From Curtobacterium flaccumfaciens (GTDB lineage: Bacteria > Actinomycetota > Actinomycetes > Actinomycetales > Microbacteriaceae), in NCBI RefSeq assembly GCF_013359815.1, contig NZ_JABMCF010000039.1:62001-126000 (forward strand): 64,000 bases of DNA. Reading direction: 5' to 3'. The position numbers and the translations under genes were made by a program. Shown piece by piece: positions 1 through 64,000 of the stretch. Position 1 is the first letter of the stretch; every line of letters begins with the position of its first letter. Under the pieces are notes generated by a model. It was not told where the DNA came from. It made no database searches and worked only from the letters and a program-made list of their open reading frames with translations.

Positions 1-221
1 CCGAGGTCGCCGAGGACCATCCCGATCGACGCCGCGACGACGAGGAAGAGGACCGGCAGGAGACCGCCGTCACCGCCCACCAGGAGCGTGCCGATCGCGA
101 CGACGAGTGCCTGGCTGGGCAGGAAGACCGCGACGCTGCCCACGGCGAGCACGAGGCCGACCACGAAGAACGCCCACGGGGTGCCGACGAGCTGGACGAC
201 CAGGTCCTGTGCTGCGTCCAC
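1..221 (-). CDS. DedA-like membrane protein, N-terminal part only
   Basis: Only the first 73 residues are visible; the gene runs off the left edge of the window. The start is GTG at 219-221, preceded on the minus strand by a GAGGGTGA ribosome binding site. The visible part has a short polar N-terminus, a hydrophobic segment at about residues 15-33 and a second at about 50-70. Between them is an F-L-P-S-Q turn resembling the re-entrant segment of DedA/SNARE-associated proteins, which support envelope lipid homeostasis. The family call is inference from these features, since the diagnostic C-terminal half is missing. Another small multispanning protein is possible. Confidence 0.55.
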   Translation of the reverse strand, partial: MDAAQDLVVQLVGTPWAFFVVGLVLAVGSVAVFLPSQALVVAIGTLLVGGDGGLLPVLFLVVAASIGMVLGDL

Positions 222-288
222 GACTCACCCTCCACGGGCACCGGAGGGGCGCACCGGGGTCCATCCTCGCAGGTCCGGGGCGCTCCGA

Positions 289-948
289 TCACGTGCGGTC
301 GACGATCGCCCGCATCGTCGCGGCCGCGTCGTCCGGGCGGCCGTCGAGGACGGCGTCGGCGAGTGCGAGGTGGAGGCCGACGTCGTGCCGGTCCGGGCGG
401 ATGCTCCCGCGTTCGCGCAGTACCTGGCCGACGACCTGGTGCAGGCGTCGGTACAGGGCGTTGCCGGACAGGTCGAGCACGAGCGCGTGGAACCGCACGT
501 CCGCGGCCACGAAGTCGAGGCGGTCGTCGCGGGTCGCGGCGGCGGCGAGCTCGTCCGCGGTGGTGCGGAGGGCCTCCCGTCGGTCCGCGCACTCGTCGAG
601 CGCTGCCCGCCGGGCCGCTGCGGCAGCGGCGGCGGGTTCGACCGCCGCGCGCAGCTCGCGGAGCTCGACCGCCACGCGGTCACCGTCGGGGCCACGCAGA
701 CGCCACCGCACCACACGCGGGTCCAGGACGTCCCACTCCCGCGCGCCGAGGACGGTCACGCCGACCCGGCGCCGCGCGGTGAGCAGGCCGAGGGCGACGA
801 GGACGCGGACGGCCTCGCGGACGATGCTGCGACTGGCACCCGTCAAGGCCACCAGGTCGTCGATGCTCCGGCGGCTGCCGACGGCGACCGCACCGGAGAC
901 GACGGCGGCGCCGACCTGGTCGAGGACCCGTTCGAAGGTGCTCGTCAC
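289..948 (-). CDS. GntR-family (FadR/FCD type) transcriptional regulator
   Basis: 219 residues. Residues 10-75 form a GntR winged helix (SIDDLVALTGASRSIVREAV is the recognition region). Residues about 85-210 are an all-helical FCD ligand-binding domain with the usual D...H and late His positions (F-H-A-L-V and H-L-A-L-A), which in this family often hold a metal and a carboxylate ligand. The start ATG overlaps the stop of the upstream SDR gene by 4 nt, so the two are co-translated. The likely role is autoregulation of this SDR pair through the palindrome at 1672-1688. The effector is not known; sugar acids are common for this subfamily. Confidence 0.88.
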   Translation of the reverse strand: MTSTFERVLDQVGAAVVSGAVAVGSRRSIDDLVALTGASRSIVREAVRVLVALGLLTARRRVGVTVLGAREWDVLDPRVVRWRLRGPDGDRVAVELRELRAAVEPAAAAAAARRAALDECADRREALRTTADELAAAATRDDRLDFVAADVRFHALVLDLSGNALYRRLHQVVGQVLRERGSIRPDRHDVGLHLALADAVLDGRPDDAAATMRAIVDRT

Positions 949-1667
949 CGCTGCGAGACCGGCGACAGCACGAGCTCGTCGATGCGCACGTGCGCCGGCG
1001 ACCCGAGCACGAAGGCGACCGTCCGCCCGATGTCCTCCGGTTGGAGCATGCGCTGCCGCGCGGCCGCGTCGGGGACCTCGGGCCGCTGGTCGAGGAAGTC
1101 CGTCGCGACGTCACCCGGGCACAGGTGGGTGGCACGCACGCCGTGCTCGGCCTCCTGCTGGTTGAGCGTCCGGACGACCGAGGCCAGCGCGGACTTGCTC
1201 GCCGAGTACGCGACACCCGCCCCCGGCTGGAAGGACCACCCGGCGTACGACGACACGACGACCACGACGCCGCCGGACGACCGGAGTGCCGGCAGTGCGG
1301 CATCCACGACGGTGACGACGGCTGTGAGGTTCGTGTCCACGATCGCGCGGAAGTCGGTCAGCGACTGGTCGTCCCACCGGCGCCTCGGGGCGTTGAGCCC
1401 GGCCGCCAGCACGAGCCCGTCGAGCCGCCCGTGCCGCTCGAGCACGGTGTCCCACGCGGCTGCGACGGCGTCGGGGTCGTTCGCGTCGAGGGGCAGGACG
1501 TCCGCGGTTCCCCCGGCGCCGCGGATGGTGCGTGCGACCTGCTCGAGCCGCTCGGCACGGCGCCCGCTGAGGACCAGCGTCCAGCCGTCCCGCGCCGCTG
1601 CCTCGGCGCTCGCGGCCCCCATGCCGCTGCCCCCACCCGTGACCCAGAGCACACGCTGATCCGTCAT
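945..1667 (-). CDS. Short-chain dehydrogenase/reductase
   Basis: 240 residues, classical SDR length. The dinucleotide-binding TGGGSGMG motif is at residues 10-17. The NNAG position reads LAAG (87-90), and the catalytic set is Ser139/140, Tyr154 and Lys158 (YSASK). The arginines after the first strand (SGRR) suggest NADPH preference, by family rule. It is first in a two-gene operon with the GntR regulator and divergent from another SDR at 1713. It probably oxidises or reduces a small alcohol, ketone or sugar acid in the cytoplasm; the substrate cannot be read from the sequence. Confidence 0.9.
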   Translation of the reverse strand: MTDQRVLWVTGGGSGMGAASAEAAARDGWTLVLSGRRAERLEQVARTIRGAGGTADVLPLDANDPDAVAAAWDTVLERHGRLDGLVLAAGLNAPRRRWDDQSLTDFRAIVDTNLTAVVTVVDAALPALRSSGGVVVVVSSYAGWSFQPGAGVAYSASKSALASVVRTLNQQEAEHGVRATHLCPGDVATDFLDQRPEVPDAAARQRMLQPEDIGRTVAFVLGSPAHVRIDELVLSPVSQR

Positions 1668-1671
1668 GCTC

Positions 1672-1688
1672 GAATAGTATGCCTATTC
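1672..1688. promoter_or_regulatory. Probable operator for the GntR regulator, between divergent SDR genes
   Basis: GAATAG (1672-1677), five bases, then CTATTC (1683-1688) is a perfect inverted repeat lying 5 nt from one SDR start and 24 nt from the other. The centre, TAGTATGCCTA, is one mismatch from the TNGTNNNACNA pattern known for FadR-subfamily sites. Control of both directions by the neighbouring GntR protein is inference. Confidence 0.55.
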
Positions 1689-1712
1689 AAGGCACCGACG
1701 ACGGGAGCAACG

Positions 1713-2465
1713 ATGCACCTCGACCTGACCGACCGCGTGGTGGTCGTGACCGGCGCAGCGCGCGGGATCGGCCGCACGCTCGCCGACCGCTTCCTCAGCG
1801 AGGGGAGCCGCGTCGTCGCGCTCGACCTGGCCTTCGAGCCGGACTTCCCGCTCGACCACGTCGTGTGCAACGTCGCCGACCCGCAGTCGGTGCGCGACGC
1901 TGTGGACGAGGTCGTCCGGCGGCACGGCACGATCGACGTGCTGGTGAACAACGCCGGCATCAACGTCACGGGCACGGTCGCCGAACTCGAGTGGGACGCC
2001 TGGCGCCGCTGCATGGACGTCAACCTCGGCGGCACGTTCCTGATGAGCCAGGCCGTGGCTCCGGTGATGCAGGCGGCCGGGCGCGGTCGGATCATCAACG
2101 CCGCCTCGTTCGCGGCGATCGTGCCCAGCGTCGGGAGCGCGGCCTACGCGGCGTCGAAGGCCGCGGTCGTCTCGTTCACCCGGGTGCTCGCATCGGAGCT
2201 CGGACCGTGGGGCATCACTGTCAACGCCTACGCGCCGGGCATGGTCCCGACAGCGATGAACGGCTTCGCGACGATGCCGGCCGAGGCGCAGGACCGCCTG
2301 CTCGACACCCTGGCGCTCCGCCGGTGGGAGACGCCGGACGACGTGGCCGACCTGCTCGTCTTCGTGGCGAGCGACGCTTCCGGGTACATCACCGGGACCC
2401 TGCTCGACGTCTCCGGCGGCAAGCTCGCGACCCAGATCCCCGCCCGCGCGCACGGCCGGACCTGA
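1713..2465 (+). CDS. SDR family NAD(P)-dependent oxidoreductase (FabG-like)
   Basis: 250 residues. TGAARGIG at 13-20, NNAG at 79-82, Ser132, Tyr145 and Lys149 form the complete classical SDR active site. The C-terminal ITGTLLDVSGG segment is typical of FabG-like and glucose-dehydrogenase-like SDRs. An acidic residue at the end of strand 2 (ALDL) suggests NAD. The start ATG has a GGGAG ribosome binding site at 1703-1707. It is divergent from a second SDR with a GntR gene, so the three genes probably form one small catabolic unit. The substrate is unknown. Confidence 0.9.
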   Translation: MHLDLTDRVVVVTGAARGIGRTLADRFLSEGSRVVALDLAFEPDFPLDHVVCNVADPQSVRDAVDEVVRRHGTIDVLVNNAGINVTGTVAELEWDAWRRCMDVNLGGTFLMSQAVAPVMQAAGRGRIINAASFAAIVPSVGSAAYAASKAAVVSFTRVLASELGPWGITVNAYAPGMVPTAMNGFATMPAEAQDRLLDTLALRRWETPDDVADLLVFVASDASGYITGTLLDVSGGKLATQIPARAHGRT

Positions 2466-2484
2466 GCGGACTGCTGTCCGGCCG
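2453..2484 (+). terminator. Hairpin overlapping the SDR stop codon
   Basis: CGGCCGGAC (2453-2461) pairs perfectly with GTCCGGCCG (2476-2484). The TGA stop (2463-2465) sits inside the 14-nt loop. There is no T-tract. It probably separates the SDR transcript from the mrp operon. The layout matches the hairpin at 33516-33551. Confidence 0.45.
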
Positions 2485-2511
2485 CACAGGTTCTCCACAT
2501 GGCCCTCTCCG

Positions 2512-2517
2512 TAGGCT
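2512..2517 (+). promoter_or_regulatory. Candidate -10 element for the mrp operon
   Basis: TAGGCT lies 50 nt before the mrpA start and fits the TANNNT pattern of housekeeping actinobacterial promoters. The same hexamer appears in front of two other genes here (24459, 49153). No convincing -35 box at the right spacing is visible. Confidence 0.3.
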
Positions 2518-2566
2518 GTGAAAGCCCAGTGAGCCGGACTGCCGCCCGACCCCGAGGAGGTGCCCG

Positions 2567-5479
2567 ATGGTCCTCGTCCTCGTCGCGTTCGCGATCGTCG
2601 CCCTGATCGTCCCCGCTCTGACCCCCGTCCTCGGCCGCCGCGCGTTCTACGTGGCGGCCCTCGCCCCCGCCGCGGCGGCGGTGCTGACGATCGCCCAGAC
2701 CGACGCCGCCCTGCACGGCAGCGTCGTCGAACGGCACCAGTGGGTCCCCCAGCTCGACCTCGACGTCACGCTGCGGATGGACGCCCTGTCGTGGGTGCTC
2801 GCCCTCGTGGTGTCGATCGTCGGCGCGTTGGTGCTGGTCTACTGCGCCTCGTACTTCGAGCGGGACGAACCCGGGCTCGGTCGGTTCGCCGGGGTCCTGA
2901 CCGCCTTCGCCGGCTCGATGTACGGGCTCGTGATCGCCGACGACGTCATCGTGCTGTTCGTCCTGTGGGAAGCCACGACGGTCTTCTCCTACCTGCTCAT
3001 CGGGCACGACGCCGCGAAGCGCGCCAGTCGCGCCGCCGCCATGCAGGCGCTCGTGGTCACCACCGCGGGTGGTCTGGCGATGCTCGCGGGTCTCGTGATG
3101 CTCTCGGTCACGGCCGGCACGACCTCGCTGTCCGCGATCGTCGCCGATCCCCCGAGCGGCACGGTCGTCTCGGTGTCGGTGGTCCTCGTGCTGCTCGGGG
3201 CGCTCACGAAGTCGGCGATCGTGCCGTTCCACTTCTGGCTCCCCGCCGCGATGGCCGCACCGACCCCGGTCAGCGCGTACCTGCACGCCGCCGCGATGGT
3301 GAAGGCCGGCATCTACCTGGTGGCCCGGCTCGCCCCCGCGTTCGCGCTGCTCGACGGCTGGCGCGAGACGATCACGCTGCTCGGCGTCGCCGGGATGCTC
3401 GTCGGCGGGTACCGGGCCCTGCGGCAGACCGACCTCAAGCTCCTGCTCGCCTACGGCACCGTGGCCCAGCTCGGGTTCCTCGTGCTCGCCGCCGGCTGGG
3501 GTGCCCCCGCGGTCGCCCTGGGCGGGGTCGCGCTGCTCGTGGCACACGCCGCCTTCAAGTCGACGCTCTTCCTGGTCGTCGGCGCGATCGACCACGTCAC
3601 CGGCACGCGTGACCTCGGTCGGCTCAGCGGGCTCGGCCGTGCCCGCCCGTGGCTGGCGGTCGTCGCGGTGCTCGCGCTGCTGTCGATGGCCGGGATCCCG
3701 CCGACGATCGGCTTCGTCGCGAAGGAAGCCGTGCTGACCGGGTTCACCGAGTCCCTGCACGGCCCCGACGCCGGCTGGGCATGGTTCGCCCTGATCGGCG
3801 TGACCGTCGGTTCGGTGCTCACCGTGGCCTACTCGCTGCGGTTCCTGTGGGGCGCCTTCGCCCGCAAGCCCGGCGTCGCAACCACCGAACCGCACGCCCT
3901 GCACGGCCTGGGTGTGGTGCCGTCGATCCTGGCACTGACCGGCGTGGCCCTCGGCCTGCTGACCCCGGTCGTCGCGCACGGCATCGAGCCCGAGGCGACG
4001 GTGGCCTCGCTCCCCGGCGAGGAGGTCCCGCACCTCGCGCTCTGGCACGGCCTCGAACCCGCACTCGGCCTGTCTGCGATCACCCTGGTCGGCGGCCTCG
4101 CACTGTTCGCCCTGCGTCGTCCGGTCGAAGCGCTCCAGCACCGGCTCGCGGGGTTCCCGAGCGCTGCGGGCACGTACCGGCACGGCATGCGACTGCTCGA
4201 CCGTGGGGCGACCGGACTCACCGCGAGCCTGCAGCGCGGCTCGCTCCCGTACTACCTGACGGTGATCCTGTCGGTCTTCGTCGCCGGGGCGCTCGCCAAC
4301 CTGGTGCTCGGCGGGCCGTGGGAGTTCCACGTCCGGTTCGCCGACTCGTGGGGTCAGATCCCGGTGATGATCGTGATGTCGATCGCGGGCATCGCGGTGC
4401 TCACGGCGAAGACCCGGTTCGCCGCCGCGGTCCTGGTCGGCGTCACCGGCTACGGCCTCTCGGTGCTGTTCGTCCTGCACGGCGCCGTCGACCTCGCCCT
4501 GACGCAGCTCGTGGTCGAGACGGTCACCCTGATCGCCTTCGTCCTGGTGCTCCGACGACTGCCCCCGCGCATCGCCACGACCAACCCGTCGCGGTTCCGG
4601 GTCGTGCGGGCGCTCTTCGCCGGGCTGGCGGGGCTGACGCTGGCGATCGTCGTCGTCGTTGCTGCCTCGGCCCGAACGGCACGCCCCCTCTGGCCCGACC
4701 TGCCCGCACTGACGAGCTCGTTCGGGCACGGTCTGAACGTCGTGAACGTCGCCCTCGTCGACCTGCGCGGCTGGGACACCCTCGGTGAGCTCACCGTCGT
4801 GGTCGCCGCGGCCACCGGCGTCGCGAGCCTGATCTTCGTGAACTCGCGCGAGGACACCCTGCCGCGACTGCGCGACCTGCCGGAGACCCTGACCGCGAAC
4901 GGCGAGCGCACCGACGGTGAACCCCGCGCCTGGCTGCCGACGAGCGCCGCGATCCCGACCGGCCGTTCGGCACTGCTCGACGTGGTCGTCCGCCTGCTGT
5001 TCCACGGCCTGATCGTGCTGTCGGTGTACCTGCTGTTCGCCGGGCACAACTCGGCCGGTGGCGGGTTCGCCGGTGGCCTGGTCGCCGGCATCGCGCTCGC
5101 GGCCCGCTACCTGGCCGGCGGCCCGGCCGAACTCGGCGCCGCAGCCCCGGTGCGTGCCGGTCGTCTGCTCGGCCTGGGGGTCGCGACGGCAGCCATCACC
5201 GCGATCGTGCCGCTGTTCTTCGGTCGCGAAGCCCTGTACTCCGAGTTCTTCGAGGCCACGGTCCCGATCCTCGGGCACGTCGAGTTCGTCACCGCCACGT
5301 TCTTCGACATCGGCGTGTACCTGGTCGTCGTCGGCCTGGTGCTCGACGTCCTCCGCAGCCTCGGTGCCGAGGTCGACCGGCAGCGCCTCGAGGACGCCTC
5401 GACCCCGACCCGCGACACCACCGAGGGGTCCGTCAGCGACGCCCTCGATGCCCCCACCCCGGAAGGGAGCGCCACGTGA
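2567..5479 (+). CDS. mrpA: Mrp Na+/H+ antiporter subunit A with fused subunit B domain
   Basis: 970 residues, longer than a lone MrpA (about 800) because an MnhB/MrpB domain is fused at about 805-945 (LFAGHNSAGGGFAGGL). The N-terminal half is an NuoL-like proton-translocating domain with Glu135 in WEATTVFSYLL and the Lys near residue 215 in KSAIVPFHFWLPAAM, both conserved in the family. About 20 membrane segments are visible. The start ATG follows a strong GAGGAGG site (2553-2559). It is first in a six-gene operon and its stop overlaps mrpC by 4 nt (GTGA). The complex exchanges cytoplasmic Na+ (or other cations) for protons and supports alkali and salt tolerance. Confidence 0.95.
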   Translation: MVLVLVAFAIVALIVPALTPVLGRRAFYVAALAPAAAAVLTIAQTDAALHGSVVERHQWVPQLDLDVTLRMDALSWVLALVVSIVGALVLVYCASYFERDEPGLGRFAGVLTAFAGSMYGLVIADDVIVLFVLWEATTVFSYLLIGHDAAKRASRAAAMQALVVTTAGGLAMLAGLVMLSVTAGTTSLSAIVADPPSGTVVSVSVVLVLLGALTKSAIVPFHFWLPAAMAAPTPVSAYLHAAAMVKAGIYLVARLAPAFALLDGWRETITLLGVAGMLVGGYRALRQTDLKLLLAYGTVAQLGFLVLAAGWGAPAVALGGVALLVAHAAFKSTLFLVVGAIDHVTGTRDLGRLSGLGRARPWLAVVAVLALLSMAGIPPTIGFVAKEAVLTGFTESLHGPDAGWAWFALIGVTVGSVLTVAYSLRFLWGAFARKPGVATTEPHALHGLGVVPSILALTGVALGLLTPVVAHGIEPEATVASLPGEEVPHLALWHGLEPALGLSAITLVGGLALFALRRPVEALQHRLAGFPSAAGTYRHGMRLLDRGATGLTASLQRGSLPYYLTVILSVFVAGALANLVLGGPWEFHVRFADSWGQIPVMIVMSIAGIAVLTAKTRFAAAVLVGVTGYGLSVLFVLHGAVDLALTQLVVETVTLIAFVLVLRRLPPRIATTNPSRFRVVRALFAGLAGLTLAIVVVVAASARTARPLWPDLPALTSSFGHGLNVVNVALVDLRGWDTLGELTVVVAAATGVASLIFVNSREDTLPRLRDLPETLTANGERTDGEPRAWLPTSAAIPTGRSALLDVVVRLLFHGLIVLSVYLLFAGHNSAGGGFAGGLVAGIALAARYLAGGPAELGAAAPVRAGRLLGLGVATAAITAIVPLFFGREALYSEFFEATVPILGHVEFVTATFFDIGVYLVVVGLVLDVLRSLGAEVDRQRLEDASTPTRDTTEGSVSDALDAPTPEGSAT

Positions 5480-5886
5480 CCGTCACCCTCGTCCTCGTGA
5501 TCGCCATGGCGGTGCTGTTCTCGTGCGGCGTCTACCTGCTGCTCGAACGCTCCCTGACCCGGATGCTCCTCGGCTTCCTGCTGCTCGGCAACTCGCTCAA
5601 CCTGCTGCTGCTGGTGATGTCCGGCGCCGCGGGCGACCCGCCGATCGGCAAGAGCGCCGAGGGCATCACCGACCCGCTCCCCCAGGCGTTCGCCCTGACC
5701 GCGATCGTGATCACCTTCGCCGTGAGCGCGTTCCTGCTGGCCCTGATCCACCGGTCGTGGCAGCTGTCCCGCGCCGACGAGGTCGAGGTCGACGAGGCCG
5801 ACGCAGCCATCGGCCGCGACCGCGACGAGGCGGCCGACGAGGACCCGGAGACCACCACCGACGCAGAACAGGAGGCGACCCGATGA
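5476..5886 (+). CDS. mrpC: Mrp antiporter subunit C (NuoK-like)
   Basis: 136 residues: three membrane segments in the first about 95 residues, with the NuoK-like GFLLLGNSLNLLLL stretch. An acidic tail of about 40 residues (D/E-rich) follows and is unusually long for the family. GTG start in a GTGA overlap with mrpA; the stop overlaps mrpD (ATGA). It forms part of the proton path of the Mrp complex. Confidence 0.94.
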   Translation: MTVTLVLVIAMAVLFSCGVYLLLERSLTRMLLGFLLLGNSLNLLLLVMSGAAGDPPIGKSAEGITDPLPQAFALTAIVITFAVSAFLLALIHRSWQLSRADEVEVDEADAAIGRDRDEAADEDPETTTDAEQEATR

Positions 5887-7574
5887 CCTGGCTCGTCCCG
5901 CTCCTCGTCCTCGTCCCGCTGCTCGGTGCCGCGGTCGCGCTCGGACTCCTCCGGCACCAGAAGCTGCAGCGTGCGATCACCGTCGTGGTGCTCGTCGTGG
6001 CCCTGGCCGTCGCCGCCACGCTCATGGTCCTGGTCGACCGGCACGGCACGATCGTGGTGCAGGTCGGCGGCTGGGACGCCCCCTACGGCATCTCGCTCGT
6101 CGTCGACCGGCTCAGCGCACTGCTGCTCACCGTCAGTGCGAGCGTCCTGCTGCTCGTCCTGCTCTTCTCGATCGGGCAGGGCCTGGCCGCCGACGACGAG
6201 GACGCCCCGGTCACGATCTTCTACCCGACGTACCTGGTGCTCGCCGCCGGCGTGCTCGACTCGTTCATCGCCGGTGACCTGTTCAACCTGTACGTCGCGT
6301 TCGAGATGCTGCTGGTGGCGAGCTACGTGCTCATCACGCTGGGTGGCAGCGAACAGCGCGTCCGGGCCGGCACGACGTACATCGTCACGAGCCTGATCGC
6401 GTCGGCGATCTTCCTCGCCGCCATCGGGCTGGTCTACGGCGCCACCGGCACGGTGAACATCGCCCAGATCAGCGAGCGCGTCGCCGACCTGCCGGAACAC
6501 GTCCAGTTGCTCCTGCACACGATGCTGCTGATCGGGTTCGGCATCAAGGCGGCCGTGTTCCCGCTGGCGTTCTGGCTGCCGGACTCGTACCCGACGGCCC
6601 CGGCGCCGGTCACCGCGGTCTTCGCGGGCCTGCTGACGAAGGTCGGCATCTACGCGATCATCCGGCTCGAGACGGTGATCTTCCCGCGACCACAGCTCAA
6701 CGAGGTGCTGCTCGTCGTCGCCGCACTGACGATGGTGGTCGGGGTGCTCGGCGCGGTGTCGCAGACCGACGTGAAACGGCTGCTGTCCTTCACGCTGATC
6801 AGCCACATCGGCTTCATGGTGATGGGCGTCGGCCTCGGCACCGTCGCGGGCACGGCGGCCGCGGTGTTCTACACGGTGCACCACATCGTCGTGCAGACCA
6901 CGCTGTTCCTGGTGTCCGGCCTGATGGAACGCGTCGGCGGGACGACCTCGACCCGGTCGCTCGGCGGACTGCTGAAGGCCGCACCGCTGCTGGCCGCCCT
7001 GTACCTGATCCCCGCGTTCAACCTGGGCGGGATCCCGCCGTTCTCCGGCTTCATCGGCAAGCTCGGTCTGTTCCGCGCCGCCGCCGAGGACGGCTCCCCG
7101 ATGGCCTACGTCACCATCGGCGCCGGCGTCGTCACCTCACTGCTCACCCTGTACGCGCTCATGCGGGTCTGGGACGCCGCCTTCTGGCGGCCGAAGCCGG
7201 CGGCCGAGGCCGCCGCCCCGCACGCGACGAGTGCCGAACCGCACGCCCACCTGCGGTCGCCGGAACCGGCGCCGCTCACCGTCTCCGAGGAGACGGGCGA
7301 GGCGTACCACCCGGGAGGCTCGGTGACGGTCACCGACGCACCGCACGCGGCCACCGCCTCCAGTCCGACCACCGGCGCGACCGAGGCGGTCGGCGAGGCT
7401 CCCGAGAAGGTGCGCCTGCCGCGCATGCTCGTCGGCGTGACGACCGTCGCGGTGCTCGGGTCCGTCGCCCTGACGGTCGTCGCCGGCCCGCTCTACGGCT
7501 ACGCGACCCGCGCAGCGGAGTCGCTGGAGTCGCCCGACCGCTACGTGCAGGCCGTGCTCGGAGGTGAGCGATGA
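5883..7574 (+). CDS. mrpD: Mrp antiporter subunit D (NuoM/NuoN-like)
   Basis: 563 residues; a typical MrpD is close to 500. About 14 membrane segments, with the conserved EMLLVASYVLIT and FGIKAAVFPLAFWLPDSYP regions carrying the key Glu and Lys of the channel. The excess length is an Ala/Pro/His/Glu-rich insertion at about residues 436-511, before the last membrane helix. ATG start overlapping mrpC by 4 nt; overlaps mrpE at its end. It acts with MrpA in coupling proton entry to cation export. Confidence 0.95.
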   Translation: MTWLVPLLVLVPLLGAAVALGLLRHQKLQRAITVVVLVVALAVAATLMVLVDRHGTIVVQVGGWDAPYGISLVVDRLSALLLTVSASVLLLVLLFSIGQGLAADDEDAPVTIFYPTYLVLAAGVLDSFIAGDLFNLYVAFEMLLVASYVLITLGGSEQRVRAGTTYIVTSLIASAIFLAAIGLVYGATGTVNIAQISERVADLPEHVQLLLHTMLLIGFGIKAAVFPLAFWLPDSYPTAPAPVTAVFAGLLTKVGIYAIIRLETVIFPRPQLNEVLLVVAALTMVVGVLGAVSQTDVKRLLSFTLISHIGFMVMGVGLGTVAGTAAAVFYTVHHIVVQTTLFLVSGLMERVGGTTSTRSLGGLLKAAPLLAALYLIPAFNLGGIPPFSGFIGKLGLFRAAAEDGSPMAYVTIGAGVVTSLLTLYALMRVWDAAFWRPKPAAEAAAPHATSAEPHAHLRSPEPAPLTVSEETGEAYHPGGSVTVTDAPHAATASSPTTGATEAVGEAPEKVRLPRMLVGVTTVAVLGSVALTVVAGPLYGYATRAAESLESPDRYVQAVLGGER

Positions 7575-8152
7575 CCGACGTCCGCCGCATCTCGAACGCC
7601 CGCCGGATCGCGCTGGCGTGGCGCTACGACGTGCCCCTGGTCGCGGGGCTCACCGTGCTCTGGGCGCTGCTCTGGGGGTCGTGGACCCCGCTGACGCTGC
7701 TGTGCGGCATCGTCGTGGCGCTCATCGTCACCCAGGCGCTGCCGCTCCCGCCGGTCCCCCTGTCCGCACGGTTCTCGATCGTGCACGTGCTGCGGTTTCT
7801 GGTGGTGTGGTCCGGGCTCGTCGTCGTGGCGTCCTTCCGGGTCGCCTGGGTCGCGTTCCGACCCCGCGGTGTGCGGCGGAGCTCGATCACGCTCGTGCAG
7901 CTGCACTCGACCTCCGAGATGACCTTCACCCTGGCCACCCTCGCGATCTCGCTCGTGCCCGGCTCGTACGTCGCCGACGTGGACCTGCGGCGCCGTCGCC
8001 TGCTGCTCCACGTGCTCGACACCGAGCGCCTCGAGCAGGTCGAGGACGAACGCCGCGTCGCACTCCGGATCGAGGCCATGGTCATCCGCGCACTGGGATC
8101 CAAGCAGGACGTCTCCGAGCTGTCCGAGCCCCTGCCGGAGGTGACCCGATGA
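7571..8152 (+). CDS. mrpE: Mrp antiporter subunit E
   Basis: 193 residues. Two or three membrane segments near the N-terminus are followed by the soluble MrpE domain (SLVPGSYVADVDLRRRRLLLHVLD). MrpE is needed for full antiporter assembly in characterised systems. ATGA overlaps link it to mrpD and mrpF, so translation is coupled along the operon. Confidence 0.93.
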   Translation: MTDVRRISNARRIALAWRYDVPLVAGLTVLWALLWGSWTPLTLLCGIVVALIVTQALPLPPVPLSARFSIVHVLRFLVVWSGLVVVASFRVAWVAFRPRGVRRSSITLVQLHSTSEMTFTLATLAISLVPGSYVADVDLRRRRLLLHVLDTERLEQVEDERRVALRIEAMVIRALGSKQDVSELSEPLPEVTR

Positions 8153-8487
8153 GCCCCGCCGTCGTCGTGATGGGCATCGCCGTCGCGCTCGTGCTCGCGC
8201 TCCTCGGGGCGACGTTCGCCCTCGCGGTGTTCCGCATCGTGCGCGGCCCGACCATCCTCGACCGCATGATCGGCTCCGACATGGTGCTGACCACGGTGCT
8301 CGTGGTGATCGCCGCCGCGATGGTCATCCGCCAGGACCTGACCGGCATCCCCGTGCTCGTGGTGATCTCGGCGACGAGTGTGTTCGCCACGGTCGCCGTC
8401 GCCCGGGCCGTCACGCCCTCGGCTGACCCGTCCGACGAGGGACTGACCGTCACCACCCCCGAGCGCGCCGAGGAGGACCAGTCGTGA
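8149..8487 (+). CDS. mrpF: Mrp antiporter subunit F
   Basis: 112 residues, three membrane segments, with the family signature FRIVRGPTILDRMIGSDM between helices 1 and 2. An acidic tail ends the protein. Four-nt overlaps tie it to mrpE and mrpG. It is a small structural subunit of the Mrp complex. Confidence 0.94.
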   Translation: MSPAVVVMGIAVALVLALLGATFALAVFRIVRGPTILDRMIGSDMVLTTVLVVIAAAMVIRQDLTGIPVLVVISATSVFATVAVARAVTPSADPSDEGLTVTTPERAEEDQS

Positions 8488-8840
8488 TCGAGATCATCGA
8501 GTCGTTCGTCGACGACGCCGGCATCCGGGCGTGGATCGCCATCGGGCTGCTGCTCGTCGGGTCGCTGCTGTCGCTCGGCGCCGGGGTCGGCATCGTCCGG
8601 TTCCCGGACCCGCTCGTCCGCCTGCACGCGATGGCGAAGCCGCAGGTGCTCGGGCTCGCACTCGCGCTGGCCGCCATCGTGGTCGCGGTGTGGACGTGGA
8701 CGGCGTTCTGGGTCGTGCTGCCGATCATGGTGTTCCAGCTGTTCCTGGTGCCGGTGTCGACGCACATGATCGCGCGCGCCGGCCTGCGTGCCGACGACTA
8801 CCGGCACGAGGACCTGCTCGTCGACGACACGGAGTCCTGA
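8484..8840 (+). CDS. mrpG: Mrp antiporter subunit G
   Basis: 118 residues, three membrane segments, with the GVGIVRFPDPLVRLHAMAKP signature of MrpG/PhaG. GTG start in a GTGA overlap with mrpF. It is the last gene of the operon; no clear terminator follows, only the AT-rich leader of the next gene. Confidence 0.94.
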   Translation: MIEIIESFVDDAGIRAWIAIGLLLVGSLLSLGAGVGIVRFPDPLVRLHAMAKPQVLGLALALAAIVVAVWTWTAFWVVLPIMVFQLFLVPVSTHMIARAGLRADDYRHEDLLVDDTES

Positions 8841-8842
8841 CG

Positions 8843-8901
8843 GTTTACGAGCGTTATCTCATTTTATGTGCGATCACTAAAGCAGGATAAACTCGATAAG
8901 C
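8843..8901 (+). promoter_or_regulatory. AT-rich promoter/leader of the ATPase gene, with an imperfect inverted repeat
   Basis: This is the most AT-rich stretch of the first 10 kb. GATAAA (8886-8891) and GATAAG (8895-8900) resemble -10 elements. The second ends 8 nt before the GTG start, which would give a nearly leaderless mRNA. GTTTACGAGCGTTATC (8843-8858) is an imperfect inverse of GATAAACTCGATAAGC (8886-8901), a possible operator pair. No ribosome binding site precedes the start. Confidence 0.45.
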
Positions 8902-8908
8902 TCCCGCC

Positions 8909-10135
8909 GTGGACAGCGTCAGGAATCCCTACACGCCCAATGCAGGCGCCACTCCGGAGATCGTGGCCGGCCGCGTCGAGCACACGCGGGCCTTCGAGGT
9001 ACTCCTGCAACGCCTCTCCCGAGGACGCACCGACCAGTCGCTGATCATGACCGGTCTCCGCGGCGTCGGCAAGACGGTGCTCCTCAACGAGTTCGCCGAC
9101 CTTGCTCGGACCGCGAAGTGGGAGGTCGTGGAGTTGGAAGCGAGCAAACACGACGACGGCCAGTTCCGGCAGACGATCGCCTCACTGCTCCGATCAGCCC
9201 TGCTCCAGATCTCTCCACGGAAACGGTGGACGGACCGCGCACGTCGAGCAGCCGAAGTCCTCACCGCGTTCGGGATGTCCGTCGCCCCGGACGGCACCTG
9301 GTCCATGACCTGGGACGTCGAGCCAGCTGAAGGGCTCGCTGACCACGGCGATCTCGCCTTGGACCTGACCGACGTCCTCGTCGCGCTGGGCGAAGCCGCT
9401 CAGGAGCACGGACGCGGTGTCGCGATCCTCGTCGACGAGGTGCAGTTCCTGCGGTCCGCGCAACTCGAAGCGCTGATCCAAGCCCTGCACAAGACCGTGC
9501 AGCGGAAACTCCCGATCACCTTCGTCGGGGCTGGACTCCCCCAGATCGCAGAACTCGCCGGGGATGCGAAGTCCTACGCAGAGCGGCTCTTCCGGTTTCC
9601 CGAGATCGATTCGCTCGGCGAGGACGACGCACGAGAGGCGCTCATCCGCCCCGCGGAGCTCGAGGACGCGTCCTACGATCCCGACGCGGTCGATCTCGCA
9701 CTGGAGATCACCAAGGGCTACCCCTACTTCATCCAGGAGCTCGGGTACCAGGCCTGGGAGATCGCGGCCGGGCCGGTCATCACCCTCGACGACATCGATG
9801 CAGCCCGCGAGGGCTACCTCACGAAGCTCGATAGGTCGTTCTTCCGTGTGCGACTCGACCGGGCCACGGGGCTGCAGACCGCGTACCTCCGCGCGATGGC
9901 CGAACTCGGACCGGACGCCCACAAGGCTTCTGACGTCGCAAGAGTGCTGCACCGAGAATCCACCCAACTCGGGCCGACGCGCGCAGAACTCATCGACATG
10001 GGTCTCCTGTACACACCGGAACACGGGTTCGCCGCCTTCACTGTGCCGGACTTCGACCAGTTCATGCTGCGGGCGGTACCGGAGCTCGTGATCCCGGAAG
10101 TGCGGCGGCGCCCCCGCCGCAGGACCGGTTCTTGA
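8909..10135 (+). CDS. ORC/STAND-like P-loop ATPase of unknown role
   Basis: 408 residues. The P-loop GLRGVGKT is at 49-56 and Walker B ILVDE at 173-177, followed by a sensor-like FVGAGLPQIAEL strand. A helical lid and a C-terminal winged-helix-like region (about 320-395, LGPTRAELIDMGLLY) resemble Cdc6/ORC and STAND ATPases. It contains no transposase, nuclease or toxin domain and no membrane segment. It stands alone between the mrp operon and a terminator. Codon choice is a little less GC-biased than in the mrp genes, and the leader is AT-rich, which hints at separate acquisition. Such ATPases occur in defence, plasmid and regulatory settings; which applies here cannot be told. Confidence 0.75.
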   Translation: MDSVRNPYTPNAGATPEIVAGRVEHTRAFEVLLQRLSRGRTDQSLIMTGLRGVGKTVLLNEFADLARTAKWEVVELEASKHDDGQFRQTIASLLRSALLQISPRKRWTDRARRAAEVLTAFGMSVAPDGTWSMTWDVEPAEGLADHGDLALDLTDVLVALGEAAQEHGRGVAILVDEVQFLRSAQLEALIQALHKTVQRKLPITFVGAGLPQIAELAGDAKSYAERLFRFPEIDSLGEDDAREALIRPAELEDASYDPDAVDLALEITKGYPYFIQELGYQAWEIAAGPVITLDDIDAAREGYLTKLDRSFFRVRLDRATGLQTAYLRAMAELGPDAHKASDVARVLHRESTQLGPTRAELIDMGLLYTPEHGFAAFTVPDFDQFMLRAVPELVIPEVRRRPRRRTGS

Positions 10136-10137
10136 CT

Positions 10138-10189
10138 CTGACGGACGGGAGGCCCGTGGCGGCGTCGCCACGGGCCTCCCGTCCGTCAG
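10138..10189. terminator. 24-bp perfect hairpin, bidirectional terminator
   Basis: Arms 10138-10161 and 10166-10189 pair perfectly around a GCGT loop. It lies 2 nt after the ATPase stop and 16 nt from the stop of the convergent MFS gene. No T-tract. It belongs to a six-member palindrome family in this window (core GGAGGCCCGTGG). Confidence 0.75.
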
Positions 10190-10205
10190 GTGGTCACGTT
10201 CGCGG

Positions 10206-11447
10206 TCAGGCGGTCGCGACCCGGCGCGGGAGCAGCAGGTTGCCGACCGCGGCGACCACGACGATCGCGGCGGAGACCGCCGGCAGCAGCATCGCTGCGG
10301 CGGTGCCGTGGTGCTCGGCGACGTCCCCGGTGATCGCGGAGGCGATCGACTGCCCGACGATGACGGCCGACCCGAGGATCGTCATGGTGGTGGCGGACCG
10401 GCCGACCGGTGAGCGGTCCGAGCCGAGGCTGTACTGGGCGACCAGGGTCGGCCCGATCCCGATGCCCATGATCGCGAGGACGACGCCCGCGGCGAGGACG
10501 GAGTCGGCGCTGGCGAACGCGACCGCACCGGCGAGGAGCACGACGCCGAACAGGAGCCAGCGCCAACCGAGGCCGAACGACCGCGGGAACGCTGCCGACC
10601 CGAGTGCCAGCCCGGCGGAACCGATGCCCATCAGGCCGTAGAGCAGGCCGGCCTGCGAGGCTTCGCCGTGGGTCTCCATGAAGGCCGTCAGCGAGGTGAG
10701 CGTCGAGCCGAAGAACAGGCCGATGCCGAGGATGCCGACGACCACGACGACGAGCCGCGGGCGCAGGAGCTGCCGTGCGGGTGCCTGCGTCGACTCCGCG
10801 TGCTGGCCGACCACGAGCTTGCCGGTCGGGTGCAGCGCGAACGCCGTGACGAACACGAACGTCAGGACCGAGGCGCCGGCGACGGCCACCCACGGGGCGA
10901 TCGCGCTGGCGAGGATGCCGACCAGGAACGGGCCGATGATGAACACGGTCTCGTCGGCGGCGGACTCGTAGGCCATCGTGCCGCTGAGGGTCTTCTCGCG
11001 CCGCGCCGGGGCCATCCGCTGCCGGATGATCGCGACGAGCCGGGTGCGGGACATCGGGGCGACCTGCGGGGCCGAGGCACCGATGCAGAACGCGACCGCG
11101 AGGACGGCGAGGTCGGGCGCGGTGCCGCTGACGACGAACGGGAAGAACCCGAGCAACGCCGCGTTCACCAGGCCGACGGGGACGAGCACCGCCCGCTGGC
11201 CGTAGCGGTCGGCCGCGGCGCCGACCATCGGGCCGAAGATCGCGGAGCCGATGCCGACGGCGGCGGAGTTGATGCCGCCGAGGGCGACGGAGTCACGGGC
11301 GGCGACGACGAGGGTCAGGACGCCCACCACCATCATCGCGAACGGGAGCCGGGCGATGAACGCCACGGGGAAGTACCAGCGGCCGGCGAGGGAGACGAGT
11401 GAGCGGTCCGGAGCGGGCGGGGCGTCGGTTGAGCGGGTCTGGAGCAT
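10206..11447 (-). CDS. MFS transporter
   Basis: 413 residues, 12 predicted membrane helices. The cytoplasmic loop after helix 2 reads GAAADRYGQR, the major-facilitator motif A position. I chose ATG 11445-11447 (MLQTRSTD) because the hydrophobic core starts about 20 residues later and an AGAAGG site precedes it; upstream codons in frame look non-coding. It is probably a proton-driven exporter of small molecules, with unknown substrate. It sits alone between a shared terminator and a 560-nt gene-free stretch holding repeats. Confidence 0.85.
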   Translation of the reverse strand: MLQTRSTDAPPAPDRSLVSLAGRWYFPVAFIARLPFAMMVVGVLTLVVAARDSVALGGINSAAVGIGSAIFGPMVGAAADRYGQRAVLVPVGLVNAALLGFFPFVVSGTAPDLAVLAVAFCIGASAPQVAPMSRTRLVAIIRQRMAPARREKTLSGTMAYESAADETVFIIGPFLVGILASAIAPWVAVAGASVLTFVFVTAFALHPTGKLVVGQHAESTQAPARQLLRPRLVVVVVGILGIGLFFGSTLTSLTAFMETHGEASQAGLLYGLMGIGSAGLALGSAAFPRSFGLGWRWLLFGVVLLAGAVAFASADSVLAAGVVLAIMGIGIGPTLVAQYSLGSDRSPVGRSATTMTILGSAVIVGQSIASAITGDVAEHHGTAAAMLLPAVSAAIVVVAAVGNLLLPRRVATA

Positions 11448-11633
11448 CGGGGTTGTGCCTTCTCGGCCCGCCCGGTTCAGTGGCGGCGGACCCATCGGGT
11501 GCCGCCGTTGTCCGCCGGGATGCCGGCGGCCGGTAGATACACACTGCGTGTTGTCGAACGCTGCCGATGGTACCAACCGGCCGCCGCGCCCCGGAGGAGT
11601 TCGCTCCGGGCGCCGTCCCGGCGGTCAGCCGTG

Positions 11634-11716
11634 GTGCGGTCGCAGACCGTCGCCTGCGGCGCCGCCAGCCGACAGTTCGTGACCGGTCGCCGGGCGACCC
11701 GCGACGGGTCGTGACC
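11634..11716 (+). repeat. 83-nt intergenic element, copy 1
   Basis: Matches 11858-11940 at 79 of 83 positions with no gap. Internal pairing: GGTCGC (11638-11643) with GTGACC (11679-11684), and GGTCGCC/GGCGACC around a single G (11685-11699). CGAC and GTCG around two bases (11702-11711) form a third stem. One copy difference turns a standard pair of the first stem into a G-U pair, another falls in the centre of the third stem. Confidence 0.8.
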
Positions 11717-11758
11717 AGCCCCCGTATGCCGACCACGCGACGCAACGCGACCGGACGA

Positions 11759-11801
11759 CGGACGGGAGGCGCGTGGCGGCGTGCCCCGTGCCTCCCGTCC
11801 G
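11759..11801. repeat. Degenerate member of the palindrome/terminator family
   Basis: CGGACGGGAGGC (11759-11770) pairs with GCCTCCCGTCCG (11790-11801). The inner part no longer pairs well. The left side is nearly identical to the hairpin at 10138. It could still end the aldo/keto reductase transcript, though it lies about 200 nt past that stop. Confidence 0.55.
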
Positions 11802-11857
11802 CCGCGCCGCGCGCCCAGGGCCAAGCAGCGGTCACGACACCCCGTCGGCCGTGCGCC

Positions 11858-11940
11858 GTGCGGTCACAGACCGTCGCCGGCGGCGCCGTCAGCCGACAGT
11901 TCGTGACCGGTCGCCGGGCGACCCGCGACGCGTCGTGACC
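11858..11940 (+). repeat. 83-nt intergenic element, copy 2
   Basis: Second copy of the element at 11634-11716, same orientation, 224 nt further on. Here the first stem is the fully complementary GGTCAC/GTGACC and the third stem is the exact palindrome CGACGCGTCG. Confidence 0.8.
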
Positions 11941-12007
11941 GGCCGGCGGGACCCGCCGAGCGACGAGATGCGACCGGCCGAGGGACTGGTGCGGCGTGGG
12001 GCTCGGG

Positions 12008-13051
12008 TCAGGAGACCTCGCCCGCGCGGGCTCCCGCCCACAGGTCGACGTCGGTGATGCCGACCGAGTGCTCGTCGATGACGCGGAGCTCCTCGTCGCT
12101 GAACGACGTGTTCGACAGCGCGGCGACGTTGTCCTCGAGCTGCGACACCCGGGACGCACCGATGACGAGGGAGGTCACCCGCTCGTCGCGGAGTGCCCAG
12201 GCGAGGGCGAGCTGCGCGAGGGACTGTCCGCGGGCGGCCGCGACGTCGTTCAGGGCGCGGAGGTGCTCGACGACCTCGGGCGTGATGCTCGACGCGTCGA
12301 GGGACTTGCCCGCTGCCGCGCGGGAGTCCTCGGGCACCCCGTTCAGGTACTTGCCGGTCAGCAGACCCTGCGCCAGCGCGGTGAAGCCGATCACGCCGAA
12401 GCCGAGCTCGCCGGCGGCGTCGAGCAGCCCCTCGGTCTCGATCCAGCGGTTGAGCATCGAGTACGAGGGCTGGTGGATCAGGAGCGGGGTGCCGAGGTCG
12501 CGGAGGATCTCGACTGCCTGCCGGCTGCGCTCGGCGTCGTACGAAGAGATCCCGACGTACAGCGCCTTGCCCTGCTGGACCGCGGTGTGCAGGGCGCCCA
12601 TCGTCTCCTCGAGCGGGGTCGAGGCGTCGAGGCGGTGCGAGTAGAAGACGTCGACGTAGTCCAGGCCCGTGCGCTGCAGCGACTGGTCGAGCGAGGCGAG
12701 CACGTACTTGCGCGAGCCACCGCCCTGCCCGTACGGCCCCGGCCACATGTCCCAGCCGGCTTTCGTCGAGATGACCATCTCGTCGCGGTAGGGCCGGAAG
12801 TCCTCGCGCATCAGGCGGCCGAAGTTCACCTCGGCAGCACCGTACGGCGGGCCGTAGTTGTTCGCGAGGTCGTGGTGGGTGATCCCGAGGTCGAACGCCC
12901 GGCGGCTGATGGCGCGCTGGTTCTCGAAGGGCATGTCGTCCCCGAAGTTGTGCCAGTACCCCAGGGAGAGCAGCGGCAGGTCGAGGCCCGAGCGGCCGGT
13001 CCGGCGGTACGTCATCGAGTCGTAGCGGTCGTCACTGGCGATGTAGGTCAT
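12008..13051 (-). CDS. Aldo/keto reductase, YghZ-like (L-glyceraldehyde 3-phosphate reductase group)
   Basis: 347 residues. The insertion WPGPYGQGGGSRKY (near residue 110) is the hallmark of the YghZ/potassium-channel-beta-like AKR14 group. Catalytic residues are recognisable in D-L-A-N-N-Y-G-P-P-Y-G and STKAGW, and the NADPH site in VIGASRVSQLEDN near the C-terminus. Start ATG 13049-13051. YghZ detoxifies L-glyceraldehyde 3-phosphate and reduces other aldehydes with NADPH; the same role here is inference from family. It is divergent from the DUF1801 gene. Confidence 0.9.
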   Translation of the reverse strand: MTYIASDDRYDSMTYRRTGRSGLDLPLLSLGYWHNFGDDMPFENQRAISRRAFDLGITHHDLANNYGPPYGAAEVNFGRLMREDFRPYRDEMVISTKAGWDMWPGPYGQGGGSRKYVLASLDQSLQRTGLDYVDVFYSHRLDASTPLEETMGALHTAVQQGKALYVGISSYDAERSRQAVEILRDLGTPLLIHQPSYSMLNRWIETEGLLDAAGELGFGVIGFTALAQGLLTGKYLNGVPEDSRAAAGKSLDASSITPEVVEHLRALNDVAAARGQSLAQLALAWALRDERVTSLVIGASRVSQLEDNVAALSNTSFSDEELRVIDEHSVGITDVDLWAGARAGEVS

Positions 13052-13141
13052 GGGACGAGCCTGGCACTCGTTCGAGCCCTGGCCTCGCATGCTTCGCTTC
13101 GCGGACCCATGATGGGTGCACGAGACCACGAGGAGACGACG

Positions 13142-13597
13142 ATGGCACGGACGACGAAGACCGAGACCACCTTCACCGACGAGGAGCGCGCGGCGATGCA
13201 GGAGCACGCCGCAGAGGTCAAGCGCGCCCGCGGCACGAAGGGCACCAAGGCCGAGAAGGCAGCGGCCGACGCCGCTGCGGTCGAGGCGAAGATCGCCGAG
13301 ATGCCCCAGCCGGACCGCGGGCTGGCGGAGCGCATCCACCGCATCGCGCTCGAGGTCGCCCCCGAGCTCGCGCCGAAGCTCTGGTACGGCATGCCCGCCT
13401 ACGCGCGGGACGGCAAGGCGGTGTTCTTCTTCCAAGACGCCGCCAAGTTCAAGGCCCGCTACGCGACACTCGGGTTCCAGGACTCGGCCGCGCTCGACGA
13501 CGGCACGTTCTGGCCCACGTCGTGGGCGATCAGCCCCGAGTTCTCCGAGGCCGACGAGGCACGGGTGGCCGACCTGATCCGTCGCGCGGTCGGCTGA
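13142..13597 (+). CDS. DUF1801 family protein
   Basis: 151 residues. A charged N-terminal half (about 1-60, Lys/Ala/Glu-rich, probably helical) precedes a DUF1801/YdhG-like fold, seen as LWYGMPAYARDGKAVFFFQD and the closing PTSWAISPEF. Family members are small cytoplasmic proteins; one Bacillus homologue is a frataxin-like iron chaperone. Function here is unproven. Start ATG with an AGGAG site about 10 nt upstream. The next gene begins 2 nt after its stop. Confidence 0.8.
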   Translation: MARTTKTETTFTDEERAAMQEHAAEVKRARGTKGTKAEKAAADAAAVEAKIAEMPQPDRGLAERIHRIALEVAPELAPKLWYGMPAYARDGKAVFFFQDAAKFKARYATLGFQDSAALDDGTFWPTSWAISPEFSEADEARVADLIRRAVG

Positions 13598-13599
13598 CG

Positions 13600-14643
13600 G
13601 TGCTCGGGCTGGGCGCCGCTCCCGTCTTCGCCCTGCTGTTCCTGGTGCTGTACGTCCTGGGGCGGCGACGGGACCCGCGGATGCTCCGCAACGGGGTGTT
13701 CCTGACGGCGGCCGTGCTGTTCGGGCTCGCGACGGTCGTGGCCGTGCTGACCAGGGTGGTCCCCGGGTTCAGCCTGCTCGTCGCCGTGGTGCTGCTGCTC
13801 GTGCCGCTCGCCGTGGTGGTGCTCGGCGTCGCCCTGGTCGCGAACGGCCTGCAGATGCTCCGGGCCGAGGGGCGCAGCGTCGGCAACCTGCTGTCGCTCG
13901 CCGCCGGGGTGGCGGTGTTCGTGCTGCCGGCGATCGCCATCGCCCTGCTCGTCTCGGGCAGCGGCGAGGGCGTCACGCTCTGGGACGGCACGAAGATCGC
14001 GGTCGCCGTGCTGATGGTGTTCGTCTGCGGGTACTTCGCGCTGTCGCTGGTGGCGTTCGCCCTGTACTCCGTGGTCTACGGGCGGACGCGGCACGGCATC
14101 GTCCCCGACACGATCGTGGTCCTCGGCTCCGGGCTCGTGCACGGCGAGGTCCCGCCCCTGCTGCAGAGTCGACTCGACCGGGCGCTCGGCGTCTACCGAA
14201 CCGAACGGGCCGCCGGACGCCACCCGCTCCTCGTGCCGTCCGGCGGACAGGGCGACGACGAACCCCGCCCCGAGGGCACCGCGATGGCCGAGTACCTGGT
14301 GGCGCACGGTGCCGACGCGGACGACGTCGTGGCGGAGACCGCGTCACGGAACACCCGCGAGAACCTGCGGTTCTCGCGGGACGTGCAGACGTCCGCCGGG
14401 CGGGACGGCCAGATGGTCGTGGTCACGAACAACTACCACGTGCTGCGGGCCGCGACCCTGGCCCGTCGCCTCGACCTGCCGGCCCAGGTCGTCGGCGCGC
14501 GCACGGCGGCGTACTACGTCCCGAGTGCGTTCCTGCGGGAGTTCGCCGCGGTGATCGTCGAGCACCGCTGGCTCAACGTGGTCGCCTGCACGCCGTTCGT
14601 GCTGTTCACCGGGTTCCTGCTCTGGGAGTCCTTCCAGCAGTAG
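13600..14643 (+). CDS. YdcF/ElyC-like (DUF218) membrane protein
   Basis: 347 residues. About six membrane segments occupy residues 1-165, followed by a DUF218 domain: DTIVVLGSGLVHGEVPPLLQSRLDRAL, then PSGGQGDDEPRPEGTAMAEYL and E...NTRENL. The Gly-rich and acidic residues of the presumed active site are kept. Such proteins act in envelope (undecaprenyl phosphate or polysaccharide) metabolism; the exact reaction is not known. A last hydrophobic segment ends the protein. GTG start 2 nt after the DUF1801 stop, so translation is probably coupled. Confidence 0.82.
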   Translation: MLGLGAAPVFALLFLVLYVLGRRRDPRMLRNGVFLTAAVLFGLATVVAVLTRVVPGFSLLVAVVLLLVPLAVVVLGVALVANGLQMLRAEGRSVGNLLSLAAGVAVFVLPAIAIALLVSGSGEGVTLWDGTKIAVAVLMVFVCGYFALSLVAFALYSVVYGRTRHGIVPDTIVVLGSGLVHGEVPPLLQSRLDRALGVYRTERAAGRHPLLVPSGGQGDDEPRPEGTAMAEYLVAHGADADDVVAETASRNTRENLRFSRDVQTSAGRDGQMVVVTNNYHVLRAATLARRLDLPAQVVGARTAAYYVPSAFLREFAAVIVEHRWLNVVACTPFVLFTGFLLWESFQQ

Positions 14644-14653
14644 GATCTCCACC

Positions 14654-15160
14654 ATGGTCGAGATCCAGGCACCGCGGCCGACCGACCTGCTGCCCATCGG
14701 CGAGATCGTCCGCCGCACGGGCGTGGCCGCCTCGGCCCTGCACTTCTACGAGCGCAAGGGGCTGATCCACCCGGAGCGCACCGACGGTGGCACGCGGATG
14801 TACCCGCGGCACGTCGAACGGCGGATCGCGATCATCCAGGTGGCCAAGCGCCTCGGCATCCCGCTCAGCGAGGTCGCCGAGCAGTTCGAGGCCCTGCCCG
14901 CCGACCGCATGCCCTCGCTGCGCGACTGGAACCGGTTGAACGAGCGGTGGCGCGCACGACTGCGGGCCCGCCAGCTCGAGCTCGAGCGCCTGCAGCAGGA
15001 GATGACGCAGTGCATCGGCTGCGGGTGCGTCTCGCTCGGGGCCTGCTCGGTCGTGAACCCCGGCGATGCGCTGGGTGACGAGGGGCACGGCGCGCGTCGC
15101 CTGCTGCCGATCCAGGACGATGCGGCAGACGATGCCGCTGCCGAGGACACTGTCGCCTAG
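14654..15160 (+). CDS. soxR: Redox-sensitive MerR-family activator SoxR
   Basis: 168 residues. An N-terminal MerR winged helix (about 12-80) is followed by a dimerisation helix. Cys120, Cys123, Cys125 and Cys131 make the C-x2-C-x-C-x5-C motif that binds the [2Fe-2S] sensor cluster of SoxR. In actinobacteria SoxR usually answers redox-cycling compounds and switches on exporters, reductases and monooxygenases; no SoxS is expected. It lies 10 nt after the YdcF-like gene and overlaps the convergent marR gene by 4 nt. The adjacent exporter and reductase genes are possible targets, by inference. Confidence 0.93.
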   Translation: MVEIQAPRPTDLLPIGEIVRRTGVAASALHFYERKGLIHPERTDGGTRMYPRHVERRIAIIQVAKRLGIPLSEVAEQFEALPADRMPSLRDWNRLNERWRARLRARQLELERLQQEMTQCIGCGCVSLGACSVVNPGDALGDEGHGARRLLPIQDDAADDAAAEDTVA

Positions 15161-15597
15161 CCCGCGCGCAGTCCGTCGTCGATCCGCTGCAGCAGCTCCA
15201 GCGCCTCGACCGCACCCCGTTCGTCGCCGCCGAGGGCCGTCCGGAGCTTGCCGGACCAGTGCCGGTAGAGCCGGTCGACGCTCTCCTGGGCCAGGGCGGT
15301 CGAGTGCAGCTGCACGGTCCGGGCGTCCGCCGGGTCCTGGCGCCGCTCGACCATGCCCTTCGCCACGAGCGACCGGAGCGCGACGCTGAGGTTGCTGCGC
15401 TGCAGGGCGGTCGCCTCGGCGGTGGCACTGGGCGAGGTGCCGGGGTTGCGGTTGATCCAGCGCATCACGAGCGCCTCGGTGCCGGTCAGCGGCACGATGT
15501 CGAGGGTCTCCGAGCCGTGCGGGTCGATGTCACGCGCGATCCGGAGCAGGACGTCCGCGAACTCGGCGAGGACGTGGTCGGACACGGCGGAGTGCAT
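15157..15597 (-). CDS. MarR-family transcriptional regulator
   Basis: 146 residues with the MarR winged helix in the middle: SATAEATALQRSNLSVALRSLVAKGMVERRQDPADARTVQLHST carries the recognition helix and the D-x-R wing. It is divergent from an MFS drug exporter, with an inverted repeat at 15627-15642 in the gap. That arrangement is typical of a repressor released by the exporter's substrate. The stop overlaps soxR by 4 nt. Confidence 0.88.
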   Translation of the reverse strand: MHSAVSDHVLAEFADVLLRIARDIDPHGSETLDIVPLTGTEALVMRWINRNPGTSPSATAEATALQRSNLSVALRSLVAKGMVERRQDPADARTVQLHSTALAQESVDRLYRHWSGKLRTALGGDERGAVEALELLQRIDDGLRAG

Positions 15598-15626
15598 GAC
15601 CGTACTGTACCGATCTCGGGCAATGA

Positions 15627-15642
15627 GTTATGCTTTCATAAC
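15627..15642. promoter_or_regulatory. MarR operator overlapping the MFS promoter
   Basis: GTTATG (15627-15632) and CATAAC (15637-15642) form a perfect inverted repeat with a 4-nt spacer. The TATGCT inside it (15629-15634) can serve as a -10 box ending 9 nt before the MFS start ATG, giving a leaderless or near-leaderless mRNA. A bound repressor would block it directly. Confidence 0.55.
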
Positions 15643-15643
15643 A

Positions 15644-16888
15644 ATGACCACGGACACCGGAACCATCCGCGCGACGATCGCGACACCCACGACCAAGCAG
15701 CAGGGCATCACGACCGCGCTGCTCCTGGTGCTCGGCCTGCTCAGTGCCGTCGCCCCCTTCGCCACCGACCTGTACCTGCCGGCGTTCCCGCAGATGACCA
15801 CCGAGCTCGGGGCGAGCGCCACCGCCGTCCAGCTCACCCTCACCGCGTTCCTGGTGGGCGTGACCGCGGGCCAGCTCGTGTTCGGTCCGCTGTCCGACCG
15901 GTTCGGCCGCGTGCCGCCGCTCATCGCCGGTGCCGCGGTGTGCGTGCTCGCCAGCATCGCCGCGGTGCTCGCGCCGAACATCGGCGTGCTGATCGCCGCC
16001 CGCCTGCTGCAGGGCCTCGGCGGTGCGGCCGGCATGGTGATCAGCCGTGCGGTCATCTCCGACCTGGCGACGGGCAAGTCCGCCGCCCGCGCGTTCTCCC
16101 TCATGATGATCGTCGGCGGGGTCGCCCCGGTCGTCGCACCGCTGCTCGGCGGCCTGCTCACCGGTCCGATCGGCTGGCGCGGCCTGCTCTCGATCGTGCT
16201 CGGCCTGTCGGTCGTCATGCTCATCGCGGTCCTCGCCGTGATCCGCGAGACCCACCTGAAGGAACACCGCGACGCCCTGCGCGAGGAACGCCGTGGCTCC
16301 GGCTCGGCGCTCCGTGCCCTGCGCTCCCGCACGTTCCTCGGCTACACCGCGGTGTTCGGCTTCGCGTTCGCCGTGATGATGGCCTACATCTCCGCGTCAC
16401 CGTTCCTGTACCAGGACATGATCGGCTTCGGCACGGTCGGCTACGGCCTGGCCTTCGGGCTGAACGCCCTGGCGCTGATGGGCGTCAGCATCCTGTCCGC
16501 CAAGCTCACCGCGACCCGTTCGGTCACGGGCGTGCTGTCGCTCGGCATCGTGCTGGTGCTCGCGTCGACCGTGGCGTTCGCGCTGCTCGTCGTCTCCGGG
16601 GCGCCGGTCATCTGGCTCGCCGTACCGCTGTTCACCGCGGTGGGCTCGCTCGGTCTGGTGCTCGGCAACGCCACGGCACTCGCCCTCGGTGCCGTGCCCT
16701 CGGCCGCCGGCAGCGCCTCGGCCGTACTCGGTGCCCTGCAGTTCGGGCTCGCGGCGCTCGTGTCCCCGCTCGTCAGCATCGGCGGCTCGGACACCGCGGC
16801 GCCGCTGGCGATCGTGATGCTCGCCGCCGCCGTGGTGGCCGTCGTGGCGCTGCTCGCGGCGCGGGGCCGGACCAGCACGCTCCGCTGA
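15644..16888 (+). CDS. Bcr/CflA-type MFS multidrug exporter
   Basis: 414 residues, 12 membrane helices. The Bcr/CflA hallmarks are ATDLYLPAFPQM in helix 1 and GPLSDRFGR, motif A, after helix 2; LLQGLGGAAGMVISRAVISDL follows in helix 4-5. I chose ATG 15644 rather than 15623, because the earlier codon lies just before the operator and within the promoter. No ribosome binding site is present, consistent with leaderless translation. Controlled by the divergent MarR. Its last codons are part of a 23-nt tandem repeat. Confidence 0.9.
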   Translation: MTTDTGTIRATIATPTTKQQGITTALLLVLGLLSAVAPFATDLYLPAFPQMTTELGASATAVQLTLTAFLVGVTAGQLVFGPLSDRFGRVPPLIAGAAVCVLASIAAVLAPNIGVLIAARLLQGLGGAAGMVISRAVISDLATGKSAARAFSLMMIVGGVAPVVAPLLGGLLTGPIGWRGLLSIVLGLSVVMLIAVLAVIRETHLKEHRDALREERRGSGSALRALRSRTFLGYTAVFGFAFAVMMAYISASPFLYQDMIGFGTVGYGLAFGLNALALMGVSILSAKLTATRSVTGVLSLGIVLVLASTVAFALLVVSGAPVIWLAVPLFTAVGSLGLVLGNATALALGAVPSAAGSASAVLGALQFGLAALVSPLVSIGGSDTAAPLAIVMLAAAVVAVVALLAARGRTSTLR

Positions 16889-16951
16889 CCCGGACCAGCG
16901 CCGCCCGCTGACCCGGAACGACACCGCCCGCTGACGCGGAACGACACTGTC
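16883..16951 (+). repeat. Three tandem 23-nt repeats spanning the MFS stop codon
   Basis: Units 16883-16905, 16906-16928 and 16929-16951 share CGCTGACCCGGA, and units 2 and 3 also share GGAACGACAC. Unit 1 contains the MFS stop codon TGA. Unit 3 is the left arm of the inverted repeat that follows. Confidence 0.8.
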
Positions 16952-16986
16952 GACGTCGTACGACATCGACAGTGTCGTTCCGCGTC
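16933..16986. terminator. 21-bp perfect inverted repeat after the MFS gene
   Basis: Arms 16933-16953 and 16966-16986 pair without mismatch around 12 nt. It lies between the MFS gene and the convergent PAP2 gene and may end both transcripts. No T-tract, and the arms are less GC-rich than the usual terminators here. Confidence 0.5.
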
Positions 16987-17024
16987 GACCAGACCGCCCC
17001 CGCACCCGCCCAACCAGCCCGGCG

Positions 17025-17732
17025 TCAGCCCCGCCCCGGCCGCAGGAACGGTACCCGCGGCATGAGCCAGTCGACCCACACCACCCGCACCCCCGGCGCC
17101 ACGGCGAGCGCCCACAGGATCGAGGCAGCGGCGTCGGTCGGGTAGTGCACCGCGTCGATCGACACCGCGAAGAACACGATCACGATGGCCACGACCCCGA
17201 GGGTCAGCGCGAGTCGGTGCCACCGGGTCTCGCGGAGCAGCCAGATCAGGGCGATGACGAACGCCGTGATGTAGACCGTGTGCCCGCTCGGGTACCCGGG
17301 GTCGGGCTGCACGGGGAACGGGTGCGGCAGCACGGCCACGTCGGGTCGGGCGCGGTGCACGATCTCCTTCACGATCGCGGACGGCACCCACGTGATCGCG
17401 ATGGTGCCGCCGAACGCCAGGGCCGGTCGCAGGTCGCGCGTGCGCCACCAGATCACGGCGACGACGACGACCGTGATCCCGATCGCCGGTGCCGGGCTGA
17501 TCACGTGGTAGACCGCCGTGCTGAACGCACCGATGAACCCGGTGTGCAGCGCGTTGAGGGCCTTCGACAGCCCCAGGTCCACGGTGCCGAGGGTGAACCC
17601 GACGATGGTGATGACGACGACCGCGATGACGGCGATCGCCACCGAGACGAGCGGGTACGGCGAGCGCTCGAGGATCCCGTACGCGGCGGGCTCCCGTCGG
17701 CGGGGACGGAGGAGCGGCGCGTCGTCGGTCAT
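17025..17732 (-). CDS. PAP2-family membrane phosphatase
   Basis: 235 residues with six membrane segments. All three PAP2 motifs are visible: KEIVHRARPD, PSGH in GYPSGHTVY, and S-x3-D-x2-HYPTD near the C-terminus. Such enzymes dephosphorylate undecaprenyl diphosphate or phosphatidic and phosphatidylglycerol phosphates at the outer face of the membrane. I start at ATG 17730-17732 (MTDDAPLL); upstream in-frame codons read as non-coding Arg-rich sequence. Divergent from poxB by 98 nt. Confidence 0.88.
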   Translation of the reverse strand: MTDDAPLLRPRRREPAAYGILERSPYPLVSVAIAVIAVVVITIVGFTLGTVDLGLSKALNALHTGFIGAFSTAVYHVISPAPAIGITVVVVAVIWWRTRDLRPALAFGGTIAITWVPSAIVKEIVHRARPDVAVLPHPFPVQPDPGYPSGHTVYITAFVIALIWLLRETRWHRLALTLGVVAIVIVFFAVSIDAVHYPTDAAASILWALAVAPGVRVVWVDWLMPRVPFLRPGRG

Positions 17733-17830
17733 CCCGCCATCGTCGCAGTCCGACCTCGGCATCCCAGGGCGAGTGAGCCTCACAAAACTCCGAAAGCGTT
17801 CAGCGCGACGGTCGGGAGTAGACAGGACGC

Positions 17831-19555
17831 ATGCCAACCGTTGCCGAGAACATCGTCGCCACCCTCCGCGCCAACGACATCCACCGGGTCTACGGCCTGC
17901 CCGGTGACTCCCTGAACGGCTTCACCGACGCCCTGCGCAAGGACGGCACGATGCGGTGGGAGCACGTCCGGCACGAGGAAGCGGCCGCGTTCGCCGCCTC
18001 TGCCGAGGCCGCCCTGACCGGTGAGCTGACCGTCTGCGCCGGCAGCTGCGGGCCCGGCAACCTGCACCTGATCAACGGCCTGTACGACGCGAACCGTTCG
18101 CGGGTGCCGGTGCTGGCGATCGCCGCCCACATCCCCACGGCGGAGATCGGCTCCGGCTACTTCCAGGAGACGCACCCGCAGGAGCTGTTCCGCGAGTGCT
18201 CCGTCTACGTCGAGTACGTCGCCGACCCCGTCCAGATGCCCCGCCTGCTCGAGATCGCGATGCGCGAGGCGATCGAGAAGCGCGGCGTCGCGGTGCTCGT
18301 GATCCCGGGCGACGTGCTGCTCGCCGAGGCGAAGGACGACCGCACCACCCGCATCGAGCGGGCCACCCCGCGCATCGTGCCGAGCGAGGCCGAGCTGCAG
18401 CGCACCGCCGACCTGCTGGACGGTGCCGACCGGGTCACCATCCTGGCCGGAGCCGGCGTCGCGGACGCCCACGACGAGGTCGTCGCCCTGGCCGAGCGGC
18501 TGCAGGCCCCGATCGTGCACGCGCTGCGCGGCAAGGAGTACATCGAGTACGACAACCCCTACGACGTCGGCATGACGGGGCTGCTCGGCTTCGCCTCCGG
18601 GTACCGCGCGATGGAGGACGCCGACGTCGTGCTGATGCTCGGCACGGACTTCCCGTACCAGCAGTTCTTCCCCGCCAAGGCGAAGCACGTGCAGGTCGAC
18701 ATCCGCGGCTCGCAGCTCGGCCGGCGGCACCCCGTCGACATCGGGCTGGTCGGCACCGTCAAGGACACCGCCCTCGCACTCATCCCGCTGCTGACCGGCT
18801 CGCACCCGACGAAGCACCTCGAGGACTCGCTCAAGCACTACCGGAAGACCCGCGAGAAGCTCGACGACCTGGCCGTGCCCGCCGGGAAGAAGAAGCCGCT
18901 GCACCCGCAGTACGTCGCCCGGGTGCTCGACCGGCTCGCCGCCGAGGACGCCGTCTTCATCCCCGACGTCGGCTCCCCCGTCGTCTGGGCCTCGCGCTAC
19001 CTCACGATGAACGGCAAGCGCCGACTGATCGGCTCGTTCGTGCACGGCACGATGGCGAACGCCGTCCCGCAGGCGATCGGCGCGCAGACGGCGTTCCCGG
19101 ACCGGCAGGTGATCGCCCTGGCCGGTGACGGCGGGCTGACGATGCTCCTCGGTGAGCTCATCACGATCGTGCAGAACAAGCTGCCGGTGAAGATCGTCGT
19201 GTTCGACAACTCGTCGCTCAACTTCGTCGAGCTCGAGATGAAGGCCGCCGGCTTCGTGAACTACGGCACCGAGCTGCAGAACCCGGACTTCGCCGCCGTC
19301 GCCGAGGCGATCGGCATCAAGGGGTTCCACGTCGACGTGTCCGACGACTTCGAGGACGCGATGGCCGCCGCGCTCGCGCACGACGGCCCCGCGCTCGTGT
19401 CGGTCCGCGCGAACCGCCAGGAGCTCTCCATGCCCCCGGCGGTCACCCTCGAGCAGGCGAAGGGCTTCACGCTCTACGCCATCCGCACGGTGCTGTCGGG
19501 TCGCGGCGACGAGCTGCTGGACCTCGCGTCCACCAACGCGCGGCAGCTGCTGTAG
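17831..19555 (+). CDS. poxB: Pyruvate dehydrogenase (quinone) / pyruvate oxidase, ThDP enzyme
   Basis: 574 residues, the usual PoxB length. The order is ThDP pyrimidine domain (1-180, with the catalytic Glu in RHEEAAAFAA), central FAD/DHS-like domain (about 190-330) and ThDP pyrophosphate domain with GDGGLTMLLGELIT (GDG...N motif). It oxidatively decarboxylates pyruvate to acetate and CO2, passing electrons to menaquinone at the membrane, and is commonly active in stationary phase. The last about 25 residues could be the membrane-binding helix. ATG start, AGGA site; a strong terminator follows. Confidence 0.92.
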   Translation: MPTVAENIVATLRANDIHRVYGLPGDSLNGFTDALRKDGTMRWEHVRHEEAAAFAASAEAALTGELTVCAGSCGPGNLHLINGLYDANRSRVPVLAIAAHIPTAEIGSGYFQETHPQELFRECSVYVEYVADPVQMPRLLEIAMREAIEKRGVAVLVIPGDVLLAEAKDDRTTRIERATPRIVPSEAELQRTADLLDGADRVTILAGAGVADAHDEVVALAERLQAPIVHALRGKEYIEYDNPYDVGMTGLLGFASGYRAMEDADVVLMLGTDFPYQQFFPAKAKHVQVDIRGSQLGRRHPVDIGLVGTVKDTALALIPLLTGSHPTKHLEDSLKHYRKTREKLDDLAVPAGKKKPLHPQYVARVLDRLAAEDAVFIPDVGSPVVWASRYLTMNGKRRLIGSFVHGTMANAVPQAIGAQTAFPDRQVIALAGDGGLTMLLGELITIVQNKLPVKIVVFDNSSLNFVELEMKAAGFVNYGTELQNPDFAAVAEAIGIKGFHVDVSDDFEDAMAAALAHDGPALVSVRANRQELSMPPAVTLEQAKGFTLYAIRTVLSGRGDELLDLASTNARQLL

Positions 19556-19570
19556 ACGCGAGCGGACGAC

Positions 19571-19612
19571 GGCCTGGAGGCGCGGTGCCAGCTGGCACCG
19601 CGCCTCCAGGCC
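19571..19612 (+). terminator. Terminator of poxB, 42-nt perfect palindrome
   Basis: 19571-19612 is self-complementary along its whole length (19-bp stem, AGCT loop). CCGCCTTTTC with a short T-tract follows. Family member (core GGAGGCGCGGTGCC). It also faces the 3' end of the convergent SDR gene. Confidence 0.85.
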
Positions 19613-19621
19613 GCCTTTTCG

Positions 19622-20305
19622 TCACCACCCGAGCGTCTGGCCGTCCTCCAGGAACACGCCGGTGGGGCCCTCCGGGCCCGCGCTCGCGGCGGCCGCGATC
19701 GTCGCGGCGCTGACCTCGACGGGGCGACCGTGCGGGTTCGGCATGCCACCGAACTCGGTGGCCGTGTAGCCGGGCTCGATCGCGACGAAGTGCACCTCGG
19801 GCACGACGCGTGCGTACTGCACCGTCAGCATCGAGACGGCGGCCTTGGACGCGCCGTAGACCACGGCCGGCACGCTGAACGCCGGCTTCGACGGGTCGTG
19901 GGTGGCGGTGAAGGAGCCGAGCGCGCTCGAGAGGTTCACGACGATCGGGTTCGCGGAGCGACGCAGGAGCGGCAGCGCGGCCTCGGTCGCGCGGATCGTG
20001 CCGACGGCGTTCGTGTCGAAGACGGCGAGCGCCTCGGGCCCGCTCTGCCCCCAGACGGCGATGCCGGCGTTGTTGACCAGCACGTCGAGTCCGCCGTTCG
20101 CGTCGACGTGGGCGAAGGCCGCGGCGACCGAGTCGTCGTCGCGGACGTCGAGCTGGACGGAGCGGGCGCCGATCTCGGCGGCGACCGCGGCGCCCTGGTC
20201 GGCGTCGCGGGCACCGATCCAGACGGTGTGCCCCGCCTCGACGAGCTGGCGGGCGGTTTCCTTGCCGAGGCCGCGGGTGGCCCCGGTGATGAGTGTCGTT
20301 GTCAT
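19622..20305 (-). CDS. SDR family oxidoreductase
   Basis: 227 residues. TGATRGLG sits at about residues 8-15, NNAG follows VLV, and the active-site Tyr-Lys pair is in VVYGASKAAV. The C-terminal segment ends SAGPEGPTGVFLEDGQTLGW, as in carbonyl-reductase-like SDRs regulated by XRE proteins in actinobacteria. Start ATG 20303-20305. Divergent from the XRE/MmyB-type regulator, which probably controls it. The substrate is unknown. Confidence 0.88.
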   Translation of the reverse strand: MTTTLITGATRGLGKETARQLVEAGHTVWIGARDADQGAAVAAEIGARSVQLDVRDDDSVAAAFAHVDANGGLDVLVNNAGIAVWGQSGPEALAVFDTNAVGTIRATEAALPLLRRSANPIVVNLSSALGSFTATHDPSKPAFSVPAVVYGASKAAVSMLTVQYARVVPEVHFVAIEPGYTATEFGGMPNPHGRPVEVSAATIAAAASAGPEGPTGVFLEDGQTLGW

Positions 20306-20406
20306 CGGTCCAGCGTCGTGCTCGGCGGCGACCGCAGGGAGTCGCCCGGTTGTCGTAGGACCGGCAGGGCCAGGACCCGGTCGACCGTCGCGCGCAGACT
20401 GGGGAC

Positions 20407-21249
20407 ATGGCGGACACGGACTTCGGGCACACCCTGCGGCGGCTGCGCGACCACGTCTCCCCCGAGGCGGCGGGAGTGGTCGTCGGGCCCCGTCGGCGTG
20501 CGTCCGGTCTGCGGCGTGAGGAGCTGGCCGGGCTGGCGGGGATCTCCGCCGACTACCTGACCCGGCTCGAGCAGGGGCGGGCGACCACGCCGTCCGCCCA
20601 GGTCGTCGAGGCGCTCGCGAGGGCGCTGCGGGTCGCTGATGCCGACCGCGAGCTGCTCTACCGGCTCGCCGGGCACGCGCTCCCCGGTGCCGACGTGGTG
20701 CCGTCGAGGATCCCGCCGAGCGTGCAGCGACTGCTCGACCGGCTGGCGGACACCCCCGTCGCGGTGCTCGACGCCGCGGGGAACCTGCTCGTCGCCAACG
20801 CCCCGTACGACGCACTGATGGGGCCGATCGGGGCGCTGCACGGGAACGACCGGAACACCGCGTGGCGGCACCTGGTCGGATCCGGCAGCCGAGCCGTGCA
20901 CACGCCGGAGGAGCAGGCGGCGTTCGAGGCGAACCTGGTGGCGGGGCTCCGGATGACCGCGGCGCGCTACCCGCTCGACCGCCAGTTGCGGCAGCTCGTG
21001 CGAGACCTTCGGGCGGCGAGCCCGCGGTTCGTCGAGCTGTGGGACTCGGGCGCGACCGCGCTCGGCGAGACCGCCCGCCGGAAGGTGATCGACCACCCGG
21101 ACGTCGGGCTGATCACGCTCGACTGCGACACCCTGGTCGTCGGGCCGGAGGACCTGCGGATCCTGGCGTACACGGCCGAGCCCGGATCGGTGGACGCGGA
21201 GCGGCTGGCCCTGGCGATCGTGGTGGGGACGCAGTCGTTGGTGGAGTGA
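20407..21249 (+). CDS. XRE-family regulator with MmyB-like ligand domain
   Basis: 280 residues. A helix-turn-helix occupies about residues 8-75 (GLRREELAGLAGISADYLTRLEQGRATTPS), followed by an MmyB-like ligand-binding domain (about 100-270) with the recurrent LLVANAPYDALMG and DCDTLVVGPEDLRILAYTAEPGS segments. Proteins of this type sit next to an SDR gene and repress it, possibly sensing a small lipid or metabolite. The 101-nt gap to the divergent SDR must contain both promoters. Confidence 0.9.
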   Translation: MADTDFGHTLRRLRDHVSPEAAGVVVGPRRRASGLRREELAGLAGISADYLTRLEQGRATTPSAQVVEALARALRVADADRELLYRLAGHALPGADVVPSRIPPSVQRLLDRLADTPVAVLDAAGNLLVANAPYDALMGPIGALHGNDRNTAWRHLVGSGSRAVHTPEEQAAFEANLVAGLRMTAARYPLDRQLRQLVRDLRAASPRFVELWDSGATALGETARRKVIDHPDVGLITLDCDTLVVGPEDLRILAYTAEPGSVDAERLALAIVVGTQSLVE

Positions 21250-21294
21250 GGCGGGGGTTCGATTTCGGTGTGCCCCGACTCCGAAGCGGCCGGA

Positions 21295-22242
21295 CTAGCG
21301 AGCGGGCCGCACAGGTCTCCGCGGTGGGAGCGCAAGGGAACCACGACTGTGGAGGACGAGCAGGACCAGCCCGAGGGCCACCGGGAGTGCCACCAACTCG
21401 ACGGACCCGCTCCCGACGTCCATCGCGCGGACTTCGTTCACCGCGACCGCCCCGACGTACGGGACGAGACTCAGGACGATCGTGAACGCTGTCCGCCACC
21501 ACCGCACGATCGCGAGAACGACGGCGCTGATCTCGAGCACTGCCGTCCCGTACCAGGCGTAGAGGTTCCCGTCCCACAGGGACCGGCTGTACTGCCACTG
21601 TCCGGGATCGCTGACGCTGCAGTAGCTGAGGGCGCCGAGCAGGAACCACCCGACGGCTGCTGCCGCGGTGTGCTGGGAGCGGTGCGGGCGCCCGAGGACC
21701 GCGACGACCGCACACGCGCTGAGCAGGAGCAAGGTCGCCCGGTCGACACTCCAGACGCCCGGGTACCGGTTCAGGAGGTACGGCGACACGGTCCCGAGCA
21801 GCACGGACACCAGCAGGACGACGCGCCCGACGTTCCACCGGCCGGAGAGCGCAGCGACGAGGGCGATCACCCAGAGCGCCGCGAACACGAAGCCCGTGTC
21901 GCGGAAGGGTCCGACCTGCACCATCGATCCCGGAGCCGGGTTGCCGGTGATCCACGGCGCCCAACTCGAGAACAGGAACTCGGCGAGAGCAAGCCCGGTG
22001 CCGAGGGTCAGGGCCACCGTGCTCGCGGGGTTCCGCACATCGGCCACCACGAGCCCGTCGAGCCGCAGGCCCACGCCGTGCTCAGCGATGGCCCGACGTT
22101 CCTGACGGGTCGGACGCTCTTGGCCTTCGCCCTCGGCGACGTCGAGGAGTGTCCCGACGAGCGCGTCGGCGTTCGCGGACCGCCACGCAGCCGGGTACCA
22201 GGCGAGCAGTCGCCGGTACCGAGCTTCGAGTTCGGCGCTCAT
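21295..22242 (-). CDS. Multispanning membrane protein paired with PadR regulator
   Basis: 315 residues. A soluble N-terminal segment (about 1-75, opening MSAELEARYRRLLAWYPAAWR) is followed by eight or nine hydrophobic helices and a basic tail. The N-terminal pattern resembles other actinobacterial proteins translationally coupled to PadR regulators; no enzyme motif is visible. Its start overlaps the padR stop by 4 nt (ATGA). It may be a stress or antibiotic-response membrane protein; the function is unknown. Confidence 0.75.
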   Translation of the reverse strand: MSAELEARYRRLLAWYPAAWRSANADALVGTLLDVAEGEGQERPTRQERRAIAEHGVGLRLDGLVVADVRNPASTVALTLGTGLALAEFLFSSWAPWITGNPAPGSMVQVGPFRDTGFVFAALWVIALVAALSGRWNVGRVVLLVSVLLGTVSPYLLNRYPGVWSVDRATLLLLSACAVVAVLGRPHRSQHTAAAAVGWFLLGALSYCSVSDPGQWQYSRSLWDGNLYAWYGTAVLEISAVVLAIVRWWRTAFTIVLSLVPYVGAVAVNEVRAMDVGSGSVELVALPVALGLVLLVLHSRGSLALPPRRPVRPAR

Positions 22243-22589
22243 GCTCCGGCCACCTTTCCGGAGATGCTCGACGTGCGCGGCAGACGGGCACGCACCGCGC
22301 GCAGCCTGACCTCGAGTCGCTCGGTCTCCAGCGCGAGCCGCTGTTCGCCCTGGGTGGTGAGGGCGAAGTAGCGCCGGAGACGCCCCCGAACGACTTCGTC
22401 TCCGGCGCCGGTCACCAGTCCGTCCTGTTCGAGACGTTCCAGTGTCTTGTACAGCGTCGTCACCGGCAGGCTGACGTCGCCCTCCGTGAGCTCGGTGACG
22501 GCCTGGATGATGCCGTACCCGTGGAGCCGTCCCCGGGCGAGGGTGGTCATGACCCAGAACGCCGGCTCTCGCAACTCTGCTGTTCGCAT
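22239..22589 (-). CDS. PadR-family transcriptional regulator
   Basis: 116 residues from ATG 22587-22589 (MRTAELREPAFW); an ATG 36 nt upstream is less likely because it lies within the presumed promoter. The PadR winged helix is clear: LREPAFWVMTTLARGRLHGYGII, then LPVTTLYKTLERLEQDGLV and RRYFALTTQGEQRL. Usually such proteins repress their own two-gene operon. An inverted repeat GAAAT/ATTTC (22607-22622) lies 18 nt upstream and is the probable operator. Confidence 0.9.
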   Translation of the reverse strand: MRTAELREPAFWVMTTLARGRLHGYGIIQAVTELTEGDVSLPVTTLYKTLERLEQDGLVTGAGDEVVRGRLRRYFALTTQGEQRLALETERLEVRLRAVRARLPRTSSISGKVAGA

Positions 22590-22606
22590 GGTGAGACCAT
22601 TTGCCC

Positions 22607-22622
22607 GAAATGGGAATATTTC
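22607..22622. promoter_or_regulatory. Candidate PadR operator
   Basis: GAAAT (22607-22611), six bases, ATTTC (22618-22622). It lies in the most AT-rich part of the gap between padR and the divergent surface-protein gene and close to the padR start, a position suited to autorepression. Confidence 0.35.
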
Positions 22623-22800
22623 CACCTCTCCAGATGAGCGCTGCGACGACTGCGGCGCGATGCCGCTCCCCCACTTCGCGGGTGATGCCCGCCCTCGGGC
22701 TCAAGGACGCTTCACAGGTTGGCTACGATCCGAGGGCGCCGGCTTCCGGCGATCGCACTCGTCCGGCCGTTGTCGGACGGCACACCCGAGGGGACAACCC

Positions 22801-24324
22801 GTGCCACACAGCACCGCAACACTCCGACGCGCATGCGCGATCGGCGCGACGATCGCCGTCATCGGCCTGAGCACCGGCTTCGGGGCGCTGTCTGCCTCGG
22901 CGGCAGAACTGCCGGACGCAGCACCGGCGAGCGCGTCGGCAAGTTCGACCGCGGCCCCCACCGAGGACACCGCGCCCGGAACCGGCACGGACCCCGGTGC
23001 CGGCACCGGCACCGGCACCGATGAGGAGACCGCAGCAGCGTCGCCCGACGCGACGACTCCTGTCGTCCCGGTTCCGGATGCCGCCGAGGACACGGAGGTG
23101 CCCGCGGACGAGACCACCGCGCCCAGCAGCGCTCCGGCCGCCCCGGCGACGTCTGCTCCCGCCGTCGCCGACCCCACCGCGACCATCGTCGGGGATGCGA
23201 CCGTGGGCAGCACCCTCACCGCGACGGGGACGGGCTTCACCGGCACGCTCTCCTTCGTGTGGACGGGTGACGGCACCACGCTCCCCGTCACGACCGAGTC
23301 CTACCTCGTCCTCCCTTCGGACGCCGGCAAGGTCATCGCCGTCACGATCACGGGCGATGACGACCAGACAGCAACGGCGTCGACCGCTGCGGTGACACAG
23401 GCCGCCTCGTTCCCCGAGGCGACCACCGAAGACGAGCCGGTCATGCTGTCCACGACGGCCGGGGAACGGTTCACCCACACGTTCGCCGCGGACGGGTTCC
23501 CGAAGCCGACGTACTCGGTGGAGTACTTCTCGCTCGACGACCCGTACGCCGACGAGACCGATCAAGACGAATCCGGTTACCTTCCCTACGGTCTGTCGCT
23601 CGACCACTCCACCGGGGTGCTGTCCGGCACCTCTGACTACTCGGGCACGTACGCCTTCCGCATCGTCGCGACCAGCGGCACGACGACCGCATCGCAGTAC
23701 GTGAACCTCACGACGGACGCCTCGACACCGCTCGGCGTGCGGGTGACGGCCGAGGACAAGGACACGTTCCTCACCGCTCATTCCACGAGCTGGGTCGTCG
23801 AGCGCGACGGCACCGTCTGGACCTTCCAGAACGAGACCACGCCCGAGCCCGACGGCGGTTACAGCACCTTGGGCGTGGGCTTCGAGGGCGGGCAGCCGAC
23901 CATCGATCAGGGCGGCACGCTCCTGGTCGGCGGGAGCCTCGTCGACCGCTTCGGCAACGAGGTCGACGGCGCCGACGGCTACCCGGCACCGTTCACGGTG
24001 ACGTCCGACCACACCTCTGACGTCATCGTCCCGAACACCGACCCGTGGGCAGGTGCCGAAGTGACGTTCCCGCACGCGTCGACCCACGCCCTGACCGTGG
24101 CGTCGAGCAGCTTCGCGACGGCGTTCACGGTGGACGTCCGTCCGACCGCTTCGACGGTGGCGACCCCTGTCGCTCCGACGAGCGCGGTCTCCGCTGCCGT
24201 CCCGACCGGCCAGCTGGCCTACACCGGGAGCGACGCGATGCACCTGCTGCCGTGGGCTGCGGGACTCGCGCTGACCGGCGTCGGCGTGATCGCGCTGCAG
24301 GCCAGTCGTCGGAAGCGATCCTGA
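22801..24324 (+). CDS. Secreted Ig-like surface protein with LAYTG anchor
   Basis: 507 residues. GTG start after a GAGGGG site. A signal peptide ends near residue 38 (LSASAAE). It is followed by a low-complexity Ala/Thr/Pro/Asp linker (about 40-125), an Ig-like domain (about 125-200, TIVGDATVGSTLTATG) and a cadherin-like/putative Ig repeat (about 210-320, SLDHSTGVLSGT). The C-terminus is LAYTG near 472, a hydrophobic helix and Arg/Lys tail, the layout of a class E sortase (LAxTG) substrate. It is probably exposed on the cell wall as an adhesin or structural protein. The function is not known. Divergent from padR. Confidence 0.82.
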   Translation: MPHSTATLRRACAIGATIAVIGLSTGFGALSASAAELPDAAPASASASSTAAPTEDTAPGTGTDPGAGTGTGTDEETAAASPDATTPVVPVPDAAEDTEVPADETTAPSSAPAAPATSAPAVADPTATIVGDATVGSTLTATGTGFTGTLSFVWTGDGTTLPVTTESYLVLPSDAGKVIAVTITGDDDQTATASTAAVTQAASFPEATTEDEPVMLSTTAGERFTHTFAADGFPKPTYSVEYFSLDDPYADETDQDESGYLPYGLSLDHSTGVLSGTSDYSGTYAFRIVATSGTTTASQYVNLTTDASTPLGVRVTAEDKDTFLTAHSTSWVVERDGTVWTFQNETTPEPDGGYSTLGVGFEGGQPTIDQGGTLLVGGSLVDRFGNEVDGADGYPAPFTVTSDHTSDVIVPNTDPWAGAEVTFPHASTHALTVASSSFATAFTVDVRPTASTVATPVAPTSAVSAAVPTGQLAYTGSDAMHLLPWAAGLALTGVGVIALQASRRKRS

Positions 24325-24342
24325 CCCACCACAGATGAACGA

Positions 24343-24374
24343 CCGAGGGGCCCAGCGCGTGCTGGGCCCCTCGG
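24343..24374 (+). terminator. Terminator of the LAYTG surface-protein gene
   Basis: CCGAGGGGCCCAGC (24343-24356) pairs perfectly with GCTGGGCCCCTCGG (24361-24374) around a GCGT loop. 18 nt after the stop codon. No T-tract. Confidence 0.75.
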
Positions 24375-24435
24375 CCGTTCACTGCGAGCCCGCCTGAACC
24401 CTTCGGAGAAGGCCCACAGGTCGGGTCCTTCGCCC

Positions 24436-24464
24436 TTGTCCGGCTCGGATGCCGTCCATAGGCT
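24436..24464 (+). promoter_or_regulatory. Promoter of the YrdC-like gene
   Basis: TTGTCC (24436-24441) and TAGGCT (24459-24464) are separated by exactly 17 nt, a good sigma-70-type match. Transcription should begin near 24471. Confidence 0.55.
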
Positions 24465-24471
24465 CCCGCTG

Positions 24472-24487
24472 TCAGACGATCGTCTGA
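24472..24487. promoter_or_regulatory. 16-nt perfect palindrome at the predicted transcription start
   Basis: TCAGACGATCGTCTGA is completely self-complementary and begins at about +1 of the predicted promoter, 24 nt before the coding start. It is a likely repressor site for an unidentified regulator. Confidence 0.5.
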
Positions 24488-24511
24488 TTCCAGAGCGGGA
24501 CGAGGACGGGC

Positions 24512-25309
24512 ATGAACGACGACACGCAGGTCAGCATGAACCGGGTGCACTGGGACGGGGGCGTGCCGCGCAGTGCGGTGGACGCCCTGCTGCACGACGG
24601 CGGGCTGGCGGTGGTCCCCACCAAGGTCGGCTACATCCTGATGACCTCGGACCGCGCGGGTCTGGAGCGCAAGTTCGACGCGAAGGAACGCAACCGCAAC
24701 AAGCCGGGCGTCGTGCTCGTGAGCTCGCTCGAGATGCTCCGGAGCATCGCGCAGCTCACCCCCGAGATCGACGCCCTGTACCAGCGGTGCTGGGACGAGG
24801 ACGTCCTGCTCGGGTGCATCCTGCCCTGGAGCGACGAGGGTCGAGCGGCACTGCCGGCGGACGGCTCCGACGAACTCATGATGGACACCCGCGGGACGTC
24901 CTGCTTCGTCATCAAGTTCGGCGTCCCCGGTGAGCTCGCCGCCCGCGAGCTCTGGACCGAGCACGGCAAGTTCGCCTTCGCGAGCTCGGCCAACCCGTCG
25001 GGCACCGGCAACCGTGGCGTGGTGGACGGCATCGGCGAGCGCATCGCCGAGCGCGCCGACGTGATCGTCGAGGCGGACGACTACGTCGCGTCCATCCAGC
25101 CGGAGCAGAGTGCCGAGACCCGCTACGAGCAGGGAGTCATGGTGTCGATGGTCGACAGCACCGGAGCCCTGATCCCGCTGCAGGACGGACGCCGATCGGT
25201 CGTCCCCGCACCGACGCTGATCCGCAAGGGGCTCGACGTCGACCGGATCATGGGGCTGCTCGCGGACACGTTCACGAGCTGGGACTACCGGCAGGGTGAG
25301 TACTACTGA
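24512..25309 (+). CDS. Sua5/YciO/YrdC-like protein, atypical
   Basis: 265 residues. The YrdC fold is seen in AVVPTKVGYILMTSD (compare PTETVYGL in true Sua5), ERNRNKPGVVLVSS and FASSANPSGTG. The family makes threonylcarbamoyl-adenylate for tRNA t6A, but the ATP/threonine-site residues here differ from the housekeeping enzyme and the gene is outside any tRNA-modification context. It is therefore more likely a paralogue acting on another carbamoyl substrate. Followed after 20 nt by a small membrane protein, probably in one transcript, under a promoter with a 16-nt palindrome. Confidence 0.75.
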   Translation: MNDDTQVSMNRVHWDGGVPRSAVDALLHDGGLAVVPTKVGYILMTSDRAGLERKFDAKERNRNKPGVVLVSSLEMLRSIAQLTPEIDALYQRCWDEDVLLGCILPWSDEGRAALPADGSDELMMDTRGTSCFVIKFGVPGELAARELWTEHGKFAFASSANPSGTGNRGVVDGIGERIAERADVIVEADDYVASIQPEQSAETRYEQGVMVSMVDSTGALIPLQDGRRSVVPAPTLIRKGLDVDRIMGLLADTFTSWDYRQGEYY

Positions 25310-25329
25310 GCCCGCACGAGAGGACTTCC

Positions 25330-25830
25330 GTGGGCCGGAGCCGCCTGTCGCGTGAGGACGCCTCGAGCCGCATCACCGCGTTCGTGTACGGCAACATCGT
25401 GATCCTCGGCACGATCGCACCCATGCTCCCGGACACCGCCGAGAGCGGTCGGGGGCTCTGGTACGTCCTCGCCACCGCGTTCTCGACCTTCCTCGCACAC
25501 ACCTTCGCCGAATCGGTCGGACGACGTGCGCGGAGCGACCACCGCCTCACCGGGGAGACCGTCCGCGCCGAGCTGCGAGATTCGCTGCCCATCCTCACCT
25601 CCGGTCTCCTGCCGGCTGCCGTCCTCGCCTACGCCTGGCTGACCGGCACATCCGGGCTCGCGGCCGAGATCATCGCGATCGCGTACCTCGTGGTCCGGCT
25701 CGCGCTCCTCGGGCCCGTCGTGGCCAGGCTCCGCGGAGAGAACCCGTCCCCGCGGACGTTCGTGGCCGGTCTCGTCCTCGCGCTCGTCGGTGTCGGCATC
25801 GCGCTGGTCAAAGCGGGTCCCGGCTTCTGA
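25330..25830 (+). CDS. Small membrane protein of unknown function
   Basis: 166 residues, GTG start with a GAGAGGA site. Hydrophobic segments at about residues 15-33, 40-60, 85-105, 110-130 and 140-160 suggest five membrane helices, with basic loops (GRRARSDHR) on the inside. No known motif recognised. 20 nt after the YrdC-like gene, so probably co-transcribed with it. Confidence 0.7.
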   Translation: MGRSRLSREDASSRITAFVYGNIVILGTIAPMLPDTAESGRGLWYVLATAFSTFLAHTFAESVGRRARSDHRLTGETVRAELRDSLPILTSGLLPAAVLAYAWLTGTSGLAAEIIAIAYLVVRLALLGPVVARLRGENPSPRTFVAGLVLALVGVGIALVKAGPGF

Positions 25831-25882
25831 GGCGAGCGTGCGCGGGAGCGCGGGAGCGCGGGAACCTCGACACCTCGCGTCG

Positions 25883-26302
25883 TCACGTGGGCTGACCGTC
25901 GGCGACGGCCGCGACGGCTTCGATCTCGACCAGCTGGTCGTCGTAGCCGAGCACCGTGACCCCGAGCAGGGTGCTCGGCACGTCGTGCGTCCCGAAGGCA
26001 TCGCGCACCACCTGCCATGCGGCGACGAGGTCGGCCTGCCGCGAGGACGCCACGAGCACCCGGGTGCTCACGACGTCCTCGATGGAGGCGCCTGCGGCAC
26101 GCAGCACCTCCTGCATCGTCTCGATGCACCGGGCAGCCTGGCCCGCGTAGTCGCCGACCGCCGCCGTGGACCCGTCCGAGGCGAGCGGGCAGGCCCCGGC
26201 GAGGAACACGAGCCGCGTCCCGGCCGGCACGGTGGACGCGTACGCGTACTGCGCCGCGTCGCTCAGGACGTCGGACCGGATGAGACGGACTGCGCTGGCC
26301 AT
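25883..26302 (-). CDS. RidA family protein
   Basis: 139 residues. The RidA/YjgF fold shows in VFLAGACPL, GDYAGQAARCIETMQEVLRAAGAS, the conserved Arg in STRVLVAS and the closing VEIEAVAA. RidA proteins hydrolyse reactive enamine/imine intermediates made by PLP enzymes. I use ATG 26300-26302, since an AGGA site fits it better than the ATG 9 nt upstream. Single gene with convergent and tandem neighbours of unrelated type. Confidence 0.87.
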   Translation of the reverse strand: MASAVRLIRSDVLSDAAQYAYASTVPAGTRLVFLAGACPLASDGSTAAVGDYAGQAARCIETMQEVLRAAGASIEDVVSTRVLVASSRQADLVAAWQVVRDAFGTHDVPSTLLGVTVLGYDDQLVEIEAVAAVADGQPT

Positions 26303-26344
26303 GCCCGTCATCCTGCCAGCAGCGACGTTCGACCTTCGGTGGTG

Positions 26345-27025
26345 TCAGGCGCAGTACTCGTACGGCAACATCGCGACCGACCCCACCCAGATCGCCCCCA
26401 CGGTGGTGCCGTCCGTCCCGAGCTGGAACGTCATGTAGCGCCCGTCGGCCTGCACGCTCCACATCGAGTACGGCCCCTGGTCCTCACCGTAGGTGCCGGT
26501 GTACTGCAGGTCCGGGTACGCGGAGCGCACCTCGGTCAGGGTCGCTCCGATGCCGATCCCGGCGTCGGTCTCGGGCGAGTTCGTCGTCACCGGGTCCGCC
26601 CCCACCCCACCGATGGTCACCCCGGCGACCTTGCCGTCGCGGGGGATGACGATGAGGCCGGGGGCGTCGGACCGCTCCCAGAAGGTCGTCTCCGGGCTGG
26701 CCGGACACGCATCCGTACTCCGGGTGTATGCAGCAGCCAGGTCGTCGATCTCGCCCTGCACCGGACCACCGAGGGCGATCGGTCCGACCTCGTCGGTCGA
26801 GATGGTCCACGTCGCGGGGTCCGACAGGCTGAAGGCCGTGTCCGTCGCGGTCGGGGTCGCAGCCGGGGTCGGAGTGTCGGGGTCAGCAGGCGCCTCCGGG
26901 GTCGCGGTGGCAGTCGCGGTGACGGTCCGGGTCGGCGACGCGGCCGGCGTGCCGGAACAGGCGGTCAGCGCCATCGCTGCGATCAGCCCGAGGGTCACCC
27001 CGGCGGTCCGGGCGGTGCCGTTCAC
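26345..27025 (-). CDS. Lipoprotein of unknown function
   Basis: 226 residues. A signal peptide with lipobox L-T-A-C (Cys near 23) is followed by a Thr/Pro/Ala-rich linker (about 25-65) and a soluble domain with TDACPASPETTFWERSD and several GIGIGATLTEVRSAYPDLQ repeats of beta/alpha type. The latter resemble a module found in other actinobacterial secreted proteins. The GTG start overlaps the stop of the small protein at 27022 (GTGA), so the two are co-translated. Surface-exposed; role unknown. Confidence 0.78.
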   Translation of the reverse strand: MNGTARTAGVTLGLIAAMALTACSGTPAASPTRTVTATATATPEAPADPDTPTPAATPTATDTAFSLSDPATWTISTDEVGPIALGGPVQGEIDDLAAAYTRSTDACPASPETTFWERSDAPGLIVIPRDGKVAGVTIGGVGADPVTTNSPETDAGIGIGATLTEVRSAYPDLQYTGTYGEDQGPYSMWSVQADGRYMTFQLGTDGTTVGAIWVGSVAMLPYEYCA

Positions 27026-27216
27026 GCGGCCCCCGCCGCACTGCGCCGCTGCCGGTCAGGCGGGAGCTGGGGGCCGGGTTGCTGCACGGTCCTCCAGCTG
27101 CCGATCCGCGGGTCGAGCCGGACGGCGTCCCCGCATTCGTCGCAGTGCGCCGCTCCCGCCTCGCCGAGCAGGATCTTCGCGCCGTCGTGGACGAACGGGT
27201 TCGGGTTGCCGGGCAT
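27022..27216 (-). CDS. Small CxxC protein
   Basis: 64 residues. ATG start at 27214-27216 with a strong GGAGGG site. The single HCDECGD motif could hold half a metal site or be redox-active; there is no second Cys pair, so this is not a full zinc ribbon. The C-terminus is Pro/Gln/Arg-rich. Translationally coupled to the lipoprotein gene downstream. Function unknown. Confidence 0.65.
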   Translation of the reverse strand: MPGNPNPFVHDGAKILLGEAGAAHCDECGDAVRLDPRIGSWRTVQQPGPQLPPDRQRRSAAGAA

Positions 27217-27250
27217 CGTCTGTTTCCCTCCGTCGGCGGATGTCGAACGG

Positions 27251-27270
27251 TCCCCGCCCGCGGGCGGGGA
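27251..27270. repeat. 20-nt GC palindrome
   Basis: TCCCCGCCCGCGGGCGGGGA is a perfect palindrome in the 207-nt gap between two minus-strand genes. It may act as terminator for the Dabb gene. Confidence 0.4.
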
Positions 27271-27423
27271 CCCGGCCGGCGCGGGCTCCGGAGAGCCGCA
27301 GCGCCGGCCGATGACCCCCGCGCCGTTGCGATGGCCGATCCACCGTACGCCGAGCCTCCACGAGGAACGGAACCCCTCGTCCGCCATCGCAACCAGAGCG
27401 TTACACAGCTTCCGGCGCAGCGA

Positions 27424-27723
27424 TCAGGCGGCGTCCTCGACGTCGAACACGACGACCCGCGCACTCGCCGCACCGATGAACTCGGCCACCGGCCGGTGCT
27501 CCGGGTGCGGCAGGTACCCGGCGAGCGCGGCACGATCGCGGAACCGGACGACGAGCATCCAGTGGAACCCGCCCTCCAGCCCCTCGGTGCTCACGCTCGT
27601 GCCGGCCTGCACCGACTCGACTCCCTCGATCCGTGGCAGGTGCTCGCGCGACAGGGCCGTGGCCTCGGACGACCGGTCCTCCCCGTCCCACTCGACCAGC
27701 ACGGTGTGCGTCACTCCGGACAC
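27424..27723 (-). CDS. Dabb (stress-responsive A/B barrel) protein
   Basis: 99 residues, one ferredoxin-like Dabb domain: HTVLVEWDG at the first strand, FHWMLVVRFRDRAALAGYLPHPEHRPVAEF with the conserved His/Tyr positions, and a last strand ARVVVFDVE. Members range from stress proteins to cyclases; the active role here is unknown. GTG start with a GGAAGGGG site. It follows an SDR gene by 57 nt on the same strand, likely the same transcript. Confidence 0.8.
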   Translation of the reverse strand: MSGVTHTVLVEWDGEDRSSEATALSREHLPRIEGVESVQAGTSVSTEGLEGGFHWMLVVRFRDRAALAGYLPHPEHRPVAEFIGAASARVVVFDVEDAA

Positions 27724-27780
27724 GTGGTCCCCTTCCTCGAACGCAAGAACGCGAAAACGCCAAAAGCCCAGAACGACAGA

Positions 27781-28668
27781 TCAGAACGCCGGCGTCCCGC
27801 CCGCGATCGTGATCGTCGACCCGGACTGGTAGCTCGACTCCGGGCTGACCAGGTGCACGTAGGCGGCACCGAGCTCGGCAGGCTGACCGGGACGGCCGAA
27901 CGGCGAGCTCTCACCGAAGTGCGACACCGTCTCGGCGTCGTCGGAACCCGGCTGCAGCGGCGTCCACACCGGCCCCGGCGCAACGGAGTTCACACGGATG
28001 CCCTTCGGGGCGAGCTGCTGCGCGACGGCCTCGGTGAAGAGCTTGATCGCGCCCTTCGACACGGCGTAGTCGATCTTGTCCGGCGAGGGCGTGGACGCCT
28101 GGATCGAGCCGGTCGTCACGATGGTCGACCCGGGCTCGAGGTGCGGCACCGCAGCCTTGGTCAGCCAGAACAGCGAGTAGATGTTGGTCTTGAAGGTGGA
28201 GTCGAACATCGAGGTGTCGAGCGTGAGGATGTCCTCGTTGCTCTCCATGCGCCCCGCGACCATGACCAGGGTGTCGAGGCCGCCGAACTCGTCGACGCCC
28301 TTCTGCACCAGGTCGGTGCAGTACTGCTCGTCGGAGATGTCCCCGGGGAACAGCACGGCGCGACGGCCCTCGGACTCGAGCAGGTCGCGGACCTGTTCCG
28401 CGTCCTCCTGCTCGTCCGGCAGGTACGAGAGCACCAGGTCCGCACCTTCGCGCGACAGTGCGATGGCCGCGGCACGGCCGATGCCGGAGTCGGCACCGGT
28501 GACGATGCCGCGGTACCCCTTCAGCCGTCCGAGACCGACGTAGCTCTCCTCGCCGTGGTCGGGCTTCGGGTCCATCTTCCACGCGGCACCCGGCAGCGAC
28601 TGCTCCTGCTTCGGGTACGGCGGTGCCGGGTAGAGGGTGTTCGGATCGCGCTTCTCGTACTGGCTCAT
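27781..28668 (-). CDS. SDR family oxidoreductase (YghA/GsiB-linked stress type)
   Basis: 295 residues. It has the about 45-residue N-terminal extension typical of this subgroup (PNTLYPAPPYPKQEQSLPG, MDPKPDHGE), then TGADSGIGRA and the Tyr-Lys pair in IDYAVSKGAIKLF. Related YghA-like enzymes are often linked to general stress response and reduce aldehydes with NAD(P)H. Followed by the Dabb gene. A family palindrome sits behind its start region at 28763-28810, facing the next gene. Confidence 0.88.
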   Translation of the reverse strand: MSQYEKRDPNTLYPAPPYPKQEQSLPGAAWKMDPKPDHGEESYVGLGRLKGYRGIVTGADSGIGRAAAIALSREGADLVLSYLPDEQEDAEQVRDLLESEGRRAVLFPGDISDEQYCTDLVQKGVDEFGGLDTLVMVAGRMESNEDILTLDTSMFDSTFKTNIYSLFWLTKAAVPHLEPGSTIVTTGSIQASTPSPDKIDYAVSKGAIKLFTEAVAQQLAPKGIRVNSVAPGPVWTPLQPGSDDAETVSHFGESSPFGRPGQPAELGAAYVHLVSPESSYQSGSTITIAGGTPAF

Positions 28669-28762
28669 GGCCCCACTGTCGTCGCAGCGCCCGCACGGGC
28701 GCTCAGCTGGAGCTGGTGGGCAACGACGCCGGGCAGGCGAGCAACGCCCTGGAGACGGGTGG

Positions 28763-28810
28763 GACGGACTGGAGGCGCGGTGCCAGCTGACACCGCGCCT
28801 CCAGTCCGTC
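28763..28810 (-). terminator. Terminator of the trypsin-like protease gene
   Basis: Arms 28763-28782 and 28791-28810 pair perfectly (20 bp, 8-nt loop). It starts 8 nt after the protease stop. Family member; the base before GGAGG is T here and its partner A, preserving the pair. Confidence 0.75.
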
Positions 28811-28817
28811 AGGTGGT

Positions 28818-29549
28818 TCAGACGCCGGCCGTGGTCCGGATCCAGGACGAGGCCTGCGACAGCAGGGCGTAGTTCGAGCCGGCCTTGGTGTTCGCGCCCG
28901 GGTCGGCGCTGTCGCCGGTGGAGCAGACGGCGACGACCTTGCCGTTGACGAGCAGCGGGCCGCCCGAGTCGCCGTGGTTCGAGGCACCGGTCACGCCGGT
29001 GAGGTGCTGGGCGCGACCGCTGAAGGCGTCGGTGCTCGCGCCGGTGAGCGAGACCGTGGCCTGGTACAGGCCGTCGGACTGGGTCGCGTTCGCACGCAGG
29101 CCGTAGCCCTGGATGGTGCCGGTGCCGCTCGACTTGGCCGTCGCGGTGAGGTCGAGGGGTGCGTAGGTGGACAGCGAGTAGGCGGTCCGCAGGTGCACGA
29201 GCGCGATGTCACCCGCCGGCGAGGCGCTGACACGGTCGACGGCGACGGCCGTGCCGCGGTTGACGGTGGAGTTCGAGTGGTAGACGTTCATCGCACCGAT
29301 GCCGTCGATGCAGTGCCGGGCGGTGAGGATCCACGAGGCGTTGAGCTGCTCGCCGGTGCAGTTGCTGACGTAGCCCGAGGGGATGCTCCCGCCGGAGGCT
29401 TCGAGCTGCACCGCCCACGAGGTGGTGGGGGCCTTCTCGCCGCCGACGACCTTCGTGCTGACGGGCAGCGCGGAGGCGGGCGAAGCGGCGAACACGCCGG
29501 CGGTGATGACGGCGACCGCGGCGAACGCGGCGGCGATGGACTTCTTCAT
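28818..29549 (-). CDS. Secreted trypsin-like serine protease (S1)
   Basis: 243 residues. A signal peptide ends at ASPASA near residue 27, then VVGG marks a possible activation site after a very short propeptide. The catalytic triad is His79 (TARHC), Asp114 (GDIAL) and Ser195 (HGDSGGP); Cys64 and Cys80 can pair. ATG start with GAGGAG site, chosen over an upstream ATG because the signal peptide begins here. Probably a single-gene secreted protease acting on host or environmental protein. Confidence 0.92.
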   Translation of the reverse strand: MKKSIAAAFAAVAVITAGVFAASPASALPVSTKVVGGEKAPTTSWAVQLEASGGSIPSGYVSNCTGEQLNASWILTARHCIDGIGAMNVYHSNSTVNRGTAVAVDRVSASPAGDIALVHLRTAYSLSTYAPLDLTATAKSSGTGTIQGYGLRANATQSDGLYQATVSLTGASTDAFSGRAQHLTGVTGASNHGDSGGPLLVNGKVVAVCSTGDSADPGANTKAGSNYALLSQASSWIRTTAGV

Positions 29550-29578
29550 GACGACTCCTCTGTCGGTGAAGCACCTGC

Positions 29579-29597
29579 CAGTTGCTCTGTGCAACTG
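29579..29597. promoter_or_regulatory. Inverted repeat upstream of the protease gene
   Basis: CAGTTGC (29579-29585) and GCAACTG (29591-29597) form a perfect 7-bp inverted repeat with a 5-nt spacer, 29 nt before the protease start. It could be an operator or a 5' hairpin. Confidence 0.35.
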
Positions 29598-29747
29598 ATG
29601 CGTCATCCTGACCCTTCTTCAGGGGTCGCACCAGTCCGCACTTCGACGGACGCGGCTCCCGGAAGGGCCGTCGCGGGCTTGCTGACGGTCGTCCGCTACG
29701 CGAACTGGCTGAGCCGTGCGCCATCGGTCTGGACGTAGCGTCGAAGC

Positions 29748-30461
29748 ATGACGACCAGTGACGCGATCAACCTGCCGGATCGGTTGGTGCCGGCTCTGGA
29801 CACTGACCTCGAGGTGCTCGACGCCATGGACCGGGTCATCGCGGCGTGCGTGGAGGGGACCTCGGCGACGGAGGCGGGGGTCGTGCTGGCGGACCGGTCC
29901 GGCGCGTTGCAGGTCGTCGCCTCGACGAGCGAGCGCAGCAGCGAGGCCGAGGAAGCGCAGCTCGGGACGAACGAGGGCTCGTGTCTCGACTGCTACCGGA
30001 CCGGGAAGACGATCGACGTGCCCGACGTGTCGACGCACGAGTCGGAGTGGCCGGCGTTCTCGGCGACGATGCGTGACCGCGGGCTGCACGGCACGTTCGC
30101 CGAGCCGATCCGTCTGCGGGACCGGACCATCGGTTCGCTGTGCGTCTTCGCCGACCACACCCGCGGGCACAGTGACCAGGACGTCGTGCTGATGCAGCTG
30201 CTCGCCGACGCGGCTTCAGCTGCCCTCGTGCGACAGCGCGACCGCGGGGTGTCGACCACGATCGAGGAACAGGTCGAGGACGCGCTCGAGGCCCGGGAAC
30301 TCCTCGAACAGGCCAAGGGCGCACTCGCGTACCGACGGGGCATCCGCATGGACGAGGCGTTCCAGATCCTGCGGCGTGCTGCTGCCGGTGCGGGCCGCGG
30401 GATCCGGGCCATGGCGGAGGACGTCGTGCACCGGGGCGCCGACCTCGGCAGCACCGGCTAG
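29748..30461 (+). CDS. GAF-ANTAR antitermination-type regulator
   Basis: 237 residues. A GAF sensor domain (about 20-170, VVASTSERSSEAEEAQL) is followed by a helical linker and a C-terminal ANTAR RNA-binding domain (about 175-230, ARELLEQAKGALAYRRGIRMDEAFQILRRAA). ANTAR proteins bind paired hexaloop hairpins in mRNA leaders and prevent premature termination. Cys residues in GSCLDCYRTG are notable in the GAF. Convergent with the lipid-kinase gene (4-nt overlap). A paralogue lies at 32792. Confidence 0.9.
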   Translation: MTTSDAINLPDRLVPALDTDLEVLDAMDRVIAACVEGTSATEAGVVLADRSGALQVVASTSERSSEAEEAQLGTNEGSCLDCYRTGKTIDVPDVSTHESEWPAFSATMRDRGLHGTFAEPIRLRDRTIGSLCVFADHTRGHSDQDVVLMQLLADAASAALVRQRDRGVSTTIEEQVEDALEARELLEQAKGALAYRRGIRMDEAFQILRRAAAGAGRGIRAMAEDVVHRGADLGSTG

Positions 30462-31462
30462 GCCCGTCGGGTCCGCGGCCCGTCCGGCTCCGTCCGCAGC
30501 ACCAGGCCGTGGTGGTCGGTGGTGAGCGTCACCGCGACCACCTCGCCGAACGCGTCGCCGTCGAGCTGCACACGCTCCGGGGTGTCGACGGTCAACCGCA
30601 GCGTCCGTGCCCGGGTGTACCGGAGCGCACGCGAGGTCGGCAGCACCCGCGCCAGGAGTCGCCCGAACCGGGTGCGCGCGAAGAAGCGGTTGAGCGTCAG
30701 GGCGTACCCGACCTTGGTCCAGCCGAACCACCCGGCCGGCCGGAACGCCACGGCGTCGAGGATGCCGTCGTCCGGTCGCGCCGCGGGGAGCAGCAGGATG
30801 CCCGCGGTCAGGGTGCCGCAGTTCCCGACGATGATCGTGTGGGCGCTCATGCTGCGGAGCGGGCCGTCGTCGATCCCGTAGTGCACGGGGATCTGCCGGT
30901 TGCCGATCACGGACCGGGCGATCGGATCCGAGTAGGCCACCCACCCCAACCGCTTCTTCACCCACGCATTCGTGTCCGCGGCCATGCTCGCATCGAGCCC
31001 GATGCCGGTCATCACCAGGAACGCGTGCGACGTCGTGGTGCCCGCCGGGTCGGTCAAGTCGGCCAGCCCGACGTCGATCGGGCGGTCCGTCCCGCTGAAG
31101 CCCGCTCGGACGGACCGCACCAGGTCGCCGAGGGGCAGACCGAGGTTCCGCGCGAACAGGTTGCCGGTGCCGCTGGGGAGGAGCGCCACCGGGATCCCGG
31201 TGCCGCGGAGTTCCGCGGCGACGACCCGGAGCGTGCCGTCACCACCGGCGACGAGGACGACGCTCGGGTGAGCGTCGCGCGCGGCCCGGGCAGCCGCCCG
31301 TCCGTCGTCGTCAGCGCTCGTCTCGAACCAGAGCGACTCGGCCCATCCGTACGCGCGCTCCTCGGCGCCGAGCACCGCTCGGAGGCGGGCCTGGTCGATC
31401 TTGGTCGGGTTCACGACCACCGCTGCTCGGAGCTGCTGGGGTTCGTTCGGGAGGTTCGGCAC
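30458..31462 (-). CDS. Diacylglycerol/sphingosine kinase-like protein
   Basis: 334 residues. GGDGT at 73-77, preceded by VVLVA and followed by LPSGTGNLFARNLGLP, is the nucleotide site of the DAGK catalytic domain. The C-terminal beta domain includes QLDGDAFGEV. The enzyme phosphorylates a lipid alcohol at the membrane; the lipid is not known. GTG start 11 nt after the desaturase stop, so both are in one lipid-modifying operon. Confidence 0.9.
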   Translation of the reverse strand: MPNLPNEPQQLRAAVVVNPTKIDQARLRAVLGAEERAYGWAESLWFETSADDDGRAAARAARDAHPSVVLVAGGDGTLRVVAAELRGTGIPVALLPSGTGNLFARNLGLPLGDLVRSVRAGFSGTDRPIDVGLADLTDPAGTTTSHAFLVMTGIGLDASMAADTNAWVKKRLGWVAYSDPIARSVIGNRQIPVHYGIDDGPLRSMSAHTIIVGNCGTLTAGILLLPAARPDDGILDAVAFRPAGWFGWTKVGYALTLNRFFARTRFGRLLARVLPTSRALRYTRARTLRLTVDTPERVQLDGDAFGEVVAVTLTTDHHGLVLRTEPDGPRTRRA

Positions 31463-31473
31463 GGGGGTGGTGG

Positions 31474-32625
31474 TCAGTGGATCCTGAGCTCGGACACCAT
31501 CGGGCAGACGAAGGGGTCGCGGGCGCCGAGGCCGACGCGGTTGAGGTACCGGACGACGATCCCGTAGGAACGCAGCAACGTGGTCTCGGTGTACGGCACG
31601 TCGAGGGTGTCGCAGTGGTCACGGACGAGCAGGCGAGCCTGCTTCAGCGCCGGACGCGGCATCGACGGGAACAGGTGGTGCTCGACCTGGTAGTTCAGCC
31701 CACCCATCAGGAACGACACCCACCAGCCGCCACGGATGTTGCGCGACGTGCGCACCTGGCGGGAGAAGAAGTCGACCTTCGCATCGTGCGCGATCGTCGG
31801 CATGCCCTTGTGGTTCGGGGCGAACGACGCACCCATCATCACGCCGAACACGGCCAGCTGCACCCCGAGGAACGCACACGCCATCCCGAACGGCAGGAAC
31901 CAGAACACCACCGTCAGGTAGATCGCAAAACGGGCAACGAGCAGGACGCCCTCGAGGACCCGCCCCCGGACGTCACTGCGCCCACCCGTCCCGCGGAGCA
32001 CCGACATGACGGCAGCCCGGTGCAGGTTGATGCCCTCGAGCGTGAGCAACGGGAAGAACAGCCAGCCCTGGTACTGCACGAACACCCGGAGCGGCCCGTT
32101 CTTGACGGCGGCGGCGTCCTCCGGCAGGAACCGGATCACGTCCGGCGCGATGTCCGGGTCCTTGCCGACGGTGTTCGGGTTGCCGTGGTGACGCGTGTGC
32201 TTGTTCATCCACCACGAGTAGCTGAGGCCCACCAGGAACGTCCCGACCCAGCGGCCAGCACGGTCGTTCCACTTCTGGGACGCGAACACCTGACGGTGCG
32301 CGGCCTCGTGCGACAGGAACGCGAACTGCGTGAACAGCACACCCAGCGCACCGGCCACGATCAGCTGGAACCACGAGTCACCCAGGAACGCGAACGCGAC
32401 CCAGCAGGCGGCCGTCGCCACGACGAGGGCGGAGAACAGCGCCCAGTAGAACCCCCGACGGCGCTCGAGCAGCCCCGCTTCCTTCACCTGCGCCAGCAGT
32501 GCGGAGTACGACGAGGTGCCGCCGGTCCGCGGCCCGGCCGGGGAGCCGGTCTTCCGGTAGCCGCCGGTGAGGGGTTTCGAGCTGGTCTCCCGCTGCGGGC
32601 TGGTACCGGCGTGCTGCGTCGTCAT
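31474..32625 (-). CDS. Membrane fatty acid desaturase
   Basis: 383 residues. Three histidine boxes bind the di-iron centre: HEAAH (106-110), HTRHH (143-147) and QVEHH (313-317). Four to six membrane helices lie between them. The Gln in the third box is typical of front-end or omega acyl desaturases rather than delta-9 enzymes; position specificity cannot be told. First gene of an operon with the lipid kinase. Likely to adjust membrane fluidity, for example in the cold, consistent with an ice-binding protein elsewhere in the window. Confidence 0.92.
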   Translation of the reverse strand: MTTQHAGTSPQRETSSKPLTGGYRKTGSPAGPRTGGTSSYSALLAQVKEAGLLERRRGFYWALFSALVVATAACWVAFAFLGDSWFQLIVAGALGVLFTQFAFLSHEAAHRQVFASQKWNDRAGRWVGTFLVGLSYSWWMNKHTRHHGNPNTVGKDPDIAPDVIRFLPEDAAAVKNGPLRVFVQYQGWLFFPLLTLEGINLHRAAVMSVLRGTGGRSDVRGRVLEGVLLVARFAIYLTVVFWFLPFGMACAFLGVQLAVFGVMMGASFAPNHKGMPTIAHDAKVDFFSRQVRTSRNIRGGWWVSFLMGGLNYQVEHHLFPSMPRPALKQARLLVRDHCDTLDVPYTETTLLRSYGIVVRYLNRVGLGARDPFVCPMVSELRIH

Positions 32626-32791
32626 GGGTTCCCTGGTCGTCGACGGAATGGAGGAACGTTCCGGCGGCCGGGGTCTGGGGCAGCTGCTCCAACGCTAGAG
32701 CCGCCGCGCTCCCGGGTGCAAGCCACAGGTCCGCGTGTCCGCTGCTCGACTACGGTTGTCCCGCCTGCTCGACGGAAGGACCGTTCCCCAC

Positions 32792-33529
32792 ATGACCGAG
32801 GTACGCGAAGCACGACTGGTCGAGACGTTCGTGACCCTCACCGACAGCCTGGTGGCGGACTACGACGTGGTCGACGTCCTGCAGACGCTGGTCGATCGGG
32901 CCGTCGAGCTGTTCGACGCCGCCGCGGGTGCCATCCACCTGCTCGACAAGCAGGACGAGCTGCGGGTCGTCGCCTCGACGAGCGAGCGCAGCAGCTTCAT
33001 CGGTCTGCTCCAGCTCAACGCCGGCGAGGGGCCCTGCATCACTGCCGTGACCACCGGCCGGTTGGTGACGTCGGAGAACGCCGACGACCTGCGGCAGCAC
33101 TGGCCGCGGTTCGCCGAGGCCTCGCGGGCGCGCGGGTACGCGGGGGTCCACGCCATCCCGCTCCGGCTGCGGGACACCACCGTCGGGTCGCTGAACCTGT
33201 TCCGCGAGACCGAGGGGGCGCTGAACGGAGCCGATGCCCGAGCCGCGCAGGCCCTCGCCGACGTCGCGACCATCAGCCTGTTGCAGCAACGGACCCTCGA
33301 GCACGCGACCCTCACCGCGGAGCAGCTCCAGCGAGCGCTCGACAGCCGGGTCGCCATCGAGCAGGCCAAGGGGTACCTCGCACGTGCGGCCGGGGTCGAC
33401 GTCGAGCAGGCGTTCGGCATGATCCGTCGCTACGCCCGCGCCCACCAGCGCTCGCTGAGCCAGGTCGCCGCCGCCGTGGCGCGCGACGACGTCCCGCTCG
33501 CCGACCTGATCGGGGCCGGAGCGTCCTGA
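32792..33529 (+). CDS. GAF-ANTAR antitermination-type regulator, second copy
   Basis: 245 residues from ATG 32792 with a GGAAGGA site. GAF domain (about 15-165, LRVVASTSERSSFIGLLQLN) and C-terminal ANTAR domain (AIEQAKGYLARAAGVDVEQAFGMIRRYAR). It shares the VVASTSERSS stretch with the paralogue at 29748, so the two probably arose by duplication around the desaturase/kinase pair. Divergent from the desaturase gene. The stop lies inside a terminator hairpin. Confidence 0.9.
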   Translation: MTEVREARLVETFVTLTDSLVADYDVVDVLQTLVDRAVELFDAAAGAIHLLDKQDELRVVASTSERSSFIGLLQLNAGEGPCITAVTTGRLVTSENADDLRQHWPRFAEASRARGYAGVHAIPLRLRDTTVGSLNLFRETEGALNGADARAAQALADVATISLLQQRTLEHATLTAEQLQRALDSRVAIEQAKGYLARAAGVDVEQAFGMIRRYARAHQRSLSQVAAAVARDDVPLADLIGAGAS

Positions 33530-33551
33530 GGGTTCGCTCGGGACGCTCCGG
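33516..33551 (+). terminator. Hairpin overlapping the ANTAR stop codon
   Basis: CCGGAGCGTCC (33516-33526) pairs with GGACGCTCCGG (33541-33551). The TGA stop opens the 14-nt loop. Also faces the 3' end of the convergent hydrolase gene. Confidence 0.6.
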
Positions 33552-33562
33552 ACCGCGCACGA

Positions 33563-36364
33563 CTACTTCGTCGTCGTGAAGGTGCCCCGGGCCCGCTGGT
33601 CCGAGCCGTAGCCACGGGCGTGCACCACGTGCGTGCCCGGCGCCAGCACCGCCACGGCCTTCGTGATCTCCAGACGGACCTTGCCGTCGGCGTTGGCCGT
33701 CGTGCGGGTGGCGCGACCGCCGTCGATGCTGACGGTGACCGACTCCCCGGCACGGAACCCCGTCGCCGAGATCGCGACCTTGGCACCCTTCCGGCTGCTC
33801 GTCGGCGTCACGGCGATGGCCGTGCTGGTCGCCTGCGCCTCGGCACACGCGTCACCCGGGGTCCCGACCGCCGGAGCGGACGCGGTCGGCCGTCCGTTCA
33901 CGCTGCGCACGCCGTCGTCCTCGCGGATGCGCATCGTGCCGACCGAGTCACCGATCACCGATCCGCCCTGGGTGTTGCTGAGGGTCATCGCGTAGTCCGA
34001 CGTCCGCGAGAACGACGGGGTGCGGTCACCGTTCACCGAGACCGCGACCGCGCGGCAGACCTCACCGGGCTGGAACGTGACGGGCTGGACCGCCGGGCGG
34101 ATGCGCCCGTCGTACGCCTGGTCGAGGTCGAAGTACACGGTGGTGGCCTGCTCGGCCGGTCGGGAGAGCACGACCGCTGCCCGCACCACCGTGCGCGTGC
34201 GGCCCTCGTCGACGAACCGGTCCGCGATGCGTGCGGCGGGACGCTTCGTGACCACCGGGGTACCGAGGGTCGCAGCGGGCACGAGCGACAGGTCGCTCAG
34301 CAGGACCCCACTGTTCTTCTGCGGGACGTCGATGGTCACCTCGCGCACCGACGTCAGGTCGATGCCGGTGAACGTGTCGAGGGGGATGCGCGCCTGCTGC
34401 AGGATCGTCTTGCGCGGGGCCATCCGGGTACCGGGGAGCAGCTGTCCGGCACGGCTGGTGTCGGACAGGCGTCGGGTCGCCACGGCACCGGTCGCGTCGC
34501 GGAGGGTGATCGAGACGTTCGCGTTCGTCGTCGCGGTGTCGTCCGGGGTGAGGCGGAGCGACAGCGCCTGGAACCCCGTGAAGTCACCGGCCGCCGGAGC
34601 CACCGGGACGTGCACCTGTCCGCCGGTCGCCGCCTTGGTGGGCGAGACGTGCAGGGCGGGGGTGGCCGGCACCGACGACGCCAGGTACGCCGGTGTGTAG
34701 TCCGGGGCGTTGGACGAGATCGAGACGCACGCCGGCAGGATCTGCTTCGCGGGCAGGTTGTCGGTGCTCGCGCAGGTCTTCGCCGTCAGGGCACCGGTCG
34801 TGGTGATCGCCGGGTTCGCGGTGTCGAACAGGGCGAGGTCACGCCGACTCGCGCCGGGCTGGGAGGCGCTCACCCGGATGTCGGCCGTGCCCAGGGCGGC
34901 GGGCTGGCGGTCGGTGCCGTCGAACATCGGCAGGAACTGCTGCTCACCGTCGAGCGTCAGGCGGAAGAAGCCACTGATCAGGCTCGTGCCGACGGCGTAC
35001 TGCTGGTCGGACGACAGCCGCGTGGTGTGCTTCGCCTTCGCCCCGCAGACCGCGTCGGACTCGTCGTACCAGTCGTCCGACGACGCCTTCGCGTACTTGC
35101 CGGGCGTCCACGTCGTGTTGAAGAAGTTGTGGTTCGCACCCATCACCAGCACCGAGGAGCGCAGCACGTCGTCCCCGAAGGCGGTGCGGGAGTCGTCGTA
35201 GAAGTGCTGTCCCTGCAGGTCGGACACGTCGCCGTCGCAGTACGGCAGGACGACCGCCGTGTTGGTGTCCGGCAGGGTCATGCGCCCGAAGTCGGTCGGT
35301 GCCAGGGGCAGGACGGCACGGATGCCGAAGGGGTTCGTGCGCTGCGTGTTGAGCAGGGCCGCGCGGACCACGCCGTCACCGCCGCGCGAGTGGCCCATGA
35401 GGCCGACGTCCTGCAGGTCGAGCTTGCCGGTGAGCAGCGGCGAGAGCCGGGGCTCCTGTCCGGCGTCCGCGCGCTGCAGCAGGCTGAGGTGGTCGAGGAC
35501 GAGCTGCCCGCGGGCCACCGCTCCGCCGTCGTCCGAGTAGCTGCCGTCGAGGGCGTTGATCGCGTTCGCGGAGATCGACACGACGACGTTGCCGTGGCTC
35601 GCCAGCGCGGTCGCTGCCGCGTTGTAGCCGAGGTAGCTCGGGATGTCGGTCTGTCCCTTCCCGCACGGCCACGCCTTCGGGTTGTACGTGCCGCCGGAGC
35701 ACGCCTCGTGGCGGCCGTGCAGGAACACCACGACCGGACGCTTGCCCGGGGCGTCCTTCGGCACGAAGACGGCGGCACGCATCTCGCCCTTGCGCCCGAA
35801 GCCCTTGATCGTCTCGGCTTCGTTGCCCAGGTCGTAGTCGGCCCGGGTCACCGCGTACTGGCCCGCGGCCGCCGGGTCGTCGGTCAGGGGTGCCGGGGCT
35901 TCGCTCGGCGCGACCGTCTGCGGCGCGGTGGCGGCCTGCCGGTTGCCCTGCAGGTCGGTCTCGCCCGTCCAGCCGAGCTCGACGCTGCGGGCATCGGCGA
36001 CCGCGGGGTCGGTCGTGGTGACCGTCAGCTGCCGCTGGTCGAGGCTCGTCTGCGCGACGCCGATGTCGGTGCCGTCCACGAGCAGGACGGGGGCCGCCGC
36101 ACGGAGCGGCAGGGGGTCGGCGAGGGTCAGGACGACGGTGTACCCGCCGTCGGTCGGCGTCACCGTCCAGTCGTCACCCTGCGCGACGGGCGTGCCCGGG
36201 GTCGTGATCGTGGTCGTCCCCGTCGCGGCGGTGGACCCGTCGCCCGGCGCGGCCGTGGCCGGCAACGCCGCGATCGTGCCGGAGACGGCGAGCGCCCCGG
36301 CGATGAGTGTCGAACACGCGATCTGCAGCGCGATGGTGGAACGGCGTCTCGGCGAACGGTTCAC
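33563..36364 (-). CDS. Large secreted alpha/beta hydrolase
   Basis: 933 residues. A signal peptide ends near ATAAPG (residue 40), followed by a beta-rich N-terminal domain (about 45-165). The alpha/beta hydrolase core shows VVVFLHGRHE, the nucleophile elbow GHSRGG near residue 322, and the acid/His segment VLVMGANHNFF. Then come beta-rich domains, a Calx-beta-like module (VYFDLDQAYDG...SDYAMTLSNTQGG) and a C-terminal Ig-like domain (VAISATGFRAGESVTV). No sortase motif. It may hydrolyse an ester or amide polymer outside the cell; the substrate is unknown. Confidence 0.82.
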   Translation of the reverse strand: MNRSPRRRSTIALQIACSTLIAGALAVSGTIAALPATAAPGDGSTAATGTTTITTPGTPVAQGDDWTVTPTDGGYTVVLTLADPLPLRAAAPVLLVDGTDIGVAQTSLDQRQLTVTTTDPAVADARSVELGWTGETDLQGNRQAATAPQTVAPSEAPAPLTDDPAAAGQYAVTRADYDLGNEAETIKGFGRKGEMRAAVFVPKDAPGKRPVVVFLHGRHEACSGGTYNPKAWPCGKGQTDIPSYLGYNAAATALASHGNVVVSISANAINALDGSYSDDGGAVARGQLVLDHLSLLQRADAGQEPRLSPLLTGKLDLQDVGLMGHSRGGDGVVRAALLNTQRTNPFGIRAVLPLAPTDFGRMTLPDTNTAVVLPYCDGDVSDLQGQHFYDDSRTAFGDDVLRSSVLVMGANHNFFNTTWTPGKYAKASSDDWYDESDAVCGAKAKHTTRLSSDQQYAVGTSLISGFFRLTLDGEQQFLPMFDGTDRQPAALGTADIRVSASQPGASRRDLALFDTANPAITTTGALTAKTCASTDNLPAKQILPACVSISSNAPDYTPAYLASSVPATPALHVSPTKAATGGQVHVPVAPAAGDFTGFQALSLRLTPDDTATTNANVSITLRDATGAVATRRLSDTSRAGQLLPGTRMAPRKTILQQARIPLDTFTGIDLTSVREVTIDVPQKNSGVLLSDLSLVPAATLGTPVVTKRPAARIADRFVDEGRTRTVVRAAVVLSRPAEQATTVYFDLDQAYDGRIRPAVQPVTFQPGEVCRAVAVSVNGDRTPSFSRTSDYAMTLSNTQGGSVIGDSVGTMRIREDDGVRSVNGRPTASAPAVGTPGDACAEAQATSTAIAVTPTSSRKGAKVAISATGFRAGESVTVSIDGGRATRTTANADGKVRLEITKAVAVLAPGTHVVHARGYGSDQRARGTFTTTK

Positions 36365-36523
36365 GTCGGATCTCCCCTGGTGCGACGGGCATGCGCCACC
36401 GCACGCTCCGTCGCCAACAGTAGGGAGCGCGCTGCTCGCCGCGGATCGTCCTGGAGGATGAGGTGGCGGCTCAGTCCCTGAGGGTCCTCACGGGTGCGAC
36501 CACCGGGAGCCCGACGGCACGCA

Positions 36524-36555
36524 GACGGCCCCGCGACCAAGGTCGCGGGGCCGTC
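36524..36555 (-). terminator. Terminator of the ice-binding protein gene
   Basis: GACGGCCCCGCGACC (36524-36538) pairs with GGTCGCGGGGCCGTC (36541-36555). It begins 15 nt after the stop of the minus-strand gene at 36571. Confidence 0.75.
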
Positions 36556-36570
36556 GATCGTGCGGGTGGA

Positions 36571-37830
36571 TCAGATGCGGCCGACGGTGCGGCGACGGCG
36601 ACGCAGCAGGACCATGAGCGTGGCACCCGCGGCGAGCAGTGCGGCGGCGATGCTCAGCGGGACGGTCGGGTCCGAGCCGGTGAACGCGAGCTCACCGGTG
36701 GGCTGGTCGGTTCCGCCGCCACCGCCACCGCCGCCGCCGGCGCCTGCGGGGCCGCTCGGGGTCGCGGTGGGCACCACTGCGGGTGCCGTCGGGGTGGGTG
36801 TCGCGGTGGGCACCGGTGCCGGGGCGCGGACCGTGATGGTGACCGTCTGGGTGTCGTCCGGGCTGGTGCCGTTCGACGCGGTGATCGTCACGGTCGAGGT
36901 GCCCGGGGTGGTCGGGGTGCCGGAGATGACGCCGGTGGTGCTGTCGATCGTCAGGCCGTCGGGCAGGCCCGTGGCGGTGAAGGTCGGGTTCGGGGTGCCG
37001 GTCGCGGTGACGGTGGACGAGTAGGGCACGTCCACGGTGCCGTCGGACGGGGTGCCCGAGGTGATGGTCGGCGACTCGGACGGCGTGCCCGGTGCGGGGC
37101 AGCCGTTGGAGGCCGTGATCGTGTTCGTGTCGAGGGTGACGGCGCCGGTGCGGGCCAGCAGTCGGCCCTGCACGGTCGCGCCGGTGGTGGCGGTCACGGA
37201 CTGCTGCGCCAGGACGGTGCCCTGGAACTGGGCGCCGGTGCCGACGGTGGCGGAGCTGCCGACCTGCCAGAACACGTTGCACGAGCTGGCGCCGCCGGTG
37301 ATCACGATCTGGCTGGCGGACCCGATGGTCAGGGTCGACGCGGCCTGGAACACCCACACGGAGTTCGCGCTGCCGGCCAGGGTCAGCGCACCGTTGTTCG
37401 CCAGGGCGAGGGCGCCGCCGGAGTACACGCCGGGCGAGAGCGAGAGGCCGTTCAGCTCGGTCAGACCGGTCTGGGTCGGGGAGAGCGACGCGGCGACGTT
37501 GTACGCGGTGGTGGTGTCGCGCTGGGCCTGTGCGGCCGCGGCGTCGGTCTGGTGCGTGGTGCCGTTGACGACGCCGTTCGGTGCGCCGCCGAAGCCGGTG
37601 ATGGACGTGCCCGGCGACAACCCGAGGTCGCCGTTGATCACGGAGGGGCCGGTGTTCGTGACCGCGCTCGCGCCGAGGACTCCGTAGGTCGATGCGGTGC
37701 CGAGGTTGACCGGACCGTCGATGACCGTCGCGGCGGATGCTCCGCCACCGGTCCCGAGGGTGACCAGCGCGGCGACGGCAGCCGCCGACACGACCAGGAG
37801 GGAACTGCGTCTGAGATGGCGAGCCTGCAC
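36571..37830 (-). CDS. LAFTG-anchored ice-binding protein (DUF3494)
   Basis: 419 residues. A signal peptide ends at GGASAA near residue 34. The DUF3494 beta-solenoid (about 35-245) has the diagnostic TYGVLGASAVTNTGPSVINGDLG, LSPGVYSGGALALANNGALTL and SSCNVFWQVGSSATVGTG segments. A cadherin-like/He_PIG domain (about 255-335, ATGLPDGLTIDSTTGVISGTP), a Thr/Pro linker and a poly-Gly stretch follow. LAFTG at about 381 precedes a membrane helix and Arg tail. Family members bind ice or act as adhesins; anchoring to the wall suggests freeze protection or attachment to ice or plant surface. Single gene. Confidence 0.9.
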   Translation of the reverse strand: MQARHLRRSSLLVVSAAAVAALVTLGTGGGASAATVIDGPVNLGTASTYGVLGASAVTNTGPSVINGDLGLSPGTSITGFGGAPNGVVNGTTHQTDAAAAQAQRDTTTAYNVAASLSPTQTGLTELNGLSLSPGVYSGGALALANNGALTLAGSANSVWVFQAASTLTIGSASQIVITGGASSCNVFWQVGSSATVGTGAQFQGTVLAQQSVTATTGATVQGRLLARTGAVTLDTNTITASNGCPAPGTPSESPTITSGTPSDGTVDVPYSSTVTATGTPNPTFTATGLPDGLTIDSTTGVISGTPTTPGTSTVTITASNGTSPDDTQTVTITVRAPAPVPTATPTPTAPAVVPTATPSGPAGAGGGGGGGGGTDQPTGELAFTGSDPTVPLSIAAALLAAGATLMVLLRRRRRTVGRI

Positions 37831-37929
37831 GGTCCGACCGCTTCCTGCAAGGAGAGGCGGGGTGACGTCGGCGACGAGCGCGCATTCTCGGTGGCTCGAA
37901 GTATGCGCTTCTCCACAGTGATTACCTAG

Positions 37930-37945
37930 GAATGTCTGAACATTC
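37930..37945. promoter_or_regulatory. Inverted repeat upstream of the ice-binding gene
   Basis: GAATGT (37930-37935), CTGA, ACATTC (37940-37945). Perfect 6-bp arms, 100 nt before the start, in the most AT-rich part of the gap. Possible activator or repressor site. Confidence 0.35.
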
Positions 37946-38121
37946 GCCCAAAGCCTGGCAGTTGGCCTGGCTGCCTAGGCGATCCCGGCCTGTGAGCGCA
38001 TGCTCACCACAGGTTGACCGGCCGCTCTCACCAGCGGACGGGTAGGGAGTTCGGGTCTCCCGTCAGCCGGTGCGGCGCCGGTCCCGGGTAGGACCGGTCG
38101 CCCACCCCCGGACACACGGCG

Positions 38122-38153
38122 AAGGGCCCCGCGATCGGGATCGCGGGGCCCTT
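38122..38153 (-). terminator. Terminator of the metallophosphoesterase gene
   Basis: AAGGGCCCCGCGATC (38122-38136) pairs with GATCGCGGGGCCCTT (38139-38153). 15 nt past the stop. On the minus strand the stem starts with AAGGG, leaving no T-tract. Confidence 0.75.
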
Positions 38154-38167
38154 GCTGGTGCCGGGTG

Positions 38168-40300
38168 CTACTTGATGACGACCTTGATGGTCGGGCTGGT
38201 GCTCGTGCTGAGCTCCGAGGTCCCGGCGAAGACGGCGTGCAGGTTGTGCGTGCCCTTCTTCAGCGGGAGCTTCGACGTGACCACGCCGTTCTCCACCGTG
38301 ACGGTGGCGAGGCGCTTCGAGCCCTGGTAGATCCGGGCGGTGCCGTCGACGCTGAAGCCGGTGGCCTTCACCTGGACGGTCGCCTTGCCGCCGCTGTACT
38401 TGATGGCGGTGCGGGACGGGGCCTTCTCGACGGTGACCGTCATGGCCTTCGCCGTCTTCGAGTTCGTTCCCGAGTACACCGGGTCCGCGTTGACGAACGA
38501 GGCCGTGACCGCGTGCTTGCCGATGGCGAGCGTCTTCGGCAGCGTCATGCTCGCCGCGCCGTCCTTGACCGGGGCCGTGCCGAGGACCTTGCTGCCGTCC
38601 TTGAACGTCACGGTGCCCTGCTGGGTACCGATGCCACCGGCGATGGTCGCGGTGACCGTGGCCGGCTTGGCGGTGCCGTAGGTCTGCTCCGCGGCCGACG
38701 CGGTGAGCGTGGTGGTCGTCGTCGGCAGCGTGGCGTGCAGGTTGAACTTGTCGACCGTCGAACCGATCGCAGCCGGGTCGGCCGTGGCCGTCGGCTGGAG
38801 GGTCACACCGCAGCTGTCCACCTTGCCGTGCTGCACCGCCGAGTTGAGCGTGGTGCAGTCGCTGGCGCGGATGTTCTCGACGGCGAGCTTGTCGTCGGTG
38901 ACCGAGACCTTCACGAAGGTGCGGACGTGCTCCTGGTTCTCGACCGAGTTGGCGAAGTGACGCTCACCCTTGGGGTCGAGCGGGTCCGCGCCGTAGCCCT
39001 GGGTGGCGTCCGGGGTGGTGAGGTCGTAGTACTTCGAGCCGGAGGCCGAGTTCGCCGTCATGTAGATGACGCCGCCGGGGCCGGAGAAGACCTCGGGAGC
39101 AGCAGGCTGCTCGTTGACGTTGGCCTTCTTGCCGTTCTTGATCGCGTAGCTGCGCGAGTAGGAGTGGTCGTGGCCCTGCAGGACGAGGTCGACACCCATG
39201 TCCGAGAACGAACGCGTGAAGTCGAACCGGCGCTGCTGGTTGTCACGGTCGTTCGCGTGGTCGGCCGGCGAGTAGATCGAGTGGTGGTAGACCAGCGTCG
39301 TCCATTTCGCGTCGTCGCCGTAGCGGTTGATGACGTCGCGCACGTAGTTCACGTGGGCAGCGTCCGAACCGGCCGCGTAGGCGTTCGAGTTGATGTCGAT
39401 GAACAGGACGCCCTTGTACATGTACCAGTAGTCGCCACCCGAGTTCGCGGTGGTGTTGCCGCCCGGGTAGAAGTCCGGCACCTTGAGCGAGTTCGGCACC
39501 TGGTTGTGCTGCTCGTAGGCCTTGCCACCCACGTCGTGGTTGCCGATGGTCGAGGCCCACGGGTAGCGCTTCAGCACGTCGCTGCTGTCGGCGAACGCAC
39601 CCCACTCGTACTCGTTGTTGGCGTGCTCGACCTGGTCGCCACCGGAGACCAGGAGCTCGGCGTCCGGCTCGGTCGACGTGGCGTACTTGAGCGTGTCCGC
39701 CCAGCCGGCGCCGTCGTCGTCCGTGAAGCCGGACGAACCGATCTGCGGGTCACCGAAGAACAGGAAGTCGAAGTCGCCGGAGAAGCTCTTCGTGGTGAAG
39801 GTGTACGACGCGGACCAGGCCGAGCCGTCCGCCGCACCGACGTGGTACGTGTACGAGGTGTTCGGCTCGAGGGCCGAGATCGTCGCGTGCGCGTTGATGT
39901 AGCCCGACTCGGCGGCGATGCCCGGGATGCTCTTGGTGTTCGAGTCGGTCGCGCTCGAGTCGGCTGCGGTGTTCGCGGCCTCCGAGGCGGCGACCGTCTG
40001 CTTGGCGTCCGTGAAGACGCCGTCCGTCATGGACGCGGTCTTCTGGATCTCGAGCGACTGCGCGACGTTCGTGGGGAAGTACCACGAGGCGATGCGCTGG
40101 CTCTCGGTCGCGCCGACGCCGAGCAGGATGTGGATCGGGCCACCGGTCGAGATGTTGGTGGTGGGGGTGTTCGTCGCGGCGGTGGCGGCGTTCGTGCCGA
40201 CCATCGAGGCACCGGCGATGAGCGCGGCCCCGAGGACGGCTCCGCAGACGCGGAGGGTGGTGGTTCTGCGCCGGGTAGTGGCGCCGGACAGGAGACTCAT
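38168..40300 (-). CDS. Secreted purple-acid-type metallophosphoesterase
   Basis: 710 residues from ATG 40298-40300 (MSLLSG). A signal peptide ends near residue 43 (TAATAA). An N-terminal fibronectin-like domain (about 50-175) precedes the catalytic domain (about 180-430), which carries the metal ligands: FFGDPQIG, SGGDQVEH, TIGNHDVG, VYHHSIYS and QGHDHSYSR. Two Ig-like repeats of the Big_3/5 type end the protein (VTATIAGGIGTQQGTVTFKDGS). It releases phosphate from esters outside the cell. A GTTTACC-like direct repeat 60 nt upstream may be a phosphate-response site. Confidence 0.88.
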   Translation of the reverse strand: MSLLSGATTRRRTTTLRVCGAVLGAALIAGASMVGTNAATAATNTPTTNISTGGPIHILLGVGATESQRIASWYFPTNVAQSLEIQKTASMTDGVFTDAKQTVAASEAANTAADSSATDSNTKSIPGIAAESGYINAHATISALEPNTSYTYHVGAADGSAWSASYTFTTKSFSGDFDFLFFGDPQIGSSGFTDDDGAGWADTLKYATSTEPDAELLVSGGDQVEHANNEYEWGAFADSSDVLKRYPWASTIGNHDVGGKAYEQHNQVPNSLKVPDFYPGGNTTANSGGDYWYMYKGVLFIDINSNAYAAGSDAAHVNYVRDVINRYGDDAKWTTLVYHHSIYSPADHANDRDNQQRRFDFTRSFSDMGVDLVLQGHDHSYSRSYAIKNGKKANVNEQPAAPEVFSGPGGVIYMTANSASGSKYYDLTTPDATQGYGADPLDPKGERHFANSVENQEHVRTFVKVSVTDDKLAVENIRASDCTTLNSAVQHGKVDSCGVTLQPTATADPAAIGSTVDKFNLHATLPTTTTTLTASAAEQTYGTAKPATVTATIAGGIGTQQGTVTFKDGSKVLGTAPVKDGAASMTLPKTLAIGKHAVTASFVNADPVYSGTNSKTAKAMTVTVEKAPSRTAIKYSGGKATVQVKATGFSVDGTARIYQGSKRLATVTVENGVVTSKLPLKKGTHNLHAVFAGTSELSTSTSPTIKVVIK

Positions 40301-40355
40301 GTTGGTCCGTTTCTCAGACGTGGGATGGTGCAGCACGGAAGACTCTGCATGCACT

Positions 40356-40374
40356 GCAAAACGTCTTGGTAAAC
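40356..40374 (-). promoter_or_regulatory. Weak Pho-box-like repeat upstream of the phosphoesterase gene
   Basis: Read on the minus strand, GTTTACC, five bases, GTTTTGC. Actinobacterial PhoP sites are direct repeats of GTTCACC with 11-nt period; here the period is 12 and the second half is poor. Weak evidence, noted because the gene encodes a phosphatase. Confidence 0.25.
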
Positions 40375-40438
40375 GCTGAGTGACGGTTCGTCGCTGTTCA
40401 GGAACGAACGCGACTCGTCAGCGGGCCCGAGGCGAGCG

Positions 40439-41734
40439 TCAGCCCGCCGCGAGCCGCTCGACGAACCAGATCATCCCCATCGCGAACACGCCGGCGGTCA
40501 CGGCACCCGTCACCCAGAGCGACATCCGGTGTGCCTTCCGCCGCAGCAGCGAGAGCGGCGGGAAGACGATGACGATGATCGCGAGCTGCACGGCCTCGAT
40601 GCCGACGTTGAAGATGAGGAGCGAGACCAGCAGCTGCCACGAGAACGCCTCGTGGATGCCGAGGGCCCCGGCGAACCCGAGCCCGTGGATGAGCCCGAAG
40701 GCGAAGACGACGGCCAGGCGGGTCCAGCCGGCGCGGTCGAGCGAGAAGTGTCCGTGCTCGCCGACCACCAGTTCGTCGGCCCGCGATCGACGACGCCAGA
40801 GCCGCCACAGGTACCAGCCGGCGACGGCGGCGATGGACAGGGCGATGAGCGGCTCGACCACGATCGCGGGCGGGCTCACCACACCGAGGGCGGCGAGGAT
40901 GAACGTGATCGAGTGGGCGATCGTGAACGCGGACGCCGTGTAGACGACCTCGCGCAGGCGACGCGATCCGGCGATGAGCGCCACGAGGAACAGGATGTGG
41001 TCGATCCCGGTCAGCAGGTGCTCGGCGCCGAGGCGGAAGAACTCCCAGAAGCGCTCACCCGCCGACTGTTCGGTCGAGAACGTGCGCTGCGAGGCGTCGA
41101 GGGTGGCCGAACCCGTCCGGTCGTCGACGTCGTAGGTGACGATCGTCTTGGTGTCGCGCACGAAGGTCTCGTCGTCGGGGAAGAGCTCCGACGACACCAC
41201 GTGCCCGGACTGCGTCTCCGACGGTTCCGGGCAGGTGAAGTCCGCGGTCACGTGGGCGTACGGCACCTCGTCCTGCAGGTCGACGGTGACGGTGTCGTCG
41301 AGCGTGCCCGTGCAGGCCTGCCCGCCGGCTCCGGTGACCCGGAACCGGTCGAACACGTACTTCCCGATCGCGTCGGTGTGCGCCTCGGCAGCCGTCACCA
41401 TCCCCGGGAAGTCCCCGTCGTCCCAGGCCTGCTGCCCCTGCTCGTGCAGCGCGTCGTCGTGCTCGCTCGTGGCCACCGAGACGAGCATCAGGTCGTACTC
41501 GAGCCCGAGCTTCGCCTGCACGACGGTCGGCTTCGTGGACGTGACGTCGGCGTAGACCACCGAGCTGAAGCCGTGCGCCGACGCCGGTGCAGCACCCGCC
41601 AGCACGCCGATCACGACCACCCCGAGCAGCACGAGCGCGGCGACGACGCGTGCGACGAGCGCGAATAGGGGGAAGGAGCGGGCGGAGCGGGCAGGGCGGG
41701 CGCGCAGGAGCGCGGCGGTGGTTCCGGAGGGCAC
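40439..41734 (-). CDS. HupE/UreJ-like membrane protein
   Basis: 431 residues. A signal-like segment ending ASAHGF near residue 54 is followed by an extracellular beta-rich domain (about 55-225) and a six-helix HupE/UreJ_2 membrane domain (GAEHLLTGIDHILFLVALIAG, AFTIAHSITF, FGLIHGLGFAGAL) with many His residues in helices. Related proteins move nickel or cobalt or support hydrogenase/urease; neither enzyme is present here, so a metal-transport role is only suggested. The GTG start lacks a good ribosome binding site and may be further downstream. Confidence 0.8.
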   Translation of the reverse strand: MPSGTTAALLRARPARSARSFPLFALVARVVAALVLLGVVVIGVLAGAAPASAHGFSSVVYADVTSTKPTVVQAKLGLEYDLMLVSVATSEHDDALHEQGQQAWDDGDFPGMVTAAEAHTDAIGKYVFDRFRVTGAGGQACTGTLDDTVTVDLQDEVPYAHVTADFTCPEPSETQSGHVVSSELFPDDETFVRDTKTIVTYDVDDRTGSATLDASQRTFSTEQSAGERFWEFFRLGAEHLLTGIDHILFLVALIAGSRRLREVVYTASAFTIAHSITFILAALGVVSPPAIVVEPLIALSIAAVAGWYLWRLWRRRSRADELVVGEHGHFSLDRAGWTRLAVVFAFGLIHGLGFAGALGIHEAFSWQLLVSLLIFNVGIEAVQLAIIVIVFPPLSLLRRKAHRMSLWVTGAVTAGVFAMGMIWFVERLAAG

Positions 41735-41856
41735 GCGCAGACGATCCGGCCCGCAGACGACCGGCAGGTGAACAACCGGTGACCAGCAACGGGACGGCGG
41801 TCGGACAGGTCCCCGGACCGGCCCGGAGCGGCCGTCGAGCGTGCTTGCATGGTGCC

Positions 41857-42573
41857 GTGATCCGCCCCGCCACCCGGACGACCTCCCTGTTGACCGCCGT
41901 CGCCCTCGCCGCGGCCGGCACCGCGCTGCTGGCCGGCTGCTCCGGGGCGTCGGACGGCGCCACCGGCGGCACCGGCCCGACGGCGACCGCGTCGGCGCAC
42001 GCCTCGGCCGGGGTCCTGGGCACCGGGTTCTCCGACCCCGACCAGCCGCCGGCCCCCGAGGCCACCATCCACCCCGAGCCCGGTTCGTGGTCCGGGGTGC
42101 ACGCCCCCGCCGGCTACGACGTCGTGCTGCTCTCCGACGCGGGTGACGCCGCCGACGCTCCGACCCGGACCCTGCTCGACGCCGTCGAGTCGTGGGCCGC
42201 GGACGAGGACGTCACCGTCACCCCGGTCTCGGCGAAGGGCCCCGACGACCGGATCGCCGCGGTCCTGCGCGCCGTCGACGCCGAGCCCGACCTGGTCATC
42301 ACCGTCGGCAACCACATGGTCGACCCGCTCGCGGCCGTCTCGCCGACCGCGCTCCACCAGCAGTTCCTGGTCGTCGGTGCCGAGATCGCGGAGCCGACGT
42401 CGAACGTCACGGCGGCGGACTGGACGGGCGGCGGGTTCCGCGGCGAGGGCCTCGGCCCGTCGAGTCACTACGACCCGGAGACCTTCACCGAGGACCGCGC
42501 GGCCCGCGGCCTGCGCGCCGGACTCGCCGCCGTGCTCCACGACCTGCGCGGCATCGTCGTCTGGGTGCCCTGA
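41857..42573 (+). CDS. Lipoprotein with BMP-like binding domain
   Basis: 238 residues. Signal peptide with lipobox L-A-G-C (Cys near 28), then a Thr/Ala linker and a domain with the strand-helix pattern of BMP/periplasmic-binding proteins (YDVVLLSDAGDAADAPTRTLLDAVESWA, DLVITVGNHMVDPL). It is shorter than full BMP proteins (about 300), so may bind a ligand without serving a permease. GTG start; no ABC genes adjoin on this strand. Convergent with the ROK kinase. Confidence 0.72.
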   Translation: MIRPATRTTSLLTAVALAAAGTALLAGCSGASDGATGGTGPTATASAHASAGVLGTGFSDPDQPPAPEATIHPEPGSWSGVHAPAGYDVVLLSDAGDAADAPTRTLLDAVESWAADEDVTVTPVSAKGPDDRIAAVLRAVDAEPDLVITVGNHMVDPLAAVSPTALHQQFLVVGAEIAEPTSNVTAADWTGGGFRGEGLGPSSHYDPETFTEDRAARGLRAGLAAVLHDLRGIVVWVP

Positions 42574-42588
42574 CCGGGCGCTCCCCCG

Positions 42589-43512
42589 CTACGCGGTCTC
42601 CGGCTCCAGCACGCGCGCTCGCACCTGCGCCGCTGCGCCGAGTGCCACGGCATCGGACCCGAGCGTCGACTGCGCGAGCCGGATCGTCGCCCCGCTGACC
42701 GGCGGTTCCGCGGCGATCGCCGCCGAGATGGCCGGTTCGAGCAGGTCCCAGGACCGAGCGATCCCGCCGCCGATCAGGACGGTGGTGACGTCGAGGATCC
42801 CCGCGGTCAGCAGTGCGGCACGGGCCAGGCCCCACCCCGCGGTGGCGAAGACGGCGGCCGCGTCGGTGTCCCCGCCGCGTGCGGCGACGGCGACGTCCCG
42901 TGCCGAGAGCATCCGCCCAGAGCGTTCGGCGTAGCGGTCGGCGATGCCCCGTGCGCCTGCGATGGTCTCCAGGTGCCCGGTCTGCCCGCAGGTGCACCGG
43001 GCATCGCCGAAGCCGGGGACGTGGCCGATCTCGCCGGCGGCTCCGCGCGGGCCGGCGAAGAGCCGTCCGTCGAGCACGAGCGCACCGCCGACGCCGGTGC
43101 CGAGGGTCATCCCGAGCACGTCGGACTCCCCCACGACCGCACCGGTGGCGATCTCGCCGAGCAGGAACGCGTTCACGTCGTTGTCCAGGGTCGCGGGGAC
43201 GCCGAGGGCGTCCGTCACCGCCCGGGTCACGCCGTAGCCGGCCCAACCGGTGAACGAGTTGCCGGTGACCAGGACGGTCCCCGTGGTCCGGTCGACGACG
43301 CCGGCCGCGCCCACCCCGACACCCGCCAAGGAGGCCCGGTGCGTGTCGAGCAGACCCGTCACGGCCCCGAGTGCCGCCGTCACGATCGCCGCCCCACCCG
43401 CGTGGGCGGGCGTCGGCAGGTCGAGGCGGTCGATGACCTCGAGGTCGGGCGTGGTCAGGACGACCTTCGTGTTCGTGCCGCCGACGTCGACCCCGGCCAG
43501 GACCCGGGTCAC
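42589..43512 (-). CDS. ROK-family sugar kinase
   Basis: 307 residues. ATP site GVDVGGTNTK (8-17), catalytic Asp in TLDNDVNAF, and the ROK zinc motif reading ARCTCGQTGHLE. The usual motif is CxCGxxGCxE; here the third cysteine is His, which could still bind zinc. No N-terminal HTH, so an enzyme, probably phosphorylating a glucose-, N-acetylglucosamine- or N-acetylmannosamine-type sugar. GTG start in a GTGA overlap with the ABC ATPase, so it belongs to the oligopeptide-type uptake operon. Confidence 0.9.
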   Translation of the reverse strand: MTRVLAGVDVGGTNTKVVLTTPDLEVIDRLDLPTPAHAGGAAIVTAALGAVTGLLDTHRASLAGVGVGAAGVVDRTTGTVLVTGNSFTGWAGYGVTRAVTDALGVPATLDNDVNAFLLGEIATGAVVGESDVLGMTLGTGVGGALVLDGRLFAGPRGAAGEIGHVPGFGDARCTCGQTGHLETIAGARGIADRYAERSGRMLSARDVAVAARGGDTDAAAVFATAGWGLARAALLTAGILDVTTVLIGGGIARSWDLLEPAISAAIAAEPPVSGATIRLAQSTLGSDAVALGAAAQVRARVLEPETA

Positions 43513-45194
43513 GCGGTCACCGCCGCGAGTGAGGCGAGGCGCTCCGTCCGACGCTGCCGTTGCAGCACGGGGTCGGGCACCGGCACCGCGGCGAGCAACC
43601 GACGGGTGTAGTCGGTGGTGGGGTGCAGCAGTGTCGTGCCGGTGGTGCCCTGCTCCTCGACGACGCCCTGGCGCATCACGACGACGCGCTCGGCGAAGTG
43701 CTGCACGACGGCCAGGTCGTGCGAGACGAACAGGCACGCGAAGCCGAGGTCGTCCTGCAGCTCGCCGAGGACCTCGAGCACGGTCTCCTGCACGCTGACG
43801 TCGAGCGCCGAGGTGGGTTCGTCGGCGACGAGCAACCGCGGTTCGAGCACCAGCGCCCGGGCGAGCGAGACCCGCTGGCGCTGCCCGCCGGAGAGCTCGC
43901 GCGGGGCACGGGACGCCAGGGTCCGCGGCAGCCGCACGGCGTCGAGCACCTCGTCGATGCGACGACGACGATCGGCCGACGACATCCCGCGACGGTGCAC
44001 GGCGAGGGGCTCAGCGATGCACTCGGCCACCGACATCCGGGCGTCGAGGGACGCCACCGGGTCCTGCAGCACGACGCCGATGCCGGAGCGGAGTGCACGA
44101 CGGTCACGGCCCTTCGCGGTCCGCAGGTCCTGCCCGAACAGCGACACCGTGCCGGACGTCGGCTTGATGAGCCCGAGCGCCACCCGGGCCGCGGTCGACT
44201 TGCCGGAGCCGGACTCGCCGACCAGGCCGACGGTCTCACCGGCGTGCACCGCGATGTCGATGCCCGCGAGCGCGTGGACGGCGCGCGCCCCGCGCCCGAA
44301 CGTCACCGAGACGTCCCGCAGGTCGACCACCGGGGCCGCACCGGGCCTCCCGGCCGGCTCGGTCTCCGCGTCGGTGACGGGAGCCGGCGGACGATCGCCC
44401 GCCACGTCGAGCCGCGGCACCGCGGCGAGCAACCGCTTGGTGTACTCGTGCTCGGGGCGGAGGAGGACGTCCTCGACCCCGCCGGTCTCGACGATCTCGC
44501 CCTGGAGCATGACCGCGACCCGGTCGGCGAAGTCCGCGACGACCCCCATGTTGTGCGTGACGAGCAGCACGCCGGTACCGGTCTCGACGGCGAGCGCGCG
44601 GAGGAGCTCGAGGATCTCGGCCTGCACGGTCACGTCGAGGGCGGTGGTCGGCTCGTCCGCGATGAGCAGCTTCGGGGCGTTCGCGATCGCCATCGCGATG
44701 ACCACGCGCTGGCGCTGCCCACCCGACAGCTGGAACGGGAACGAACGGGTCCGGGACTCGGGGTCCGGGATGCCGACGCGACGGAGCAGGTCGACGGCCT
44801 CGGCCGCGGCGGCGGACGCGGAGACGTCTCGGTGGTTCCGGATCACCTCGGCGATCTGGGCACCGACGCGGGTGAGCGGGTCGAGCGCGGTCGCGGGCTC
44901 CTGGAAGACCATCGAGACGGTCGAGCCGCGCAGGGCCCGCAGCGCGGGTTCGGGGGCGCCGATCACCTGGTGCCCGGCGACGACGGCGCTGCCCGAGGCC
45001 GTCGCGTTGCCGGAGAGCAGACCCATCGCGGCGAGGGCGACCGTCGACTTGCCGGAGCCGGACTCGCCGACCAGGGCGAGGGTCTCGCCGGGTGCGACCG
45101 ACAGGGACACCCCCCGCACGGCGTCGACGGTGCCGGACTCGGTGCTGAAGGAGACGCCGAGGTCGGTCGTCCGCAGGATCGGTTCGTTGGTCAT
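43509..45194 (-). CDS. Oligopeptide-type ABC transporter, fused double ATPase (DppD-DppF type)
   Basis: 561 residues: two complete ABC domains in one chain. Each has Walker A GESGSGKS, a signature LSGGQRQRV and Walker B (LLIADEPT, LLVADEPT). The first domain spans about 5-265, the second about 285-545; C-terminal ERLASLAAV. Fused ATPases of this form serve peptide, nickel or oligosaccharide importers. ATG overlaps the permease stop by 1 nt; the stop overlaps the ROK kinase. Confidence 0.93.
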   Translation of the reverse strand: MTNEPILRTTDLGVSFSTESGTVDAVRGVSLSVAPGETLALVGESGSGKSTVALAAMGLLSGNATASGSAVVAGHQVIGAPEPALRALRGSTVSMVFQEPATALDPLTRVGAQIAEVIRNHRDVSASAAAAEAVDLLRRVGIPDPESRTRSFPFQLSGGQRQRVVIAMAIANAPKLLIADEPTTALDVTVQAEILELLRALAVETGTGVLLVTHNMGVVADFADRVAVMLQGEIVETGGVEDVLLRPEHEYTKRLLAAVPRLDVAGDRPPAPVTDAETEPAGRPGAAPVVDLRDVSVTFGRGARAVHALAGIDIAVHAGETVGLVGESGSGKSTAARVALGLIKPTSGTVSLFGQDLRTAKGRDRRALRSGIGVVLQDPVASLDARMSVAECIAEPLAVHRRGMSSADRRRRIDEVLDAVRLPRTLASRAPRELSGGQRQRVSLARALVLEPRLLVADEPTSALDVSVQETVLEVLGELQDDLGFACLFVSHDLAVVQHFAERVVVMRQGVVEEQGTTGTTLLHPTTDYTRRLLAAVPVPDPVLQRQRRTERLASLAAVTA

Positions 45195-46087
45195 CAGCGG
45201 CCCCGCACGTCGAAGGCGTCCCGCAGTCCGTCGCCCACCGCGTTGAACGCGCAGACGACCAGGATCACGGCCAGACCCGGCGGCACGATGAGCCACCAGC
45301 GTCCGGAGTAGGCGGCGGTGAGTCCCGCCGAGAGCATGCCGCCCCAGTCCGTCGCGGGCGGCTGCACGCCGAGCCCGAGGTACGAGACGTAGGCGACCAG
45401 CAGGATCGCGTCGGCGACCTGGAACGTCGCCGCGACGACGATCGTCGACACCGAGTTCGGCAGCAGGTGCTTGCCGATGGCGCGGGCGTGCGAGCCACCG
45501 ATCGCGCGCAGGGTCAGGACGTAGTCGCGGTTCTTGAGCGTCAGGGTCTCGGCGCGGATCAGGCGGGACGGCACGAGCCAGGACACCAGGCCGAGGATGA
45601 CGATGAGGCCGCCGACGCCGGGGTTCGTGATCGCCGAGATGACGAGCAGGATGAACAGGGCCGGGATCGCGATGCCGGCGTCGACGACGCGCATCATCAG
45701 GGCGTCGACCCAGCCGCCGACGTACCCGGCGACGGAACCCCACAGGGTGCCGACGACGGTGGCCAGGACCCCGGCGGCGATGCCCACCATCAGGGAGACC
45801 TTGCCGCCGTACATCAGGCGGCCGAGGACGTCGTGGCCGACGGCGTCGGTGCCGAGCCAGTGCGCGGCGCTCGGGCCCTGGTTGGCCTGCTCGAGCAGTG
45901 TGTGGGTCTGGTCGGTCGGGTACACGAACGGGCCGACGAAGCAGAACAGCACGATGACGACGATCAGGGCGAGGCCGATCACGGCGAGGGTGTTGCTCCG
46001 GAACCGGCGGGCTGCGAGCCGGAACCCGGTCGCCGCGACGGTGACGGGGGCGCCCGGGGCTTCGGGGGCCATCTGGACGGCGGTCAT
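45194..46087 (-). CDS. Oligopeptide-type ABC permease (DppC-like)
   Basis: 297 residues. An N-terminal OppC-type segment, then five membrane helices and the EAA loop (LRAIGGSHARAIGKHLLPNS). Proteins like this form the channel with DppB. The ATG overlaps a 20-codon linker frame by 4 nt (ATGA). The ribosome binding site AAGGCGAG comes from a sequence duplicated 59 nt away. Confidence 0.93.
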   Translation of the reverse strand: MTAVQMAPEAPGAPVTVAATGFRLAARRFRSNTLAVIGLALIVVIVLFCFVGPFVYPTDQTHTLLEQANQGPSAAHWLGTDAVGHDVLGRLMYGGKVSLMVGIAAGVLATVVGTLWGSVAGYVGGWVDALMMRVVDAGIAIPALFILLVISAITNPGVGGLIVILGLVSWLVPSRLIRAETLTLKNRDYVLTLRAIGGSHARAIGKHLLPNSVSTIVVAATFQVADAILLVAYVSYLGLGVQPPATDWGGMLSAGLTAAYSGRWWLIVPPGLAVILVVCAFNAVGDGLRDAFDVRGR

Positions 46088-46163
46088 GCGCGGCTCGCCT
46101 TCACGTCATGGGTGGACGCAGCATCGATGGCTGACGTGGCGGTCATGCGCGGCTCGCCTTCAC
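46079..46163. repeat. 26-nt direct repeat, 59-nt period, at the permease junction
   Basis: 46079-46104 and 46138-46163 are identical for 26 nt. Each copy carries, on the minus strand, the codons for VKASRA, a stop, a ribosome binding site and an ATG. Unit 2 ends dppB-like and starts the linker frame; unit 1 ends the linker and starts dppC-like. Confidence 0.85.
46084..46146 (-). CDS. 20-codon linker reading frame between permease genes
   Basis: ATG 46144-46146, stop 46084-46086. The frame overlaps both neighbours by 4 nt (ATGA at each end). Its C-terminus VKASRA equals that of the upstream permease. It seems to be a by-product of the 59-bp duplication, kept open so that ribosomes can pass from one permease frame to the next. 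No protein function is claimed. Confidence 0.5.
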   Translation of the reverse strand: MTATSAIDAASTHDVKASRA

Positions 46164-47102
46164 TCGGGGATCGATGAGGGACTGTGCGACGTCGGCGAGC
46201 AGGGTGCCGATGACGGTCGCGATGGAGATGACGAGCACGCAGCCGAGCAGCGTCGGGTAGTCGGAGGACTGCGCGGCGTTCCAGAAGAGCAGCCCCATGC
46301 CGGGGTAGTTGAACAGCTGCTCGGTCACCAGGGCGCCACCGAACAGCACCGGCAGGTAGTACCCGAGCATCGCGACGACCGGGGTCAGCGAGTTGCGGAA
46401 CACGTGCCGCCGCAGGATCGTCGCGGTCGAGGCGCCGCCGGCACGGGCCGTGCGGACGTAGTCCTCCTGCAGGTTCTCGAGCGTCGAGGCGCGCATGTAC
46501 CGACTGAACACCGCGATCATCGCGAGGGCTCCGGTCACCACGGGCAGCACGAGTCCGGCGGGGTCCTGGAACACCTCGGCCAGGGTGGTGCCGCTCGGGG
46601 CCTGGGACGGCAGCCACGGCAGCTGCTGGCTGAAGACGATGATCAGGACGAGCCCCAGGAAGAACGCCGGCGTCGAGTAGAAGACGAACGCCAGGGCGGT
46701 GGCGGCGTAGTCGACCGCACCGTTGCGGCGGGCCGCCTGGAGCATCCCGACCGGGATCGCGACGACGAGTCCGAGCACCGCGGAGATGCCGGTGAGCACG
46801 AGGGTCTTCGGCAGGCGCTCGGCGATGAGCTGCGAGACCGGCTCGTTGAGGGTGTACGAGGTGCCGAGGTCGCCGGTGAGCAGACGACCGAGGAACCGCA
46901 GGTACTGCACGGGCAGCGGCTGGTCGAGCCCCTGCGCCTGGTTGAACTGGGCGATCTGCGTGGGGGTCGCGGAGACGCCGAGCACGCCGCGGGCGGGGCC
47001 GCCGGGCAGCGCGTGCAGCAGGCAGAACACCACGACGGTGACGATGAGGATCACCGCGAGTGCCTGCAGGACGCGCCTGGTGAGGTAGAGAGCTGTGGTC
47101 AT
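46143..47102 (-). CDS. Oligopeptide-type ABC permease (DppB-like)
   Basis: 319 residues, six membrane helices. The N-terminal DppB signature (LTRRVLQALAVILIVTVVVFCLLHALPGG) and the EAA loop (ARAGGASTATILRRHVFRNS) are present. ATG start 97 nt after the binding-protein gene, with a large hairpin between. Ends in ATGA with a 20-codon linker frame. Imports the substrate together with the DppC-like permease. Confidence 0.93.
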   Translation of the reverse strand: MTTALYLTRRVLQALAVILIVTVVVFCLLHALPGGPARGVLGVSATPTQIAQFNQAQGLDQPLPVQYLRFLGRLLTGDLGTSYTLNEPVSQLIAERLPKTLVLTGISAVLGLVVAIPVGMLQAARRNGAVDYAATALAFVFYSTPAFFLGLVLIIVFSQQLPWLPSQAPSGTTLAEVFQDPAGLVLPVVTGALAMIAVFSRYMRASTLENLQEDYVRTARAGGASTATILRRHVFRNSLTPVVAMLGYYLPVLFGGALVTEQLFNYPGMGLLFWNAAQSSDYPTLLGCVLVISIATVIGTLLADVAQSLIDPRVKASRA

Positions 47103-47139
47103 GCGGGTTCCGATGGTCGGTTCTTGCGTGAGCCGGGGC

Positions 47140-47176
47140 GGAGGCGCGGTGCGGGTCGGGCCCGCACCGCGCCTCC
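47140..47176 (-). terminator. Hairpin between binding-protein and permease genes
   Basis: 16-bp perfect arms (47140-47155, 47161-47176) with a 5-nt loop. Family member. In this position it probably ends most transcripts after the binding-protein gene, giving more binding protein than permease, as in other importers. Confidence 0.65.
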
Positions 47177-47198
47177 AGGCCGTGGTCGCGTCAGCGAC

Positions 47199-48992
47199 CT
47201 ACTTGGTCCACTTCCACTGGGCCGGGTGGAAGTTGGCGAGCGAGTCCTGGTCGAACCCGGACAGGCCCTTCTTGACGACCGAGATCTGGTAGTCGGGGCT
47301 CGGCAGCCAGATCACCGGCAGGTCCTTCGCGACCGCGGCGCTGTAGTCCTGCACGGCGGTGGCATCGGTCGAGGTGGTGGTCGCGTCGATCAGGGAGTCG
47401 ACCTCCTTGTTCGAGTAGCTGCCGAAGTTCGCCGAACCGCCGGTCTGGAACAGCGACTCACCGGTCGGGTAGGCCGGGAAGTACCAGCTGCCCGCGGTGC
47501 CGAAGAACGACAGGTCCCAGTCGCAGCTGGCCTCGTCCGAGGTGCAGGTCGGGGTCTGCGACAGCACGCTCGACACCGGTGCGGTCTTGATGATGAAGTC
47601 GATGCCGGTCTTCGCGAGCGAGGACTGGATCGCGCTCATCATGTTGTCGGTCACGGTCGAACCGGACTGCGACAGGACCTGCATCGAGAACTTCGTGCCC
47701 TCCTTGACCCCCTCGCCACACTGGCTGGCGGACGTGCCCGGGTCGGTGCAGACCATCGTGCCGCCCTGCTCCTCCCAGCCGTGGCTGGTCAGCAGGTCCT
47801 TGGCCTTCGAGGTGCTGAACGAGTACGGGTTCGACTTCTGCACGTCGGAGACGTAGTCGGACTCCTGTGCCTGCGGGATCGGACCGTAGGTCGAGGTGGC
47901 GGTGCCGTTGAAGACCACCTTCGACAGCGACGTCTGGTCGATCGACATCTGGACGGCCTGACGGGCGTACAGCTGCTTGAAGACGGCGCCCATGTCGGGG
48001 TTGTTGAAGTTGTACGGCATGTACGTGATGGCCCAGCCGGTCCACGGCTCGACCTCGTAGCCCTTCCCGGTGAAGGACGCCTTCTGGTCCATGTCGGTGG
48101 CGTTGATGTACCCGTAGTCGACCTCGCCCGAGCGGACGGCGTTCACCTCGGCGTCGGCCGTGGTGAAGGGGAGCAGGTTCACCGTGGTGATCGACGGCTT
48201 CTCGCCACCGTCGTACTTCTTGTTGGCTGTCAGCGTGACCTTGCCGGCCGTGGTGAAGGTCTTGACGCCGTAGGGACCGGAGATGGTCTTCCACAGGTCG
48301 TCGGTGGCGTAGTCGGAGATCTTGCCGGCGGCGGTGTTGAGGTACTTCCACACCTGCTTCGCGCCGGCGGTGGTCTCGTCGGCGTCGGTCACCTTCGCGG
48401 TCGCGCTGGTCTTGTCCCAGGCGTGCTGGGGCAGCGGGATGATGTGGCTCAGCTGGTTGGCGAGCATCCAGTCCGAGTTGTAGGCCTTGTCGAACGTGAT
48501 GGTGAAGTGCGTGTCGTCGACGGCCTTGAACGACGTCCAGTTGTCCGGCGCCTTGCCCTTGGAGTACGAGCCCCACTGGTCCTTGTTCGCCTTGATCAGG
48601 TTGAACCAGAACCCGACGTCGCGGCTCGTGATCGCCTCGCCGTCCGACCAGTGCCGGTCGCCGAGCGTCATGGTGACGCTCTTGCCGTCGTCGGCGAACT
48701 TCGCGTCGGTGGCGACGGAGCCGGCCTTGTTCCACGCGATCTTGCCGGTGGAGCCGTCGTACGCGACGAGCGGCTCGTACAGCGACTGGGCGATGGAGCC
48801 GTTGTTCGTGTTGAGGTGCGCGGCGGTGCCGATCGGCAGGATCCAGTTCGGCGTGAAGTTGGCGGGGAGCGCGTAGTCGATCTCGTCGGTCGATCCCTGC
48901 GAGGCGTTGCCGCCTCCGGAACAGCCGGCGAGCAGCGCGCTCACGGCGATCGCAGCTCCGGTGAGGAGCGCCCAGCGACGGGGCTTGGACAT
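47199..48992 (-). CDS. Oligopeptide-type ABC substrate-binding lipoprotein (SBP_bac_5)
   Basis: 597 residues. Lipobox L-A-G-C (Cys near 24). The long type C fold of DppA/OppA is seen in IAQSLYEPLVAYDG near the start and GKIAWNKAGSVATDAKFADDGKSVTMTL; the length fits the family (530-600). I chose ATG 48990-48992 with an AGGAG site. Binds the imported peptide or sugar-peptide outside the membrane. Divergent from the ROK repressor gene, whose binding probably controls this operon. Confidence 0.92.
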   Translation of the reverse strand: MSKPRRWALLTGAAIAVSALLAGCSGGGNASQGSTDEIDYALPANFTPNWILPIGTAAHLNTNNGSIAQSLYEPLVAYDGSTGKIAWNKAGSVATDAKFADDGKSVTMTLGDRHWSDGEAITSRDVGFWFNLIKANKDQWGSYSKGKAPDNWTSFKAVDDTHFTITFDKAYNSDWMLANQLSHIIPLPQHAWDKTSATAKVTDADETTAGAKQVWKYLNTAAGKISDYATDDLWKTISGPYGVKTFTTAGKVTLTANKKYDGGEKPSITTVNLLPFTTADAEVNAVRSGEVDYGYINATDMDQKASFTGKGYEVEPWTGWAITYMPYNFNNPDMGAVFKQLYARQAVQMSIDQTSLSKVVFNGTATSTYGPIPQAQESDYVSDVQKSNPYSFSTSKAKDLLTSHGWEEQGGTMVCTDPGTSASQCGEGVKEGTKFSMQVLSQSGSTVTDNMMSAIQSSLAKTGIDFIIKTAPVSSVLSQTPTCTSDEASCDWDLSFFGTAGSWYFPAYPTGESLFQTGGSANFGSYSNKEVDSLIDATTTSTDATAVQDYSAAVAKDLPVIWLPSPDYQISVVKKGLSGFDQDSLANFHPAQWKWTK

Positions 48993-49086
48993 GCGGTGTC
49001 TCCTTGTGCGAGGGACTTCGGGGAGGTGGAGCACGGGTGCCGAGCGGCACGAGGACAGTCAAGGACCAAAGCGATTGGAAAAACAA

Positions 49087-49098
49087 ACATCTCGATGT
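49087..49098. promoter_or_regulatory. AT-rich operator candidate between uptake operon and ROK repressor
   Basis: ACATC (49087-49091) and GATGT (49094-49098) around TC, inside an A-rich stretch (49077-49105) that is exceptional here. NagC/Mlc-type ROK repressors bind AT-rich palindromes. Probably the shared operator of the divergent genes. Confidence 0.45.
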
Positions 49099-49219
49099 AA
49101 AAACTGCGTTACTGCGGAACGGACGAAAGGGTGGACCGCTCGATCCGCCCCGTAGGCTCGCGGCAGAACGGACCACCGACCGGTGTTCCACTCCCGTTCC
49201 GCCCGGATTGGAGAAAGTC

Positions 49220-50404
49220 GTGGCCGATCTCAGCGCCCGCGTCCTCGAGCTCGTCGCCTCGGGGCAGGCCGCCAGCCGGACCGAGATCGCGAAGGTGCTC
49301 GGAGCCGCCCCCTCGACCGTCTCGCACGTCGTCGGCCAGCTCCTGGAGCACGGGATCCTCGCCGAGGAAGGTACGGACGTCTCGACCGGCGGGCGCCCCC
49401 GCAAGGTGCTCCGCATCGGCGGCGTCGACGAGTACGCGGTCGCCGCGGACGTCGGTGGCGGGCACGCGCGCATCGGCGTGGTCCTGCCCGGAGGCGCGCT
49501 CGAGTCGGTCGCGAACGTCCCGTTCGCGCTCTCCGACGGTCCGACCGCCGGGCTCCAGCGCCTGGCCGCGCTGCTCGAGCGGCTCGCCGACGACCGTGGT
49601 CGCGAGGGGCTGCGGGGCGTCGGGCTCAGCCTGCCCGGGCCCGTCGACGTCGTCGCCGGGGTCGTGGACCTGCCGAGCCGGATGCCGGGGTGGAACGGGT
49701 TCCCCGTGGCCGCGTGGCTGAGCGACCGGTTCGGCCTGCCGGCGATCGTCGACAACGACGCGAACTGCATGGCGGCGGGTGAACAGACCGTGCAGGACCC
49801 GGCTCGACGCCAGACCATCACGATCAAGGCCGGGTCGGCGATCGGCGCGGGCATCGTCATCGACGGCCGGCTCTACCGCGGGTCGACCGGGGCCGCCGGG
49901 GACATCACCCACGTGCGGATCGACGCCGCCGGGGACACCCCGTGCTCGTGCGGCAACACCGGATGCCTGGAGACGGTCGCGTCCGGTGCCGCCCTGGTCC
50001 GGATCCTGTCGAACGCCGGGGTCGACGTCGCGTCGACCGCCGACGTCGTCCGGCTCGCCTCGGACGCACACCCCGAGGCAACCCGTGCCGTGCGGATGGC
50101 GGGCAAGTACCTGGGCGAGGTGCTCGCCGCCAACGTGAACTTCTTCAACCCGGACGCCGTCTACCTGGGCGGCATCCTGTCGACCCTCGACCCGTTCATC
50201 GCCGCCGTGCGGAGCCAGCTCTACGAGAGCTGCCACCCGCTGATGACCCAGCACCTGGCCATCGAGCCGGTGTCGCTCGGCGCCGACGCCGGGCTCGTCG
50301 GCGCCGGGCAGTTCGCGCTGCAGCGGGGCCTCGCCGCCTCGCTCGAGGAGCTCTCCGCGCCCATCCCCCAGTCCACCACCAGGAACAGGAGCGTCCGTGT
50401 CTGA
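49220..50404 (+). CDS. ROK-family transcriptional repressor
   Basis: 394 residues from GTG 49220 (GGAG site). A winged HTH (about 5-70, SRTEIAKVLGAAPSTVSHVVGQLLEHGILAEEG) is fused to a ROK sugar-sensing domain with intact zinc motif CSCGNTGCLE and an AVAADVGGG ATP-like site. Such NagC/XylR-type proteins repress sugar or amino-sugar uptake until the sugar binds. Candidate -10 TAGGCT at 49153. It overlaps the M81 peptidase gene by 8 nt, so the two are one transcript. Confidence 0.92.
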   Translation: MADLSARVLELVASGQAASRTEIAKVLGAAPSTVSHVVGQLLEHGILAEEGTDVSTGGRPRKVLRIGGVDEYAVAADVGGGHARIGVVLPGGALESVANVPFALSDGPTAGLQRLAALLERLADDRGREGLRGVGLSLPGPVDVVAGVVDLPSRMPGWNGFPVAAWLSDRFGLPAIVDNDANCMAAGEQTVQDPARRQTITIKAGSAIGAGIVIDGRLYRGSTGAAGDITHVRIDAAGDTPCSCGNTGCLETVASGAALVRILSNAGVDVASTADVVRLASDAHPEATRAVRMAGKYLGEVLAANVNFFNPDAVYLGGILSTLDPFIAAVRSQLYESCHPLMTQHLAIEPVSLGADAGLVGAGQFALQRGLAASLEELSAPIPQSTTRNRSVRV

Positions 50405-51953
50405 GACCGGTCCCGTCACCCCCGCCGCCCCCGCCAGCACCGCTGGTGCCCGTCGCCCGGTCATCGCCATCGCCGGGCTCGCCATCGAGACGTCGACGTT
50501 CACGCCGACCCGGACCCACGCCCCCGCGTTCCACCCGGACCGCGGCGACGAGGCCGTCGCCCGGTACCCGTTCCTGGCGACCATGGCCGACCGGGCGGAC
50601 TTCCGCGGGGCGCTCATCGGGCACGCGCTGCCCGGCGGGATCGTCGACCGGGCGTCGTACGAAGCCCTGGCCGACGAGATCGTCGAGCGGCTGGGTGCGA
50701 TGGGTCCGGTCGACGGGCTCTGGTACGACATCCACGGTGCGATGGTGGTCGAGGGGCTCGACGACGCCGAGACGGACCTGCTCGGCCGCATCCGCGCGGT
50801 CGTCGGCCCCGACGTCATCGTCTCCGCGTCGATGGACCTGCACGGCAACGTCACGCGCGAGCTCGCCCACCAGGTCGACCTCGTCACCTGCTACCGGATG
50901 GCCCCGCACGAGGACACCCTCGAGACGAAGGAGCGTGCCGTCCGGAACCTCGTCGACGTGCTCATCGAACGCCCGGTCGGTGCGCAGCGACCCGTGAAGG
51001 CGTGGATCCCGATCCCCGTCCTGCTGCCCGGCGAGCAGACCTCGACCCGTCTCGAGCCGGCGAAGTCCCTGTACGCGCAGGTCCCGCTCGTCGAGCAGAC
51101 CGAGGGCGTGCTCGACGCCGCGATCTGGGTCGGGTACGCCTGGGCCGACCAGCCCCGCGACCAGGCCGTCACCGTCGTCACCGGGTGGGACGAGGCCGCC
51201 GTCGCCGCCGGTGCCGAGCGGCTCGCCCGCGCGTTCTGGGACGTCCGCGAGGACTTCGTCTTCGTCGCACCGACCGGCACGTTCGAGGAGTGCCTCGACG
51301 CCGCGCTCGCCCCGGGCGCCGCGAAGCCGTACTTCGTCTCGGACTCCGGCGACAACCCCACGGCCGGCGGTTCCGGGGACATGACCTGGGGCCTGACGCA
51401 GGTGCTCGCCCGCCCGGAGTTCCAGGACCCGTCCGGCCCGACCGTCATCTACGCGAGCGTGCCCGGACCGGCCGCGGTCGCCGCGGCGGTGGAGGCCGGC
51501 GTCGGTGCGACGATCACCGTGACGGCCGGTGCCGAAGTCGACCACGTGCACGCGGGTCCGATCACGATGACCGGCCGGGTGCACGCGATCAAGCACGGCG
51601 ACCGGGACGCCGAGACCGAGGTCGTGCTGCAGGTCGGCAGCGTCTTCGCGATCCTGACGAAGCTGCGGAAGCCGTACCACCACGAGCACGACTTCACCGA
51701 CCTCGACCTGGCGCCGCGGCAGGCGGACGTCGTCATCGTGAAGATCGGGTACCTCGAACCGGAGCTGTTCGACATGTCCGCCGACTGGATGCTCGCGCTC
51801 ACCCCGGGTGGTGTCGACCAGGACCTGCTGCGCCTCGGGCACCACAGGATCGAGCGCCCGATGTTCCCCTACGATCGAGTGTTCCCGACGGCACCGGACC
51901 TCCGCGCCCGCATCGTCCCCGCCTCCAACGAACCGCTCGGAGCCCCTGCATGA
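50397..51953 (+). CDS. M81 family (MlrC-like) metallopeptidase
   Basis: 518 residues. The N-terminal MlrC domain has AIAGLAIETSTFTPT, WYDIHGAMVVEGLDDAE and SASMDLHGNVT, whose His/Asp residues are the presumed zinc ligands. The C-terminal MlrC_C domain has DSGDNPTAGGSGD. MlrC cleaves linearised microcystin peptides; the broader family is thought to open small or modified peptides. GTG start overlapping the ROK gene; the stop overlaps cutC (ATGA). Cytoplasmic; probably degrades the peptide imported by the divergent ABC system. Confidence 0.9.
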   Translation: MSETGPVTPAAPASTAGARRPVIAIAGLAIETSTFTPTRTHAPAFHPDRGDEAVARYPFLATMADRADFRGALIGHALPGGIVDRASYEALADEIVERLGAMGPVDGLWYDIHGAMVVEGLDDAETDLLGRIRAVVGPDVIVSASMDLHGNVTRELAHQVDLVTCYRMAPHEDTLETKERAVRNLVDVLIERPVGAQRPVKAWIPIPVLLPGEQTSTRLEPAKSLYAQVPLVEQTEGVLDAAIWVGYAWADQPRDQAVTVVTGWDEAAVAAGAERLARAFWDVREDFVFVAPTGTFEECLDAALAPGAAKPYFVSDSGDNPTAGGSGDMTWGLTQVLARPEFQDPSGPTVIYASVPGPAAVAAAVEAGVGATITVTAGAEVDHVHAGPITMTGRVHAIKHGDRDAETEVVLQVGSVFAILTKLRKPYHHEHDFTDLDLAPRQADVVIVKIGYLEPELFDMSADWMLALTPGGVDQDLLRLGHHRIERPMFPYDRVFPTAPDLRARIVPASNEPLGAPA

Positions 51954-52687
51954 GCACCACCGCCGCACTCGAGATCGCCGTCACCTCTCCGGCGGGTGCG
52001 ATCACCGCGCGGGACGGCGGCGCCGACCGCGTCGAACTCTGCGTCGGACTCGAGCTCGGCGGGCTCACCCCCTCGCAGGCACTGGTCGAGACGACCCACG
52101 AGACCGGGATCCCGGCGCACGCGCTGGTCCGCTGCCGCCCGGGCGGGTTCGTGCACTCCCCCGACGAGGTCGAGCTCATGGTGCGCGAGGTCCGCACGGT
52201 CCTGCGCTCCGGGGCCGCCGGTGTCGTGGTCGGTGCCCTGCGCCCCGACCGGACCCTGGACGAGGACGCCCTCCGCCGCTTCGTGGACGCCGCCCGGTCG
52301 GTCAGCGCCACCGCCGAGGTCACCCTGCACCGCGCGATCGACCACGCGACCGACCCCGTCGCCGCAGCCGGGTCGCTCGCCGCGCTCGGGTTCACCCGCG
52401 TCCTGACCTCGGGTGCCGCCCCCACCGCGGTCGCCGGCGCCGAGACGATCGCCCGCATGGTCGAGGCCGCCGGGCCCGTGCAGGTGATGGCCGGCGCCGG
52501 GGTCACCCCCGCCGACGTCCGCGCACTGCTCGCCACCGGTGCCGCCGCCGTGCACCTGTCGGCCAAGCGTCCGGCCGCGGACAGCACGCACGGCGGGGTG
52601 CCGATGGGCGCCGGGGACGACGGCTCCGCGCACTTCGTCACCGACGCCGAGGTCGTCGCGGCCGCACGGCGCGCGCTCGACGCCTGA
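51950..52687 (+). CDS. cutC: CutC family protein
   Basis: 245 residues, a TIM barrel. ITARDGGADRVELCVGLELGGLTPS opens the fold; LHRAIDHATDP and VLTSGAAPTAV carry the conserved pocket, VMAGAGVTPADV the last strands. Once named for copper homeostasis, CutC proteins lack a proven metal role and often neighbour amino-sugar or peptide genes. ATGA overlap with the M81 gene, so it works in the same pathway by context. Confidence 0.9.
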   Translation: MSTTAALEIAVTSPAGAITARDGGADRVELCVGLELGGLTPSQALVETTHETGIPAHALVRCRPGGFVHSPDEVELMVREVRTVLRSGAAGVVVGALRPDRTLDEDALRRFVDAARSVSATAEVTLHRAIDHATDPVAAAGSLAALGFTRVLTSGAAPTAVAGAETIARMVEAAGPVQVMAGAGVTPADVRALLATGAAAVHLSAKRPAADSTHGGVPMGAGDDGSAHFVTDAEVVAAARRALDA

Positions 52688-52740
52688 CCCGCTCGCCGTC
52701 ACACGGGAATGGCGGCCGTCGGAACCCGCTTGACGCCCCC

Positions 52741-53973
52741 ATGACATCGTCAGCAGCGCGCCGCGGGTGGCTCAGCGTCACGTCCGTCGCACTCGGGTCG
52801 TTCGTGCTCGTCCTGTCCGAGTTCCTGCCCATCGGACTGCTCCCCGCCATCGCCGACGACCTGGACGTCGGCATCGGCACCGCCGGCCTGATGGTCGTCG
52901 CCACCGGACTGGTCGGAGCCGTCGCCGCACCGGTCGTCACCGTCCTGACCTCGCGGCTCGACCGCCGGGTGGTGCTCGTGTCCCTGACCGTGCTGCTCGT
53001 CATCGCCGACGGCCTCGCCGCGATCGCGCCGTCGTTCTGGGTGCTGCTCATCGCACGGATGCTGCTCGGTGTCGGCATCGGGGGTTTCTGGGCCATCGGC
53101 GCCGGGATCGCCGGGCGACTCGTCCGGCCAGAGCTGACGATCCGCGCGACCTCGCTCATCACGGCCGGCGTCTCCGTCGCGACCGTCGTGAGCCTGCCGC
53201 TCGGCGCCCTGGTGTCGTCGCTCGCCAGCTGGCGCCTCGGCTTCGTGATCGGTGGGGCGCTCGGTGTCGTCGCGCTCGTCCTGCAGCTGGCGATGCTGCC
53301 GAGGATCCCCGCGCAGCAGCGGGTGCGGTTCGCCACGCTCGGTGCGCTGCTCCGCGTGCCCCGTGCCCGGGTCGGGCTCATCGCCGCAGCCTTCGTCTTC
53401 GCGGCCCAGTTCGCCGCGTACACCTACATCGCGCCGTACCTGCAGCAGCTCGTCGGCGTCGGCCCGGACACCGTGACGATCGCGCTGCTGGTGTTCGGCG
53501 TTGCGGGCATCGTCGGGAACTTCGCCGCGGGCTTCACGCTCGACCGCAGTGTCCTCGGCACCATCGGGGCGTCGAAGTTCGTGCTCGCGGCGGCCGTCGT
53601 GCTGCTGCCGCTGCTCGCCCACTCCGTCGTGGGGGTCTTCGTGCTGCTCGTCGTGTGGGGCCTGGTGTGGGGTGCGCTGCCGCTCGGGATGCAGACGTGG
53701 ATGTCGACGGCGTCGCCAGCTGGGTCCGAGACCGGGCTCGCGCTCTTCGTCACGACGATCCAGCTCGCGATCGCCGCCGGTTCGGTGCTCGGTGGTGCCG
53801 CGGTGTCATCGTTCGGTCTGGCTGCTGACTTCTGGCTGGCCGGCGGGGTCGCGATCGTCGGTGCCGTGGTGCTCGTCGCGATGGGGCTGCGGAAGTCGAG
53901 CGCCGTGCCGGTGGTCGAGCCGGTCGCGGCCGACCCGACGCCGACCGGCCCGGTGGCCGTCGCCTGCCCCTGA
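52741..53973 (+). CDS. DHA1-type MFS transporter
   Basis: 410 residues, 12 membrane helices. SEFLPIGLLPAIADDLDVGIGTAGLMV is the sugar-efflux/arabinose-efflux (DHA1) N-terminal pattern, and LTSRLDRR fills the motif A loop. It may export a sugar or drug. 53 nt after cutC; no ribosome binding site is obvious, so leaderless or weak translation is possible. Membership of the ROK operon is uncertain. Confidence 0.86.
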   Translation: MTSSAARRGWLSVTSVALGSFVLVLSEFLPIGLLPAIADDLDVGIGTAGLMVVATGLVGAVAAPVVTVLTSRLDRRVVLVSLTVLLVIADGLAAIAPSFWVLLIARMLLGVGIGGFWAIGAGIAGRLVRPELTIRATSLITAGVSVATVVSLPLGALVSSLASWRLGFVIGGALGVVALVLQLAMLPRIPAQQRVRFATLGALLRVPRARVGLIAAAFVFAAQFAAYTYIAPYLQQLVGVGPDTVTIALLVFGVAGIVGNFAAGFTLDRSVLGTIGASKFVLAAAVVLLPLLAHSVVGVFVLLVVWGLVWGALPLGMQTWMSTASPAGSETGLALFVTTIQLAIAAGSVLGGAAVSSFGLAADFWLAGGVAIVGAVVLVAMGLRKSSAVPVVEPVAADPTPTGPVAVACP

Positions 53974-53988
53974 CCGCCGTTCCGGGGC

Positions 53989-54062
53989 CCGCAAAACACC
54001 GGTGTTCGTGCTCTGAACACGCGAGAACCGCGGTTCGACAGGTGAACACCGGTGTTTTGCGG
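53989..54062. repeat. 19-bp inverted repeat enclosing three 12-nt palindromes
   Basis: Arms 53989-54007 and 54044-54062 pair perfectly. Each arm contains AACACCGGTGTT, itself a palindrome; the 36-nt spacer holds GAACCGCGGTTC. It lies between convergent MFS and aztA genes. It may serve as bidirectional terminator, but the structure is more elaborate than needed. Confidence 0.7.
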
Positions 54063-54084
54063 AATCGGCACGACGGAAGCAGGG

Positions 54085-54729
54085 TCAGGTCAGGGTGACG
54101 ATGCGGTCGGCTGCGGCGATCGCCACCGGGTCGTGGGCCGCGTGCACGACCACGACCCCGGCTGCGGCCTCGTCGGCGAGCGCCGCCACCACGAGCGCCG
54201 CCGACTCGGCATCCACGCCGGCGGTCGGTTCGTCGACCAGCAGCACCCCGCCCCGCTGGGCCAGCCCGAGCGCGACGAGGGTGCGCTGCCGCTGCCCGCC
54301 CGACAGTTCCTCGATCGGCCGGTCGGCGAGGTCCGTGATCGCCATCCGCTCGAGCTGCGCGTCGACGATCGCCCGGTCGGCGCGTCCGAGCGGCCGCCAC
54401 CACGCGCGGTGCCGCCACCGCCCCATCGTGACGGCCGCGCGGACGGTGAGCGGGAGCGTGGTCGGCGGCACGGACTGGGTCACGTAGGCGACGCCGTCGG
54501 ACGGGAGGCCCGTCACCCGCCCGGCGGTCGGCCGCACGACGTCCGCGACCACGTCGAGCAGCGTCGACTTGCCCGAGCCGTTCGGCCCGGTGAGCGCGGT
54601 GACGACCCCGGCGGGGAACGTCACGTCGAGCATGTCGAGGACGGTCCGGTCGCCGAGGACGGCCGTCACCCGGTCCAGGTGGACGGCGGATCGGGGCTCG
54701 GCGGGGTCGGTCGGCTCGGTCGCAGGCAC
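54085..54729 (-). CDS. aztA: Zinc ABC transporter ATPase AztA-like
   Basis: 214 residues. Walker A GPNGSGKST, signature LSGGQRQRT, Walker B VLLVDEPTAGVD, and the switch His in VVVVHAAHD. The short length and divergent aztB neighbour fit the AztABC(D) zinc importer rather than ZnuC. Energises zinc import with AztB and AztC. The 50-nt gap to aztB holds an operator-like motif shared with the later aztD promoter. Confidence 0.88.
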   Translation of the reverse strand: MPATEPTDPAEPRSAVHLDRVTAVLGDRTVLDMLDVTFPAGVVTALTGPNGSGKSTLLDVVADVVRPTAGRVTGLPSDGVAYVTQSVPPTTLPLTVRAAVTMGRWRHRAWWRPLGRADRAIVDAQLERMAITDLADRPIEELSGGQRQRTLVALGLAQRGGVLLVDEPTAGVDAESAALVVAALADEAAAGVVVVHAAHDPVAIAAADRIVTLT

Positions 54730-54746
54730 CTGAGCACGCTATCAGT

Positions 54747-54764
54747 ATCGATACTCGTTTTCAT
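54747..54764 (-). promoter_or_regulatory. Zur-like operator between aztA and aztB
   Basis: On the minus strand ATGAAAACGAGTATCGAT. 13 of 18 positions match the site at 57783-57800, common pattern TGARAAYGAGWATCRAT. The overlapping AGTATCGATACT (54744-54755) is a perfect palindrome. Zinc-dependent repression by Zur is inference. Confidence 0.5.
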
Positions 54765-54779
54765 GTAGCGTCTCGGACC

Positions 54780-55673
54780 GTGACCTGGCTGACCGATCCG
54801 TTCTCCGTCGACTTCATGGTGCGCGCCCTGGTCGGCGGCTCCCTGGCGGCGGTCCTCTGCGCCGTGGTCGGCACGTGGGTGCTGGTCCGGGGCATGGCGT
54901 TCCTGGGCGAGGCGCTCTCGCACGGCATGCTGCCCGGCGTCGCGATCGCCACCCTGACCGGGATCCCGCCGGTGCTCGGTGCCGCGGTGAGCGCGGGCGT
55001 GATGGTGCTCGGCGTCGGGGCGCTGCGTCGTCGTGCCCGACTGTCGTACGACACCTCGATCGGCCTGCTCTTCGTCGGGATGCTCGCACTCGGCGTGATC
55101 ATCGTGTCGTCCTCGCGGTCGTTCGCCACCGACGTCACCGCGATCCTGTTCGGCGACGTCCTCGCCGTCACCCGGGCGGACGTCGGTGGCCTCGCGATCG
55201 CCGCGGCCGTCGCCCTGGCCGTCGCCGTGGCGTTCCACCGACCCTTCACCGCACTGGCGTTCGACACCCGCAAGGCCACGACGCTCGGACTGCACCCACG
55301 ACTGGCCGAGGTCGTGCTCATCGGGCTCGTCACCCTGGCGGTCGTCGCCTCGTACCGGGCCGTCGGCACCCTGCTCGTCGTGGGCCTGCTGCTCGCGCCG
55401 GCGGCCGCCGCCCGCGCCTGGACCCGGCACGTGGCCTCGACGATGCTCCTCGGCGCCGGCATCGGTGCCGCCGCCGTGCTCGTCGGGCTGCTCGTGTCCT
55501 GGCACGCCGGCACCGCCGCCGGCGCGAGCATCGCCGCGGTCGCCGTCGGCGGCGTCGTGGTCTCGCGCGCCCTGGCCGCCGTCGTCCTGCGGCGCACCCC
55601 GATCCCCACACCGGCGCGCGCGGCCGCGCCGGCAGCACCACGATCCGCCGCACCGTCTCGAGAGGGAGCATGA
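54780..55673 (+). CDS. aztB: Zinc ABC transporter permease AztB-like
   Basis: 297 residues, eight or nine membrane helices of the ABC-3 (metal) family: VRGMAFLGEALSHGMLPGVA, FDTRKATTLGLHP and VASYRAVGTLLVVGLLLAPAA are diagnostic. The C-terminal tail is Pro/Ala-rich. GTG start; overlaps the next gene by 4 nt. Forms the zinc channel. Confidence 0.9.
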   Translation: MTWLTDPFSVDFMVRALVGGSLAAVLCAVVGTWVLVRGMAFLGEALSHGMLPGVAIATLTGIPPVLGAAVSAGVMVLGVGALRRRARLSYDTSIGLLFVGMLALGVIIVSSSRSFATDVTAILFGDVLAVTRADVGGLAIAAAVALAVAVAFHRPFTALAFDTRKATTLGLHPRLAEVVLIGLVTLAVVASYRAVGTLLVVGLLLAPAAAARAWTRHVASTMLLGAGIGAAAVLVGLLVSWHAGTAAGASIAAVAVGGVVVSRALAAVVLRRTPIPTPARAAAPAAPRSAAPSREGA

Positions 55674-56887
55674 AGCACTCGACCACCAGCCGCGCCCCCG
55701 CGCGCCTCCTGTCCACCATCGGCCTCGCCACCGGCCTGGCCCTCACCGTCACCGCCTGTTCCACGGGCACCCCGTCGGCCGACGGCTCGACCGGCGCCGC
55801 CCGCCCCCACGGCTACGTGGCGGGCGCGAGCGAGTCCCAGGAACCCCAGGTGCGCCTCCTGGCCGTGTCGGCGACCGGCGCGACCGCGCTGCACGACCTG
55901 CTCACCGAGGAGAGCACCGAACTCGACGACGTGGACGCACCGGAGCACTCGGCGACCGACGGCCGGTTCCTCGTGACCAGCGACGCCGACCGCACGACGA
56001 TCGTCGACGGCGGGTCCTGGACCGTCGACCACGGCGACCACACGCACTACTACGCCGCCGAGCCGCGGGTCGTGGGCACGATCGACGGCGGTGGCCGGAT
56101 CGAGGTGCACTCGTCCGAGACCATGACGACGATCACCTGGCCGGACCGCGCCGAGGCCGTCGTGCTCGACCGCGAGGCGCTGGGCCAGGGCGAGGTCGAC
56201 GAGACCGCACGGATCGACGCGAGCGTCCTGCTGCCGATGGGCGAGCAGCTCGTGGCGGCCGACGGCGACACCGTCCGCGTGCTCGACGCGGACGGCGAGG
56301 CGACCGACGCCGCCGACACCGCCGACACCGCCGACACCGTACAGACCTGCACCGACCCCGCCGGCGGGATCGTCACCCGCGCCGGTGCCGTCGTGGGCTG
56401 CGCCGACGGAGCGGTCGTGGTGGACGACGCCGGCGAGGCCTCGTTCGTCGCCCTGCCCGACGGCGCCGAGCGTCCGACGGCCTTCGCCGCCCGCGCCGGC
56501 CGGCCCACCGTGGCCGGGCTGGGCGGCACCACCGGGTTCTGGTTGCTCGACGTGCGAGAGGGCTCCTGGCGGCTCGTGCCGACCGAACGGCCCCTGCGCG
56601 CCGTGGTCGCGGTGGACGACGAGGACGAGCACGTGGTCGGGGTGGACGACTCCGGGCGGGTGGTCGTCGTGACCGCCTCGACGGGGAAGGTGGCCACGAC
56701 GACGGCGCTCATCGACACCGGCGCAGACGACCCCGCGCCGATGCTGCAGCTCGACGCCCAGCGTGCCTACGTGGCCGACCCCGCGGACGGCACCGTGCAC
56801 GAGATCGACTTCGCCGACGGCGCCCGGGTCGCTCGCACGATCGAGCTCCCCGTCACCCCCGTCGCCTTCGCCGAGGTCGGACTGTGA
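55670..56887 (+). CDS. AztD-like beta-propeller lipoprotein, divergent copy
   Basis: 405 residues. Lipobox T-A-C (Cys near 28), then repeated beta-blade segments. HGYVAGASESQEPQ near the start and DHGDHTHYY around residue 120 give a His cluster suited to zinc. An unusual tandem DTADTADT occurs near residue 220. It resembles the AztD metallochaperone that hands zinc to AztC. It sits between aztB and aztC with 4-nt overlaps on both sides. Confidence 0.72.
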   Translation: MKHSTTSRAPARLLSTIGLATGLALTVTACSTGTPSADGSTGAARPHGYVAGASESQEPQVRLLAVSATGATALHDLLTEESTELDDVDAPEHSATDGRFLVTSDADRTTIVDGGSWTVDHGDHTHYYAAEPRVVGTIDGGGRIEVHSSETMTTITWPDRAEAVVLDREALGQGEVDETARIDASVLLPMGEQLVAADGDTVRVLDADGEATDAADTADTADTVQTCTDPAGGIVTRAGAVVGCADGAVVVDDAGEASFVALPDGAERPTAFAARAGRPTVAGLGGTTGFWLLDVREGSWRLVPTERPLRAVVAVDDEDEHVVGVDDSGRVVVVTASTGKVATTTALIDTGADDPAPMLQLDAQRAYVADPADGTVHEIDFADGARVARTIELPVTPVAFAEVGL

Positions 56888-57786
56888 CCGGCACCAGGGC
56901 CCTGACCGCGGGCCTCGTCGCCGCAGCCGTCGCCCTCGTCGCCACGGGGTGCACCACCGCCGGCTCCGACCGCCCCCTCGTCGCGGTGACGACGAACATC
57001 CTCGGCGACGTCGTCAGCGAAGTCGTCGGGGACCAGGCCTACGTCATGGTCCTCATGCCCCCGGGCGCCGACCCCCACTCGTTCGAGGTCTCCGCGCAGG
57101 AAGCCGCACGACTGCGGAGCGCCGACCTGGTGGTCGCGAACGGGCTCGGGCTCGAAGAAGGGGTCGCCCGTCACGTCGCGGCGGCGGCCGAGGACGGCGT
57201 GCCGGTCTCCACCGCGGGGGACGCGTTCGACCCGCTGGAGTGGACCACCGAGGACGACAGCGGCCCCGACCCGCACTTCTGGACCGACCCCGCCCGGATG
57301 GTCGACGTGGTCGAGGCCCTCGACCAGGACCTGCGCGACGCCGGCATCGAGCCGACCGGCACCGATGCCTACCTGGACGAGCTCCGCGACCTGGACAACA
57401 CGATGACGACCGCGTTCCGGACCGTGCCCGAGGAACGCCGGGCGCTCGTCACGAACCACCACGTGTTCGGGTACCTGGCCGACCACTACGGGTTCCGGGT
57501 CGTCGGGGCGGTGATCCCGAGCGGGACCACGCTGGCCTCCCCGAGCGCCGCCGACCTGCGCGACCTGGCCGATGCGATCGACGAGGCGGGGGTCCGGACG
57601 ATCTTCGCCGACGCCTCGCAGCCCGCGCGACTGGCCGAGGTGCTCGCGGAAGAGGTCGACCTGCACGTCGAGATCCGCCCGCTGGCGACGGAGTCCCTCA
57701 CCGCGGACGGCGACGCCTCCACCTACCTCGGCATGATGCGCTCGAACACCGAGGCCATCGTCGACGGCTTGTCGACTGGTAATTGA
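56884..57786 (+). CDS. aztC: Zinc ABC transporter substrate-binding lipoprotein AztC-like
   Basis: 300 residues. Lipobox A-T-G-C (Cys near 23). The ZnuA/AztC fold has its metal ligands in DPHSFE, DPHFW and TNHHVFGY and an acidic residue in FADASQP. It lacks the long His-rich loop of ZnuA, as AztC does. GTG start in a GTGA overlap. It binds zinc outside the membrane and delivers it to AztB. The stop lies within the operator of the next gene. Confidence 0.9.
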   Translation: MTGTRALTAGLVAAAVALVATGCTTAGSDRPLVAVTTNILGDVVSEVVGDQAYVMVLMPPGADPHSFEVSAQEAARLRSADLVVANGLGLEEGVARHVAAAAEDGVPVSTAGDAFDPLEWTTEDDSGPDPHFWTDPARMVDVVEALDQDLRDAGIEPTGTDAYLDELRDLDNTMTTAFRTVPEERRALVTNHHVFGYLADHYGFRVVGAVIPSGTTLASPSAADLRDLADAIDEAGVRTIFADASQPARLAEVLAEEVDLHVEIRPLATESLTADGDASTYLGMMRSNTEAIVDGLSTGN

Positions 57787-57800
57787 GAATGAGAATCAAT
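57783..57800 (+). promoter_or_regulatory. Zur-like operator upstream of the second aztD
   Basis: TTGAGAATGAGAATCAAT; the core TGAGAATGAGAATCA closely fits the TGAnAATGAnnnTCA style of Zur/Fur sites. ATTGA/TCAAT arms close it. It overlaps the aztC stop and the -10 box TACAGT (57800-57805), which ends 7 nt before the ATG: probably a leaderless, zinc-repressed transcript. Confidence 0.6.
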
Positions 57801-57812
57801 ACAGTGAGCGAT

Positions 57813-58991
57813 ATGACGAACACGAAGACGCTCCGGGCCGCGTGGCCCGCCGCCCTGCTCGGCGCGGCCGCCCTGGCCCTGACCGGGTGCGCCACGAACA
57901 CCGACGCCGGGTCCGACACCACTGCGACCCCGAAGGCCGACGGGACCCGCATCACCCTGACCTACGACGGCGGCCTGCTCGTCCTCGACCAGGACCTGCA
58001 GGTGGTGGCCGACGACGCGATCGACGGCTTCACCCGGGTCAACCCCGCCGGCGACGGACGCCACGTGCTCGTCACCGTGCCCGAGGGCTTCCGGGTCCTC
58101 GACACCCAGGCCGAGCCCGCCCTGACCGACGCGGTGTTCCCCGCCGACACCGGCGGCCACGCGGTCGTCCACGGTGACCGCACCGCTCTGTTCGCCGACG
58201 GCACCGGGGACGTGACGACGTTCGACCACACCGAACTCGACGGTGCCGACCTGCCCGAGGTCGAGACGACGAAGTCCGAGGCCGCCCACCACGGCGTCGC
58301 GATCGAGCTCGAGGACGGCACGCTCCTGACGACCATCGGCACCGAGGAGAGCCGCTCCGGCGTGCGCGCCCTGGACGCCGACGGCACGGAGATCACCCGG
58401 TCCGAGGAGTGCCCGGACGTGCACGGCGAGGGTGCGGTGCGAGGTGAGGTCGCGGTGTTCGGCTGCACCGACGGCGCCCTGGTCTACCAGGACGGCGCGT
58501 TCGAGAAGATCGACGCCCCGACCGAGTACGGCCGCACCGGCAACCTGTTCACCACCGAGGACTCGTCCGTCGCGGTCGGCGACTACAACGACGACCCCGA
58601 CAGCGAGGGCTACCTGCTCAACCAGCTCGCCCTGATCGACGCGGCCTCGGGGAAGTACACGGTCGCGGACATGCCCGACGACGTCGGCTTCACCTTCCGT
58701 GACCTGGGCCGTGGCCCCGGCGACGAGGCCGTGGTGCTCGGCTCCGACGGCGCGCTGCACACCTTCGACGAGACGACCGGCGAGCAGCTCGAGTCGTACC
58801 CGGTGATCGACCCGTGGGAGGGCCCGGCCGAGTGGCAGGACGCCCACCCCGCACTGAAGGTCGACGGCGACGTCGCCTACGTCACCGACCCCGCCGAGCG
58901 GAAGGTCCACGCGGTCGACCTGACCACCGGCAAGGTCATCGCCTCCAGCGACGAGCTGCCGGGCGTGCCCAACGAGATCGCGGTCGCGTAG
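57813..58991 (+). CDS. aztD: Zinc metallochaperone AztD-like
   Basis: 392 residues from ATG 57813; the preceding in-frame ATGs lie inside the operator. Lipobox L-T-G-C (Cys near 20), then a beta-propeller with the AztD-type segments AAHHGVAIELEDGTLLTTIG and ECPDVHGEG, and a VFGCTDGALVY disulphide-like pair. AztD passes zinc to AztC. It has its own operator and promoter although it follows aztC at once. It is a paralogue of the gene at 55670 with different His motifs. Confidence 0.82.
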   Translation: MTNTKTLRAAWPAALLGAAALALTGCATNTDAGSDTTATPKADGTRITLTYDGGLLVLDQDLQVVADDAIDGFTRVNPAGDGRHVLVTVPEGFRVLDTQAEPALTDAVFPADTGGHAVVHGDRTALFADGTGDVTTFDHTELDGADLPEVETTKSEAAHHGVAIELEDGTLLTTIGTEESRSGVRALDADGTEITRSEECPDVHGEGAVRGEVAVFGCTDGALVYQDGAFEKIDAPTEYGRTGNLFTTEDSSVAVGDYNDDPDSEGYLLNQLALIDAASGKYTVADMPDDVGFTFRDLGRGPGDEAVVLGSDGALHTFDETTGEQLESYPVIDPWEGPAEWQDAHPALKVDGDVAYVTDPAERKVHAVDLTTGKVIASSDELPGVPNEIAVA

Positions 58992-59008
58992 GGCTGGAAA
59001 CGACCCGA

Positions 59009-59056
59009 GACGGACAGGAGGCCCGTGGCGATCCCGCCACGGGCCTCCTGTCCGTC
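59009..59056. terminator. Bidirectional terminator between aztD and the sugar operon
   Basis: Arms 59009-59030 and 59035-59056 pair perfectly (22 bp, ATCC loop). 17 nt after aztD and 38 nt from the convergent stop. Family member; the variable pair is A-T here. Confidence 0.75.
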
Positions 59057-59093
59057 GTCAACGCGTGGACCGCGCGACGTCAGCCGCCGTCCG

Positions 59094-60434
59094 TCAGCCC
59101 TTGACCGGGATCGACTGCGCCTTGAGCGCCGCGATGGTCTTGGACTGCCCGGCCTCGAGCGCCTCGCTCAGGGTGCCCGAGCCGGACGCCGCCTGCCCGA
59201 AGCCATCGGACACGTCCGAGTAGGTCTGCGTCATCGTCGGACCCCAGGTGAAGGGCTGGATGTCCTTCGCCGCGGTCGCGAACTCCTCGTAGATCTTCTG
59301 GCCACCGTAGAAGTCGAGCCCCTCGGTCAGGGCCGGCAGGTCGGCGCCGGTGGTCGAGGCCGGGTACAGGTTGGCCTCCTTGTTCAGTGCGGAGAGCGCC
59401 TCGGTCGAGGTGTTCAGCCAGACCAGGAACTTCGACGCCTCGGCCGGGTGCTTGCTGCCCGCGAAGACGACGTTCGACGAACCGCCCCAGGCGGCCGACT
59501 TGGTCTCGCCGGACTTCCACTGCGGCATCGGAGCGACGGCCCACTTGCCCGAGGTCGACGGAGCACCGCTCGAGATGGTGTTCGCACCCCAGACCGCGGA
59601 GACCCAGGTCCAGTCCTTGCCGTTGTCGTAGGCGTTGTTCCACTGGTCGGTGAAGCTCGGCAGGGTGTTGACGAGCTTCTTGTCGATCAGGTCCTGCCAG
59701 TAGTCGGCGACCTTCTTCGACGCGGCGTCGTCCAGGTTGACCTTCCAGTCCTGGCCCGAGTTCTCGAACCACTGGCCACCGGCCTGCGAGACGAGCCCGG
59801 CGAACTGGTTGACGTCACCCTTGGCGAAGTTGGTGATGTTGCCGCCGAGCTTCTTGATCTTCACGGCGTCCTCGGCGTACTCCTCCCACGTCTTCGGGGC
59901 GTCGAGGCCGGCCTTCTCGAACAGGTCCTTGCGGTAGTACAGCGCCATCGGACCGGAGTCCTGCGGCACGGCGTAGACCGACTTCCCTTCGCCGAAGGTG
60001 ACCTGGTTCCACAGGCCGTCGGAGAAGTCCTTCTTCGCGTCGCTGATGCCGGCGCACGCGCCGATGTCCTCGAGGCCGCCCTGCACGCGGAACGCCGGCA
60101 GCGTGTCGTACTCGACCTGGCCGATGTCCGGCGCCTGCTTGGCCTTCAGCTGGTTGAAGAAGTTCTGGTAGGTGCCGCTGTTGCCGTTCGCGACGATCGA
60201 GACCTTGACCTGGATGTCCGGGTTGGCCTTGTTCCAGATCGCGACGACCTTGTCCATGTTCGGCACCCAGGTCGTGAAGTCGAGGGTGACCTTGCCGTCC
60301 GAGGGCTTGCAGCTCGCGGCCGCGGTGTCGGATCCACCGCCGCCGCTGCTGCTGCCACCGGTGCTGCAGCCGGCGAGGGCCACGGTGGCGGCCACGGCGA
60401 TCGCGGCGACGCTGAGGAACTTCGTTGTCTTCAT
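59094..60434 (-). CDS. Sugar ABC substrate-binding lipoprotein (CUT1)
   Basis: 446 residues. Lipobox L-A-G-C (Cys near 23), then a Gly/Ser linker and the SBP_bac_1 fold: FTTWVPNMDKVVAIWNKANPDIQVKVSI, YDTLPAFRVQGG, GWWF-like binding-face aromatics in QWFENSGQDW and MTQTYSDV. The start ATG 60432-60434 is 62 nt after the MalG-like permease. It probably binds a galactoside or plant-derived oligosaccharide for the GH42 enzyme. Confidence 0.92.
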   Translation of the reverse strand: MKTTKFLSVAAIAVAATVALAGCSTGGSSSGGGGSDTAAASCKPSDGKVTLDFTTWVPNMDKVVAIWNKANPDIQVKVSIVANGNSGTYQNFFNQLKAKQAPDIGQVEYDTLPAFRVQGGLEDIGACAGISDAKKDFSDGLWNQVTFGEGKSVYAVPQDSGPMALYYRKDLFEKAGLDAPKTWEEYAEDAVKIKKLGGNITNFAKGDVNQFAGLVSQAGGQWFENSGQDWKVNLDDAASKKVADYWQDLIDKKLVNTLPSFTDQWNNAYDNGKDWTWVSAVWGANTISSGAPSTSGKWAVAPMPQWKSGETKSAAWGGSSNVVFAGSKHPAEASKFLVWLNTSTEALSALNKEANLYPASTTGADLPALTEGLDFYGGQKIYEEFATAAKDIQPFTWGPTMTQTYSDVSDGFGQAASGSGTLSEALEAGQSKTIAALKAQSIPVKG

Positions 60435-60496
60435 GCTGTTTCCGTTCGGATGTGGTGTGGGGAGAGCTGGTGCGGGAAGGGGTGCGGGTCGAGGGG

Positions 60497-61447
60497 CTAC
60501 TTCAGGCCGCCGGAACCCAGGCCGGAGCGCCAGAAGCGCTGCAGGCTCAGGAAGGCGATGAGCAGCGGGATGATCGAGACGAACGACCCGATGAGCACGA
60601 GGGTGCGCAGGTCCGGGTACTGGTTCACGCTCGAGTTCCACGTGTAGAGGCCGAGGGTGACGGGGAACAGCGACGAGTCGCGGAGCATCACGAGCGGCAG
60701 GAAGAAGTTGTTCCACACGGCGACGAACTGGAACAGGAAGATCGTCACGAGCGCGGGCGACATGAGCCGCACGGCCACGGTGAAGAACGTCCGGACCTCG
60801 CCGGAGCCGTCGATGCGGGCCGCTTCGACGATCTCGTCCGGCACGCTCGACGCCGCGAACAGCCGCGACAGGTAGACGCCGAACGGGCTGACGATGCTCG
60901 GCAGGAACACCGACCAGAACGTGTCGGTCAGGTCGACCTGGCTGAAGATGAGGAACAGCGGCAGGGCCAGGGCGGTCGCCGGCACGAGCACGCCGCCGAG
61001 GAACACGTTGAACAGCACCTCGCGGCCGCGGAACCGGTACTTGGCCAGGGCGTACCCGCACATCGCGGAGAGCACGGTGCCGAGCAGCCCGGCGACCCCG
61101 GCGTAGGCGATGCTGTTCAGCAGCCAGCGCAGGTAGATGCCGTCCTGCCGCGTGAACAGCTCGACGAGGTTGCCGAAGAAGTCCTGCACCGAGGTGGCAC
61201 TGAACCACAGGGAGAACGTCGAGTTGAAGTTCGCGGCGGTCTTGGTGGACGAGACCAGCAGCCAGAAGATCGGCAGCAGGAAGTAGAGGGTGAAGACCCC
61301 CATCACGATCATCGCGGCGCTGCGCGAGATGACGCTCTCACGGGGACCGCGCGCTCCGCGCTGGTGCGGACGGGAGGCCCGGTTCGGCTCGAGCGGTCGG
61401 CCGACGTCGCGGACGAGGTCACCTTGGGACGGGGCGTTGACGGTCAT
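60497..61447 (-). CDS. Sugar ABC permease, MalG type
   Basis: 316 residues, six membrane helices. EAA loop EAARIDGSGEVRTFFTVAVRLMSP is the CUT1 MalG pattern. The first about 40 residues are cytosolic and Arg-rich. The ATG overlaps the upstream permease stop (ATGA). No ATPase gene is present, so a shared MsiK-type ATPase encoded elsewhere is expected, as usual in actinobacteria. Confidence 0.92.
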   Translation of the reverse strand: MTVNAPSQGDLVRDVGRPLEPNRASRPHQRGARGPRESVISRSAAMIVMGVFTLYFLLPIFWLLVSSTKTAANFNSTFSLWFSATSVQDFFGNLVELFTRQDGIYLRWLLNSIAYAGVAGLLGTVLSAMCGYALAKYRFRGREVLFNVFLGGVLVPATALALPLFLIFSQVDLTDTFWSVFLPSIVSPFGVYLSRLFAASSVPDEIVEAARIDGSGEVRTFFTVAVRLMSPALVTIFLFQFVAVWNNFFLPLVMLRDSSLFPVTLGLYTWNSSVNQYPDLRTLVLIGSFVSIIPLLIAFLSLQRFWRSGLGSGGLK

Positions 61448-62358
61448 TCGGCGGCCTTCCGCTGGGTCAGTCGGAGGAACCCGATCGACAGGACGAACGT
61501 GGCGACGGCGAGGACGACCGAGAACGCCGCGGCGAGGTTGAAGTTCGGCACCGAGGAGGTCGAGTAGACGAGCATGTTCGGCGTGAACGTCGACGAGATG
61601 GTCGAGGTGAACTGGCGGAACACGGTCGGCTCGGTCAGCAGCTGCAGGGTGCCGATGACGGAGAACACCGCGGTGAGGACGATGGCCGGTACGACGAGCG
61701 GGATCTTGATCGACAGGGCGATCCGGAGCTGGGACGCACCGTCGAGCTTCGCCGCCTCGTACACCTCGGCGGGGATCGCGAGCAGCGACGAGTAGATGAT
61801 GAGCATGTTGTAGCCGACGTAGACCCAGGTCACGACGTTGGCGACGGCCCACAGCACGGTGCTGCCGCCGAGCAGGTCGACCCGCGAGGTCACCGCGGAG
61901 AACGGCGACAGGTCGGGGGCGTAGAGGTAGCCCCACATGATCGCGGCGATGACGCCGGGCACCGCGTACGGCGCGAAGAACGCCAGGCGGAAGAACCGCT
62001 TGCCGCGCAGCAGCGGGGAGTCGAGCAGCAGGGCGAACAGCAGCGCGAGCCCGAGCATCACCGGCACCTGCACGACACCGAACAGCAGCACGCGGAGCAC
62101 GGAGCTCCAGAACTCGCCGTCCTGGAACACCAGGGCGTACTGGCTCAGACCGCCGAAGACCTGCGTCGGGGCGCCGAACGTGCCCTGCCGCTCGATCTTC
62201 TGCAGCGACTCCCACACGGCGTAGAGGATGGGGACCAGGTAGAACGCCGTGAACAGGACGGCGAACGGCAGGACGAAGATCGCGATGGCGCGGCGGTAGC
62301 GGAACCCGCCGCCCCGGCGTCGTCGGGTCGCGCTGGGCGACTGTGCGGTGGTGGTCAT
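61444..62358 (-). CDS. Sugar ABC permease, MalF type
   Basis: 304 residues, six membrane helices. The EAA loop reads YEAAKLDGASQLRIALSIKIPLV. ATG 62356-62358 overlaps the GH42 stop by 4 nt and its own stop overlaps the MalG-type gene. Part of a GH42-malF-malG-binding protein operon. Confidence 0.92.
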   Translation of the reverse strand: MTTTAQSPSATRRRRGGGFRYRRAIAIFVLPFAVLFTAFYLVPILYAVWESLQKIERQGTFGAPTQVFGGLSQYALVFQDGEFWSSVLRVLLFGVVQVPVMLGLALLFALLLDSPLLRGKRFFRLAFFAPYAVPGVIAAIMWGYLYAPDLSPFSAVTSRVDLLGGSTVLWAVANVVTWVYVGYNMLIIYSSLLAIPAEVYEAAKLDGASQLRIALSIKIPLVVPAIVLTAVFSVIGTLQLLTEPTVFRQFTSTISSTFTPNMLVYSTSSVPNFNLAAAFSVVLAVATFVLSIGFLRLTQRKAAE

Positions 62359-64000
62359 GAGCGGTTCCTGTCGGTGCGGATGATCTGGGTCCCGCCGGGG
62401 GCGATGGCGGTGGTCCCGGTGACGGGGCGGTCGGCGACGAGCTCGTGGCCGGCCTCGTGGTGCTCCACGGTGCGGTCGGAGTGGTTCAGCAGGAAGACCC
62501 ACTCGTGGGTGTCGTCCCGGCGACGCACGACCTCGAGTCCGGGGCGGACGGCGGGGTCGGCGCGCACCCCGGCCTCGTCGAGGACGCGGTGGACGAAGCC
62601 GCCCAGCGCACCGGCGTCGAGCACCGTCGACGTGTACCAGGCGGTCCCGGCGCCGTGCTCGTTGCGGGTGACGGCCGGGCGGCCGGCGAGCGAGCCCTCG
62701 GCGTAGTCGACGACGCTCGTCGCACCGCGCAGCTCGACCGGCTCCGACCAGACGCTGCCGGTCGTGCCGTCGGACAGCGCGATCGTGGCGTCGGCAGCGA
62801 GCGGGAGGAATTCGTCCACGCGCACGCCGAGCAGGTCACGGAAGGCGCCCGGGTAGCCGCCGGTGCGGACGCGGTCGCGCTCGTCGACGATGCCGCTGAA
62901 GCAGCTGACGATCGCGTGCCCGCCGCCGGCGACGTGGTCGGCGATGACGGCCGCGTGCTCGTCGCGCACCAGGTACAGCTCGGGGACGACGACGAGCGCG
63001 TACCCGTCGAGCGGTGCCCCGGGGGCGACGACGTCGACGGTCACGCCGAGGTCCCAGAGCGCGGCGTGGAAGGCGTGGACCTGCTCCAGGTAGCGGAGCG
63101 CGGTGCTGGGGTGGGCCTCCAGGTCGGCCGCCCACTGGTTCTCCCAGCTGAACACGAGCGCGACGTCGGCGACCACGCGTGACCCGCGCAGTTCGCCGAG
63201 CCGCTCGACCAGGGTGCCGAGCGCGACCACGTCGTGCCAGGTCCCCGACTCGGTGCCGGCGTGCGGCAGCAGCGCGGAGTGGAACTTCTCGCTGCCCTGC
63301 ACGGACGCGCGCCACTGGAAGAAGCAGACCCCGTCGGCGCCGCGGGCGATGTGCGCCGCGGTGTTCCGGAGCATCTCCCCCGGGGCCTTCGCGACGTTGT
63401 GCGGCTGCCAGTTGACGGCACCCGTCGAGTGCTCCATGAGCAGCCAGGGGGCGCCGCCGGCCAGGCCACGCGTGGTGTCGGCGGCGAAGGCGAGCTCGAC
63501 GTGCGGCCGGGGTAGGCGGTGGTCGAGGTAGTGGTCGTTCGCGATGACGTCCATGTCGCCGGCCCACGACCAGTAGTCGAGCGCCGTGATGTGCGCGGCG
63601 ACCATGAAGTTCGTCGTGACGGGCTTGTCGCTCAGCTCGCGCAGGACGGCGGCCTCGGCGCGGTGGTGGCCGAGGAGCTCGTCGGACGAGAACCGGTCGA
63701 AGTCGATGGTCTGCGCCGGGTTCGTGAACGACAGCGTCGCGCGGGGCGGCAGCACCTGCTCCCACGCGGAGTACCGCTGGCTCCAGAACGAGGTGCCCCA
63801 GGCGGCGTTGAGTGCGTCGACCGTGCCGTACCGGGCCTGCAGCCAGCCGCGGAACGCCTGGGCGGAGACGTCGCAGTAGCAGTGTGCGTTGTGGCAGCCG
63901 AGCTCGTTCGACACGTGCCAGAGCCGCACGGCGGGGTGGTCGCCGTAGCGCTCGGCGGTGGCGCGGACCAGGGCGAGGGCGTGCTCGCGGTAGATCGGCG
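62355..64000 (-). CDS. GH42 beta-galactosidase, 5' part outside the window
   Basis: The visible 548 residues lack the N-terminus. The acid/base Glu is in WHVSNELGCHN, the nucleophile Glu in WLLMEHSTGAVNW. The cysteines in GCHNAHCYC match the metal-binding cluster of some GH42 enzymes. The trimerisation domain and a small C-terminal beta domain follow. It hydrolyses beta-galactosides, with no signal visible; as the first visible gene of the sugar operon it probably acts on sugars brought in by the ABC system. Confidence 0.92.
   Translation of the reverse strand, partial: PIYREHALALVRATAERYGDHPAVRLWHVSNELGCHNAHCYCDVSAQAFRGWLQARYGTVDALNAAWGTSFWSQRYSAWEQVLPPRATLSFTNPAQTIDFDRFSSDELLGHHRAEAAVLRELSDKPVTTNFMVAAHITALDYWSWAGDMDVIANDHYLDHRLPRPHVELAFAADTTRGLAGGAPWLLMEHSTGAVNWQPHNVAKAPGEMLRNTAAHIARGADGVCFFQWRASVQGSEKFHSALLPHAGTESGTWHDVVALGTLVERLGELRGSRVVADVALVFSWENQWAADLEAHPSTALRYLEQVHAFHAALWDLGVTVDVVAPGAPLDGYALVVVPELYLVRDEHAAVIADHVAGGGHAIVSCFSGIVDERDRVRTGGYPGAFRDLLGVRVDEFLPLAADATIALSDGTTGSVWSEPVELRGATSVVDYAEGSLAGRPAVTRNEHGAGTAWYTSTVLDAGALGGFVHRVLDEAGVRADPAVRPGLEVVRRRDDTHEWVFLLNHSDRTVEHHEAGHELVADRPVTGTTAIAPGGTQIIRTDRNRS

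What the first reader, a model, noticed from the sequence alone, without database searches (positions are those of the whole stretch)
11634..11940. An 83-nt element duplicated in a gene-free stretch, with differences that preserve pairing
Two same-strand copies (11634-11716, 11858-11940) match at 79 of 83 positions. Both can form the same three stems. Of the four differences, one changes a standard pair to a G-U pair in the first stem and one lies in the centre of the third stem. A degenerate terminator-type palindrome sits between them. This could be a structured RNA, a paired protein-binding site, or the ends of a small non-autonomous element.
Basis: partly seen in the sequence, partly recalled or inferred. 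Interest (0 to 1): 0.6.

Follow-up and report, generated by a model that had tools for sequence, protein, structure and literature searches.

The report
Repeated DNA docking palindromes after genes
The two copies belong to a large family of palindromic DNA elements that sit mostly just after genes in the soil and plant bacterium Curtobacterium and look like docking sites for an unknown DNA-binding protein rather than an RNA.

Summary
The duplication is real (79 of 83) but is a fragment of something bigger. The unit is a 110-111-bp nested palindrome of four half-sites (A, B, B', A') sharing the core GGTCRCRA, at nearly fixed spacings 31/32, 39, 31/32 bp. The window's genome (Curtobacterium, inferred from record titles) holds at least 87 units or part-units in 42 clusters, often in tandem; 59 of 66 genus genomes carry it.

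The arms pair but vary independently (57 units), so a folded RNA is disfavoured. Half-sites are conserved in place between species (92% against 78% outside). Clean gaps bearing it are 21 convergent, 9 tandem, 0 divergent. No RAYT-type transposase was found in 36 genus genomes.

A 47-bp form, GGTCRCRA-N31-TYGYGACC, occurs in 25 of 85 sampled Microbacteriaceae genera, Curtobacterium included. Its arms are self-complementary but genome-specific: pairing is explained by a genome-wide consensus, not copy by copy.

Best reading: duplex binding sites for an unidentified protein, working like BIME/REP arrays without belonging to the described REP families. Function is inferred, not shown; helical phasing of arrays replicated only in part.

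The parts
11614..11720 (+). Unit copy 1 (B, B', A'; first half-site A not recognisable)
   Evidence: model R1 match, E 1.3e-19
11827..11947 (+). Unit copy 2, complete (A, B, B', A')
   Evidence: model R1 match, E 6.3e-26
11638..11645 (+). Copy 1, core of half-site B (GGTCGCAG, 7 of 8)
11677..11684 (-). Copy 1, core of half-site B' (39 bp from B)
11709..11716 (-). Copy 1, core of half-site A' (32 bp from B')
11830..11837 (+). Copy 2, core of half-site A (GGTCACGA)
11862..11869 (+). Copy 2, core of half-site B (32 bp from A; 7 of 8)
11901..11908 (-). Copy 2, core of half-site B' (39 bp from B)
11933..11940 (-). Copy 2, core of half-site A' (32 bp from B')
11756..11804 (.). Terminator-type palindrome between the units (GGACGGGAGGC...GCCTCCCGTCC); similar palindromes lie between units in other arrays
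   Evidence: inverted repeat I3; other arrays seen by eye
11745..11752 (-). Further half-site-like core (7 of 8), status uncertain
11968..11975 (-). Further half-site-like core (7 of 8), status uncertain
10206..11450 (-). Flanking MFS transporter gene (start not settled)
   Evidence: PF07690
12008..13060 (-). Flanking aldo/keto reductase gene; the units lie beyond its 3' end (start not settled)
   Evidence: PF00248

Best explanation
Shown: the repeat is a dispersed, nested palindromic element with four copies of an 8-bp core (GGTCRCRA) at nearly fixed spacing, often in tandem, mostly at gene 3' ends in Curtobacterium; a single 47-bp form occurs elsewhere in the Microbacteriaceae. Inferred: each core with its flank is a half-site read on double-stranded DNA by an unidentified sequence-specific, symmetric (homodimer-like) protein. 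A and B lie 31-32 bp apart, about three helical turns, so two dimers could sit on one face. Tandem units would carry a larger nucleoprotein complex between neighbouring, often convergent, transcription units, where it would act as an insulator, roadblock or supercoil-handling site, as has been proposed for BIMEs. The half-site 'dialect' differs between genomes while the core stays, as expected if the protein's specificity drifts and its sites follow. The duplex-binding step is the best supported inference; the effect on transcription or topology is a guess.
For: Near-invariant core distances: B-B' 39 in 200 of 209 scorable, A-B 31/32 in 181 of 191, B'-A' 31/32 in 200 of 207. Strong palindrome (77.8% of cells pair, 29-47% when slid) without covariation. 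A and B share one core although A pairs with A' and B with B'. Constraint in place: 14 loci, G061 (one of them G000) against G032, half-sites 1002 of 1092 identical, spacers plus flanks 831 of 1064; 11 loci, G061 against G084, 665 of 858 and 529 of 836. Positions conserved: 14 of 14 G032 loci and 12 of 26 G084 loci share both flanks with G000/G061 element loci. 3'-end bias: 21 convergent, 9 tandem, 0 divergent against 4, 27, 8 in element-free gaps, Fisher p 5e-7. Other genera, 75 listed elements in 27 genomes: own arms pair 67.5% against 37.7% with arms shuffled among all, 68.7 against 55.4% within genus (69 elements), but 68.1 against 67.4% within genome (63 elements; 1170 of 4000 shuffles as high). 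Positional counterparts with different arms: aminotransferase|phoH in Curtobacterium and G145, glpX|gntR in G145 and G312, riboflavin synthase end in G145 and G465. Array spacings show a 10.5-bp period in the discovery set.
Against: No binding protein was identified. Helical phasing of arrays replicated only in part: the two genomes named beforehand gave p 0.30 (12 spacings); four held-out genomes together gave p 0.004 on 48 distinct spacings but p 0.12 on 37 per-array medians. The element is patchy: 7 of 66 genus genomes have none at E 1e-4, and genomes of one other genus (g79) range from 13 to 0 exact matches, more like a gained and lost repeat than an essential site. One of the two core purine positions shows a hint of within-genome covariation in other genera (66 paired against 60.4 expected, 59 of 4000 shuffles), and one genome (G259, 3 elements) pairs better than its own consensus (0.70 against 0.59). 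A founder effect (each genome's copies spread from a different founder) would also give dialects without within-genome covariation. In one search the best-matching unit pair of each locus was used, which favours similarity overall, and the palindrome's loop (200 of 238; 111 of 187) was left out of the comparison.
Confidence: 0.57

Rival explanations
1. A non-autonomous mobile element (MITE- or REPIN-like): the half-sites are binding sites of a transposase not recognised here; copies spread in bursts and arrays grow by unequal exchange. It may be the origin of the element even if it now has a host role.
For: Terminal inverted repeats A/A'; copy number 0 to over 50 between genus genomes; orthologous spacers with 0, 1, 2 or 3 units; genome-specific arms; an element inside the end of the riboflavin synthase reading frame in two genomes; outer length 110.5 is about a 47-bp palindrome plus 63, as if one palindrome sat inside another (arithmetic; no free A-type palindrome was found in the Curtobacterium loci held).
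Against: PF01797 in 0 of 36 genus genomes; no target duplication or clean empty site seen; positions shared between species and half-sites conserved in place.
Confidence: 0.27
2. A transcribed hairpin: bidirectional terminator or mRNA 3'-end stabiliser acting as RNA.
For: 3'-end location; long arms; terminator-type palindrome between units.
Against: No covariation in 57 Curtobacterium units or, over ten inner pairs, within genomes of other genera; fold z-scores -1.67 (RNA) and -1.13 (DNA); shared core in A and B is not required by a hairpin; no Rfam match.
Confidence: 0.1
3. A chance local duplication without function.
For: The two window copies are more alike than other copies, so a local tandem duplication did happen.
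Against: At least 87 copies in the genome and 59 of 66 genus genomes; conserved in place.
Confidence: 0.01

Closest known systems
REP / BIME elements
   Same: High-copy extragenic palindromes, in mosaics, mostly between convergent or co-directional genes; REPs/BIMEs bind gyrase, IHF and Pol I (passages of PMC3733652, PMC2817692 and PMC1525189).
   Different: Units of 47 or 110-111 bp with a paired GGTCRCRA core at both ends, not 20-40 bp with an unpaired GTAG or CGTC tag; no Y1 (RAYT) transposase in the 36 genus genomes searched.
REPINs with RAYT
   Same: Inverted doublets; genome-specific families (features partly recalled; search listings and starts of abstracts seen).
   Different: No RAYT found; tag and size differ.
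MITEs (from general knowledge)
   Same: Terminal inverted repeats, no coding capacity.
   Different: No target duplication, clean empty site or partner transposase shown.
Operator- or parS-like chromosomal site arrays (from general knowledge)
   Same: Repeated symmetric half-sites at fixed spacing, conserved in place.
   Different: No protein known; sites lie at gene ends and not at promoters or near the origin only.

Membership tests
REP/BIME (GTAG or CGTC superfamilies) | High-copy extragenic palindrome | tested here: met
   At least 87 units or part-units in 42 clusters; mostly intergenic
REP/BIME (GTAG or CGTC superfamilies) | Between convergent or co-directional genes | tested here: met
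   21 convergent, 9 tandem, 0 divergent of 30 clean gaps; feature from a passage of PMC3733652
REP/BIME (GTAG or CGTC superfamilies) | 20-40 bp with an unpaired GTAG or CGTC tag at one end | tested here: not met
   47-bp or 110-111-bp symmetric units with paired GGTC/GACC; feature from PMC3733652
REP/BIME (GTAG or CGTC superfamilies) | Associated Y1 (RAYT) transposase | tested here: not met
   PF01797: 0 of 36 genus genomes, 2 of 59 overall; 5 of 14 control genomes ring
REP/BIME (GTAG or CGTC superfamilies) | Binding of gyrase, IHF or Pol I | not testable with these tools
   needs biochemistry
MITE | Terminal inverted repeats | tested here: met
   A/A' arms of 16 bp
MITE | Target-site duplication and clean empty site | tested here: inconclusive
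   One locus compared by eye in 13 syntenic genomes; junctions diverged, no duplication seen
MITE | Partner transposase with the same ends | not tested
   Only PF01797 was searched
Structured RNA | Compensatory covariation | tested here: not met
   80 double-change cells against 100.1 in shuffles; 68.1 against 67.4% within genome
Structured RNA | Known Rfam family | tested here: not met
   0 matches at the gathering threshold in the window
Structured RNA | Transcript | not testable with these tools
   no RNA-seq at hand

The most novel reading that the evidence does not exclude
A family-wide chromosomal site system of the Microbacteriaceae: a dedicated DNA-binding protein reads GGTCRCRA-centred half-sites at gene ends, its specificity drifts between lineages, and dozens of sites per genome follow in concert ('dialects'), including at the same loci in different genera; Curtobacterium elaborated it into four-half-site, helically phased arrays that build large nucleoprotein complexes between convergent genes.
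Probability: 0.32. Interest if true: 0.82.

Novelty: new variant of a known kind. Interest (0 to 1): 0.6.

Why it matters
If right, an actinobacterial family carries an apparently undescribed, high-copy set of protein-binding sites at gene ends. It would be a natural experiment in how one DNA-binding protein and scores of its sites change together, and a BIME-like system that does not depend on RAYT transposases. It also shows why some draft contigs of this genus end in such arrays (the ends of own-genome contigs C33 and C26 both match one array of G061).

Tried and rejected
RNA structure: rejected on covariation. RAYT mobilisation: not supported. Presence on phages or plasmids: no match for the 128-base stretch with copy 2 in either collection. 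Orthology by tblastx without a score floor was noise in this high-GC DNA; redone with a floor of 85 bits, 2 of 52 other-genus elements share both flanks with Curtobacterium element loci (L228, L241). L228 is an exact counterpart; L241 has an extra gene between. In one search, L223/L229 was dropped (element on opposite sides of the shared gene), and L242/L245 lie in neighbouring, not identical, gaps.

Arm pairing in other genera: one search used 70 of the 75 listed other-genus elements; five (G400, G382, G264, two of G300) had been left out without good reason. One search repeats it with all 75; figures fall by one to three points and the conclusion stands. Both use only the places that one search listed, which were the first ones of a genome and cut short.

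Helical phasing: one search used spacings I picked by hand and gave stronger values (p 2e-4 on 43 distinct spacings, p 0.010 on 34 medians); one search adds the further in-range spacings and is the figure to use. Beforehand I had named G087 and G006 only (note); these alone do not replicate. One G019 array was left out because it was in the discovery set. Held-out loci were not screened for orthology with discovery loci; 12 of 26 G084 loci are orthologous to G000/G061 loci.

Gene context rests on my own GC-frame gene calls. Set aside before the test: 5 gaps over 1.5 kb, 9 copies at stretch edges or without two flanking calls, 2 copies inside ORF calls. One of these, L118, is flanked by divergent calls in the looser calling.

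Literature: (letters GGTCGCAA) listed no paper describing the element; only search listings and starts of abstracts were seen; passages of PMC12306157, no Curtobacterium. Open-licence PubMed Central only.

Full report
Observation. They lie between an aldo/keto reductase gene (PF00248) and an MFS gene (PF07690), both on the minus strand. Rfam (gathering threshold) and ARAGORN found nothing in the window.

The real unit. A BLAST search of 59 genomes found 20 matches in the window's own genome (G000), matches in 29 of 36 genus genomes, and weak ones in 8 of 23 genomes outside (best E 5.8e-4). Aligned copies show a nested palindrome of 110-111 bp: A GGTCRCRACACCCCGC, B GGTCRCRAACYGTCG, then B' and A' as their reverse complements. 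The genus is inferred to be Curtobacterium: all 18 stretches found by a pattern scan of named genomes are Curtobacterium records, and a contig of genus genome G002 has the length of one of them (405,095 bases).

Copy number. A sequence-only model (R1, from 57 units) gave 155 matches in G000, both strands counted. Rescanning the fetched stretches gave 87 units or part-units in 42 clusters in G000 and 99 in 38 clusters in the same-species genome G061; these are lower bounds because the searches were capped. In the genus 59 of 66 genomes match at E 1e-4. In a family sample R1 matched only this genus at E 1e-9 (3 of 299 genomes, 1 of 85 genera; strict filters, 11 candidates scored per genome).

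Not a folded RNA. In 57 units the nested pairing holds in 77.8% of cells, against 29-47% when slid, but shuffled partners give 78.6% and more double changes (100.1) than observed (80). At the purine positions of the core the arms vary independently or worse (for example columns 47/86: GT 25, AT 21, AC 10, GC 1). Folds of copy 2 are close to those of shuffles (RNA z -1.67, DNA z -1.13).

Geometry. Core distances are B-B' 39 (200 of 209), A-B 31 or 32 (181 of 191), B'-A' 31 or 32 (200 of 207), although spacer columns are very variable. 31.5 bp is three turns of B-DNA. In tandem arrays the centre-to-centre spacings used run from 113 to 257 bp, and in 29 orthology-merged loci the strongest period between 5 and 20 bp is 10.50 bp (R 0.52; jitter p 0.001). 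Held-out data agree only in part: 48 distinct spacings from four genomes peak at 10.45 bp (p 0.004), 37 per-array medians do not (p 0.12), and the two genomes named beforehand give p 0.30 alone. I count phasing of arrays as suggestive.

Constraint in place. 35 of 42 G000 clusters share flanks with 34 of 38 G061 clusters. All 14 fetched G032 loci (another species) and 12 of 26 G084 loci (best flank identities 77-90%) share both flanks with G000/G061 element loci; 3 G084 loci share one and 11 none (the reference list is incomplete). Array length is fluid even between the complete genomes G061 and G032 (6 against 1, 5 against 6, 4 against 2 units). Half-sites change less than their surroundings: 91.8% against 78.1% identity (G032, 14 loci) and 77.5% against 63.3% (G084, 11 loci). 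At the window's own locus, 13 syntenic genomes hold 0 (eight), 1 (one), 2 (three) or 3 (one) units.

Position relative to genes. With home-made gene calls, 30 clean element-bearing gaps of G000 were 21 convergent, 9 tandem and 0 divergent, against 4, 27 and 8 among 39 element-free gaps (Fisher p 5e-7 for convergent, 0.008 for divergent). Sixteen rows were set aside before the test, and one of those loci (L118) looks divergent in the looser calling.

Beyond the genus. The inner palindrome GGTCRCRA-N31-TYGYGACC, searched without mismatches, occurs in 41 of 398 Microbacteriaceae genomes and 25 of 85 genera, Curtobacterium included; the reversed-letter control rang in one genome. Nine genera, Curtobacterium included, have a genome with three or more. 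In the 20 other-genus loci examined it is a single palindrome without outer half-sites at the Curtobacterium distance; the left flank is NGAGG in at least 34 of 50. Arms differ between genomes but are self-complementary. Over the 75 other-genus elements that one search listed (27 genomes), own arms pair 67.5%, against 37.7% when right arms are shuffled among all; within genus 68.7 against 55.4%; within genome 68.1 against 67.4% (1170 of 4000 shuffles as high). So the palindrome follows a genome-wide consensus, not the individual copy. A trans-acting reader of duplex half-sites predicts this; a founder effect could also produce it. One core purine pair shows a hint of within-genome covariation (66 against 60.4; 59 of 4000). 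Some elements sit at the same place in different species or genera with different arms: aminotransferase|phoH in Curtobacterium and G145 (different genera), glpX|gntR in G145 and G312, and the end of riboflavin synthase in G145 and G465, where the element is part of the reading frame. The 3' end of the trigger-factor gene carries one in G145 and in G464, another genus, with different genes downstream.

Mechanism. I think it most likely that a sequence-specific, symmetric protein binds these half-sites on duplex DNA and forms complexes at gene ends. Shown: dispersed symmetric half-sites, fixed spacing, constraint, 3'-end location, dialects. Inferred: the protein, its symmetry, and any effect on transcription or supercoiling. 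REPs/BIMEs are the closest analogue: extragenic palindromes between convergent or co-directional genes that bind gyrase, IHF and Pol I (passages of PMC3733652, PMC2817692 and PMC1525189). By tag, size and transposase this is not a member of the described REP superfamilies.

Limits. No protein, no transcript and no experiment. Only one transposase family was sought. Exact-core searching underestimates other genera. G000 is a draft that may collapse arrays.

Noticed in passing
window 10143-10184, 11760-11800, 28766-28807, 59012-59053: A second palindrome, GGACGGGAGGC...GCCTCCCGTCC and close variants, recurs in the window: 16 half matches with up to one mismatch against 7.66 expected. G074 and G075 differ by its presence in the same spacer (L068, L067).
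   Followed up: partly
   Followed up: partly
listing, genus g79 (G145, G312, G387): The middle of many 47-mers in this genus carries ACACGCCG or ACACGSCGTGT, itself near-palindromic and resembling the continuation of the A half-site of Curtobacterium.
   Followed up: no
listing, genus g76 (G464, G386): The arms GGTCGCAACACGCCG of this genus are the A half-site of Curtobacterium, here 47 bp apart end to end and not 110-111 bp.
   Followed up: partly
L119 (own genome, 2385-3185): An array with six units or part-units in G000 but three in G061, against the usual trend of fewer units in the draft genome.
   Followed up: no
window about 11538-11555: An operator-like palindrome (ACACACTGCGTGTT) upstream of the MFS gene, also present in the orthologous spacers L062, L063, L065 and L069.
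   Followed up: no
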